A DNA stretch of 41,557 nucleotides, taken from NCBI GenBank assembly GCA_020722805.1, contig DYKA01000004.1:1-41557 (forward strand). Direction: 5' to 3'. The position numbers and the translations under genes were made by a program. The notes under the pieces were generated by a model that worked only from the letters and a program-made list of their open reading frames with translations, searched no databases and was not told the DNA's origin. This document shows, piece by piece, positions 1 through 41,557 of this stretch; positions within the stretch are counted from its first letter, which is position 1, and each line of letters begins with the position of its first letter. This DNA is from Vermiphilus sp. (GTDB lineage: Bacteria; Ratteibacteria; UBA8468; B48-G9; DTJG01).

Positions 1-1
1 G

Positions 2-555
2 CAATTATTGACAATTTATGGTTTCATTAATATCAAGAAGCGTCCAACTTGGGTTTTACAAAAAAAGGAGAACAAATAGCAAGAGAACTTGTGAGAAAAC
101 ATAGATTATGGGAAGTTTTCTTTCACGATGTTCTGGGTTTGAAAGAATTTAATGAGATGGCCGATTCTGTTGAACACGACTCAAATGAAAATGTAGAAGA
201 ATCCCTTTGTGATTTTCTTGACCATCCGCAGCAGTGTCCTGATGGCAAACCGATACCGCGCGGCGCCTGCTGTGGCAGACGTTTCAGAAGAAAAACCGGC
301 TGGGGATTATTTCAGCGGATGGATATTAAGCGGCTGTGTGATGTTGAAAAGGGAACAAGGGCGCGGGTTGTGTGCTTAAGAGAGAAATTTTTCTCAAGAT
401 TTTCATCCTTTGGAATTATTCCTGGTTTTATTATCTATGTGAAAGAGATATTTCCTGGATTCATCATCAAGGTTGACCATACAGAGATTGCTCTTGATAG
501 ACAACTGTGCTGCGAGATACTTGTTCAGGTTCTTCACCAGCAACAAGACACATAG
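2..555 (+). pseudogene. DtxR/MntR-family metal-dependent regulator, 5' partial, apparent frameshift
   Basis: This is the C-terminal part of an iron- or manganese-dependent repressor. From base 49 the protein reads LGFTKKGEQIA, the end of a winged helix. It continues into the metal-binding and dimerisation domain, with the family signature VEHDSNENVEE and HPQQCPDGKPIP. About residues 95-165 after base 49 form a FeoA/SH3-like domain. The reading frame open at base 49 has a TAA at 28-30, whereas the neighbouring frame (from base 2) reads YGFINIKKRPT, which fits the wing just before LGFTKKG. The gene therefore seems to change frame near bases 44-49, as if one base were missing. The TTG at 49 is not a credible start because it lies inside the DNA-binding domain. 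The family binds operators as a metal-loaded dimer; no target can be read here. The N-terminus lies outside the window. The gene is convergent with the M48 gene, four bases away. Confidence 0.8.
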
Positions 556-559
556 CAAT

Positions 560-1315
560 CTATCGTTTTTCTGACTCAAGTTTCTCAATAACCTGTTGCG
601 CGTTCTTTATCCTTTCCTTTGTTTCTGGATGGTCTTTCAGAAAGGTCAATGGAATTGACGGCTGATTTTTTTCAAGCTGTTCCATTTTTTTGAAGAATGA
701 AATCATGCCACGGGGATTGTATCCTGATTGAAATGCATATTTCATCCCAAGAGTATCTGCCTGAATTTCCTGCGAACGGCTGTAGCTTAGCATTGAAAGG
801 GTAAAAACAGTATCGGCAACCTGTTGCAGGGCTTTCTGTCTTCCAGAGCCAAGAAGGATACCTGATGGTATAGAATAAAGGAGCTGTTTTTCAAGTCGGT
901 GGATTCCGTCTCTGTTGCATATATGGCCGATCTCATGTCCGATAACGCATGCGATTTCATCCGCAGAGTCAATCTGTTTCAAGAGTCCCGTGTACACATA
1001 TACAAAGCCACCAGGAACTGAAAAGGCATTGACTTCCTTGCTTTCTATGACTCTGAATGTGAACTTCAGATTTTTTCTGTCATTGTTCCGGGCAATTCTT
1101 GCACATATCTGGCTGAATCCATTGAATACATCTTCAGGGTTTTCAACAATCTTGAATTCCCTGCATATTTTGTTGTCAAGGGCAATTCCGAGGTCTATTT
1201 CGTCCTGTTCTGTATAAACGGTTTTTTCCTGTTTACCTGTAACAGGATTGTAATATGTTGAACATCCACTCAGAAGAAAAGCAAGTACCGAAAAAATTAT
1301 TATTGTTCTTTTCAT
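560..1315 (-). CDS. M48-family zinc metalloprotease, lipoprotein
   Basis: This is a 251-residue periplasmic or envelope-anchored protease of the M48 family (BepA/LoiP-like), probably in envelope protein quality control. The N-terminus is a lipoprotein signal peptide with a lipobox LLSGC, so Cys18 should be lipidated. The zinc site HEIGH is at about residues 127-131, and the third ligand sits in SRSQEIQAD roughly 70 residues later. I chose the ATG at 1315, not an upstream in-frame start at 1402. The signal peptide begins exactly there, and a GGGAGG ribosome-binding site lies three bases before it. The upstream start would also run into the 3' end of mnmE. It is the second gene of a probable mnmE-M48 unit. 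An E. coli-like BepA would carry TPR repeats; none are present, so it is closer to the short lipoprotein forms. Confidence 0.9.
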   Translation of the reverse strand: MKRTIIIFSVLAFLLSGCSTYYNPVTGKQEKTVYTEQDEIDLGIALDNKICREFKIVENPEDVFNGFSQICARIARNNDRKNLKFTFRVIESKEVNAFSVPGGFVYVYTGLLKQIDSADEIACVIGHEIGHICNRDGIHRLEKQLLYSIPSGILLGSGRQKALQQVADTVFTLSMLSYSRSQEIQADTLGMKYAFQSGYNPRGMISFFKKMEQLEKNQPSIPLTFLKDHPETKERIKNAQQVIEKLESEKR

Positions 1316-1325
1316 CTGCCTCCCT

Positions 1326-2717
1326 TTATTTACCGATACAAAATCTGCTGAAGATTCTGTCAAGAAGTTCTTCAGAAACATGCCTGCCAGAAATCTCATC
1401 AAGATGGACTATTGACTGGCGAATGTCTTCAGCGACCATATCAATTGTAATATTTTTCTTCATCAGTTCAAGCGAGTTGTCAAGAAATTCAAGGGATTTT
1501 TCAAGAGAGTGCTGCTGCCTGATGTTTAAGAAAAACTCGGCATTATTTATTTCCCCTGAACCGGCGTAGACCTTTTCAAGAATTGCCGAATGAAGTTCAG
1601 GAAGCCCTTTCCCTGTTAGCGCCGAAATCTCAACGATTATTGATCTCTTGAAAAAATCCGGGAGATTTTCTTTTCCTGTTCTTGACGGAAGGTCGCACTT
1701 GTTGAAAACAATGATGTGGTTTTTGTTTTTTATCTCATTCAGTATCTGAAAATCAAGTTCGTCAAGGTCGTCTGATGCGTCAAGTAAGATAAGAACTATT
1801 TCGGCTTTTTCTATCCATTTTCTCGTTTTCTCAATTCCCATTTTTTCAACTTCCAGTGAAGAATGTCTGAGACCGGCTGTGTCAACTATTGTAAAGGGTA
1901 TACCCTGAATGTTGATCACCGCTTCTATTGAGTCCCTTGTTGTACCCGGGGTTTCAGAAACGATCGCCCTGTCCTCTTCAACCAGCAGATTGAGCAAACT
2001 TGATTTCCCGACATTTGGTTTTCCCACTATGGCAATCCTTACGCCTTCCGTAAAGACCTTTCCTGCCTGTCCTGTTTTTATGGTCTGCTTGATATCAGAT
2101 ATAACAGAGGTGATGTTCTCCACAAGATTTGTATTGTCCAATTCTCCGTAATCTTCTGAAAAATCAATCTGATACTCAATCTTTGCAAGGATTTCCAGAA
2201 GTTTGTTCCTGAATATGTTCACTTTTTTTGAAAGAGAACCTGTCAGCTGGCTGATAGAAACCTCAAGGGATTTTTCGGTTCTCGCCCCTATTATGGCAGG
2301 AATGCTTTCTACTTGTGTAAGGTCAATTCTTCCATTAATGAAAGCCCTTCTGGTAAATTCGCCCGGTTCAGCGAGCCGTGCCCCCTTTTTTATACATATA
2401 CCCAGAACCGACCTGATTGCCGCAAGACCTCCATGACAACCAATCTCAGCCATATCTTCCCTTGTGTAGCTTGCAGGACTTCTCATTATTGTTACAAGTA
2501 CCTCATCAATAAATTTTCCGTCATCCATCACAAATCCGTATCTCACTGTATGAGTTTTCCATATTTCTGATATTTTTCTTTTGCGGGATGGCGTGAATAT
2601 CTCACCAATAATCCTGAGTGTATCAGGTCCGCTCATCCTGATGATTCCTATTCCGCTTATACCGTAAGGAGTGGAAAGTGCGCAGATTGTATCGGTTTCT
2701 ATAATTTCCCTGACCAT
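1326..2717 (-). CDS. mnmE: tRNA uridine-5-carboxymethylaminomethyl(34) synthesis GTPase MnmE
   Basis: MnmE works with MnmG to modify U34 in the wobble position of several tRNAs, using methylene-THF, FAD and a potassium-activated GTPase. The 463-residue protein has the N-terminal folate-binding domain (start DTICALSTPYGISGIGIIRMSG), the helical domain and the inserted G domain. G-domain motifs are GKPNVGKSS (G1), DTAGL (G3) and NKCD (G4). It ends in the diagnostic FCIGK with the invariant cysteine. I prefer the ATG at 2717 over a TTG at 2735, because MVREIIETDTICA matches the usual N-terminus. No Shine-Dalgarno site precedes it. Instead a minus-strand TATAAT ends six bases upstream, so the mRNA may be leaderless. 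The M48 protease gene follows ten bases after the stop. Confidence 0.97.
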   Translation of the reverse strand: MVREIIETDTICALSTPYGISGIGIIRMSGPDTLRIIGEIFTPSRKRKISEIWKTHTVRYGFVMDDGKFIDEVLVTIMRSPASYTREDMAEIGCHGGLAAIRSVLGICIKKGARLAEPGEFTRRAFINGRIDLTQVESIPAIIGARTEKSLEVSISQLTGSLSKKVNIFRNKLLEILAKIEYQIDFSEDYGELDNTNLVENITSVISDIKQTIKTGQAGKVFTEGVRIAIVGKPNVGKSSLLNLLVEEDRAIVSETPGTTRDSIEAVINIQGIPFTIVDTAGLRHSSLEVEKMGIEKTRKWIEKAEIVLILLDASDDLDELDFQILNEIKNKNHIIVFNKCDLPSRTGKENLPDFFKRSIIVEISALTGKGLPELHSAILEKVYAGSGEINNAEFFLNIRQQHSLEKSLEFLDNSLELMKKNITIDMVAEDIRQSIVHLDEISGRHVSEELLDRIFSRFCIGK

Positions 2718-2731
2718 GGTATAATTATACC
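2718..2731. promoter_or_regulatory. Perfect 14-bp palindrome carrying a TATAAT box on both strands
   Basis: GGTATAATTATACC is a perfect dyad lying between the divergent mnmE (ATG at 2717) and htpX (ATG at 2781). It contains TATAAT on the plus strand (2720-2725) and on the minus strand (2729-2724). On the minus strand the box is six bases from the ATG of mnmE, which predicts transcription starting at the start codon itself. On the plus strand it would give htpX a leader of about 50 bases with a good AAAGGAGG site. Neither direction has a convincing -35 box. Use as a bidirectional -10 element is inference; the dyad could also be an operator. Confidence 0.55.
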
Positions 2732-2780
2732 GCAACTTTTGGCTGAAGTGTGCATCTAAACAAATAAAAGGAGGTCTGTT

Positions 2781-3635
2781 ATGGGTGCGAGAATAAAAAG
2801 TTATTTACTTTTAGGGCTGTTGAGCGTACTTCTTGTTTATATTGGAAGTTTCTTTGGTACAAATGGAATGGTCGTTGCATTTATTTTTGCACTCGGGATG
2901 AATATTATTACATATTTTGTAGGTGATAAGATAGTACTGGCGATGAGTTCGGCAACCAAGATACCTGAGGAGCAAATGCCAGAACTTCATAGATTGATTT
3001 CTGAAGTTTCTATTTCTGCTGGCATTCCAAAACCAGAGGTTTACCTTATCCCTTCAAAAAGTCCCAATGCCTTTGCAACAGGAAGAGACCCGAACCACGC
3101 TTCAGTTGCAGTTACAGAGGGTATTCTTGAACTTCTTGACAAAGAGGAACTCAAGGGGGTGATAGCCCACGAACTATCCCATATCAAAAATAGAGATATT
3201 CTTATAGCAACAATCGCAGCCACACTTGCAAGCGCAATAACCATGATTGGAAGAATGCTGCAGTTTGCGGCAATGTTTGGGGGTTCAGGAAGAGATTCTG
3301 ATAGAGGAGGAAACATTTTTTCAGTTATTGCGATGCTTCTTTTTGCGATTCTCTTGCCGATTGCGGCAATGCTTATTCAGCTTGCGATTTCAAGAAACAG
3401 GGAATATCTCGCTGATGAAACAGGTGCTCGAATTGTTCATAATCCATTTGGCCTTGCGAATGCATTGAGGAAACTTGCAAAGGGAACTGCTGTTTTTCCG
3501 ATGAATAACGCAAATCCATCAACAAGCCATCTTTTTATTGTTAATCCATTCTCCGGGAAATCGTTCTTCGCGCTCTTTTCAACGCATCCGCCATTAGAGG
3601 AGAGAATCAGGCGACTTGAAAGTATGGATTTTTAA
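2781..3635 (+). CDS. htpX: Membrane zinc metalloprotease HtpX
   Basis: HtpX (M48B) is an inner-membrane protease that cleaves misfolded membrane proteins under envelope stress. The 284-residue protein has two N-terminal transmembrane segments (about residues 5-25 and 30-50). The zinc motif HELSH lies at about residues 126-130, followed by IKNRDIL. Another hydrophobic pair occupies residues 137-160 and 180-200, and the third zinc ligand is in SRNREYLADETGA. The C-terminal HPPLEERIRRL is typical of the family. A strong AAAGGAGG ribosome-binding site precedes the ATG. It ends with TAA immediately against the stop of the convergent URO-D-family gene, with no intergenic base. With the M48 lipoprotein protease on the other side of mnmE, two M48 enzymes flank the tRNA-modification gene. 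Confidence 0.95.
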   Translation: MGARIKSYLLLGLLSVLLVYIGSFFGTNGMVVAFIFALGMNIITYFVGDKIVLAMSSATKIPEEQMPELHRLISEVSISAGIPKPEVYLIPSKSPNAFATGRDPNHASVAVTEGILELLDKEELKGVIAHELSHIKNRDILIATIAATLASAITMIGRMLQFAAMFGGSGRDSDRGGNIFSVIAMLLFAILLPIAAMLIQLAISRNREYLADETGARIVHNPFGLANALRKLAKGTAVFPMNNANPSTSHLFIVNPFSGKSFFALFSTHPPLEERIRRLESMDF

Positions 3636-4721
3636 TTATTTCCTGTTTTTTTCAACCCATTGTGAGATAGCATAAAACCTTTCTGGTTCAACACTTATTC
3701 CGTCTGCAAATACCCCGAGTATGAAGTTTGCTTTTTTCAGTCGTTCGGTTATAAGCAGGTCAAGAGCAGGCGGAATATCCTGTATTTTGTTGAGAAGGAA
3801 TACTGAGGGGTCAAGTGCGCTGATGATAATAGTGTCTTCCCCGAGGATATCCAGCGCAAGTTCCCATGGTGTATCGCCTGTTGGCGGTGGTGTTAGAGCG
3901 TGAATGCCATCACATCCGGTTTCCTTGATAAGATGAAGAATATTCCTAACATGTCCACACATATGAAGGATGGCAGTTTTACCGGCATTCTTGATTATTT
4001 TCACAAACTCCTGCTGATGCGGCATATTAAACTGTTGATAGATTTTAGGGCTGATGTAATAGGTGCTCGTATTTTCAACCAGTATTACACAACTGCAGGG
4101 TCCTTCAGCCAGTATCCTGAATGCGTCAAGTTCCTTTCTGTGCATTGTATCAATCAATCTTTTCATCTCATCAGGATAGTCATGAAGCAGATAGTAAAAA
4201 TTGACCGTTCCCATATCCATCTCAAGAAGCCTTGGGATTGTTGACGGACCCCAGAATCTTGTTATGACACCATTTTCATCAACGAGATTTTCAAGCTTCT
4301 TAAGAGTTTCGCCATCATCATGCCTGACAAATTCTGCCTGTTCCCACATAACTGTGTAGATTCTCACTGCTTCAAGGCAGTCAACCATATATTTCAGTGG
4401 ATGTCCATTTTTCCCGCACACAGCAGTCAGCGTTCCTTCTGGAGTGCTTATATTTCTTATGACCTTTTCACTATCTTTATAAGTTTCTATGGATACTTTT
4501 GGGGACCATTTCAGTTCAGGAGATCTAAAGACATATGGCGTATTCCAGCCATCCAGAAGCAGTATGTCGCATTTAATGTGTTTGTAGAAATCAATTCCAT
4601 AATTTCCCTTCAGGTGTTCTGGGAGCAAATCAAGGGTATTATTGTCAATGAGAGCTGTCCATGAAAGACAATCATGTGGCTTCTTTTTAAGTATTGACGT
4701 GATTCTTTCTTTTGGTGTCAC
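3636..4721 (-). CDS. Uroporphyrinogen decarboxylase (URO-D) superfamily protein, probable methyltransferase-type
   Basis: This 361-residue protein begins MTPKERITSILKKKPHD, the usual opening of the URO-D superfamily branch containing corrinoid-dependent methyltransferases (MtaA/MtbA-like). It is unlikely to be a haem-pathway HemE, because no haem genes are nearby and the HemE N-terminal arginine motif is absent. A family-typical stretch LHMCGHVRNIL (about residues 254-264) carries the His-X-Cys-type element that binds zinc in methyltransferase members. The downstream DGIHALTPPPTGDTPW segment also fits. The start is a GTG at 4721 with an AGGAG site five bases upstream, and a minus-strand TATAAT at 4750-4745. 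No corrinoid protein gene is adjacent, so the substrate is unknown. Two more members of this superfamily lie in the window (20439-21712 and 33434-34501). Confidence 0.8.
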   Translation of the reverse strand: MTPKERITSILKKKPHDCLSWTALIDNNTLDLLPEHLKGNYGIDFYKHIKCDILLLDGWNTPYVFRSPELKWSPKVSIETYKDSEKVIRNISTPEGTLTAVCGKNGHPLKYMVDCLEAVRIYTVMWEQAEFVRHDDGETLKKLENLVDENGVITRFWGPSTIPRLLEMDMGTVNFYYLLHDYPDEMKRLIDTMHRKELDAFRILAEGPCSCVILVENTSTYYISPKIYQQFNMPHQQEFVKIIKNAGKTAILHMCGHVRNILHLIKETGCDGIHALTPPPTGDTPWELALDILGEDTIIISALDPSVFLLNKIQDIPPALDLLITERLKKANFILGVFADGISVEPERFYAISQWVEKNRK

Positions 4722-4767
4722 GGTTTCTCCTGTAAGTTTGTTATATTATAGTGGGAAAACGCGATTT

Positions 4768-4797
4768 TTGACAGTAGAAACCCATAAGGAGTATAAT
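4768..4797 (+). promoter_or_regulatory. Consensus sigma-70 promoter upstream of the tRNA-Asp region
   Basis: TTGACA (4768-4773) and TATAAT (4792-4797) are both perfect consensus hexamers separated by 18 bases. Transcription would start near 4804 and read through the repeat-rich leader into tRNA-Asp at 5001. A second TATAAT on the opposite strand (4750-4745) probably serves the URO-D-family gene, so the two promoters are back to back. The match is seen directly; activity is inferred. Confidence 0.7.
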
Positions 4798-4829
4798 TTA
4801 TTTGTAAATACTCAATAAAGTACAATTTA

Positions 4830-4940
4830 TTGCAAAGTGAAAATTGCAAAGTGAAAAACAAACTTAGCAAACAGACTAAATTACATACGGCAAGAAGAAT
4901 AAATAATTTTAATTTTGCAGTTTACAATTTGCATTTTGCA
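4830..4940. repeat. 14-bp tandem duplication and imperfect inverted repeat in the tRNA-Asp leader
   Basis: TTGCAAAGTGAAAA occurs twice back to back at 4830-4843 and 4844-4857. The segment 4831-4850 is complementary to 4921-4940 at 17 of 20 positions, which would fold the RNA into a long hairpin with a loop of about 70 bases. No gene is visible in 4722-5000; the short open frame there runs into the tRNA and has no ribosome-binding site. This could be the relic of a miniature inverted-repeat element or a structured leader processed away during tRNA maturation. I cannot tell which. Confidence 0.55.
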
Positions 4941-5000
4941 TTATTGAATATTCAGGGAAGGGTGTTTACTCAATATTTACAACAATTATTTGACCGAATA

Positions 5001-5074
5001 AGGGGCCGTAGTTCAGCGGATTAGAATGCCGGACTGTCGATCCGGAGGTCGCGGGTTCGAACCCCGTCGGCCCC
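5001..5074 (+). tRNA. tRNA-Asp (GTC)
   Basis: The sequence folds as a standard cloverleaf of 74 bases without CCA. The acceptor stem is GGGGCCG (5001-5007) pairing with CGGCCCC (5067-5073), with discriminator G at 5074. The anticodon stem CCGGA/TCCGG encloses the loop CTGTCGA, giving anticodon GTC at 5035-5037, which reads aspartate codons GAC and GAT. The T arm GCGGG-TTCGAAC-CCCGT is canonical. CCA is not encoded, so tRNA nucleotidyltransferase must add it. It lies about 110 bases before thrS, with a terminator-like hairpin between them. Confidence 0.97.
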
Positions 5075-5136
5075 GCTTATTAAAATTTCCTTTAATTCTT
5101 CCCGGGAAAAGGAAGACAGGGAAACGAAGAAAAACT

Positions 5137-5165
5137 GCAGAATCTTTGAATTCTGCTTGTTTTTT
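5137..5165 (+). terminator. Rho-independent terminator-like hairpin after tRNA-Asp
   Basis: GCAGAAT (5137-5143) pairs perfectly with ATTCTGC (5150-5156) around a six-base loop. A T-rich run TTGTTTTTT (5157-5165) follows. It would end the tRNA-Asp transcript. Because the thrS start is only 18 bases further on, thrS either relies on read-through, making this an attenuator, or on an undetected promoter. I saw no T-box consensus. Confidence 0.6.
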
Positions 5166-5183
5166 GAGCAAAAAGTTAAAAAA

Positions 5184-6929
5184 ATGAAAAAACTTTTTGA
5201 AACCGATCTTGAAGCACTTAGGCATACTGCCTCACATATTCTTGCCCAGTCAGTAAAAAGACTATATCCTGACACGAAACTCGGTATTGGACCTGCAATT
5301 GAGGACGGTTTTTATTATGATTTCCTCAGAAAGGAGCCATTTGCGCCTGGAGATATTGAAAAGATAACGGCTGAGATGAAAAATATTATAAAGGAAAACC
5401 TGAGGGTTGAAAAACTTGAGTGTGACAGGGAAAAAGCAGCAGAAATACTTAAGGATGAACCATTGAAACTTGAAATTTTGTCAGAAATTCCCGATGCCAG
5501 AGTTTCATTTTATAAACAGGGCGAGTTTATTGATTTATGTGCGGGTCCGCATGTTTCATCAACAGGCCAGGTTAAGCACTTCAAACTGCTGAATATTTCT
5601 TCTGCTTACTGGAGGGGAAACGAAAACAGGGAAACCCTTCAGAGAATTTATGGTGTTTGTTTTCCGACCGCTGAAGAACTTGAAGAGTATCTCAAGAATC
5701 TTGAAGAAGCAAAAAAAAGAGACCACAGGGTTCTCGGCCCTGCTATCGGTCTTTTTTCACTTCAACCCGAGTATGGGGCCGGGCTTGTCTACTGGCATCC
5801 AAGAGGCGGTACAACAAGAAAAATTATTGAGGATTTCTGGAGAGATTCTCATCTTGAAAGAGGATATCATCTTGTTTATACACCTCATATTGCAGATGTT
5901 TCACTGTGGGAAAAATCAGGGCATCTGTCCTTTTATAAAGAAAATATGTTTCCGCCGATTAATATTGAAAACAACGTTTCATATCAGTTAAAGCCAATGA
6001 ACTGTCCGTTTCACATCCTTATTTATCAGTCGTCCCTGCACAGCTATAGGGAGTTTCCAATAAGATGGGCAGAACTTGGAACTGTTTATAGATACGAGAA
6101 AGACGGTGTTCTTCACGGAACCCTGAGGGTTCGTGGGTTTACGCAGGATGATGCGCACATCTTTTGCAGGCCCGACCAGATAGAAAGTGAGGTTGTTGAT
6201 GTTCTTGATTTTGTTATGTATTTTCTATCAAGTTTCGGTTTTTCTGAATATGAGATATACCTGTCAACAAGGCCTGATAAATTTGTTGGTTCGGTGGAGA
6301 ACTGGGAAAGGGCAACAAAAGCGCTTGAGAACGCCTTAATGAAAAAAAATCTTCAGTATCAGGTTGACCCTGGAGAGGGTGTTTTCTATGGCCCAAAGAT
6401 TGACCTGAAAATAAGAGATTGCCTCAGGAGAACCTGGCAGTGTTCAACAATACAGGTTGATTTTAATATCCCTGAGAGATTTGGATTGAAATATGTAAAT
6501 CAGGCTAACAAGTTTGAGAGACCCATTATGATACACAGGGCGATTATGGGTTCACTTGAAAGATTCTTCGGTGTCTTGATTGAACACTACAGCGGCAATT
6601 TTCCTGTGTGGCTTGCGCCTGTTCAACTGAAAATCCTGCCGATTGCAGACAGAATTATTCCTTATGCAGAAGAGATTCTTGCCTTCTCCAGGAAAAACAA
6701 AATCAGGGCAGAAATGGATGTTTCCCAGGAGTCCTTAAATAAGAAAATTCGCATTGCTGAAAATGAAAAAGTTCCTGTTATTGCAGTCGTCGGCGAAAAA
6801 GAACAGTCCTCAAGAACTGTTGCTGTCAGGGTACATAAAAAGGGAATGGTTGGAGTTTATCCTGTTGAAGAACTTGTAAAAAAAATCAGGGCACTGGATA
6901 ATACAAGAAAGATAGAGATAGACATCTGA
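5184..6929 (+). CDS. thrS: Threonyl-tRNA synthetase, short form without TGS domain
   Basis: ThrRS charges tRNA-Thr and edits mischarged seryl-tRNA. The 581-residue protein starts almost directly with the editing domain (HTASHIL, then CAGPH, the metal-binding HxxxH and Cys-x-x-x-His elements). The class II catalytic core follows, with MNCPFH, RWAELGTVYRYE and the motif-3 arginine region RAIMGSLERFFG. A C-terminal anticodon-binding domain begins at about residue 480. Typical bacterial ThrRS is near 640 residues because of an N-terminal TGS domain, which is missing. The upstream sequence is a terminator-like hairpin, not lost coding sequence. I chose the ATG at 5184 over a TTG at 5157, which lies in the hairpin T tract. 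No clear Shine-Dalgarno site is visible. The downstream order infC-rpmI-rplT is the classical arrangement. Confidence 0.96.
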   Translation: MKKLFETDLEALRHTASHILAQSVKRLYPDTKLGIGPAIEDGFYYDFLRKEPFAPGDIEKITAEMKNIIKENLRVEKLECDREKAAEILKDEPLKLEILSEIPDARVSFYKQGEFIDLCAGPHVSSTGQVKHFKLLNISSAYWRGNENRETLQRIYGVCFPTAEELEEYLKNLEEAKKRDHRVLGPAIGLFSLQPEYGAGLVYWHPRGGTTRKIIEDFWRDSHLERGYHLVYTPHIADVSLWEKSGHLSFYKENMFPPINIENNVSYQLKPMNCPFHILIYQSSLHSYREFPIRWAELGTVYRYEKDGVLHGTLRVRGFTQDDAHIFCRPDQIESEVVDVLDFVMYFLSSFGFSEYEIYLSTRPDKFVGSVENWERATKALENALMKKNLQYQVDPGEGVFYGPKIDLKIRDCLRRTWQCSTIQVDFNIPERFGLKYVNQANKFERPIMIHRAIMGSLERFFGVLIEHYSGNFPVWLAPVQLKILPIADRIIPYAEEILAFSRKNKIRAEMDVSQESLNKKIRIAENEKVPVIAVVGEKEQSSRTVAVRVHKKGMVGVYPVEELVKKIRALDNTRKIEIDI

Positions 6930-6930
6930 T

Positions 6931-6958
6931 TTGCAGTAATTTTGCTTTTGAGTATAAT
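6931..6958 (+). promoter_or_regulatory. Promoter of the infC-rpmI-rplT unit
   Basis: TTGCAG (6931-6936) and TATAAT (6953-6958) are separated by 16 bases, just after the thrS stop. Transcription would start near 6965, leaving a leader of about 28 bases before the AUC start of infC. This suggests infC-rpmI-rplT can be transcribed independently of thrS. Confidence 0.6.
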
Positions 6959-6992
6959 AATTACGGAAAAGTTGTGAGAAAAAGGAGAAGAT

Positions 6993-7502
6993 ATCGACCC
7001 ACGCAGGTATAATATTAACTACAGGATCCGGGCATCTCAGGTTAGAGTAATTAGTGAATCCGGTCAGCAGCTTGGGGTTGTGCCGAGAGATGAAGCGATA
7101 GCAATGGCAAAGGAACGTTTGATGGATCTTGTAGAGATAGTTCCAAATGCAAATCCTCCTGTTTGCAGAATACTGGATTTCAAAAGATTTCTATACGAGC
7201 AGAAGAAAAAAGAAAAGGAAGCAAGGAAAAAACAAAAATCAATTCAGATGAAGGAAATTCGTCTGAGACCGGAAATCAGTGAACACGATTATAATTTTAA
7301 GAAACAACACATAGAGGACTTTTTGAAGGAAGGGCACAGAGTAAAGGTTTCTGTTGCCTTTAGAGGAAGAGAAATTCTGCATAAAGAGAGGGGCTACAAT
7401 ATCCTCAAAAAACTTATATCAGACCTGGGACCTCTTGCAAAGGTTGAAAAAAGTCCGCACGAGGAAGGCAGATTTCTTAATGTAATCCTTATCCCGTATT
7501 GA
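6993..7502 (+). CDS. infC: Translation initiation factor IF-3 starting at a rare AUC codon
   Basis: IF-3 binds the 30S subunit, keeps the ribosome dissociated and rejects non-standard start codons. No ATG, GTG or TTG in this frame gives a full-length protein. The first usual codon, GTG at 7080, would delete the conserved N-terminal segment. Reading upstream in the same frame gives [13 protein letters not shown] and [12 protein letters not shown], the standard IF-3 N-domain. An AAAGGAG site (6981-6987) sits five bases before an ATC at 6993, giving 169 residues, the normal length. The C domain contains [10 protein letters not shown] and [11 protein letters not shown]. In enterobacteria infC uses AUU, so that IF-3 represses its own translation; the same logic is likely here. 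The frame upstream is closed by TGA at 6975. The start is inferred from homology plus the ribosome-binding site. Confidence 0.93.
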
Positions 7503-7516
7503 AAAAGGAGTTTTTA

Positions 7517-7714
7517 ATGCCAAAGTTGAAAACAAGGAAATCAGTTGCCAAGAGATTCAAGATAACAGCAACAGGAAAGGTGAAACATTACAGAAGTGGT
7601 AAGAGTCATATACTCACCAAGAAAAGCGCAAAAAGGAAAAGGCGACTTGCAAAACCAAAAATACTTGGTGGCACGCAGGCGAAAATGATAAAGAGGATGC
7701 TTCCTTATTCATAA
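7517..7714 (+). CDS. rpmI: 50S ribosomal protein L35 (bL35)
   Basis: This 65-residue, very basic protein starts [15 protein letters not shown] and continues with [18 protein letters not shown], the standard bL35 sequence. It ends [10 protein letters not shown]. The ATG at 7517 is preceded by AAGGAG (7505-7510); an in-frame start at 7499 would only add residues from the ribosome-binding site. It lies 14 bases after infC and 14 before rplT. In many bacteria L20 represses this pair through an mRNA structure; I could not identify one here. Confidence 0.97.
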
Positions 7715-7728
7715 CCAGGAGATTAAAA

Positions 7729-8100
7729 ATGCCGAGGGCGACCAATAAACCAGCAGGAAGACACAGAAAGAAAAAAATACTCAAACTTGCTAAAGGATAC
7801 AGACAGGGAAGGTCAAAACAATTCAAGAGAGCAAAAGAGTTTGCAGAAAGAGGGCAGGTGTATGCTTACAGGGATAGAAGACAAAAAAAACGGGACTTCA
7901 AGAGTTTATGGATAGTTAGAATATCCGCTGCGTGCAAGGCAGGTGGAATTTCATACAGCAGTTTTATTCATGGTTTGAATTCACTCGGTATAAAACTTAA
8001 CAGAAAGATGCTGGCAGAAATGGCTTACAGGAACCCTGATGAATTTAATCAGATACTTGAGAAGGTAAAGGAGGCGAAAATAGCGTCTGATAAGGTTTAG
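7729..8100 (+). CDS. rplT: 50S ribosomal protein L20 (bL20)
   Basis: bL20 binds 23S rRNA early in 50S assembly. The 123-residue protein opens MPRATNKPAGRHRKKKILKL and continues with GYRGRSK-like and YRDRRQKKRDFKSLWI segments. The C-terminal globular domain has INAAC-like ISAACKAGGISYSSFIHGL. Length and sequence are normal for the family. It ends the infC-rpmI-rplT unit. An AAAGGAGG sequence within its last codons (8067-8074) probably serves the following GGDEF gene. Confidence 0.98.
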   Translation: MPRATNKPAGRHRKKKILKLAKGYRQGRSKQFKRAKEFAERGQVYAYRDRRQKKRDFKSLWIVRISAACKAGGISYSSFIHGLNSLGIKLNRKMLAEMAYRNPDEFNQILEKVKEAKIASDKV

Positions 8101-8146
8101 GAATATCTTTTTTTTCTTTATTACGTGCTGGCTTGTTTGGTTCAAT

Positions 8147-9316
8147 ATGTCCTTCCTTTATGGTGTTCAGTATGAGAATATCTATTATGTTGTGATGTTT
8201 GATCTTGTTATAGGATTTCTTATCATCACAGGAATTATCTCAAACATTTTGTTTGAAAACAAAATCTCCTCCATCAGCCAGAAACTTGAAAAATATGGAC
8301 TTATGATTAATGACTATTCAATGGAGTCAACCATTTTTTCAGCAATTGTTGAAATGATGGAGATATTCGGAAAGGATGTTTCCATAGAAGAAATTCTGAG
8401 CCGGGTCACCCAGAACATCAGCAACTTTTTCAAGAATGAAATAGTCATTGTGCAGTTGTTTGGTGAGCGTTTTTTCCAGGATATCAGAGGCGAAAACCTT
8501 AATCTGCCTGAAGAGACATTTGAAGAGATAGTGACCACGGCATATCCTGTTCTTATCAATAATCTCGGCTCGTTTCCAACATACAGATTGCTTGAAGCAA
8601 TGGGTGTTTCTTCTTTTATTCTTGTACCGCTCAAGAACAAAAAAAACGAAGTTGTAGGGGTGATAGGTATATTTTCGAAGAATCAGAAAATCTTTACACA
8701 GAAGGATTTATCCCTTTTAAAATTAATATCAGTACCGATATCGCTGATTATTGAAAATGCCGAACTGATAGAAAAAACAAAAATTTTGTCAATTACTGAT
8801 TCCCTCACTCATCTTTACAACAGGCGTCACTTTCAGCATTACATTGAAAAAATAGTGAAACAGGCAAAGGAAACGAAATTCCCTGTTTCCCTTGTGATGT
8901 GCGATATAGACAATTTTAAGTTTTATAATGACAGAAACGGTCATCTTGCGGGAGACAAACTTCTGAAAGAAGTGGCTGATATTCTGCATCAGAGCATAAA
9001 GGGTTCAGATATTGTTGCCAGATACGGTGGAGAAGAATTCGTAATAATCTTCCCTGATACCAATAAGGACACAGCGTTCCACATAATTGAAGTTATAAGA
9101 AAAAGAATTGAGGATGTAAAATTCCCTGATGAAGAATTTCAGCCAGGCAAAAATCTAACAATCAGTTTTGGCATTGCCTGTTTCCCAGACGATGCAGATA
9201 CCTACGAGGAATTGATCAGAAAGGCAGATATCGCTCTTTACGAAGCCAAAAGACAGGGCAGAAACAGAGTTGTTGCATTCAATGAAGCGATACAGAATTC
9301 TTTCCCATCTCAATAA
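8147..9316 (+). CDS. GAF-GGDEF protein, probable membrane-bound diguanylate cyclase
   Basis: This protein should make cyclic di-GMP from two GTP. From the ATG at 8147 (389 residues) there is a transmembrane segment at about residues 16-35, a coiled linker, a GAF-like domain at about 75-205, and a GGDEF domain at about 215-380. The catalytic signature is RYGGEEF near residue 293, and the metal and substrate motif is CDIDNFKFYND. The inhibitory I-site, normally RxxD five residues before GGEEF, is KGSD, so product inhibition may be weak. The ATG has no ribosome-binding site. The frame stays open back to 8084 and encodes a further hydrophobic segment IFFFFITCWLVWF. A strong AAAGGAGG at 8067-8074 suggests the true start may be a non-standard codon (CTG 8087 or ATA 8090). 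Its 3' end overlaps the convergent comEC by 38 bases. Confidence 0.88.
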   Translation: MSFLYGVQYENIYYVVMFDLVIGFLIITGIISNILFENKISSISQKLEKYGLMINDYSMESTIFSAIVEMMEIFGKDVSIEEILSRVTQNISNFFKNEIVIVQLFGERFFQDIRGENLNLPEETFEEIVTTAYPVLINNLGSFPTYRLLEAMGVSSFILVPLKNKKNEVVGVIGIFSKNQKIFTQKDLSLLKLISVPISLIIENAELIEKTKILSITDSLTHLYNRRHFQHYIEKIVKQAKETKFPVSLVMCDIDNFKFYNDRNGHLAGDKLLKEVADILHQSIKGSDIVARYGGEEFVIIFPDTNKDTAFHIIEVIRKRIEDVKFPDEEFQPGKNLTISFGIACFPDDADTYEELIRKADIALYEAKRQGRNRVVAFNEAIQNSFPSQ

Positions 9317-11420
9317 TTTCAAAATCAGCGTTGTTTCCTTCTGTTGCATAGATGAGTTTCTGGTAGACTAATCTTCTGGTTCCATATTCCTGAAGATATT
9401 CAGCAAGTTTTTTTGAAAGGGCAATCTGTGTGGCGTATACAGTGTGATACTCCGGCGAAAAAGGAAGGACTTCAAAAATTCTTGAATTCAAATATGTTGA
9501 AATAATGGTTGTTTCACCTCTGTTTTTGTACTCAAGCACCACTGAGTTTTTCCGGTTGTAAATCACCCGAATTCCTTCAAATGGAACAAGAAAATCCCAG
9601 AATTTCTGCTTTATGTTCTTTTTTCCGAGGATAAAGCATTTTCTGTATCCAAATGCGGGATGTTTTCTGATATCAGGACTGTCCACAATTGCGACTGGTT
9701 TTATTTCCTGCAGAATGGTTGAAAGTTCTTCAAAGATGTCGTGGTCATAATCAACAAATATAAAAACGACATCTTTCCCGGTTGATTTTATTTTCTTAAT
9801 TACAGAAGCTATACCTGAACTGTTTTCTTTCATTGATAACAAGACGACCGCAGAATTCTCTTTTTCAATCAAACACAGAAGCTTCTTGCAGGGGAAAATT
9901 ATAATATCTTCTTGATCCCCTGATATATAATGGGGTTTTTTTTCTGCGTGTGGTCTGTTAAGAGCATTGAAACCAATCCAGATTATTGCGAAGAATACTG
10001 CGGATACAACAAATAGTTTCCATCTATTTCTGAAAATAACTGCGAATACCAAAAGATAGATTACTGTCACCATCAGAATTCCTGGATTCCAGCAAATTGC
10101 AGGTGATACCATTGAAAAAAGTTTTGTTCCCATCCAGAACAATTCAAGAAATTTTATCAAAGGCAGAATAACAAGTTGCCTCAAAAAAACCACAATGAGG
10201 AAAACGAACCCGAGCCCAACGACAATTCCACCAAAAGGCACAAGAAAAAGATTGGCAACAAATCCTGATGGATAAAATGTACCAATATTTCCAACAAGTA
10301 CAGGCACTGTGAAAAACTGCGCACCTATATTTGCCCTTATCATTGAGTCAAGCCACGTCGGAAGTCTTTTTATGGCTGGAAGGTTTTTCATCGCAAGCAC
10401 AATTCCTGTTGTTGCGGCGAAAGAAAGCTGGAATCCCATATTGAAAAGATTGTCGGGGTTTGAAAAAAGTATGATAGAACCAGCCCATCCTATTGAATCC
10501 AGACTGCTTACAGGTCTTTCTATGATTTCGGAAAAAAGATAAATTCCAAACATCAGCGCTGCTCTTACAACCGGTGTATTGAATCCTGTTATTGCTGAAT
10601 AAAAAACAATTGCAGCAAGATAAAAAATATTGAAGATTTTATAGTGAGTTTGTTCAAACCTTCTGATTGGAAATACAAGAATTTTCAGGAAAAATAAAAG
10701 GTATCCGAGGTGAATTCCAGAGACAATCAAAAGATGATAGGTTCCTGTTTGTATGAAAATATTTTTAATTTCAAGAGACTGACGGCTATTTCCAAGCACT
10801 ATCATCTGAAAAATCGCTGCTGCCTGTCCGTGATACCTGAACCATTTTCTTGTGATGTTTTCCGAAAATGCCTGTGTCTTACATCTGAATCTTCCGTAGA
10901 TTGACAGGGGTTCTATAATTTTCCAGTTGCTGGCATGGACAGATATCTGATTTTTTTCTATTTTGATTGAACTTATCCTGTCAATCAGTATCCAATCAGA
11001 CTCATATACCTCCTCATTCCGGCGCAGGTATGTTCTTACGGATAACCCTGACTTTACCCACCTGTTTCCATTTGAAAAGGTTGTATCCTTAATGGTTAGA
11101 ATTAGAAGGGTCCCCTTTTCCTTAACATCTGCTATTTCTCCGGTTATGGCTCTAACCTTTTCGGGGGAAAAGGGAATCTGTTTTTCATATCCGATGCCTG
11201 TTTTACCCGCGCAGAATACGCCAGCAATGAAAATAAAAATAACTGCAAACCAGTTTGATGTTTTCTTAATCTTTACCGCAAGAGACAGAAGAATGACAGA
11301 TGAAAAAGCAAAGATGGGAAAAAGATACGCTGCGGGTACAGGCACAAACTTTTGTGTGATAATTCCAGAGGCAAAGAATGTTAGAAAAATCCAAGATGTT
11401 GGGAATCTGCTTTCTATCAC
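9279..11420 (-). CDS. comEC: ComEC/Rec2-family DNA-uptake channel protein with degenerate C-terminal domain
   Basis: ComEC carries single-stranded DNA across the inner membrane during natural transformation. The 713-residue protein has an N-terminal membrane hairpin with a DUF4131-like soluble segment (residues about 1-170). The Competence domain follows with many transmembrane helices (about 190-480), including HLLIVSGIHLG, the family hallmark. The last 200 residues correspond to the metallo-beta-lactamase-like domain, but the HxHxDH metal motif is not present; the nearest match is FVDYDHDI. The exonuclease-like function may thus be lost, as in some other ComEC proteins. The start is a GTG at 11420 overlapping the dapF stop by four bases (GTGA), which implies translational coupling. 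With the prepilin-like gene in the window, natural competence is possible, but no other com genes are seen. Confidence 0.88.
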   Translation of the reverse strand: MIESRFPTSWIFLTFFASGIITQKFVPVPAAYLFPIFAFSSVILLSLAVKIKKTSNWFAVIFIFIAGVFCAGKTGIGYEKQIPFSPEKVRAITGEIADVKEKGTLLILTIKDTTFSNGNRWVKSGLSVRTYLRRNEEVYESDWILIDRISSIKIEKNQISVHASNWKIIEPLSIYGRFRCKTQAFSENITRKWFRYHGQAAAIFQMIVLGNSRQSLEIKNIFIQTGTYHLLIVSGIHLGYLLFFLKILVFPIRRFEQTHYKIFNIFYLAAIVFYSAITGFNTPVVRAALMFGIYLFSEIIERPVSSLDSIGWAGSIILFSNPDNLFNMGFQLSFAATTGIVLAMKNLPAIKRLPTWLDSMIRANIGAQFFTVPVLVGNIGTFYPSGFVANLFLVPFGGIVVGLGFVFLIVVFLRQLVILPLIKFLELFWMGTKLFSMVSPAICWNPGILMVTVIYLLVFAVIFRNRWKLFVVSAVFFAIIWIGFNALNRPHAEKKPHYISGDQEDIIIFPCKKLLCLIEKENSAVVLLSMKENSSGIASVIKKIKSTGKDVVFIFVDYDHDIFEELSTILQEIKPVAIVDSPDIRKHPAFGYRKCFILGKKNIKQKFWDFLVPFEGIRVIYNRKNSVVLEYKNRGETTIISTYLNSRIFEVLPFSPEYHTVYATQIALSKKLAEYLQEYGTRRLVYQKLIYATEGNNADFEIIEMGKNSVSLH

Positions 11421-12214
11421 CTGTTAATCCATTTTCCCTCAAAAATCAGTCTTGTTTTACCCTTGAAGAAAATCTGGCTGAAATCCTTTGAAAATAAAAC
11501 ACTCAGTTTTTCACCTGAACGGGCCTCAATCTTCACAGGACTGGAAAATCTACCGAGCATGGCTGCGCAAAGAACACCTGCCACAATGCCTGTTCCGCAG
11601 GCAAGCGTTTCATCTTCAACGCCTCTTTCATAGGTGCGAATTTTTCCGCAGTGTTTGTTTATGACCTGGAGCCAGTCAACATTGGCTCCTGATGGCTGGA
11701 ATATTCTGTGATGTCTTATAAGAGGTCCATATTTCCTTACGTCAATATCTTCAACGTTATCCACAATGATAACTGCGTGTGGTACCCCTGTATTAATTAG
11801 ATGTGCAATAATTTCGTTTCCATCAAGGTCAACCCTGATATTGAACTGCGGTTTCTTAATGAGAAACATTTCAATTGAGACATCCGGACCATTTATAAAT
11901 GTTTTGTAAGTGCCGGCGAGGGTCTCAATGAGAAATGATTTTTTCCCTGAAAGTTTTTGCTCATGGATAAATCTGACAAGACAGCGGAGTCCATTGCCGC
12001 ACATCTCCGCTTCTGAACCATCAGGATTAAATATTCGCATCCTGTAGTCGGTTTTCTTAGAGCGTTCAAGAAATATGGCACCGTCAGCGCCAATGCCATA
12101 TTTCGGCTTGCAAACCTGAATTGCAACCTGCCTGCGGTTTTTTATCTTCCTGTTCAGGTTGTTAAACAGAACAAAGTCATTACCCGAACCCGTTATTTTC
12201 ATGAATTTATACAT
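11417..12214 (-). CDS. dapF: Diaminopimelate epimerase
   Basis: DapF converts LL- to meso-diaminopimelate for lysine and peptidoglycan synthesis. The 265-residue protein has both catalytic cysteines in their signatures: MCGNGLRC in the N-terminal half and ACGTGIVAG in the C-terminal half. It opens with MKITGSGNDFVLFNN, and the substrate-binding GANVDW and ERGVEDET segments are present. Two starts are possible (12214 and 12202, MYKF before MKI). I prefer 12214, because a minus-strand TTGACA-17-TAAATT promoter ends six bases from that ATG and predicts a leaderless mRNA. There is no Shine-Dalgarno site. comEC follows with a four-base overlap. Confidence 0.96.
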   Translation of the reverse strand: MYKFMKITGSGNDFVLFNNLNRKIKNRRQVAIQVCKPKYGIGADGAIFLERSKKTDYRMRIFNPDGSEAEMCGNGLRCLVRFIHEQKLSGKKSFLIETLAGTYKTFINGPDVSIEMFLIKKPQFNIRVDLDGNEIIAHLINTGVPHAVIIVDNVEDIDVRKYGPLIRHHRIFQPSGANVDWLQVINKHCGKIRTYERGVEDETLACGTGIVAGVLCAAMLGRFSSPVKIEARSGEKLSVLFSKDFSQIFFKGKTRLIFEGKWINR

Positions 12215-12220
12215 GGAAAT

Positions 12221-12249
12221 AATTTAATTTCATTGATTTTGTTTGTCAA
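12221..12249 (-). promoter_or_regulatory. dapF promoter, apparently giving a leaderless mRNA
   Basis: On the minus strand TTGACA (12249-12244) is followed after 17 bases by TAAATT (12226-12221), then six bases and the dapF ATG (12214). The predicted transcription start coincides with the A of the start codon. A plus-strand TATAAT (12271-12276) lies just beyond and probably serves dtd, so the region is a divergent promoter. Confidence 0.55.
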
Positions 12250-12270
12250 ATAACCTTATCTGGAATAAAC

Positions 12271-12276
12271 TATAAT
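12271..12276 (+). promoter_or_regulatory. -10 box of the dtd operon
   Basis: A perfect TATAAT lies 28 bases before the dtd ATG, with a TTTGAGGAG ribosome-binding region in between. No good -35 hexamer is found at 16-18 bases; the nearest TTGTCA is 22 bases away. The long plus-strand run to ackA would be read from here. Confidence 0.45.
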
Positions 12277-12303
12277 TTAATATCTTTCCCGTTTGAGGAG
12301 ATT

Positions 12304-12762
12304 ATGAAACTCGTAGTTCAGAGAGTCAGTCGTGCATCTCTCATCAGTGCTGGAATCCTGAAAGGTTCTATCAACAGGGGACTGGTTGTTTTTGCAGGGT
12401 TCGGGAAAAATGATGATGAGTCAATGATAGAACCTGCTGTGAGAAAACTGTTGAAATTGAGAATTTTTGCAGACGACAGAGACAGGATGAATCTCAGTAT
12501 AATGGATGTTTGTGGCGGATTGATAATTGTTTCACAGTTCACACTCTATGCCCGCACTCAAGGTGGAAACAGACCCGATTTTCTTTCTGCAATGCAGCCG
12601 GCTGCGGCTAAAATTTTTTTTGACAGATTTGTTGAGACATGCCGCAGGTTTTATTCGGGAGATATTGTTGCAGGTGATTTTGGCAGTCATATGACTGTTG
12701 AAATCCATAATGACGGTCCTGTTACTATCCTGTTGAATTTTGGCGATGGGAAAGACATTTGA
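12304..12762 (+). CDS. dtd: D-aminoacyl-tRNA deacylase
   Basis: Dtd frees tRNAs wrongly charged with D-amino acids or glycine. The 152-residue protein is full length and starts MKLVVQRVSRASL. Family motifs are SQFTLYA (the catalytic SQFTL) and the C-terminal NDGPVTI, which carries the cross-subunit GPVT-type element. The usual KGNRPSF stretch appears as GGNRPDF. A GAGGAG ribosome-binding site precedes the ATG at the usual spacing. The next gene overlaps its end by 17 bases, so dtd begins a tightly packed plus-strand operon. Confidence 0.96.
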   Translation: MKLVVQRVSRASLISAGILKGSINRGLVVFAGFGKNDDESMIEPAVRKLLKLRIFADDRDRMNLSIMDVCGGLIIVSQFTLYARTQGGNRPDFLSAMQPAAAKIFFDRFVETCRRFYSGDIVAGDFGSHMTVEIHNDGPVTILLNFGDGKDI

Positions 12763-13015
12763 TTTGATCTCAAAAAAGGTGGTTCTGGATACAGAAGGCA
12801 GCTGGATTTACATTGGAACACTCGTGGATGTTGATGTTCAGTATTATTATCTTTCAGAAGCAGATGCGTTTGATACATCAGAGGTTAACATGACAAAACA
12901 CGAATACCTGTTAAAGGTAAGGAAGGATGGACTTGTTATCAACAGGAAAAAAATGGTTATTCCCAGAAACAAGGTTGTGGCAATAACAGCCCTGGAGGAT
13001 ATAGTTGAGAAATAG
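12746..13015 (+). CDS. Small conserved protein, possible Sm-like beta barrel
   Basis: This 89-residue protein has no cysteines, membrane segments or signal peptide. It reads as alternating beta strands: VVLDTEGSWIYIGTLVDV, then YYYLSEADAFD, a basic hinge ending in RKDGLVINRKKMVIPR, and a final NKVVAITALEDI. From memory it resembles small proteins annotated as hypothetical in planctomycetes and relatives, with the pattern WIYxGxL...LxxADxxD...R..G...NR..V.....V..I..L.D. A compact five-strand RNA-binding Sm-like fold is my inference only. The ATG at 12746 lacks a ribosome-binding site but overlaps dtd, so it is probably coupled; an earlier TTG at 12740 is possible. GGAGG near its 3' end (12994-12998) serves the next small ORF. 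Confidence 0.75.
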   Translation: MGKTFDLISKKVVLDTEGSWIYIGTLVDVDVQYYYLSEADAFDTSEVNMTKHEYLLKVRKDGLVINRKKMVIPRNKVVAITALEDIVEK

Positions 13016-13184
13016 GAATCAGACCATTTCGCCGGGTAATAGCAAAGATATCTGCCTGCAATTCTTGCGGCAAATCCTGAAAAAAAGAAGCGATTTCAGG
13101 GAAGTTCTTGAGTTATATTCAAAGTCAGGAGAATATGAAACTTTTATCAAAGAAATCAGAGCACTTTCACGGCGAGTCCAATAA
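13005..13184 (+). CDS. Small ORF of 59 codons, unknown function
   Basis: In the gap between the small conserved gene and plsC one frame stays open from TTG 13005 to TAA 13182-13184. A clear GGAGG (12994-12998) lies six bases before the TTG, and the TTG overlaps the preceding gene's end, as in other couplings in this operon. The product is soluble and charged, with helical segments ICLQFLRQILKKRSDF and REVLELYSKSGEYETFIKEI. I do not recognise it. It overlaps the first 50 bases of plsC if plsC starts at 13135, but not if plsC starts at 13195. The other frames of this gap contain stops, so this is the only coding candidate there. Confidence 0.5.
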   Translation: MRNRNQTISPGNSKDICLQFLRQILKKRSDFREVLELYSKSGEYETFIKEIRALSRRVQ

Positions 13185-13767
13185 GATTCTATGGATGGCT
13201 GCCAAAATTCTTGGCTTTCTTATTTTTAAGATAACGTTTCATCTTGAGATAAGAGGCAAAGAAAACATTCCACGCACGGGAAATTTTATTATTGCTTCAA
13301 ACCATGCCAGTTTTCTTGACCCCCCGCTTATCGGTTATGTTTGCGATAAACCTATTGCCTACTTCACGAAGCAGGAGCAGCTTGTCGGCCTTTTTGGATG
13401 GCTTATTATGCGACTTGGTGCAATTCCTCTTTCAAAAACAAGCATGGGTACCTCTGATATACGTTCTGCGATAGGTGTGATCAAGAGAGGGAAAAGTCTT
13501 CTTATGTTTCCGGAAGGAACAAGGTCAAGAACAGGAAAACTTTTGCCAGGAAAACCGGGAATAGGACTCATAGTTACCCGCACAAATGTTCCTGTTATAC
13601 CTGTGCATATCAAGGGTTCTTTCAGGGCCCTGCCACCATATAGTTATTTTATAAGACCGGGGAAAATTATCATCAATATCGGCAGGGCTTGCTTTTATTC
13701 AGGAAATCAGAAATATCAGGAAATTGCAGATCAGATTATGCAGAAAATATCTGAGCTTTCAGAATGA
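13135..13767 (+). CDS. plsC: 1-acyl-sn-glycerol-3-phosphate acyltransferase (PlsC family)
   Basis: PlsC adds the second acyl chain to make phosphatidic acid at the inner membrane. The 210-residue protein has a hydrophobic N-terminal segment (about residues 19-35). The acyltransferase motifs follow: NHASFLD (HX4D) near residue 57, GAIPLSK, and FPEGTRSRTG (motif III). VPVIPVHI is motif IV. The ATG at 13135 has an AGGAG only three bases away, tighter than usual. Another ATG at 13195 would give about 190 residues starting MAAKILGFLIF, also plausible, and would remove the overlap with the preceding small ORF. The gene overlaps ispH by four bases (ATGA). The order plsC-ispH-rpsA is common in bacteria, often with cmk in front, which is absent here. 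Confidence 0.92.
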   Translation: MKLLSKKSEHFHGESNKILWMAAKILGFLIFKITFHLEIRGKENIPRTGNFIIASNHASFLDPPLIGYVCDKPIAYFTKQEQLVGLFGWLIMRLGAIPLSKTSMGTSDIRSAIGVIKRGKSLLMFPEGTRSRTGKLLPGKPGIGLIVTRTNVPVIPVHIKGSFRALPPYSYFIRPGKIIINIGRACFYSGNQKYQEIADQIMQKISELSE

Positions 13768-14633
13768 AAAAAAAGATTATTACAGGTAGTTCAATTGGGT
13801 TTTGTTTTGGTGTGACAAGGGCAGTGGAAATGGCGATGAAAATCCTTGATAAACATAAACACCTTGCGACTCTTGGAGACCTTGTTCATAATGACCTCGT
13901 CATGGCTGAATTAAAAAAGAGAGGAATGAAGGTTATAAAGGATATTTCAGAAGCCAGGGGCTGTCCGTTTATTATACGTTCACACGGATTGCCGCCGGAT
14001 ATTCTTGAAAAGGTGAAAGAACAGACAGACATTATCTATGACGCAACGTGTCCATTCGTAAGCAAGGTTCAGGAGCTTGTAAAAGCCCTGTCCGCTGAGA
14101 AAAACTTCATTTTTCTTGTAGGAGATCCCCAGCATCCAGAAATAGAGGCAATGAAAAAAATCGCAGGCAACAATTGCATAATTGTCAAGCCGGAAAGCAG
14201 AGTAAATTTTTTACACATAAAAGCAGCAAGATGGGCAGTTTTTGCTCAGACCACACTATCTCTTGATCTTTACAGGGCTGCGATTACAAGGATTCTAAGG
14301 CATATTCCAGCGGAAAAGATCACAATTTTCAATACAATATGTCCTGTAAGTATCAAAAGGCAAAATGAGGCGCTAAAGCTTGCGGGCAGGGTTGATTTAC
14401 TGATTGTGGTGGGAGGCAGGAAAAGTTCAAACACAAGAAAGCTTGTATTGACTGGGAAAAAGGTTAACAAAAACACCCTGCTTGTGGAATCACCTTCGGA
14501 GGTTAAAAGTTTGAATCTTGCAAAGTTTCAAAAAATTGGTATAATCTCTGGTGCGTCTACGGATGTTAGCTGCATTAAGGAAATTATCAGGATTCTGAGC
14601 AATCATCCAGCGCAAAAAAATCACAGGAGGTAA
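13764..14633 (+). CDS. ispH: 4-hydroxy-3-methylbut-2-enyl diphosphate reductase
   Basis: IspH (LytB) performs the last step of the MEP pathway, making IPP and DMAPP with a [4Fe-4S] cluster, so this organism makes isoprenoids by the MEP route. The 289-residue protein has the three conserved cluster cysteines: GFCFGV near residue 14, DATCPFV near residue 97 and NTICPVS near residue 195. The substrate-binding histidines sit in LVHNDLV and RSHG. The downstream SGAS element is also present. It overlaps plsC by four bases. Its stop lies within the ribosome-binding site of rpsA (AGGAGGTAA), so the two are likely coupled. Confidence 0.97.
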   Translation: MKKKIITGSSIGFCFGVTRAVEMAMKILDKHKHLATLGDLVHNDLVMAELKKRGMKVIKDISEARGCPFIIRSHGLPPDILEKVKEQTDIIYDATCPFVSKVQELVKALSAEKNFIFLVGDPQHPEIEAMKKIAGNNCIIVKPESRVNFLHIKAARWAVFAQTTLSLDLYRAAITRILRHIPAEKITIFNTICPVSIKRQNEALKLAGRVDLLIVVGGRKSSNTRKLVLTGKKVNKNTLLVESPSEVKSLNLAKFQKIGIISGASTDVSCIKEIIRILSNHPAQKNHRR

Positions 14634-14639
14634 CACAAT

Positions 14640-16001
14640 ATGGAGGGTATAGATGTTGGGAAAATTCTTGAAGAAAAGATGCTTTCATTTAAGCCCGGTT
14701 CATTGATCAAAGGAACTGTAATTCGCGTTGACAAGGAAGTTATAATTGATTTTGGTTATAAAACAGAGGGATATGTTTTGCGGGAAGAATTTAAGAGCGA
14801 GCAGAACAACATCAAACCGGGAATGGAAATTGATCTGATTGTAGAATCCCTTGATCCAGACCCGAACGGTCTTATTCTTCTTTCAAAGGAAAAAGCAGAT
14901 ATCATGCTTAACTGGGACAGGATTGAGAAGAAATTTGAAGAAGACAAGCCAATTTCCGGAACAATTCTTCAAAGAGTGAAGGGCGGATTTAAGGTTGATA
15001 TAGGAATTCTTGCATTCCTGCCTGGTTCTCAGACAGATATAAAGCCAGTGACCAATCCATCGCAGTTCGTTAATTTGGAAAGCACTTTTAAGATCATCAA
15101 GATTGACAGGCAGAGAAAAAATGTAGTTGTTTCAAGAAGAAAATACCTTGAAGAAGAAAAGGAGGAAAGGAAAAAGGAATTTCTGCAAAATCTTCAGAAG
15201 GGTTCTGTTATCAAAGGTAAAGTGAAAAACCTTGTTGATTATGGTGCATTTATTGAAATTGATAACAATGTCGTTGGCCTGCTTCATCTTAACGACATGG
15301 CGTGGGGAAGAATAACCCATCCCTCACAGATATTGTCTGTTGGCCAAGAGATAGAGGTGATTGTTCTGGATGTTAATCTTGAAAAACAGGTTGTCTCTTT
15401 CGGGTTGAAACAGAGAACAAAAAATCCGTGGGATGACGTGGAGGCAAAATATCCAGTGGGTTCTGTTGTTGAAGGCAAGGTTGTTAATATAACTGATTAT
15501 GGTGCATTCATAAAACTTGAAGACGGTATAGAAGGGCTCCTTCACATATCAGAATTTTCCTGGACAGGAAGGGTCAGACATCCATCAGATGTAGTTGCAA
15601 TGGGTGATTCCATAAGCCTGAAGGTGATTGACATCAAAAAGGAAGAACAGAAAATATCCTTCAGTTTAAGACAGATGGAGCAGAATCCATGGCCCGAAAT
15701 AGTTAAGAAGTATCCTGCTGGGACTGTTGTGAAGGGGAAGGTGTATCATATAACTGATTTTGGTGCCTTTGTTGAGCTGGAAAAGGGTGTTGATGGTTTG
15801 CTTCATATTTCCAATATCTCTGATGCACCTATAAAACATCCTTCTGAGGTTCTCAGAAAAGGGCAGAAGCTTGATGTTATTATTCTTGAAATTGACCCCG
15901 AGGGGAAAAAAATATCACTGGGTTTGAAACATCTTGGAGAACCCGCATCTTATTCAACAGAGGAGGATGAAAATGAGGGTGATAATAAGGAAAACCTATG
16001 A
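14640..16001 (+). CDS. rpsA: 30S ribosomal protein S1, five S1 domains
   Basis: S1 holds mRNA on the 30S subunit. The 453-residue protein has five S1 RNA-binding repeats, starting at about residues 20, 103, 187, 273 and 360. The last three contain the clear motifs DYGAFIEI, DYGAFIKL and DFGAFVEL, each followed by GLLHISE-like sequence. The first two are divergent, as usual for the ribosome-binding part. E. coli S1 has six repeats, so this is a slightly shorter form. A strong AGGAGG precedes the ATG, seven bases after ispH. The acidic tail STEEDENEGD overlaps the start of nagB. The ispH-rpsA neighbourhood is common in several phyla. Confidence 0.95.
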   Translation: MEGIDVGKILEEKMLSFKPGSLIKGTVIRVDKEVIIDFGYKTEGYVLREEFKSEQNNIKPGMEIDLIVESLDPDPNGLILLSKEKADIMLNWDRIEKKFEEDKPISGTILQRVKGGFKVDIGILAFLPGSQTDIKPVTNPSQFVNLESTFKIIKIDRQRKNVVVSRRKYLEEEKEERKKEFLQNLQKGSVIKGKVKNLVDYGAFIEIDNNVVGLLHLNDMAWGRITHPSQILSVGQEIEVIVLDVNLEKQVVSFGLKQRTKNPWDDVEAKYPVGSVVEGKVVNITDYGAFIKLEDGIEGLLHISEFSWTGRVRHPSDVVAMGDSISLKVIDIKKEEQKISFSLRQMEQNPWPEIVKKYPAGTVVKGKVYHITDFGAFVELEKGVDGLLHISNISDAPIKHPSEVLRKGQKLDVIILEIDPEGKKISLGLKHLGEPASYSTEEDENEGDNKENL

Positions 16002-16761
16002 AGAGATTAGTGTTGAAGCAGCGGCTCTGGTAAGATCAAGGATAGAAAAAAAACCCAATCTCGTTCTTGGTCTCGCAACAGGTTCAAGTCCTCTCGGATT
16101 ATACAAAAATCTTATTGATATGAACAGGAAGAAACTTTTGAGTTTCAAGAAGGTTAGAACCTTCAATCTTGATGAGTATTACGGTTTGAAGGGAGATCAT
16201 CCTCAGAGTTATAGATACTTTATGGATGCAAATCTCTTCAACCATATTGATATTGACAGGACAAGAACGATGGTGCCTGACGGAACTGCGAAAAACTGGG
16301 AGGAATTCTGTCTCTGGTATGAAGAACAGATAAAAAAGGCAGGAGGAATTGACCTTCAGGTACTCGGGATTGGGAGTGATGGGCACATAGGATTTAATGA
16401 ACCTGGTTCATCCCTTGCTTCACGGACAAGATTGATCGCACTTGACGCGCAAACAATTGAAGATAATTCAAGATTTTTTGAGGACAGAAATCAGGTACCA
16501 AGATTCGCAATTACAATGGGGGTAGGAACAATCCTTGAAGCAAAGGAAATAATTCTGATTGCGAATGGAAAAAAGAAGGCAGGTGTCGTAGCGCAGGCAA
16601 TAGAGGGGCCTGTTACGAGTTTAGTCTCTGCTTCTGCACTGCAGATGCATCCAAAGGTTACATATTTCCTTGATAAAGAAGCCGCATCAGAATTAAAGAG
16701 GATAGACTATTACAAATTAGTTGAAGAAGCAGAAGGCAGCCTCGGCAAAGAGATTTTCTGA
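15973..16761 (+). CDS. nagB: Glucosamine-6-phosphate deaminase
   Basis: NagB converts glucosamine 6-phosphate to fructose 6-phosphate and ammonia in amino-sugar breakdown. The 262-residue protein has LGLATGSSPLGLY (phosphate binding), FNLDEYYGL with the catalytic Asp, and GIGSDGHIGFNEPG with the catalytic His. The start MRVIIRKTYEEIS is standard for the family. I chose the ATG at 15973 over those at 15967 and 15934, because AGGAGG (15961-15966) is six bases upstream. The gene overlaps the end of rpsA by 29 bases. With the alternative GlmU downstream and GH20-like genes elsewhere, it suggests both use and activation of amino sugars. Confidence 0.96.
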   Translation: MRVIIRKTYEEISVEAAALVRSRIEKKPNLVLGLATGSSPLGLYKNLIDMNRKKLLSFKKVRTFNLDEYYGLKGDHPQSYRYFMDANLFNHIDIDRTRTMVPDGTAKNWEEFCLWYEEQIKKAGGIDLQVLGIGSDGHIGFNEPGSSLASRTRLIALDAQTIEDNSRFFEDRNQVPRFAITMGVGTILEAKEIILIANGKKKAGVVAQAIEGPVTSLVSASALQMHPKVTYFLDKEAASELKRIDYYKLVEEAEGSLGKEIF

Positions 16762-16764
16762 CCT

Positions 16765-17736
16765 ATGAGTATTCTTGATAATTTCATCACCAGGGCAACG
16801 ACCCTGAAGAGAAGTATCGTTTTTCCAGAGTTCTGGGACAACAGAATTCTTGAGGCGGCTGCAGTTATTTGTGAAAAGTCAATTGCCAGGCCGGTATTAC
16901 CCGGAAATCCAGAAGAAATCCGTAAAGGTCTTTCACTTTCAGGGATATCATCTGACGGCATTGAAATAATTGATAGTACAAACCTTCAACTTATTGATGA
17001 ACTCACACATCTTTATCAGAAACAAAGGCCAAATGTTTCAGAAAAAGTCGCAGCCCGTCTCGTAAAAAAACCCCTGATATTTGCAGGACTTCTGGTTGCT
17101 TCAGGAAAAATTGATGCTATGGTTGCAGGTGCAGCAAGTACCACAGCAGAAGTAATTCAGGCAGCAGCCCTCACTGTTGGCTATCAATCAGGAATTAAGA
17201 ATTCTTCAAGTTTTTTTATTATGGAAATGGCCGATAGCAGAGTATTTTTTTATGCAGATTGTGCCGTTAATATATCTCCTGATAGTAATACCCTGGCAGA
17301 TGTCGCGGTATCAACAGCCAGAAGTTATAGGAAACTAATGAACAAGGAACCTCTGGTGGCTTTCCTTTCTTTTTCCTCAAAGGGTAGTGCTTCACATCCG
17401 GATGTAGATAAAGTTAAAAGAGCAGTTGAGATTGCACGAGCCATTGACCCTGATACTGTCTATGACGGAGAATTTCAAGTGGATACAGCAGTTTCAGAAT
17501 CTGTCGCACAGAAAAAGATTAAAGAACCCAGTAAGGTTGCAGGAAGAGCAAATGTATTGATTTTTCCTGATCTTGATGCTGGAAATATTGCATATAAGAT
17601 TACCCAATATCTTGCAGGAGCAAAGGCTTATGGACCTATTCTTCAGGGTTTTGCAAAACCAGTGAGTGATCTATCAAGAGGTGCGAAAGTTTCTGATATC
17701 GTTGCGGTTGCGACCATAACCAGTTTATTATCATAA
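16765..17736 (+). CDS. pta: Phosphate acetyltransferase
   Basis: Pta interconverts acetyl-CoA and acetyl phosphate. With AckA downstream it allows acetate formation with ATP synthesis. The 323-residue protein is the short (EutD-like/clostridial) form, without the N-terminal regulatory domain of the E. coli enzyme. Recognisable segments are KRSIVFPEFWDNRILEAA, DAMVAGAASTTAEVIQAA, and the C-terminal ANVLIFPDLDAGNIAYK with GPILQGFAKPVSDLSRGA. It starts three bases after nagB with only a weak AAAGAG site, so it is probably translated by coupling. Unusually, two genes (alternative glmU and an acyl carrier protein) separate it from ackA. Confidence 0.96.
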   Translation: MSILDNFITRATTLKRSIVFPEFWDNRILEAAAVICEKSIARPVLPGNPEEIRKGLSLSGISSDGIEIIDSTNLQLIDELTHLYQKQRPNVSEKVAARLVKKPLIFAGLLVASGKIDAMVAGAASTTAEVIQAAALTVGYQSGIKNSSSFFIMEMADSRVFFYADCAVNISPDSNTLADVAVSTARSYRKLMNKEPLVAFLSFSSKGSASHPDVDKVKRAVEIARAIDPDTVYDGEFQVDTAVSESVAQKKIKEPSKVAGRANVLIFPDLDAGNIAYKITQYLAGAKAYGPILQGFAKPVSDLSRGAKVSDIVAVATITSLLS

Positions 17737-17748
17737 CGAAGGGAGAAA

Positions 17749-19005
17749 ATGAAACTTGTTGTTTACGAAAATGACACATGGATCAATTTTACACCCTTAA
17801 CCTATACAAGACCTGTTTTTGAACTAAAATGTGGAATGTATTCTATTTTTGAAAGGATTCAAAACAATATCAAAATAAAAGAGATTGGTTTATTTGTAAG
17901 GGATTATCTTGTGGACCTTGTTCGCACCAGATACTCTTATCCTGTGAACGATTTATCATTTTTACAGGATGATTTATTGATTGTTGATGGAAGATGTCTT
18001 ATTGATGCTGACTTCAACTTTATACAGGGAAAGGAATCCGCATGGTTTTCTGATGATGAACTTGCATACGCATTTATTAAGAAAGAAAATGTTTTGAAGC
18101 ATATAGAAAAAGGGTTTGAATCAATTGTTCAGTTTGCGAAAAGTCTTCCTTCTTTTAAGACAAAGACAAAAATAATGCGATACTTGTGGAACCTTGTCCA
18201 TGAAAACGCTGAACTTTTGAAAAAAGATTTTATTATGAAGGAAAAAAAAGGAATTGAAGGAAAATTTTCAAGTCAAGCAGTGATATATGGAAATGACGAT
18301 ATTTTCGTTGCTGAAGGTGCAGAGGTACACCCATTTGTGGTTATTGATACGAATTCAGGGCCTGTTTTTATTGATGAAGGTGTAAAAGTTTTTCCTTTCA
18401 GCAGGATTGAAGGACCTTGCTATATTGGAAACAATACCCAGATTATGCCAGGTGCAAATATTAGAGAAGGAAATACCATAGGACCCGTTTGTAGAATTGG
18501 AGGAGAAGTTGAAGAAAGCATAATCCACGGATATTCAAATAAATATCACGACGGATTCATAGGACACGCTTATGTTGGTGAATTTGTTAACCTGGGTGCT
18601 ATTACAACAAACAGCGACCTAAAAAACGATTACACAACAGTCAGCGTTTATGTGAATGGTAAGCTTGTTGATACAGGTGATTTGAAGGTTGGCTCTTTCA
18701 TAGGTGACCATACGAAAACAAGTATCGGAACTTTTTTCAATACAGGAACATCTGTTGGTTTAATGTGCAATATTACTGCAGGAGGAATTTTACCAAAATT
18801 TTTCCCTTCTTTTGTTTGGTATGTGAATAATAAGTTTATGAAAGGTTTTGGTCTTGAGATGATGATAAAAACAGCAAGAGCAGCAATGGAAAGAAGGAAT
18901 AGAACCTTATCACGACAGGAAGAAGATGTTATTAGAAAAGTATATGATCTTACATCAGAAATGAGAAAAGCCTACATCGCAAAAACTTTAAGAATGAAAT
19001 CATAA
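17749..19005 (+). CDS. GlmU-like sugar-phosphate nucleotidyltransferase with left-handed beta-helix
   Basis: This 418-residue protein matches the alternative GlmU family known from Bacteroidetes and others, which fuses a divergent nucleotidyltransferase domain (about residues 1-190) to a left-handed beta-helix (about 195-345). The N-terminus VVYENDTWINFTPLTYTRPVFEL with LRCGM-like LKCGMYSIFERI is typical. Hexapeptide repeats include IGNNTQIMPGANIREG and VGEFVNLGAITTNSDLKNDY. The expected product is UDP-N-acetylglucosamine, with the helix acting as acetyltransferase, but substrate and bifunctionality are inferred. An AAGGGAG site precedes the ATG. The position between pta and ackA may reflect shared use of acetyl-CoA. 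Confidence 0.82.
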   Translation: MKLVVYENDTWINFTPLTYTRPVFELKCGMYSIFERIQNNIKIKEIGLFVRDYLVDLVRTRYSYPVNDLSFLQDDLLIVDGRCLIDADFNFIQGKESAWFSDDELAYAFIKKENVLKHIEKGFESIVQFAKSLPSFKTKTKIMRYLWNLVHENAELLKKDFIMKEKKGIEGKFSSQAVIYGNDDIFVAEGAEVHPFVVIDTNSGPVFIDEGVKVFPFSRIEGPCYIGNNTQIMPGANIREGNTIGPVCRIGGEVEESIIHGYSNKYHDGFIGHAYVGEFVNLGAITTNSDLKNDYTTVSVYVNGKLVDTGDLKVGSFIGDHTKTSIGTFFNTGTSVGLMCNITAGGILPKFFPSFVWYVNNKFMKGFGLEMMIKTARAAMERRNRTLSRQEEDVIRKVYDLTSEMRKAYIAKTLRMKS

Positions 19006-19016
19006 AAGGAGATGAA

Positions 19017-19265
19017 ATGGAAAGGGTAGAGGTTGAAAAAAGGATAAAAAAAGTTGTGAGTAACATACTTGGTGTACCAGAAGAAAAGATAACACCGGAA
19101 AGCAGATTTGTTGAAGACCTCGGCGCTGAAAGCGTCCAGAGTCTGGAGCTGGTTGCATCTTTTGAGGCGGAGTTTGACATTGAAATGGAAGAAGATGCAG
19201 CGCTTGAAGTCAAAACAGTTGGAAAGGCAGTAGATTTTATCATAGAATACCTGAAGAAAAAGTGA
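19017..19265 (+). CDS. Acyl carrier protein, variant phosphopantetheine motif
   Basis: This 82-residue acidic protein is an acyl carrier protein of the four-helix type. The attachment site reads EDLGAESVQSLEL with Ser39 as the modified residue, so the usual Asp of DSL/DSV is replaced by Glu. The rest fits (FEAEFDIEMEEDAALEVKTVGKAVDFI). It is preceded by AAAGGAG and overlaps ackA by four bases (GTGA). No fatty-acid synthesis genes (fabD/G/F) are next to it, so it may be a secondary carrier protein. Its embedding in the acetate-forming pta-ackA run is unusual. Function beyond carrying an acyl group is not visible. Confidence 0.9.
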   Translation: MERVEVEKRIKKVVSNILGVPEEKITPESRFVEDLGAESVQSLELVASFEAEFDIEMEEDAALEVKTVGKAVDFIIEYLKKK

Positions 19266-20470
19266 ATATTCTCGTCATAAACTGCGGAAGTTCTTCAATA
19301 AAGTTCAAGATATTCAGGATGCCTGAAAATATCCTTGTTGCCAGTGGTTTGATTGAGAAAATTGGTGCCAGGGATGCAATAGTGAACTACAGGAAAGAAG
19401 AATTTTCATTTCGTAAGGTTTGCGAAGTTAAAGACCACAGGCAGGGGCTTGAAATAATAGCGGGGATACTTGTTGACCCATCCATCGGTGTTGTGAAAGT
19501 TCTTTCAGAGATTGGTGGAGTGGGACACAGGGTTGTTCATGGCGGTGAAGAGTTCACAGGAAGCATGCTTATTGATCAGCGGGTGAAAGACAAGATTAAA
19601 GAGTTTATTCCGCTTGCACCATTGCACAATCCGGCAAATCTTGAGGGAATACTTGCAGCTGAAAGATATTTCCCTGAAAGTACCCAGGTCGCCTGTTTTG
19701 ATACTGCCTTCCATACAACAATAGCAGATGTTGCATACCTTTATGCTCTCCCGTTGAATCTCTACGAAAAATATAAGATAAGAAGATACGGATTTCACGG
19801 TACAAGCCACAGATATGTTGCAAGAAGATTTGCCCAGATTACTGGCAGGCATAAGTATGATGTTAATTTGATTACCTGTCATCTGGGAAACGGCTGCAGC
19901 ATAACCGCAATAAAAAACGGAAGATCAATTGATACCAGCATGGGTTTTACCCCGCTTGAAGGACTTGTAATGGGAACAAGAAGCGGTGATATTGACCCTG
20001 GAATTATTTTTTACCTTATAGAAACCCTTGGAATGAGTCCGCCACAGGTAAACAGGATACTCAACAAAAACAGCGGACTTATTGGAATATCAGGCGTATC
20101 AAACGATTTCAGAAGTATTGTGGAGAGTGCTTCAAAAGGCAATAAGATGGCATCCCTCGCAATTGACATATTCTCCTACAGGATTAAAAAGTATATTGGT
20201 GCATATCTCGCTGTTATTGGCAGAACTGATGGAATTGTTTTTACCGCTGGCATAGGTGAAAATCAGCCGATTGTAAGAGAAAAATCTCTTGAGGGTCTTG
20301 AGGAACACGGGATTATTATTGACAGCGAAAAAAATAAATCAGTCTTTGGTGAAGAACAGGAAATCAGTACCCGGGATTCAAAAATAAGGGTTTTTGTTAT
20401 ACCGACCAACGAAGAACTGGCTATTGCTGCTGACACATATGACTTTGCAAAAAAATCAGGCAAATATTGA
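19262..20470 (+). CDS. ackA: Acetate kinase
   Basis: AckA makes ATP and acetate from acetyl phosphate and ADP. The 402-residue protein has the ASKHA phosphate-1 motif INCGSSSIKFK and VGHRVVHGGE. CFDTAFHTT carries the catalytic Asp, followed by YGFHGTSHRYV, LGNGCSI and FTAGIGEN. The start is a GTG at 19262 overlapping the carrier-protein stop. Length is normal. Its end overlaps the probable start region of the frameshifted URO-D-family gene. With Pta it supports fermentation or acetogenesis. Confidence 0.97.
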   Translation: MNILVINCGSSSIKFKIFRMPENILVASGLIEKIGARDAIVNYRKEEFSFRKVCEVKDHRQGLEIIAGILVDPSIGVVKVLSEIGGVGHRVVHGGEEFTGSMLIDQRVKDKIKEFIPLAPLHNPANLEGILAAERYFPESTQVACFDTAFHTTIADVAYLYALPLNLYEKYKIRRYGFHGTSHRYVARRFAQITGRHKYDVNLITCHLGNGCSITAIKNGRSIDTSMGFTPLEGLVMGTRSGDIDPGIIFYLIETLGMSPPQVNRILNKNSGLIGISGVSNDFRSIVESASKGNKMASLAIDIFSYRIKKYIGAYLAVIGRTDGIVFTAGIGENQPIVREKSLEGLEEHGIIIDSEKNKSVFGEEQEISTRDSKIRVFVIPTNEELAIAADTYDFAKKSGKY

Positions 20471-21712
20471 AGACATAAAAAGCAGTGATATAGCGATTCT
20501 CAGGGAACTGTCTGCCCAAATCTCAGAAATTGCCGGTCTTCCGGTTCACGCAAGGACAATCTCAGAGTGGAAAAGAACAAATGACCTGAAGCAGGGCAGA
20601 CCTATGGTCTGGATTAATGAAGAACCCTGGCACGAAATTGAACAATCCAGAGGGATTTATTTTTGTTGCGAGAACAGTTTTGCAAGGAATGTTGAGGTCA
20701 ATCTCAGGAGAATACTGTACAGATGGGATAATATCAGAACAGATATGGTGGTTGAACCTGTTTACAGGGTTCCCATTGATGTCTATGACACTGGTTTCGG
20801 AGTATCGGTTGAAGCAGAACTTGTCAGTACACAATCTGCAGGGATAGTCTCAAGGCATTTCATACCTCAGATAAAGGACGAAAAGGACATTTCAAAGATA
20901 AGGTTTCCTGAAATAACAGTTGACCGAGACCTGACCAAGAAAAAAGGAGAATTCTTCAGGAGATTTTCGGGAAAAACTTGAAGGTTGAAGTTTATGGCGT
21001 AGGAATGATATGGTTTGCCCCATGGGATTATCTTGTTATGCTTACAGGTGTTGAGGAGGCGCTTCTATCCCTCGCAGTAAGACCAGATTTTGCTCATGCT
21101 ATAATGGAAAGATTTATGGATGCATCGCTTCACAGATTTCAGCAACTTTACGAGGAAAAGATTCTTTCTCCCAACAATGGAAACTTCAGAATTGGTTCGG
21201 GTGGCCTGGGTTATACTGATGACCTGCCTGACCTGCCATTTTCAACGACAGGAATAAGTCCCGGGCAACAATGGGGTTGTTCAACAAGTCAGATTTTTTC
21301 AGAAGTTTCTCCTGCAATGCACGAAGAATTTGCGTTGAGATATGAGAAGAGATGGCTGGAAAGATTTGGGTTGACTTACTACGGCTGCTGCGAGCCACTT
21401 CATAATAAAATCCATATCCTTGAGGAAATTAAAAACCTGCGCAAGATTTCAATCAGTCCAAAAGCCGATGTGAAAACTGCAGCGCAGAAAATACAGAACA
21501 GATATGTTTTTTCGTACAAGCCAAACCCCGCAATTTTCGCCTGTGAAACATGGGACAGGAATCTTGTCAGGAATGATTTGAGGAAAAATCTTCAGATTAT
21601 GAAAGAAAACGGATGTATCGTTGAAATAATAATGAAGGACATAAGTACCATCAGATACCAGCCAGAACGACTGAACCAGTGGGCTCAAATTGCTATGGAA
21701 GTTGCGTCATAA
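20439..21712 (+). pseudogene. URO-D superfamily protein split by an apparent -1 frameshift at an A6 run
   Basis: Two overlapping frames together encode one protein of about 424 residues. The first half contains SEWKRTNDLKQGRPMVWINE and DMVVEPVYRVPIDVYDTGFG and ends out of frame at 20981. The second contains MIWFAPWDYLVM, NNGNFRIGSGGLGYTDDLP, QIFSEVSPAMHEEFALRYE and the terminal VEIIMKDISTIRY. These form a known long URO-D-like branch in fermentative bacteria whose members I remember as single chains. The frames join at AAAAAA (20940-20945): one more A, or a -1 slip there, gives KKRRILQEIFGKNLKVEV, a natural bridge. The start is uncertain; the ATG at 20439 lies inside ackA and lacks a ribosome-binding site. 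Substrate unknown. It may be a real pseudogene, a slippage-expressed gene, or a sequence error. Confidence 0.75.
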
Positions 21713-21722
21713 TTTGCCTGAA

Positions 21723-22724
21723 CTAATACTTTCCTCTGATGTATGGCTCAATTTCAGTTTTATACAATTGTTCAAGCTGTGTATGCACGCTGTGTGAAAG
21801 AGACGGTATGGAAGATGCCTTTATGTTGCTGATTGCCTGTTCAATTTTTGTTGCACCTGGTATCACTGAAGAAACTTCATCATGGTCAAGTATCCATCTT
21901 AATGCCATTTGAGCCATAGGTATTTCCTGTGAGGGTTTAAGAATTTCCTTGATTTTTTCAACAAATTCAATACCCTTATCAAATGGAACCCCCGCGAATG
22001 TTTCACCAACATTAAATGCAGTTCCATCAGCATTATAATTTCTGTGGTCTTTTTCAGGGAATTTGTGTCCTTTCTTGAATTTTCCGGTAAGCAGGCCACT
22101 CGCAAGAGGCACTCTGGCAAGTATTCCGATATTCTTTTGTTTTGCCACTGGTAAAAGATGGCCTGATACTTTTTGCCTGAAGATATTGTATATAACCTGA
22201 AGAGATTCACAGCCAGGATGTTCCATACAGATAAGTCCCTCTTCTATTGACTCAATGCTGCAGCCCCAGTGTTGAATCAGCCCTTTCTTTTTGAACTTTT
22301 CAAGAAGTTCAAATGGTTCCCCATTTTTCAACATCTCTGTTGGAATACAATGCCACTGCTGGAGAAAAATGGATTCAACTCCGAGATTTTTCAGTGAGTC
22401 AACCACGTCTCGCTCAACCATTTTTTCGGTAAACTTTGCCGGCCATCCTTTGTTTTCAATCCATTCTCTTCTTCCAAGTTTTGTTGCCACATAAACTGTT
22501 TCTTTTGTCTCTTTTAGAAATTTCCCTATCAATCTCTCACTCCTTCCCATTCCATAAACATCAGCAGTATCAATAAAGTTCACGCCCATCTCCACTGATT
22601 TATGCAAAATTGCAAGAGCATCTTTTTCTGAAACATCTCCCCAATCGCTGCCTCCGAGTTGCCATGTGCCAAGTCCGATCTCAGAGATTTTTACACCTGT
22701 TTTTCCAAATATTCTATATTTCAT
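21723..22724 (-). CDS. Aldo/keto reductase
   Basis: This 333-residue protein is an NADPH-dependent aldo/keto reductase with a TIM barrel, probably cytosolic. The catalytic tetrad is visible: Asp in FIDTADVYG, Tyr in DVYGMGRSE, Lys in VATKLGR and His in LQQWHCI. The cofactor end SSVIPGATKIEQAISNIKA is typical of the YajO/Tas-like branch. I chose the ATG at 22724 (MKYRIFGKTGVKISEIG) because GGGAG precedes it; the in-frame start at 22763 adds a stretch from the promoter region. Substrate cannot be read. It is a single-gene unit, convergent with the preceding URO-D gene and divergent from the prepilin gene. Confidence 0.92.
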   Translation of the reverse strand: MKYRIFGKTGVKISEIGLGTWQLGGSDWGDVSEKDALAILHKSVEMGVNFIDTADVYGMGRSERLIGKFLKETKETVYVATKLGRREWIENKGWPAKFTEKMVERDVVDSLKNLGVESIFLQQWHCIPTEMLKNGEPFELLEKFKKKGLIQHWGCSIESIEEGLICMEHPGCESLQVIYNIFRQKVSGHLLPVAKQKNIGILARVPLASGLLTGKFKKGHKFPEKDHRNYNADGTAFNVGETFAGVPFDKGIEFVEKIKEILKPSQEIPMAQMALRWILDHDEVSSVIPGATKIEQAISNIKASSIPSLSHSVHTQLEQLYKTEIEPYIRGKY

Positions 22725-22742
22725 ACCCACTCCCTGTAAGTC

Positions 22743-22772
22743 TTGACTTTTTGATTCTATCATTATTATAAT
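22743..22772 (+). promoter_or_regulatory. Promoter of the prepilin-like gene
   Basis: TTGACT (22743-22748) and TATAAT (22767-22772) with an 18-base spacer lie in front of a strong GAGGAGGG ribosome-binding site (22783-22790) and the ATG at 22794. Promoter and ribosome-binding site being intact argues that the downstream in-frame stop is recent or an error. Confidence 0.65.
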
Positions 22773-22793
22773 ACAACTGACAGAGGAGGGAAA

Positions 22794-23522
22794 ATGAGAA
22801 ATTTTCAGTAAAGAGGTTTCACGCTTATTGAACTCTTGGTGGTGATAGCAATCATAGCAATTCTTGCAGGAATGAAACTTCCAGTAATAAACAGGGCGAA
22901 GGAAAAGGCAAGGGAAGTGTCTTGCATGAATAACCTCAAACAGGTTGGAATTATTTTTATTCTTTACGCAGAAGATAATGATGACTGGCTTCCTCCAGGG
23001 GCGTGGGGAGAATCATTCAGAATCCGTGGGGGCGTCAGCAGAGTTTTGAATGACAGATACAAGGTCAAGAAGCAGCTTGTTACATGTCCTTCAGGCGATA
23101 TGTACAGACGTTTTTATGGAAATCCTGGATGGACATGGCCTGCTACTGATGCCATGATGAGCTACCACTATGTTGGTGGAGATGGCGGAGTTCCACCCAC
23201 TCAGCCCAGCTACTGGTATGGCTGGCACAACACATATTTTAACCTGAGTACTCCGCACAGACCAACACCAAAAACCCTGATTAACGCCAGATGGGCGGAC
23301 AGAACTCCCTTAATGTGGGATATTTCTTATGATGCTGCTGATGTTGCAAGCCACTATTGGTATAAGACTCCTGTGAGCAATCATCCAGATAAAGATGGAA
23401 CCGCAGCTTTTCAAAATGTACTCTTCCTTGATGGACATGTTGAAAAGCAGATACTCAGTCATGGCGTGGGTAAATATAGATGGGGTCGTGATTATTATGA
23501 CTGGATCTATCTGAACGACTGA
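22794..23522 (+). pseudogene. Type IV prepilin-like pseudopilin gene interrupted by an in-frame TAA at codon 6
   Basis: After a strong ribosome-binding site the frame reads MRNFQ, TAA (22809-22811), [18 protein letters not shown]. This is the canonical class III signal peptide with G/FTLIE cleavage and the hydrophobic alpha-1 helix. An AAA codon at that place would give a perfect leader. The next possible start, TTG at 22836, would lose the cleavage site and half the helix, so it is not a rescue. The body (about 240 residues) contains [23 protein letters not shown] and ends with [10 protein letters not shown], the pattern of small pseudopilins abundant in PVC and Omnitrophota-like genomes. 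The protein would be processed by a prepilin peptidase and assembled at or secreted to the surface. It may be a pseudogene or carry a base error. Confidence 0.8.
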
Positions 23523-23549
23523 TCTTTCAATTGCTACCATCATCACTTT

Positions 23550-23578
23550 CCCTTTCATAAAGGGGTATGGGATTTTTT
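23550..23578 (+). terminator. Possible terminator of the prepilin-like gene
   Basis: CCCTTT (23550-23555) and AAAGGG (23559-23564) can pair around a three-base loop, with TTTTTT at 23573-23578 eight bases later. The spacing is poor for a strong intrinsic terminator. The T run also forms part of the glnS -35 box. Confidence 0.3.
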
Positions 23579-23605
23579 GACTCAAGCCGGATAAAACCAT
23601 ATAAT
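23577..23605 (+). promoter_or_regulatory. glnS promoter
   Basis: TTGACT (23577-23582) and TATAAT (23600-23605) are separated by exactly 17 bases. The start of transcription would be near 23612, giving a leader of about 24 bases to the ATG at 23636. This decides the glnS start, because an in-frame start at 23567 lies upstream of the promoter. No Shine-Dalgarno site is seen in the leader. Confidence 0.75.
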
Positions 23606-23635
23606 AAAACACCCGGTCAATTACCTATTTCTACA

Positions 23636-25327
23636 ATGAAAAACAATAACAACTCTGAAAAGCCAGTTGATTTTATAAGGGAAATTATCAGGGAAGATAT
23701 CGCAAACAATAGATTTGGAGGAAGGGTCCATACCCGTTTTCCTCCTGAGCCCAATGGTTATCTTCATATTGGCCATGCCAAGGCAATACACCTGAATTTT
23801 GAGATAGCAAAGGAATTCGGCGGTAAGTGCAATCTCAGGTTTGATGATACAAATCCCACAAAAGAAGAAGCTAAATATGTTGAAGCAATAAAACAGGACA
23901 TAAGATGGCTTGGTTATGACTGGGAAGATAGACTTTATTTTGCTTCAGATTATTTTGACCAGATGTACGAATATGCTGTTTATTTGATAAAAAACGAAAA
24001 AGCATATGTTTGCGATCTGAGTCCTGAGGAAATAAGGCTGTATCGTGGAACTCTCACAGAACCAGGTAGAGAAAGCCCGTTCAGAAACAGGTCTGTTGAA
24101 GAAAACCTTGACCTTTTTGAAAGAATGAAAAATGGCGAGTTTCCTGAAGGTTCAAAAACACTCAGGGCAAAGATAGATATGGCGTCTCCAAATCTCAATA
24201 TGAGAGACCCGGTAATGTATAGAATTATCAAGAAGGTTCCCCATCACAGAGCTGGAAAGAAATGGTATATTTACCCTACATATGACTGGGCGCATGGACT
24301 TGAGGATTCAATTGAAGGTATTACACATTCGCTGTGCAGTCTTGAATACGAAAATCACAGGCCTTTATATGACTGGTTTTTAGATCAACTCGGGATTCAC
24401 CACCCAAGACAGATTGAATTCGCCCGTCTCAATATGACCTACACAATAATGAGTAAGAGATATCTCCTTGAATTTGTTAAGAAAGGCATTGTGAGGGGCT
24501 GGGATGACCCGCGTATGCCCACTCTTGCCGGAATGAGGCGTGCTGGTTACCCACCAGAGGCAATAAAAAAATTTTGCAAAGTGATTGGTGTTGCGAAAAC
24601 AAATAGCATTATTGATATTGAACTTCTTGAACATTTTGTCAGAGAGCACCTTAATAATACAAGCCAGAGAAGGATGGCTGTGTTGAAGCCATTGAAACTT
24701 GTGATTGAAAATTATCCGGAGGGAAAAACAGAAGAACTTGAAGCAATAAACAATCCGGAAAATCCTGATGATGGAACACGAAGAATTCCTTTCTCCAGAG
24801 TCCTGTACATTGATAGAGACGATTTTATGGAAGTTCCGCATGAGAAATTTTATCGGCTTGCGCCGGGTAGGGAAGTGCGACTCAGATATGCTTATTTTGT
24901 AAAATGCACGAATGTTGTAAAAGACAACAAAGGAGAAATTGTTGAAGTAAGATGTACCTATGACCCTGTAACAAGAGGAGGAGATGCACCCGATGGAAGA
25001 AAGTCAAGGGTTACACTTCACTGGGTTTCAGCAGACCATTGCATTGATATTGAGGTACGGCTTTATGGACGATTGTTTCTGAACAAAAACCCTCTGGATT
25101 TTCCTGAAGGAAGCGATTTCACCAGTAATCTTAATCCTGAGTCCCTTGCTGTCAAAAACTGCAAGGCAGAGCCATGTTTGAAAAACGCAAAGGTAGGAGA
25201 TAAATTCCAGTTTGAAAGGGTGGGTTATTTTGTCTGTGACCCTGACTCAAAAGAGAATCTCCCTGTTTTTAATCTTACTGTATCTTTGAAAGATGAATGG
25301 GGAAAAATAAAAAAGTTCCTCATATAA
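23636..25327 (+). CDS. glnS: Glutaminyl-tRNA synthetase
   Basis: GlnRS charges tRNA-Gln directly; many bacteria lack it and use the amidotransferase route, so its presence is a lineage marker. The 563-residue class I enzyme has [17 protein letters not shown] (HIGH motif), [12 protein letters not shown], and [11 protein letters not shown] (KMSKS variant) with [17 protein letters not shown]. Two C-terminal beta-barrel anticodon domains follow from about residue 340. Motifs distinguish it from GluRS. The ATG at 23636 fits the promoter position and the usual N-terminus. It overlaps the convergent PHP gene by eight bases at the 3' end. The gene is monocistronic. Confidence 0.96.
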
Positions 25328-26651
25328 CCTGTTTTATTTTACAGAATATTCCCCACGCTTTCCCGTTGTTTGTGTCAAAAGCAATGACAATCTGATTGTT
25401 CCCCTTTTGAGTATGTGTGTATATCTTTGTCCGATCTCTTATTGCGGGGTTTGTGCCCGGGCCGTAGAAGACTTCATTGCCGTTAATCCACACTCTAATT
25501 GGTCCGTCATATCCTAATGAAAGCAGTGCCTTTCCCGTCTTTTCAAAATTGACATTTGAAACAAGATAAATAATCCCTTTTTGAAGATTTGTTTTTTCTC
25601 TTGTGTCCACAAAACCGGAAAGAACAGTTCCTGCTGGATGGCAGGTTATTGGGGAATTTGCATATTTTATTGCCTCAGATGGGGTTGTTTTGTCAAGGCA
25701 TTCAATATCAAGAAGTTCAGATACAAGCCACTGGCTTACATAATCCATTTCTGAAGATGTTTCTTCAAGTGATATAAAGATTGGCTGTGTCCATGCCATT
25801 TGTTCTGCTTCTGCCCAGCACTCAAACCTTACGTATTTTGCCTCATGGGGAACTTCAACCTCAATTGAACTATTATAAACAACAGAAAATCTTCTTCCGA
25901 CATCTCGTATTGCAGCAATCTTTTTTGCATTTTCTGTTTCAAGATATATTCTTTCTCCGCTACATTCTATCCATCTTATGACGACCCCTGTTGAACAATA
26001 AAAATTACCTTTCATTATTGCGTCCACAATTGCCTGTTTTGTTTTTTCTCTGGCAAATACAACATTCCAGCCAAAACCAATCTCATCCGGTCTGTGCGAA
26101 TCATCATTTGCAAATCCCCAAACTTTTCTGCCTCTGGAAAGAAGCATATCCCACTTATTTACTGCATAGGGACTTCCGTCCAGTCTGCCAATCACTCCAT
26201 TGTATATCTCTATTCCTAAATAACCTGTCCACTCCATCAGTTGTTCTATGGTGCAGTGGTTGAACTGGTTTTCCCAGTCAGGATGATTAATAACAGCAAA
26301 ACCACGACCTGTTTGTCTAAAAATTTCGCTTATCCTGTTCAGGATCTCCTGTCTGCAGGATGATTGACCAATATCTTTTTCGCAATCTATGTAAAGAAGA
26401 TGCGGACCATTTATGGAAATTTCTGTTCCTGGAATAAGTATCAATCCATTGCTGTTCAGTTTTCTGTGCTCATTTTCAGTGGCCATGTTGTCGTGGTCAG
26501 AAAATGAAAGAAAGCCGTATCCGAGTTTTGCGTACCTATCAACAACGTCCTGCGGACTTAAAGTGCCATCACTTCTTGTTGTGTGAGTGTGAAGATTTCC
26601 TTTGATCCAGAAACCTTTTCTTAAATCATACGGGTTTTTTATCCTAATCAT
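25320..26651 (-). CDS. PHP-domain metal-dependent hydrolase with C-terminal beta-sandwich-like region
   Basis: The first 230 residues are a PHP domain with a trinuclear metal site: [22 protein letters not shown], a Glu in [12 protein letters not shown] and [10 protein letters not shown]. Such domains hydrolyse phosphoesters; substrates in stand-alone CehA-like members are often unknown. The remaining 210 residues contain beta-rich sequence, such as [18 protein letters not shown] and a terminal [11 protein letters not shown]-like carbohydrate-binding-type jelly roll ([15 protein letters not shown]). There is no signal peptide, so it is cytosolic. It is the last gene of a four-gene minus-strand operon, ten bases after the amidohydrolase gene, with AAAGGAAA upstream. 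Context suggests a role in breaking down a glycan or modified sugar; this is inference. Confidence 0.82.
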
Positions 26652-26661
26652 TATTTTCCTT

Positions 26662-27723
26662 TCATTTATTCAGGGCTTTTTCTATCGTTTTTTTTGCATT
26701 GCCATAAAAAATCTTTTTGATCTCATTTTTTGTAAGAAAAGATCTTTCACTTGCTCTTTTGAATGCGGCAATTTCCTCATACAAAAAAAATGTAAACTTT
26801 TCTGCTTGTTTCCCTTCTATTTCCTCCATATGTTTATCACCGGATACATCCCCGTACAGTCCTTTTGGAACAAGATTTACATAAATTCCATTTTTTGTGA
26901 TTCTTTTCATTCTCATTCTCGTGATTGGCATATCAGAACCAAAAAGAATTCTGTCAGGTCCAACGCTCTCTATCAGCTGAAAAAAAATGTTCTCATTTGT
27001 ATTTGCACTTATATCAAACATAATTCTCTTTGTTTTTTTTAATACCTCAAATGCACATCCTGCATCTTCATCACAATAAGCCCTTCCAACATGAGCAACA
27101 ATGAGTTGAAGATTTTCGTATCTTTTATCTATTTCAAGAAGATTTTTTAAGTTTGTCGGGTCCTTTAATCTTGCATCTTTTGGTATATGCAGCATAACAA
27201 TCCAACCATATTTATTGTGTACCTCTAACTGATGATGAGGAAAATAGTCAAAAATTTCTATTGAGTTTGTGGGAATGCTATCTGGAAGCATGCTCATATA
27301 ACTTTTTGCTCCTAAGAATTTACCATCCAGAATGCGGTCTTGAAGTTCTTGAGCACTCCAGTAAGGACTGCTGAAAATCAATGATGGATATCCTGTTTTT
27401 CTTGAACAACTTTCTGCATAAGCATTGATGGCATCAAGATTGTCTCCTGAAGGAAGATTTGGAAACATTAAAGGTGTAACCTTTTTATCTGGAAGCAGTA
27501 TCTTATAGGTTTCTACAAGATGCTCAACAGGGTTTTCAGAAGCAACCCGCAGTGGCCAACTGACAAATCTGGGGTCTGGCTTTCTTGATTGAGGATAATC
27601 AGATAATCTCCAGATGTGCGTATGAATGTCAAAAATCTCTTCTGGAAGAAATTCAGCAAGTTCCCTGTAAAATTCAGCATCATGCTGCTTAACTTCTATC
27701 AGTGTTTTTAGATTTTTTCCCAT
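26662..27723 (-). CDS. Amidohydrolase-superfamily protein (PF04909-like)
   Basis: This 353-residue TIM-barrel protein has the metal-binding signature EIFDIHTHIW near residue 30. Later it has MLHIPKDARL, IVAHVGRAYCDED and the terminal Asp in ILFGSDMPITR. These match the amidohydrolase-2 family (decarboxylases and lactonases acting on aromatic or sugar acids). No signal peptide is present. The gene overlaps the end of the GH20-like gene by 16 bases and is followed by the PHP gene, so all are co-transcribed. Substrate unknown; sugar lactone or uronate-type substrates would fit the context but are not shown. Confidence 0.85.
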   Translation of the reverse strand: MGKNLKTLIEVKQHDAEFYRELAEFLPEEIFDIHTHIWRLSDYPQSRKPDPRFVSWPLRVASENPVEHLVETYKILLPDKKVTPLMFPNLPSGDNLDAINAYAESCSRKTGYPSLIFSSPYWSAQELQDRILDGKFLGAKSYMSMLPDSIPTNSIEIFDYFPHHQLEVHNKYGWIVMLHIPKDARLKDPTNLKNLLEIDKRYENLQLIVAHVGRAYCDEDAGCAFEVLKKTKRIMFDISANTNENIFFQLIESVGPDRILFGSDMPITRMRMKRITKNGIYVNLVPKGLYGDVSGDKHMEEIEGKQAEKFTFFLYEEIAAFKRASERSFLTKNEIKKIFYGNAKKTIEKALNK

Positions 27724-29846
27724 TTTCTTTCTGAGATTCTTTCTGAAATAATCTTTATTCGGTTTTTTATTCCTGATATATCAAGACCTGTACTTCTCCA
27801 GCCAATTATTCCTGTCCAGACAAGGCCTTCAATGTAACCGAGATTATTCTTTGACGGACCTTCTGCCCATGAAGAACCAAGTATCCCATCTGCACCATAT
27901 TTTCTTGCTGAAATTGCCCAGTGGAGTATATTTTCCTCTATTGCCCACGGCGTGCATATAACATCAAATCCTGCTTTCTTCCATTTTTCTATTCTTGGAT
28001 ATTCTTCAACGTCAGGCATATACTCATAGTCATTGAGGATGATATCCCGGGGCAGCGCATCCAGAGCCCACTGCGGGTCATCAAGCCACCCAAGCGTATC
28101 ACCTTCTTTTCTAAACAGCATATCACACCAGATACTTGCCCTGCTTCCGTTTTCTCTTATAAATCCATGGAAGAATGAAACAGAACGGACAAATGCCTGA
28201 TGGTTTTTCGCATCCGGGTTACACTTACATGATGGGTTAAATCTGCCCATCTCGTCATAGCCAATATTAATGAAGTCCGGCCTGAAGATATCTATTATTC
28301 TGCTTATGAATTCACACATAACCTCAGTTTCTTTTTTCTGGCACGAAGGACACACAATATGTTTTGTTGAACAACAGACAAGGATTTTTATGTGCATGTC
28401 TTTCAACTCATTAGCAAGATTTTTCAATCTATATTCCTCAACGGCATCTGGCATTGGAATTATACCTTCAACTGGTTTTTCAGGAATAAAACTTCCCGGA
28501 GCCATATAAATCATAAAGGTGTTAAAACGCATCCTTGTTAGTACACCCATCGCGAACTTTTTCAAAAGTATATCCCATTTTTTCCCCGAAGGGAACATAA
28601 GCATTCCACGCATTTCAATTTCAGGCCAGTCCTCTATTTCGCAGCAGGGCAAAACCAGATCCTTGCCTGATTTTGTGCATAGGTCTAAAAGTGTCTGCAA
28701 ACCATACTGCACTGACTGATTTGTACCCGCAATATAAATCGCATCCTGTGTTATTTCCATTTTGTATGCCTGGGGATGGGCCATTGGTTGTAGAATAATC
28801 TTTATTTTCTTTTCCCCTGATTTCTTATTTATTTTCAGCCCGTGTTCAATCTTCATCTGTCTTATGAAGAGTTCTACTTCTTTTTCTGCTGACTGCGCCT
28901 CAATTGAAAGTTCAGAGTCAATCTTAAACTGCCCTTGTTTCCTGATTAGTTTTTGTGGCAAGGGAACAAGAGTCGCAATCCTGTCTTCTATGGTTTGTCT
29001 CACAGAAATAGCAGATTTTTTCTCAAGCAGAAACAGTAGATTTTTTCTTATCCGTTCAATTTCATCAGATTTACTTGAAGATTTTCTAATGTCAGGAATA
29101 ATGTAAAATCTATGGCTATTTACAATCTCTGCATCTTTTTCAAGGGCTATTTCCGGTGAATATCCAGCGCACTGGCCATTATTACCCGCGATATACCGTG
29201 AAATACGATGTATTCCACAAAATCTAAAAATGACCGCTGATTTCTGGAAAGAATCAAGAAATGCAGCCCAGTTTTCTACTGGAACTATTGCATGGCAGTC
29301 AAGTTCATCATAGGACGGAAACCTCAATTCATCAAGACCATTTTCATACGGAACAACAAAACTGATTTGATTTCTGTGATTGTCAGAATTCCATACAAAA
29401 AAGTGTTCAATCTGAAATTTTCTTTTTTTACCCTTGTTTATCAATCGCGTGGTATATGTAAAATAAGGCGCGTTTTCTTCAATCTCAAGGATTTTTTCAA
29501 GAATCAGTTTGTTTTTTTCAGTAAAACAGGTAATCACAGTCCTGTTTTTTTTCTTTTCAATCATTAATGGTGCTGAAAGCCGGACATCATAACCCAGTGC
29601 ATTTTCTGATAAAACCCCGGCAGCGCCATCCCGCACGTCTCCGGTTTTTACCCATGTTGTTATTCCATAAGGATATTTACTTCTTGCTGCAAGAGAGAAA
29701 ATTCTTTCGGACAAAAACCTATAACCGGTTTTTCTGTCTGAAATCTGAAGAACCCTTCCATCAAGTTCAAGTATCTCAATTGTAATAAACCTGTTTGAGA
29801 TTTTGTGCACGGTACTTGCGTCGGACCCAATTTTTTCCATTTTCAT
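27708..29846 (-). CDS. Glycoside hydrolase family 20-like protein (beta-N-acetylhexosaminidase-like)
   Basis: The 712-residue protein has a beta-rich N-terminal region of about 280 residues resembling a sugar-binding sandwich. A GH20b-type domain follows (PLPQKLIRKQGQFKI ... YKMEITQDAIYIAGTNQSVQYGLQTL). The catalytic barrel starts at EIEMRGMLMFPSG. The key acid pair appears as NIGYDEMGR (GH20 Asp-Glu), and SSWAEGPSKNN lies in the C-terminal part. GH20 enzymes remove terminal GlcNAc or GalNAc by substrate-assisted catalysis. There is no signal peptide, so it would act on imported oligosaccharides. The start at 29846 overlaps the upstream gene by four bases (ATGA). NagB in the window could take up the released amino sugar. 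Distant sequence, so exact specificity is uncertain. Confidence 0.78.
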   Translation of the reverse strand: MKMEKIGSDASTVHKISNRFITIEILELDGRVLQISDRKTGYRFLSERIFSLAARSKYPYGITTWVKTGDVRDGAAGVLSENALGYDVRLSAPLMIEKKKNRTVITCFTEKNKLILEKILEIEENAPYFTYTTRLINKGKKRKFQIEHFFVWNSDNHRNQISFVVPYENGLDELRFPSYDELDCHAIVPVENWAAFLDSFQKSAVIFRFCGIHRISRYIAGNNGQCAGYSPEIALEKDAEIVNSHRFYIIPDIRKSSSKSDEIERIRKNLLFLLEKKSAISVRQTIEDRIATLVPLPQKLIRKQGQFKIDSELSIEAQSAEKEVELFIRQMKIEHGLKINKKSGEKKIKIILQPMAHPQAYKMEITQDAIYIAGTNQSVQYGLQTLLDLCTKSGKDLVLPCCEIEDWPEIEMRGMLMFPSGKKWDILLKKFAMGVLTRMRFNTFMIYMAPGSFIPEKPVEGIIPMPDAVEEYRLKNLANELKDMHIKILVCCSTKHIVCPSCQKKETEVMCEFISRIIDIFRPDFINIGYDEMGRFNPSCKCNPDAKNHQAFVRSVSFFHGFIRENGSRASIWCDMLFRKEGDTLGWLDDPQWALDALPRDIILNDYEYMPDVEEYPRIEKWKKAGFDVICTPWAIEENILHWAISARKYGADGILGSSWAEGPSKNNLGYIEGLVWTGIIGWRSTGLDISGIKNRIKIISERISERKWEKI

Positions 29847-30940
29847 AGGAATTTTGAAATTTTACTGTTTAAGAATTTTTTTGTTTCTTGGGTGTACCAG
29901 AAAATCTGAATCCCTGAAGCTCCGGAATCAATCACCTTTCTGATTGTCTTTTTGATATCCCTGTCCTTCCACCATAAGATTGGAATAAGCGTGGTTTGTT
30001 CATTGAGCAATTGACTGGCAATGTGTGTTTCTTTTGCTGTGTCCTCTATGGAAATTCCTTTTTTCAAGAAATCCATTTTTGTTTTAATCCCACTTCTCAA
30101 CAAACCTGTAAACTCAAGAGCCCATTGCGGATTTTTTTGTTTCCTCGCCCATTCTGCCAGTATATGAAGTTCTGTATTTATTGGAGCAATTGAAGCCTTT
30201 TCCTGTGTGTTTCTGTAAAGCATTGGAGAACATACATCAAAATACTGTGATAAAGAAGAATAATTCTGTCCAACAAGCACAGAAAGACATGGCGAGAAAA
30301 GGTATCCACCGAATTTTTTGTGTGCTCCTTTAACAATATCTGACAATTTCCTGACAAAGTCAGTGATTACCTTTTTTCTGAACCACAGCCAGTCGCATAC
30401 TCCTGGCATTGACACAAAATATGAAAGATTTAATGAAGGGGTTTTTGAAAACAGTATGTCGACAGGAGGGAATCCTTCTTTACATCTTGCATAAAAGGTA
30501 GAAACATCTTTTTTCATCCTGTCAAAATTAATCCCAAAACTATCTGCCTTTTTTTCACAGTGCTTGCAGAAACAAGTGAAAAACGCCTCTATTCCTGAAG
30601 CAGGAGAAGCAAACCTGATTCCGTCACAAAAAATCCCGGCAACATCTTTTCGCGCTACTTTTTCATATCTTTCAAGTGCAAAATCAATCACATCAGGATT
30701 ATTGGGACATCCAGAAGAAAACCATTCTTTTCTTTCTCCGTTGATACTGACGCACAGGTATTCCTGCCTTTTTGAGGGTGGATGAAACGTGCCAGAACAT
30801 ATCCATGGTTCCAAACTGTATCTACGGCACACTGAAAAAAACTCATCTCTGTCAGCGCCAACTGCAAAATCAAACCCATTATTTGCTATCCATCTTAAAT
30901 CTTCTTCCTCAACCTTGCCGCAAAACATTCCATTTTTCAT
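29843..30940 (-). CDS. Putative TIM-barrel glycoside-hydrolase-like protein
   Basis: This 365-residue protein begins MKNGMFCGKVEEEDLRWIANNGFDFAVGADRDEF and has barrel-like elements VAGIFCDGIRFASP, CFCKHCEKKAD, YFDVCSPMLYRN and IQIFWYTQETKK. The arrangement recalls uncharacterised glycosyl-hydrolase-like families in which CDG..R carries an active-site Asp and a Cys-x-x-Cys follows. I cannot assign a family with confidence. There is no signal peptide. It opens a minus-strand operon (this gene, GH20-like, amidohydrolase, PHP). TGAGGA lies before the ATG at 30940. It is divergent from the secreted DUF4838-like gene, with 101 bases between the two starts, so shared regulation is possible. Confidence 0.6.
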   Translation of the reverse strand: MKNGMFCGKVEEEDLRWIANNGFDFAVGADRDEFFSVCRRYSLEPWICSGTFHPPSKRQEYLCVSINGERKEWFSSGCPNNPDVIDFALERYEKVARKDVAGIFCDGIRFASPASGIEAFFTCFCKHCEKKADSFGINFDRMKKDVSTFYARCKEGFPPVDILFSKTPSLNLSYFVSMPGVCDWLWFRKKVITDFVRKLSDIVKGAHKKFGGYLFSPCLSVLVGQNYSSLSQYFDVCSPMLYRNTQEKASIAPINTELHILAEWARKQKNPQWALEFTGLLRSGIKTKMDFLKKGISIEDTAKETHIASQLLNEQTTLIPILWWKDRDIKKTIRKVIDSGASGIQIFWYTQETKKFLNSKISKFL

Positions 30941-30988
30941 GTTTATTCCTCAGGTGAGAATTTTATCACATAATTTATTCTGTACAAT

Positions 30989-31017
30989 TTGAAAACGGTT
31001 TTTGGCTGCAGTATAAT
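30989..31017 (+). promoter_or_regulatory. Promoter of the DUF4838-like gene
   Basis: TTGAAA (30989-30994) and TATAAT (31012-31017) are 17 bases apart. They are followed by AGGAGG (31032-31037) and ATG at 31042. All signals are near consensus, so the gene appears built for strong expression despite its in-frame stop. Confidence 0.7.
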
Positions 31018-31041
31018 AAAGCCAAAATTTCAGGAGGTAAC

Positions 31042-33426
31042 ATGGAACAAAAGATTGTTCAGATTATGTTTGTTTTGGGTTTGGTTCTATTGCAGGTTTC
31101 CATCAGCCAGTCAAAGGGAATTGTTGTTGCTGAAAAAGGCAGGACCAGTGCAAAAATTCTTATTTCCTCTGTCGCAGCAAATTCAGAAAAAATTGCTGCA
31201 GAAGACCTTGCAAAATATATTGAAAAAATGACTGGAGCAAAACCCGAGATAATCTCCACAGAGCAGGAAATTTCGTAAGCGCTAACAAGAAAAGATATTC
31301 CACTGTTTATTATTGGTTCTCTTGCAATAAAAGAAAATCCTTCCTTGCAGAAAAAACTTGATTCTGTAAAAAAGAAAAATCCGGTGTTGCGGGCTGATGC
31401 CATTGTTATTAAAACCGAAGGAAACAGAATTTATCTTGCTGGAAGCAACGATGATTCTCACTGCTTTGCAGTCGCAGAACTTCTTAGAAGATGGGGTTGC
31501 AGATTTTTTATGCCAACAGAATTTGGGGAATGTATTCCAGAATACTCAAAGCTTGTTGTTGATGAAATTGATTTTGCATACGGACCACCTTTTGAAATCA
31601 GAAAGTACTGGATTTCATGGATAGGAGATACAACAGGAAAAGAACAATTTATGCGATTGAATATGATGAACAATGAGGTTGTACCAAGTGGGCATGCGCT
31701 TGCGGCATATACGAAGGATATTGCTCCAGACGGTAATCCTTTCAAGGTTCCAATCTCTGAAAAATCAACTGCAGAGCATGTTGCAGCAAAGATTGAAAAC
31801 CATTATGCTGCTGGCAAAAGGATAAGTCTTGGTATGGAAGATGGGCTTTACAGTTCTGACTCACCAAAGGACAAAGAATTGATGGCTCTTCAATGGGACA
31901 AGTATTTTATGAGTCCTTCAATGTCTGATGCATTTATGGAATTTTATAATAATGTTGCTGATATATTAATGAACAAGTATCCTGAAAGCAAGGCAAAGAT
32001 AGGTTTTCTTGCTTATTCAAATATGACAATTCCACCTGTGAGAGATATTGTTGCAAAGCAGCCGCTTGTAGCATATCTTGCTCCTATTGATATAGACCCA
32101 ATACATGGCATGGATGACATTGAATCACCGCCAAGACAGGAATACAAAAATATGATGTACAAATGGGCAAAAATAATGCAGGGAAGGGTAGTGATATACG
32201 ATTATGATCAGGGTATGCTTGTATGGAGAGATATCCCAAATCCATCCATTGCCTCAGTAAGGCAGGATATCAAGCACTATAGAGACGCAGGTATTCTTGG
32301 TATTGATACAGAAAGCAGAGGTGCTTTTGCAACAACATTCATCAACCTTTATATTCGCGGAAGATTGATGTGGAATCCTGATGAGAATGTTGATAAATTA
32401 ATAGAAGAATTTTACCCTGCATTTTATGGACCGATGGCAAAACCAATGTCAGAATACTGGAATGCAATATTCAATGCATGGGCAGATACAATCGTCACAG
32501 AGCATGAGTATTTTGTTGCACCTGCAATTTATACACCAGAACTTGTTCAATTTCTTGAGAAAAAATTGATTGAGGCAGAAAAGATTGCAGAAAAAATTTC
32601 TGTAAAAAAAGATAAAAGCAATAATGAAAAACTTTATCTTGAACGAATGAAATTCACAAGAATGAGTTTTGATATCTTAAAAAATTACATGGCAATGGTA
32701 AAAGAAGCAGCAACAAACGCTGATTATGCAACAGCTGTTTCTTTCGGAGAAAAGGCACTCGCTGTGAGAGAACAACTGACTGCCATGAGTGGAATTTTCA
32801 CAACCTACAAGAGAATCGGAGAACATGGATATGCCTGGTGGCCTGGAGAGGTGCAGCAGTATAAAGAACTTGCTGGTTTGATTGACGGAACGAAAGGAAC
32901 ATTGGTTAAGAAACTTCCGCTTGAATGGGCTTTTATGAGAGACCCTGAAAATACTGGACTGCAGGAAAAATATTATGAATGCTCTGTGGATCTTTCTTAC
33001 TGGGAGAGTAATTTCAGAAACCTTACAGTCAGGAATCGAAAGGATTATCCTGAAAAAACCTGGGAAATTGTAAGAGCAGATCTTTACATTCAGGCACAGG
33101 GGATAAGAACCAGAGACAGGCAGAGTTATACCGGCTATGGCTGGTACAGGACTGAAATAGAATTGAGCAATCAGGACATCCAGGGGAATGTTCATATCAT
33201 GTTTCCGGGTCTATTCAATGAGTGCTGGCCATATGTAAACGGTCAACAGGTTGCTCACAGGGAAAATTATAAACCGTTGTGGTGGTTCAATGATTATAAA
33301 TTTGAATGGGATATTGACCTGACTGGAAAACTGAAACCAGGTAGAAATACAATTGCTTTAAGGTTTTATAATCCGCATCATTTTGGCGGAATGTTCAGAA
33401 GGCCATTCATTTACAGAGTGAAATAG
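31042..33426 (+). pseudogene. Secreted DUF4838-like protein gene interrupted by an in-frame TAA
   Basis: The gene starts with a Sec signal peptide (hydrophobic IVQIMFVLGLVLLQVSI, cleavage likely near SQS/KG). The GH67/GH20-type alpha-beta N-domain follows: IAAEDLAKYIEKMTGAKPEII, then FIIGSLAIKE and RIYLAGSNDDSHCFAVAELL. Residues about 165-480 hold the DUF4838-type region (WGCRFFMPTEFGECIPEY, then YDYDQGMLVWRDIPNP and GIDTESRG). A C-terminal galactose-binding-like beta domain ends HHFGGMFRRPFIYRVK. Codon 79 is TAA (31276-31278). The same frame continues on both sides, with no good restart until TTG 31345. AAA or CAA there would give a continuous 794-residue protein. It is followed by a URO-D-family gene seven bases later. 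Substrate is unknown; an extracellular glycan-related role is likely. Confidence 0.78.
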
Positions 33427-33433
33427 TATTTCA

Positions 33434-34501
33434 ATGCTTTTCAAACCTGACTGGCTTGAAACAAAGCAAAGGTTAACAGAATTCTGGAATGGAAAATACA
33501 TCGGAAGGTCGTGTGCTGCAATATATGCACCAGACCCTAAGCCAGATATAAAACTGCCTGAACCGCCATTGTCCGATGAAGATATATACCTGAATTCTGA
33601 TTGGTACCTGAAAAACCTTGAATACAAATTTTCTACAACCGCACATATTGGAGAAGCACTTCCTTCTGATTCCGTGATGGCAGGTTATACCATTTCTTAC
33701 GGTGCAAAAGTTATATTCAGCCCGAGGACAGTCTGGATTGAGTCAGTGTCAAATCCAGATATTGAAAATGAAAATATTTTTGAATTTTACTGGGACTCTG
33801 AGGAAATGAAAAAATTCCTCAGTTTTTACACAAAGTTTGTTCAGGCAGGTTCCGGCAAATTCCTTATTGGGCAGCCAGCAATACTTCCCGGAAATGATTT
33901 TCTTTCTATGTTCATGGGCTTTGAAAAATTCTTAATAGGATTTGTTGACAAACCGGCTGAAATGAAATTAGCAATTATCAAGCTTGCAAAAAACTGGATT
34001 CTTATTCATAAAAAACTGGCTGAAATTTATACAAAATATCAGGATGGTTATGGAATATGCTGGTTGGGACTGTGGTGTCCGTATCCTTTTGTCTCAACCC
34101 AGTCAGATATTTCCTGTATGCTTTCAAAAGAAATATTTGAGGAATTTATAGTGCCCGAAATTGAAATGGTCGGGAGAGAACTCGGGCCAGTAGTTTATCA
34201 TCTTGATGGACCGGGTGCCTTACATCATCTTGACAGATTATGTAAAATTCCTGAGATAAGGATGATACAGTGGGTTCCTGGCGTAGGCAGCAGTTATTCT
34301 GTGAATGAGTGGCTCTGGCTCTATAAAAAGATACAGGACTCAGGAAAGATTGTAATGGCATATGTGATGTCTGATGAAGTTGAATACTTTATTAAAAAAC
34401 TTGACGCAAAACTTTCTTATATTGTGTGCTGGTGTAAAACGAAGAAAGACGCAGAAAATCTTCTGATCAGTATTGAGAAATGGTCAAGTACAAAAGTGTA
34501 A
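33434..34501 (+). CDS. URO-D superfamily methyltransferase-like protein
   Basis: This 355-residue protein belongs to the URO-D superfamily but differs from the other two members in the window. It starts MLFKPDWLETKQRLTEFWNGK, a form common in gut and subsurface bacteria. Recognisable parts are GYGICWLGLWCPYPF, SDISCMLSKEIFEEFIVPEI and VVYHLDGPGALHHLD, with LDGPGA where zinc-binding members have a His-rich turn. The end is IQWVPGVGSS and IVCWCKTKKDAENLL. It follows the DUF4838-like gene by seven bases, with no clear ribosome-binding site. Pairing with a glycan locus suggests action on a methylated sugar or small molecule; this is inference. Gene-free DNA follows to 34893. Confidence 0.75.
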   Translation: MLFKPDWLETKQRLTEFWNGKYIGRSCAAIYAPDPKPDIKLPEPPLSDEDIYLNSDWYLKNLEYKFSTTAHIGEALPSDSVMAGYTISYGAKVIFSPRTVWIESVSNPDIENENIFEFYWDSEEMKKFLSFYTKFVQAGSGKFLIGQPAILPGNDFLSMFMGFEKFLIGFVDKPAEMKLAIIKLAKNWILIHKKLAEIYTKYQDGYGICWLGLWCPYPFVSTQSDISCMLSKEIFEEFIVPEIEMVGRELGPVVYHLDGPGALHHLDRLCKIPEIRMIQWVPGVGSSYSVNEWLWLYKKIQDSGKIVMAYVMSDEVEYFIKKLDAKLSYIVCWCKTKKDAENLLISIEKWSSTKV

Positions 34502-34893
34502 GTTTTCAGACGATTTTGGTACACTGCTCCACAGATTGACATATTCTGGTTAGAAGAAAAATCCCTGTTAGTGAAAATGGCGCTGTTGTGTGAGACATCT
34601 GTTATACCCGAAAATGAGTAAAAGAATTGGGAACAGGCTGGCTGCATACTTAGTGATAAAAGATTAAACTGACAGTATAGACAGTAAAACAATCAAAAAC
34701 AGCCCACCTCAATATTTGTTGTATTCTGTTGGAGTGTGGTTCTGCAAAACCAGCAGAGTTTCAAAACGCCAGGAACAAAAACCTTCCTCTGGAATTTCCT
34801 GCTTGACATAAACCTATAAATCTAATTTGCTCTTGAAAAAGATTATACGTATAATAAACTTAATAAATTTTTGGACCTAACCAGGGACTGAAA
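34502..34893. other. Gene-free stretch before the hydrogenase operon
   Basis: I see no supported gene in these 392 bases; short frames on both strands lack ribosome-binding sites and recognisable sequence. It contains a small dyad TGGTT/AACCA (34737-34741 and 34748-34752), a nine-base direct repeat around 34671-34686 and the promoter at its right end. One frame reads intermittently like coding sequence between stops (for example KNWEQAGCILSDKRLN), so a decayed gene or element is possible but unproven. Confidence 0.4.
34827..34855 (+). promoter_or_regulatory. Promoter of the hydrogenase-MTHFR operon
   Basis: TTGCTC (34827-34832) and a perfect TATAAT (34850-34855) are 17 bases apart, placing the transcript start near 34862 and the ATG at 34894. 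The ribosome-binding site is weak (AGGGA). All genes to metF are spaced tightly enough to be read from it. Confidence 0.55.
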
Positions 34894-35730
34894 ATGGAAA
34901 ACAACACTTTGCGTGCAATCTGGTTTCAGGCAGCCAGCTGCACTGGTTGTACAATATCCATCCTTAATTCTTCTTCTTTCAAAGTGAAAAACCTGCTTCT
35001 TGATGAGATTGTTCCGGGCCATCAACTATGTCTTTTGTTTCAGCCAACCATTATGGCAGGTTCGGGTGAAAAAGTTATAGAGGTACTAAAAGAACAGAAA
35101 ACAAAAAAAGATTTTTTCCTTATTGTTGAAGGTTCTATACCAACAAAGGATAATGGTGTTTATGGCAGGGTCGGAGAAAAAACACTTCTTGAATGGTTTC
35201 AACAACTTGCATCAGCGTCGCTTGGCATAATATCTTTAGGGACATGTGCTTCTTTCGGTGGAATGTTTTCTGCGGCTCCAAATCCTGCTGGTTGTAAAAG
35301 TGTCAAGCAGGTATGTGAAGAGTCCAATATAGAAAAACCAATAATCAATATTCCTGGATGTCCGCCACATCCTGACTGGTTTATTGGTACAATTGTGCAC
35401 CTTGTTAATAAAGGTATTCCTGAAATTGATGATATTTCACGACCTCTGGGTTTTTATGGAAGTCTTATACACGAAAACTGCCCGAGAAGGCCATATTTTG
35501 ACAAGGGAAAGTTTGCATACAAGTTTGGAGAAGAAGGTTGCCTATATTTACTTGGTTGTAAGGGCCCTTTTACAAATTCTGATTGTCCACTGCGGCAGTG
35601 GAATGGTGGAACTAACTGGCTAATAAGAAATGGTGCTCCTTGTTTTGGTTGTACAGAACCAGATTTCCCTGAAAAAATGGTTCCGTTTTTTGAGAGATTG
35701 AAAGACAAACCTGAAAGGGACACACAATGA
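34894..35730 (+). CDS. [NiFe] hydrogenase small subunit, no Tat signal
   Basis: The small subunit carries electrons from the Ni-Fe site through iron-sulfur clusters. The 278-residue protein starts directly with the proximal cluster motif ASCTGCTISIL (Cys16, Cys19). LGTCASFGGMFS and NIPGCPPHPDW complete that site. The medial and distal cluster region is HENCPRRPYFD, LLGCKGPFTNSDCPLRQWNGG and APCFGCTEPDFPEKM. The sequence is closest to group 1/2 uptake enzymes. However, the long N-terminal Tat signal (RRxFxK) of periplasmic enzymes is absent, so the enzyme should be cytoplasmic. It overlaps the large-subunit gene by four bases (ATGA). The downstream MetV-MetF genes suggest that its electrons go to methylene-THF reduction. 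Confidence 0.93.
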   Translation: MENNTLRAIWFQAASCTGCTISILNSSSFKVKNLLLDEIVPGHQLCLLFQPTIMAGSGEKVIEVLKEQKTKKDFFLIVEGSIPTKDNGVYGRVGEKTLLEWFQQLASASLGIISLGTCASFGGMFSAAPNPAGCKSVKQVCEESNIEKPIINIPGCPPHPDWFIGTIVHLVNKGIPEIDDISRPLGFYGSLIHENCPRRPYFDKGKFAYKFGEEGCLYLLGCKGPFTNSDCPLRQWNGGTNWLIRNGAPCFGCTEPDFPEKMVPFFERLKDKPERDTQ

Positions 35731-37268
35731 GAAAGAAAATTTTAATTGACCCTGTTACAAGAATTGAAGGACATCTTAAAGTAGAACTGGAAATAGAAGA
35801 TGGTACAGTTGTTTCTGCAAAAAGCAGTGGAATGCTTTATAGAGGATTAGAACAAATTCTGATAGGACGAGATCCTCGTGATGCCAGCCAGATTACTCAA
35901 AGAATATGTGGAGTATGCCCTGTTGCTCACGGTATGGCCTCTTCAATGTGTCTTGATGCTGCTTTTGGAATCAGTGGAAAAATTCCCGCAAACGCATGGT
36001 TGGTGAGAAATATCATTCACGCGAGCAATCATATTCATAACAGCATTCTTCATTTCTATCATCTTGCGCTTCTTGACTATATTGATGTCGCAAAGGTTAA
36101 GAAGGGAGTGAGCCCTGAGATGGACCTTGTTGTGCAGTTCTTGCAGAGAGATGAAAAGAATCCATTTGTTCCAAGGGATGAAGAATTCAGATTTCCAGAC
36201 CAGGTTAACCAGAGGATGGTTGAAAATTATTTAAGAGCACTGGATATAAGAAGAATCGCTCAGGAAACGCTTGCCATATTTGGCGGCAAGATGCCGCATC
36301 AGTGCGGAATTATCCCGGGAGGTGTTACACAGAAGGTTGATGCAGGTAAGATTGAAAACTGTCTTGGGAAAATAAAGGAGATTTCTGAGTTTGTCAATTT
36401 TCACTACCTGCAGGATTTGATGGACCTTGTAAAGTATTATCCAGAATATTCCAGCATTGGAAAGGGTTGTGGAAATTTGCTTGCCTACGGTGCATTTCCT
36501 GTGCCTGGTTCACCCGGACTTGAAAAATTTCAGCCAGGTGGGGTTTATTATTCCTCAGGTATGAAGGTTGAAGATATTAATCCTGAAAAGATTACAGAAG
36601 CAGTGGAGTACTCCTGGTATCAGGGCAGTAAAGGACATCCATCAAACAGTTTCCCACAGCCAGACCCATTCAAGGAAGAATCATATTCGTGGATAAAAAG
36701 TCCAAGATATGACCAGCAGGTTTTTGAAGTAGGACCCCTTGCAAGGGTTTTGATTGCCTATACAAAGAATGTTCAGCCGTGGAGGGGTGCCCTGCAGGAA
36801 GTTCTTGATGCAACAGGATTGAAACTCAATGATATTATTTCAGTTGCTGGAAGACATCTATGCAGGGGAATTGAGTGTAATCTTCTGCTCAAAGAGGTTG
36901 AAAGATGGCTGTTGAGTATTGAGCCAGCAGGTGATTTCTATAAGGACTATGAAATTCCACAAGAATCAACAGGTTTGGGTCTTACAGAAGGAGCACGGGG
37001 ATCTGTGGGCCACTGGATCAGTATCAAAGATAAAAAGATTGCCCATTATCAGGTTATTTCTCCAACCACATGGAATTGTTCTCCAAGGGATAGCCAGAAT
37101 AACCCTGGTCCACTTGAACAGGCACTTGCAGGGCTAAAGATAAAGGATGAAGACCATCCTGTTGAAGCAGTTCGGATTATACGTTCATTTGATCCGTGTC
37201 TGGCCTGTGCTGTTCAGTTGAAAAGTTCAGAGAAGATTCGCGCAAAGAAATTTTACCTATGGATGTGA
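35727..37268 (+). CDS. [NiFe] hydrogenase large subunit, with Gln at the usual His of the C-terminal motif
   Basis: The large subunit holds the Ni-Fe active site that splits or makes H2. The 513-residue protein has the L1 motif RICGVCPVAHG (Cys61, Cys64) and the L2 motif DPCLACAVQ (Cys491, Cys494). In nearly all cleaved [NiFe] enzymes the residue after that AV is His (or Arg), where the maturation protease cuts. Here it is Gln497 (codon CAG at 37215), one base from His. A 16-residue tail follows, as expected for a precursor, and a protease gene is next. N-terminal DPVTRIEGHLKVE and GLEQILIGRDPRDA are typical of group 1/2 uptake enzymes. No cytochrome b subunit is present, again pointing to a cytoplasmic complex. 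Confidence 0.95.
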   Translation: MRKKILIDPVTRIEGHLKVELEIEDGTVVSAKSSGMLYRGLEQILIGRDPRDASQITQRICGVCPVAHGMASSMCLDAAFGISGKIPANAWLVRNIIHASNHIHNSILHFYHLALLDYIDVAKVKKGVSPEMDLVVQFLQRDEKNPFVPRDEEFRFPDQVNQRMVENYLRALDIRRIAQETLAIFGGKMPHQCGIIPGGVTQKVDAGKIENCLGKIKEISEFVNFHYLQDLMDLVKYYPEYSSIGKGCGNLLAYGAFPVPGSPGLEKFQPGGVYYSSGMKVEDINPEKITEAVEYSWYQGSKGHPSNSFPQPDPFKEESYSWIKSPRYDQQVFEVGPLARVLIAYTKNVQPWRGALQEVLDATGLKLNDIISVAGRHLCRGIECNLLLKEVERWLLSIEPAGDFYKDYEIPQESTGLGLTEGARGSVGHWISIKDKKIAHYQVISPTTWNCSPRDSQNNPGPLEQALAGLKIKDEDHPVEAVRIIRSFDPCLACAVQLKSSEKIRAKKFYLWM

Positions 37269-37735
37269 AAATACTTGTTGCCGGGTTTGGTAATATTTTA
37301 ATGAAGGATGATGGTATGGGTGTCTATCTATGCCGTTATTTGAAAAAGAAAAAAATTGAAGGGGTTGAAATTCAGGAGTTCGGGGTAGAGGACTGGCGGC
37401 TTTCATGCGTGGCTTTTGATTTCAAACATATTGTAATTGTTGATGCAGTGGACATTGGATATATGCCAGGAAAATGTGCAGTGTGGGAAGATGTAGATTT
37501 TACCGATCTATGTGGATTTTCATTGCATCATGGATATTTTATTTCAGAAATGCAGTTTATCCGTGCCTTAAAAAAACTTTCAGAGAAAATTTTCTTTTTT
37601 GGGATTCAACCAGAAAAAATTGAGTGGGGAATCGGACTTACAGAGAGATTGAATGCCCGGTTTTATTCTATTGCAGAAAGATTGAAGATTTTTATTGAAT
37701 CCTTGGCAAAAGGAGAGATATATGCTCTACACTGA
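37259..37735 (+). CDS. Hydrogenase maturation protease (HyaD/HycI family)
   Basis: This 158-residue endopeptidase removes the C-terminal tail of the large subunit after nickel insertion. It has the signature GFGNILMKDDGMGVYL (nickel-sensing Asp in the DDGMG part), a second acidic site in VDAVDIGYMPG, and a His in FSLHHGYF. I chose the ATG at 37259, which overlaps the large-subunit stop by ten bases; an in-frame start at 37196 lies deep inside that gene. It is immediately followed by the MetV-like gene with a 14-base overlap. The enzyme must recognise the unusual Gln site if the large subunit is correct as read. Confidence 0.92.
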   Translation: MDVKILVAGFGNILMKDDGMGVYLCRYLKKKKIEGVEIQEFGVEDWRLSCVAFDFKHIVIVDAVDIGYMPGKCAVWEDVDFTDLCGFSLHHGYFISEMQFIRALKKLSEKIFFFGIQPEKIEWGIGLTERLNARFYSIAERLKIFIESLAKGEIYALH

Positions 37736-38387
37736 AACGAAAAGTTTTGAGGAGATAGAAAAACTTATTAAACAAGAAGAATCAATTTTCCTGCTCGGAT
37801 GCGGTGGATGTGCAGAGGTGTGTAAAACTGCTGATGAGGAGACAATTGCTGAGATTGAGGCAAAAATCAAGGAAACAGGAAAAAGCATTTCAGGAAAACT
37901 CATTGTGGATTTTATGTGCAGTAAACATCTTTTGATCAAGCGGCTTGCAAGATATCAGGAACTACTTGATGGTTGTTCTGCAATTCTTGTGTTTTCCTGT
38001 GGAATTGGTGTTCAGTGTGCAGGAGCTGTTTCAGACAGGGCCGTGTATCCTGCAACAAACACAATATCCCTTGGTGGATTTCAAGGATTGTGGCCGGGTG
38101 AAGAAAGATGTGCCCAGTGTGGCACATGCTATCTGGGAATAACCGGAGGGATATGTCCTATTACATTTTGTGCAAAGGAACTTCTCAATGGCGCCTGCGG
38201 AGGAGCGAAAGATGGAAAATGTGAGATAAAAACAGAAAGGGAATGCGGCTGGGTTTTAATTTATGAAAGATTGAAAAAGATTGGAAAACTTGAGTTGTTG
38301 AAAGAAATACAGCAGCCAAGAGATTTCAGGAAGATTGAACCAGATGCAAAGTTGAGAAAAACCATTCATTTTGATATTGATAGATAA
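37722..38387 (+). CDS. metV: MetV-like iron-sulfur subunit of methylenetetrahydrofolate reductase
   Basis: The 221-residue protein matches the MTHFR C-terminal family (PF12225), called MetV in acetogens, which partners MetF. It has an N-terminal cysteine motif LLGCGGCAEVC (Cys27, Cys30, Cys34). Further cysteines lie in VFSCGIGVQCAG, and a C-terminal cluster-binding region reads CAQCGTCYLGITGGICPITFC and CGGAKDGKCEI. Such proteins carry one or more iron-sulfur clusters and probably pass electrons to the MetF flavin. The ATG at 37722 has AAGGAGAG upstream and overlaps the protease gene. In described acetogens MetVF sits with RnfC2 or HdrA-type subunits; here the neighbour is a hydrogenase. Confidence 0.9.
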   Translation: MLYTETKSFEEIEKLIKQEESIFLLGCGGCAEVCKTADEETIAEIEAKIKETGKSISGKLIVDFMCSKHLLIKRLARYQELLDGCSAILVFSCGIGVQCAGAVSDRAVYPATNTISLGGFQGLWPGEERCAQCGTCYLGITGGICPITFCAKELLNGACGGAKDGKCEIKTERECGWVLIYERLKKIGKLELLKEIQQPRDFRKIEPDAKLRKTIHFDIDR

Positions 38388-38401
38388 AAAGGAGGAAAAA
38401 A

Positions 38402-39283
38402 ATGGAGAAGAAAAGCTTAAGCCAGAAACTTCAGGAGGGAAAATTTGTTATAACCTCTGAAATAGGTCCGCCAAAGGGAACAAATATTGAACCTCACCTT
38501 AAAGAAGCAGAACACATTAAAGAGAAAGTGGATGCATTTAATGTTACAGACCTGCAGAGTTCAGTAATGCGGCTTGGTTCTCTTGCAACATGCAAGCTTC
38601 TGGTTGATATGGGACTTGAACCTGTTTTTCAATTGACCTGCAGGGATAGAAATAGGCTGGCTCTTCAATCAGATTTATTAAGTGCATATGTTCTTGGGGT
38701 GAAAAATGTTCTGTGTCTCACCGGAGACCATCCTTTTCTTGGAGACCATCCTGAGGCAAAACCTGTTTTTGACCTTGATTCTGTTTCGCTATTGAAGGCT
38801 GCAACTGATTTAATGAACGGAAAAGATATGATGGGTAATGACCTTGATGGTAGACCGGAGTTTTTCCTTGGTGCAGTTGTAAGTCCTGGGTATGAACCAC
38901 TTGAAATGCAGTTGATAAAAATGGAGAAAAAGATAGAAGCAGGGGCAAAGTTCTTTCAGACTCAGGCAGTTTATGATTTGAAAAGCTTTGAAAAATTTAT
39001 GGGTATAGTGAAAAAATATAATGTTCCTATTCTTGGTGGGATTGTGCTGCTGAAGACAGCAGGTATGGCACGATATATGAATGAAAATGTGGCAGGTGTT
39101 AATGTTCCCGAACGTTATATATCAATGATGGCCGCTGCCAAAAAAGAAGAAAGATCAAAGGTGAGTATTCAGATTGCCGCAGAACTTATTAAAGGAATGA
39201 AGAATCTGTGTCAAGGAATACATATTATGCCTCTTGGCTGGGAAAAATATGTCCCACAGGTTCTTGAGGCAAGCGGATTTTAG
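38402..39283 (+). CDS. metF: Methylenetetrahydrofolate reductase, MetF type
   Basis: MetF reduces methylene-THF to methyl-THF with FAD. The 293-residue protein opens SEIGPPKGTNIEPHL and has the FAD and folate barrel elements FNVTDLQSSVMRLGS, EPVFQLTCRDRNRLALQSDLL (no more than the QLTCRDRN core is needed), CLTGDHPF and FFQTQAVYDL. The last, with GGIVLLKTAGMARYM, is typical of the acetogenic and sulfate-reducer branch. AAAAGGAGG precedes the ATG, 14 bases after metV. It ends the hydrogenase-MTHFR operon; moaA follows at once. Methyl-THF would feed CODH/ACS or methionine synthase, neither of which is in the window. Confidence 0.94.
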   Translation: MEKKSLSQKLQEGKFVITSEIGPPKGTNIEPHLKEAEHIKEKVDAFNVTDLQSSVMRLGSLATCKLLVDMGLEPVFQLTCRDRNRLALQSDLLSAYVLGVKNVLCLTGDHPFLGDHPEAKPVFDLDSVSLLKAATDLMNGKDMMGNDLDGRPEFFLGAVVSPGYEPLEMQLIKMEKKIEAGAKFFQTQAVYDLKSFEKFMGIVKKYNVPILGGIVLLKTAGMARYMNENVAGVNVPERYISMMAAAKKEERSKVSIQIAAELIKGMKNLCQGIHIMPLGWEKYVPQVLEASGF

Positions 39284-39284
39284 T

Positions 39285-40266
39285 ATGATTAGATGGTTCT
39301 GGTAGAATAATAAATACACTCAGGATATCAATCACAAACAAATGCAATCTGAAATGTTTTTACTGTGGTAATGGTAGTTCATTCCAGGGTCTGGAGTTTG
39401 AGCCAATTTCCTGCGAAGAAATACTGAGTTTTATAAAGATTTTTGTGAGGTTGGGTATAAATAAAATCAAGATTACCGGTGGCGAGCCACTTACCAGACC
39501 CGATACTGTCCCGATTATAGAAAAAATAGCCAGAATTCCTTTTCTTGATGATATATCCCTGACAACAAACGGAGTGCTGCTTAAGTTTTTGGCAGAAGAC
39601 CTCAGAAGGGCAGGATTGAAAAGGATTAATATCAGTCTTGATACTCTGGACAGAAGAAAATATAAGAAGATAACAGGCGCAGATAGGTTTTACGACGTTA
39701 TTGAAGGAATAGAGAAAGCCCTGCGTCTGGATTTTTCAGCAGTCAAGATCAATGTTGTTGTTATGCGGGGAATAAACGATGGAGAGATAAGAAACTTTCT
39801 TGAATGGGCAGAAGAAAAGAAACTTATTTTAAGGTTTATTGAATATATGCCTGTTCGCAATACTCTGGAAAACTGGCGGGTGCATTTTGTGTCAGGAAAT
39901 GAAATCCTGTCAGAAGCAGAAAAGATTGGAGAACTGAAGAAGGAAGAAAAGGTTAATTTTCCTGCGAATGGTCCGGCAGAATATTTCAGATTGAAGAACA
40001 ACAAAATTCCTTTTGGAATAATCAATGCCGTGAGCAGTCCTTTTTGCTTCAGATGCAACAGAATCAGAATTGATTCTAACGGGAGTTTGTTTTTATGTTT
40101 ATACGATGAACGTGCATTTAATCTGAGGAATGTTATTCAGTCAGAAATTGACAATGAAATTCTGTCCCTCATAAGAAGAATCATTCTTGATAAACGGTCA
40201 TTTAATCCCAATCTGTCAGGTGTGTGCGGGACATACCTTCCGTTTATGTGTCATATCGGCGGTTAG
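39285..40266 (+). pseudogene. moaA: GTP 3',8-cyclase MoaA with an apparent one-base insertion after the start
   Basis: MoaA is a radical SAM enzyme of molybdenum cofactor synthesis. The main frame contains TLRISITNKCNLKCFYCG (SAM cluster CxxxCxxC), KITGGEPLTRP, the second cluster SPFCFRCNRIRIDSNG, and a terminal IGG like other MoaA proteins. This frame is open from 39289 but holds no ATG, GTG or TTG before the cluster motif. The ATG at 39285 is one base out of step: ATG ATT, an extra A, then GAT GGT TCT GGT AGA. Removing one base gives MIDGSGRIINTLRISIT, which matches the usual MoaA N-terminus. Either an ATA start is used (39307 or 39310), or a base was inserted or miscalled. About 326 residues when repaired. 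Downstream fdhD and moaC support a Moco cluster. Confidence 0.8.
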
Positions 40267-40268
40267 CG

Positions 40269-41006
40269 ATGTATGAAAAGAGGAAGATTGTGGTGGTTGA
40301 AAATGGCAGAAGGAAAAGTAAGTATGACGATGTTGCAGCTGAATCTGGACTGAGAATATTTGTGAATGGCAAAGAATTTATTACCCTTTTATGCAGCCCT
40401 GAAAACCTTGATTATCTTGCAAGAGGCATAATCTTTACATCTGGTTTGACAGGCGAAAAAAACAGAGTCAGGTCATTTTCAATCAAAGGAAATTATTGTT
40501 ATGTAGAAACAGAGAAAACAATAGCTCCGTACGGAAAAATTGTTTCATCAGGATGTGGCAGGATCAGTCATATCGCAGGCGTCAGAAAAAGCAAACCCGA
40601 TAATTTCAGAGTTTCTGCTGAAAGAATTTTATTTTTGATGAAGGAATTTCAAAAACTTGCCGTGGTGTATAAGCTTACAGGAGGTGTGCACTGCGTCGGC
40701 ATATCAGACGGGGAAAAAATAATATTCTTTCACGAAGACATTGGCAGACACAATGCTTTTGATAAGGTAATCGGTGAATGTCTTGCAAAGGGAGTATCTA
40801 CTTCAAAGAAGATTATTCTTTCTTCTGGAAGAATCAGTTCAGAGATTGTTTTGAAAAGCGCAGCAGCAAAAATTCCTGTTGTTGTATCAAAAGCAGCTCC
40901 CACAACCTATGCAATAGCGCTTGCAAAACTTTATAGCATAACAATAGCCGGTTTTGTAAGGGGCAGCAGGATGAACATCTATACACACGCAGGGAGAATA
41001 ATTTGA
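40269..41006 (+). CDS. fdhD: FdhD-like formate dehydrogenase accessory sulfurtransferase
   Basis: FdhD passes sulfur to the molybdenum cofactor of formate dehydrogenases, which need it for activity. The 245-residue protein has LTGGVHCVGI, FFHEDIGRHNAFDKVIG and SSGRISSEIVLKSA, all family hallmarks. The usual CxxC loop is reduced to one cysteine, SSGCGRI, a form I associate with some anaerobes. I chose the ATG at 40269, two bases after the moaA stop; an in-frame start at 40224 lies inside moaA. It overlaps moaC by four bases (TTGA). Its presence implies a Mo- or W-dependent formate dehydrogenase elsewhere in the genome. Confidence 0.92.
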   Translation: MYEKRKIVVVENGRRKSKYDDVAAESGLRIFVNGKEFITLLCSPENLDYLARGIIFTSGLTGEKNRVRSFSIKGNYCYVETEKTIAPYGKIVSSGCGRISHIAGVRKSKPDNFRVSAERILFLMKEFQKLAVVYKLTGGVHCVGISDGEKIIFFHEDIGRHNAFDKVIGECLAKGVSTSKKIILSSGRISSEIVLKSAAAKIPVVVSKAAPTTYAIALAKLYSITIAGFVRGSRMNIYTHAGRII

Positions 41007-41431
41007 TAGACATATCAAGCAAAAAACCAACGAAAAGAAAGGCAAAAGCCAATGGCAAGATTTTCCTACCTTCTCATATCATAAAGAAGATAAAGGAAAA
41101 CAAGGTTCCTAAAGGAGATGTTTTGAAATCTGCAGAAATTGCAGGACTATTTGCTTTGAAAAATACTCCTTTTGTAATTCCGCACTGTCATCCCGTAAAA
41201 ATCACAAAGGGAGCCTTGAGAATTTCTTACGGTGATAATTTTATTCGGGTAGAAAGCGAAGTGGAAGGTATTGATAGGACAGGATTTGAAATTGAGGCAT
41301 TACATAGTGTGATGGTCGGGCTTTTAACAATATACGATATGTGTAAAGTATTTGGATATAAAATGGAAATAGGAGAAATAAAACTGATTCAGAAAACCGG
41401 TGGTAAAACTAACTTCAGGGTTTCCGGATGA
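41003..41431 (+). CDS. moaC: Cyclic pyranopterin monophosphate synthase MoaC
   Basis: MoaC finishes the first stage of molybdenum cofactor synthesis after MoaA. The 142-residue protein starts at a TTG overlapping the fdhD stop. It contains KGDVLKSAEIAGLFALKNT and PHCHPVKITKG (the MoaC LCHP-type element), VEGIDRTGFEIEALHSV and MVGLLTIYDMCK, all diagnostic. The N-terminal substrate segment normally has MVDVSxKxxTxRxAxA; here it is MIDISSKKPTKRKAKA. Slightly short but complete. The next gene (MOSC) overlaps its stop by four bases (ATGA). Confidence 0.95.
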   Translation: MIDISSKKPTKRKAKANGKIFLPSHIIKKIKENKVPKGDVLKSAEIAGLFALKNTPFVIPHCHPVKITKGALRISYGDNFIRVESEVEGIDRTGFEIEALHSVMVGLLTIYDMCKVFGYKMEIGEIKLIQKTGGKTNFRVSG

Positions 41432-41508
41432 AAGGGAAAATTTTTTCATTGAACAAAAGTGAAAAAAAGGGTGTCGCGAAAATTCCAGTTAAAGAGGCGG
41501 TGCAGTAG
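41428..41508 (+). pseudogene. MOSC-domain protein, N-terminal fragment of 26 codons
   Basis: The frame MKGKIFSLNKSEKKGVAKIPVKEAVQ then TAG matches only the first strand pair of MOSC-domain proteins of the MoaB/MOSC type, which normally continue into a GDAHAG-type motif about ten residues later. No frame after the TAG restores that motif, so this is not a simple point mutation. The homology stops near 41503. The following sequence starts GTGTCCAATAAAA. The gene overlaps moaC by four bases and belongs to the Moco operon. Cause may be insertion of an element, whose end would lie here, or a deletion. Confidence 0.6.
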
Positions 41509-41557
41509 TGTCCAATAAAAATTTCCCTATTTAGAATAAACTCATTTCACAGCAAGG
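41504..41557. other. Possible mobile-element boundary at the right edge
   Basis: Sequence from about 41504 to the end (AGTAGTGTCCAATAAAAAT and on) has no coding continuity with the MOSC gene and looks like the end of a transposable element: a short TGTCC start followed by A/T-rich bases. The window ends before a transposase or the other end could be seen, so this is a suspicion only. Confidence 0.3.

Follow-up and report, generated by a model that had tools for sequence, protein, structure and literature searches.

The electron donor of MetVF-type methylene-THF reductases is a long-standing open question, because it decides whether and how acetogens gain energy (PMC8760232). In the third type of methylene-THF reductase, known from Acetobacterium woodii, a MetV and MetF core is encoded directly downstream of RnfC2, an NADH-oxidising RnfC-like protein (PMC8760232, PMC9430772). 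In the fourth type, known from Moorella and Sporomusa ovata, the MetVF core is accompanied by HdrCBA and MvhD; H2 reduces methylene-THF in S. ovata membranes, but the hydrogenase there is periplasmic, Tat-exported and cytochrome b-linked and is encoded elsewhere (PMC9430772). In addition, one sentence in a 2024 study of Candidatus Bipolaricaulia from Great Salt Lake reports HysAB next to MetVF in two MAG groups and suggests that the hydrogenase gives electrons for methylene-THF reduction (PMC11287216), although we found no statement on Tat state, distribution, MetV type or RnfC2 replacement in the passages of that paper that we consulted. Here we examined a locus in which a Tat-less [NiFe] hydrogenase is encoded together with MetV and MetF, and compared it with corresponding loci in related and distant genomes. 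The arrangement is thus not wholly new, but its occurrence as a cassette across phyla, its strict link to the absence of a Tat leader and its exchange with RnfC2 were not found in the papers searched.

Gene organization of the hydrogenase-MetVF locus

The analysed stretch of DNA (hereafter the window) is 41,557 nucleotides long and represents positions 1 to 41,557 of contig DYKA01000004.1 (Vermiphilus sp., assembly GCA_020722805.1). The following genes were identified in the region of interest:

31345..33426 (+), DUF4838 protein, upstream flank
33434..34501 (+), uncharacterised ORF without Pfam match, upstream flank
34894..35730 (+), HydS, hydrogenase small subunit without Tat leader, 278 aa
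35727..37268 (+), HydL, Ni-dependent hydrogenase large subunit, 513 aa
37259..37735 (+), hydrogenase maturation protease (HycI/HupD superfamily)
37722..38387 (+), MetV (DUF5981 domain), iron-sulfur/zinc subunit of methylene-THF reductase, of the hydrogenase-linked MetV type
38402..39283 (+), MetF, flavin subunit of methylene-THF reductase, 293 aa
39289..40266 (+), MoaA (molybdopterin synthesis), downstream neighbour, with the radical-SAM motif open in frame from 39289 but no canonical start codon
40224..41006 (+), FdhD, formate dehydrogenase accessory sulfurtransferase, downstream neighbour
41003..41431 (+), MoaC, downstream neighbour

The five genes from hydS to metF are consecutive, with overlaps of 4 bases (HydS/HydL), 10 bases (HydL/protease, the latter starting with ATG) and 14 bases (protease/MetV, the latter starting with ATG), and a 14-base gap before MetF, which confirms the gene order and spacing described in an earlier note on this sequence. 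Domain searches assigned NiFe_hyd_SSU_C and Oxidored_q6 to HydS, NiFeSe_Hases (PF00374, E 2.3e-134) to HydL, HycI to the protease, DUF5981 (PF12225) to MetV and MTHFR (PF02219) to MetF. HydL scored 597 bits against a cut-off of 600 for NF033181, and its best match in the PDB is 1cc1. Both CxxC Ni-Fe motifs are present (RICGVC and DPCLAC), HydL contains Cys, not selenocysteine, and Gln replaces the usual His in DPCLACAVQ. In HydS, the ligands of the proximal (C16, C19, C118, C156) and distal (H193, C196, C216, C222) clusters are conserved, as are the medial C231, C250 and C253, whereas the fourth medial position is Leu in the window and in G007 (a relative in the same order) but Cys in the relatives designated f2. 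The locus resembles group 1a [NiFe]/[NiFeSe] hydrogenases (HysAB) in subunit make-up, Fe-S and Ni-Fe ligands and a large-subunit length near 510 aa, but differs from them by the absence of a Tat leader, Cys in place of Sec, the lack of a cytochrome c3 or membrane partner and the operon with metVF. Stop codons precede the HydS ATG in frame with no ATG, GTG or TTG between, and the first CxxC lies at residue 16, against about 48 or more in Tat-bearing relatives. No membrane-anchor or NAD(P)H-binding gene lies in the block, and neither the block nor its neighbours contain hdrCBA or mvhD.

Distribution of the gene block and its relationship with the Tat leader

A first nine-row profile search by phylum reached only 35 genomes, because the phylum of the window holds few; the survey was then carried out on the class of a Dehalococcoidia genome and on a cross-domain sample. 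The block is conserved in four relatives belonging to two families of the same order (G007, G014, G017 and G018), in 26 of 393 sampled Dehalococcoidia and in 4-5 other genomes of the cross-domain sample (including G497, G604, G615 and G740); the individual loci include those of L067-L069 and of 23 Dehalococcoidia genomes, plus two whose split genes were joined through a second contig. The same order recurs in other families and classes at about 45-65% protein identity, indicating that the adjacency is not a matter of chance.

Among 138 scorable group-1-like hydrogenases, absence of a Tat leader and a following MetV always coincided (36 Tat-less with MetV and 102 Tat-bearing without, with no exceptions). 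Apparent exceptions were examined individually: L077 and L090 seemed to lack MetV, but their HydL is cut by a contig end and the second contig carries MetV-MetF; L193 was scored as Tat-bearing only because of an RR upstream of its start codon; and L135 carries RRTFFK, which had been missed by the pattern. The leaders of L008 and L009 are cut by the edge of the stretch retrieved, and these two were left out.

Exchange of the hydrogenase module with RnfC2

Comparison of genomic contexts revealed that close relatives carry RnfC2-MetV-MetF at the same chromosomal site. The window and G007 have the order DUF4838-orf-[HydS-HydL-protease-MetV]-MetF, while G002 and G005 have DUF4838-orf-[RnfC2-MetV]-MetF. 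The DUF4838 protein of the window is 82% identical to that of G002, and the adjacent ORF is 74% identical to its counterparts in both G002 and G007. A second, separate swap was observed between fchA-folD-[hydrogenase block] in G014, G017 and G018 and fchA-folD-[RnfC2-MetV]-MetF-fhs in G010 and G019. RnfC2 is characterised by a MetV-like domain, RnfC_N and Complex1_51K; the window genome and G007 have no RnfC_N domain at all, whereas one is present in each of G002-G005 and G008, and only one MetV-like match was found in the window genome. Remnants of RnfC2 were also sought in the 392-base gap before hydS, but none were found.

MetF stays 84-88% identical within the genus, while MetV changes type with the partner. 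Phylogenetic analyses showed that the MetV tree needs only 2 changes for three partner types, which is the minimum, but the MetF tree needs 14. Distance correlations were 0.84 for HydS-MetV and 0.78 for HydL-MetV, but only 0.24 for HydL-MetF. A single clade of hydrogenase-type MetV is neither shown nor rejected (AU p 0.32), and one origin is therefore not claimed.

A probable H2-dependent methylene-THF reductase

Considering these results, the best explanation is that HydS-HydL and the MetV that comes with it form a cytoplasmic, exchangeable electron-input module for MetF, so that the five-gene block probably makes an H2-dependent methylene-THF reductase. In the proposed chain, H2 is split at the Ni-Fe site of HydL, electrons run through the three Fe-S clusters of HydS, leave at the distal cluster into the Fe-S clusters of MetV, reach the flavin of MetF and reduce methylene-THF to methyl-THF. 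The module would take the place of RnfC2 plus its own MetV, through which NADH feeds the enzyme in close relatives. The earlier note had proposed the same chain from the sequence alone, and this interpretation is supported: the adjacency is conserved in relatives and other classes, and no separate electron-acceptor or donor gene accompanies the block. The strongest evidence, namely the site swap and the tracking of the partner by MetV type, could not be seen from that one sequence.

However, the physical contact between HydS and MetV, the activity, the direction and the absence of bifurcation are inferred; there is no biochemical, transcript or complex evidence. The direction (reduction) is inferred from thermodynamics, delta G0' of the reaction from H2 to methylene-THF being -41 kJ/mol (PMC9430772). 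It should be noted that MetVF of S. ovata did not co-purify with its Hdr partners although encoded beside them (PMC9430772), so adjacency need not mean a stable complex. AlphaFold models of MetV (mean pLDDT 68, Fe-S half under 60) and HydS (57) were too weak to place clusters, a Foldseek search with MetV gave nothing below E 0.001, and no MetV-like chain is in the PDB by sequence. Most of the genomes are MAGs, and CODH/ACS was not found in the window's own MAG, so the pathway around the enzyme is seen only in relatives. With these reservations, we consider it more likely than not that the locus represents a fifth class of methylene-THF reductase, that is, a stable cytoplasmic HydSL-MetVF complex reducing methylene-THF directly with H2, which was acquired as a HydS-HydL-MetV cassette that replaced the RnfC2-MetV unit on the same MetF and is present in several phyla of uncultured bacteria.

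Alternative explanations

An alternative, which we regard as unlikely, is that HydSL is a soluble, ferredoxin-coupled hydrogenase that reduces ferredoxin with H2 (or the reverse), while MetVF takes electrons from ferredoxin as in C. ljungdahlii, the genes travelling together because their products work in sequence without direct electron transfer. Purified MetVF enzymes do use reduced ferredoxin in vitro (PMC8760232, PMC9430772). Nevertheless, a loose link through a common carrier does not explain why the MetV type changes with the partner while MetF does not, nor why the module takes exactly the site of RnfC2, which carries a MetV-like domain of its own. Moreover, no ferredoxin gene lies in the block, and H2 (-414 mV) is a poor donor for ferredoxin at low H2.

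It is even less likely that the enzyme works mainly in reverse, oxidising methyl-THF and releasing H2, for example during methyl-group or acetate oxidation in syntrophy. MetVF is reversible with viologen (PMC9430772) and several relatives of HydL come from syntrophs, although those are Tat-bearing. However, the potential of methylene-THF/methyl-THF (-200 mV) makes H2 release endergonic by about 41 kJ/mol under standard conditions and still uphill at low H2, and the neighbours are CO2-fixing genes (fchA, folD, CODH/ACS, fdh, fdhD and moaA).

A similarly doubtful possibility is that the complex is electron-bifurcating, or membrane-coupled through a subunit encoded elsewhere, so that H2 reduces methylene-THF together with a second acceptor, as proposed for the Hdr-type reductase. 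The -41 kJ/mol of the direct reaction would otherwise be lost, acetogens live close to the energy limit (PMC8760232), and HydB/HydC-like genes lie a few genes upstream in L068; yet no HdrA, MvhD, RnfC2 or other flavoprotein is conserved in the block across lineages, and RnfC_N is absent from the window genome. Finally, although co-transcription alone does not prove a joint function, mere hitch-hiking of two unrelated metabolic genes is close to refuted by the conservation across distant groups with a perfect link to the Tat state, the two separate site swaps and the co-inheritance of HydSL with MetV but not with MetF.

Implications for methylene-THF reduction

These results suggest that some uncultured bacteria use H2 directly for a step where their close relatives use NADH. 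A wider role is possible: the window genome also encodes group-4 type membrane hydrogenase clusters, so H2 made by them could be taken up by this enzyme inside the cell. With regard to the electron donor of MetVF reductases, nature has run the experiment: on one MetF, in one genus, the donor module is either an NADH-oxidising RnfC2 or a hydrogenase, each with its own MetV, which gives matched protein sets for comparison. This points to MetV as the adaptor between donor and MetF and predicts donor specificity from sequence (Tat-less HydL or RnfC2 upstream, and MetV type).

Gene organization of the hydrogenase-reductase locus

The window is a whole contig (G000:C171) of a 1.79 Mb MAG that was estimated to be 92% complete, and a near relative of this organism (genome G007) is recorded as Candidatus Omnitrophota (JAMWBU010000011.1). 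The earlier note had described the small subunit (HydS), large subunit (HydL), maturation protease, MetV and MetF as lying on one strand at 34894-39283, with overlaps of 4, 10 and 14 bases and a 14-base gap before metF, and we found these coordinates, overlaps and gap to be exactly so; the family assignments also hold. The features of the window considered here are as follows.

16765-17736, phosphate acetyltransferase-like gene (read by eye)
19262-20470, acetate kinase-like gene (read by eye)
34894-35730, HydS, hydrogenase small subunit
37196-37230, C-terminal motif of the large subunit HydL
39289-40266, MoaA

Among solved structures, HydL is closest to [NiFeSe] group 1 enzymes (1cc1) but has Cys at the Ni ligand. 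Its C-terminal motif ends in Gln (DPCLA/SCxVQ) in all six members of this phylum (the window and loci L002-L006), where every other group-1 relative seen has His, and the maturation protease would have to cut after Gln. HydS lacks any in-frame start upstream, so a Tat leader is not possible with canonical starts. All proximal and distal cluster ligands are present, so the chain from the Ni-Fe site to the surface looks intact. The fourth ligand position of the medial cluster (residue 243) is Leu in the window and G007, Cys in the relatives from family f2 of the same order and in most Dehalococcoidia, and Pro in classic [NiFe] enzymes, which suggests a 3Fe-4S medial cluster in this genus. Downstream of the block lie moaA, fdhD and moaC, and in G007 the same contig continues to formate dehydrogenase, NuoE/F-like and CODH/ACS genes. 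MoaA reads through its radical-SAM motif (LDGSGRIINTLRISITNKCNLKCFYC) in one open frame, but this frame contains no ATG/GTG/TTG before 39445, whereas G007 has an ordinary start; the start may have been lost, may be unusual, or may reflect an assembly error.

Distribution of the block in other genomes

Of the 35 genomes of the phylum that were examined, six carry this HydL. Five of them have HydS-HydL-protease-MetV-MetF, and in the sixth (G021) the contig ends in the protease gene. In family f2 the block directly follows fchA and folD, the two preceding steps of the folate branch. By scanning named genomes, the same block was detected in Dehalococcoidia (loci L067 and L068) and in a MAG labelled Nitrospira (L069), and the L068 block sits between CODH/ACS and formate dehydrogenase genes. 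However, L069 nests among Dehalococcoidia in the HydL and MetV trees and its contig may be mis-binned, and thus Nitrospirota was not counted as a host phylum. In 393 genomes of the class to which L067 belongs, 41 have a HydL at E <= 1e-150, of which 26 are Tat-less with MetV and 15 lack MetV. In a sample of 386 genomes spread over the domain, four (G497, G604, G615 and G740) have the block and one (G747) has it split over two contigs. Other arrangements of the reductase genes were also observed, including a natural MetV-MetF fusion of 549 aa in genome G035 (L151, 5245-6894), which would be useful for structural work on the MetV-MetF contact, and two convergent MetF genes next to the hydrogenase-linked MetV in genome G066 (L187, 3892-5878). 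In genome G495 (L310, 3351-7900), MetVF is located directly downstream of NuoF/NuoE-like (HydB, HydC) and formate dehydrogenase-like genes, perhaps yet another electron-input arrangement for MetVF.

Absence of the Tat leader coincides with adjacency to MetV

Over all distinct loci with a readable HydS leader and enough downstream sequence (two leaders were re-read by eye and two were left out), 36 are Tat-less and followed by MetV, 102 are Tat-bearing and not followed by MetV, and none is mixed. These are not independent observations. On the HydL tree, the label needs 2 changes against 28 for shuffled labels. The Tat-bearing Dehalococcoidia hydrogenases without metVF (L214-L228) lie within the 54-row group that otherwise holds only metVF-linked ones, so loss of Tat and gain of metVF, or the reverse, go together at least twice on paper, while the deep forks are weakly supported. 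It is possible that these Tat-bearing enzymes derive from the cytoplasmic form by gain of a Tat leader.

Replacement of RnfC2 at the same chromosomal site

Two genomes of the same genus (G002 and G005) have DUF4838 - orf - RnfC2 - MetV - MetF, in which RnfC2 is a 665-aa fusion of a MetV-like domain, RnfC_N and Complex1_51K. The flanks are orthologous, with identities between the window and G002 of 82% for DUF4838, 74% for the orf and 88% for MetF. In contrast, MetV is only 45% identical between them, although it is 83% identical between the window and G007. The same exchange is seen in family f2, where rhaB - fchA - folD - [HydSL-prot-MetV] - MetF in G014, G017 and G018 corresponds to rhaB - fchA - folD - [RnfC2-MetV] - MetF - fhs in G010 and G019. 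RnfC_N is absent from the window genome and G007, and occurs once, as RnfC2, in each of G002-G005 and G008. In f2, the hydrogenase-bearing G014, G017 and G018 keep an ordinary RnfC of 439-455 aa but no RnfC2.

Co-inheritance of HydS, HydL and MetV

On a tree of 91 MetV sequences, the three partner types (hydrogenase, RnfC2 and other) need 2 changes, the least possible, after three rows were relabelled because their HydL lies on another contig. On the MetF tree they need 14 changes, and hydrogenase- and RnfC2-linked MetF of one genus are sisters. Pairwise-distance correlations agree with these results (HydS-MetV 0.84, HydL-MetV 0.78 and HydL-MetF 0.24, n = 19). Thus, the unit of inheritance is HydS-HydL-MetV, laid onto whatever MetF is present. 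In Dehalococcoidia even the MetF family differs between members while HydSL-MetV stays.

Relation to known methylene-THF reductases and inferred electron flow

Four reductase types have been described, namely MetF, MetVF, MetVF-RnfC2 and HdrCBA-MvhD-MetVF (PMC9430772). Membranes of S. ovata reduce methylene-THF with H2, through periplasmic Tat-exported hydrogenases and cytochrome b. For Ca. Bipolaricaulia of Great Salt Lake, one sentence states that HysAB is adjacent to MetVF and may give electrons for this reaction (PMC11287216). The pairing therefore has a brief precedent, which we found in no other paper in a search that did not cover most subscription journals and preprints, whereas the cassette behaviour, the coincidence of Tat absence with MetV and the replacement of RnfC2 appear unreported.

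From family knowledge, electrons may be inferred to run from H2 at the Ni-Fe site through the HydS clusters, the MetV clusters and the MetF flavin to methylene-THF, although all of the evidence here rests on comparative genomics, mostly of MAGs. No structure of MetV was found by sequence search, and the AlphaFold models were poor. The reaction with H2 is exergonic by 41 kJ/mol under standard conditions (PMC9430772), so no bifurcation is needed to make it run, though energy would be lost unless recovered elsewhere. The genome also encodes two further [NiFe] hydrogenase-like clusters with many membrane subunits (group-4/Mrp-Mbh look; G000:C65, L189, and G000:C128, L190), the first beside hypF, hypD and hypE. 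Speculatively, H2 formed there with ion pumping could be the substrate of the cytoplasmic enzyme, giving net electron flow from ferredoxin to methylene-THF. The phosphate acetyltransferase-like and acetate kinase-like genes of the window fit acetate formation from acetyl-CoA. Formyl-THF synthetase is present in the genome, and AcsB was not found in this MAG but is in G007 on the same contig and in G001, G014 and G018, so that acetogenesis by the window organism, while not shown, is likely.
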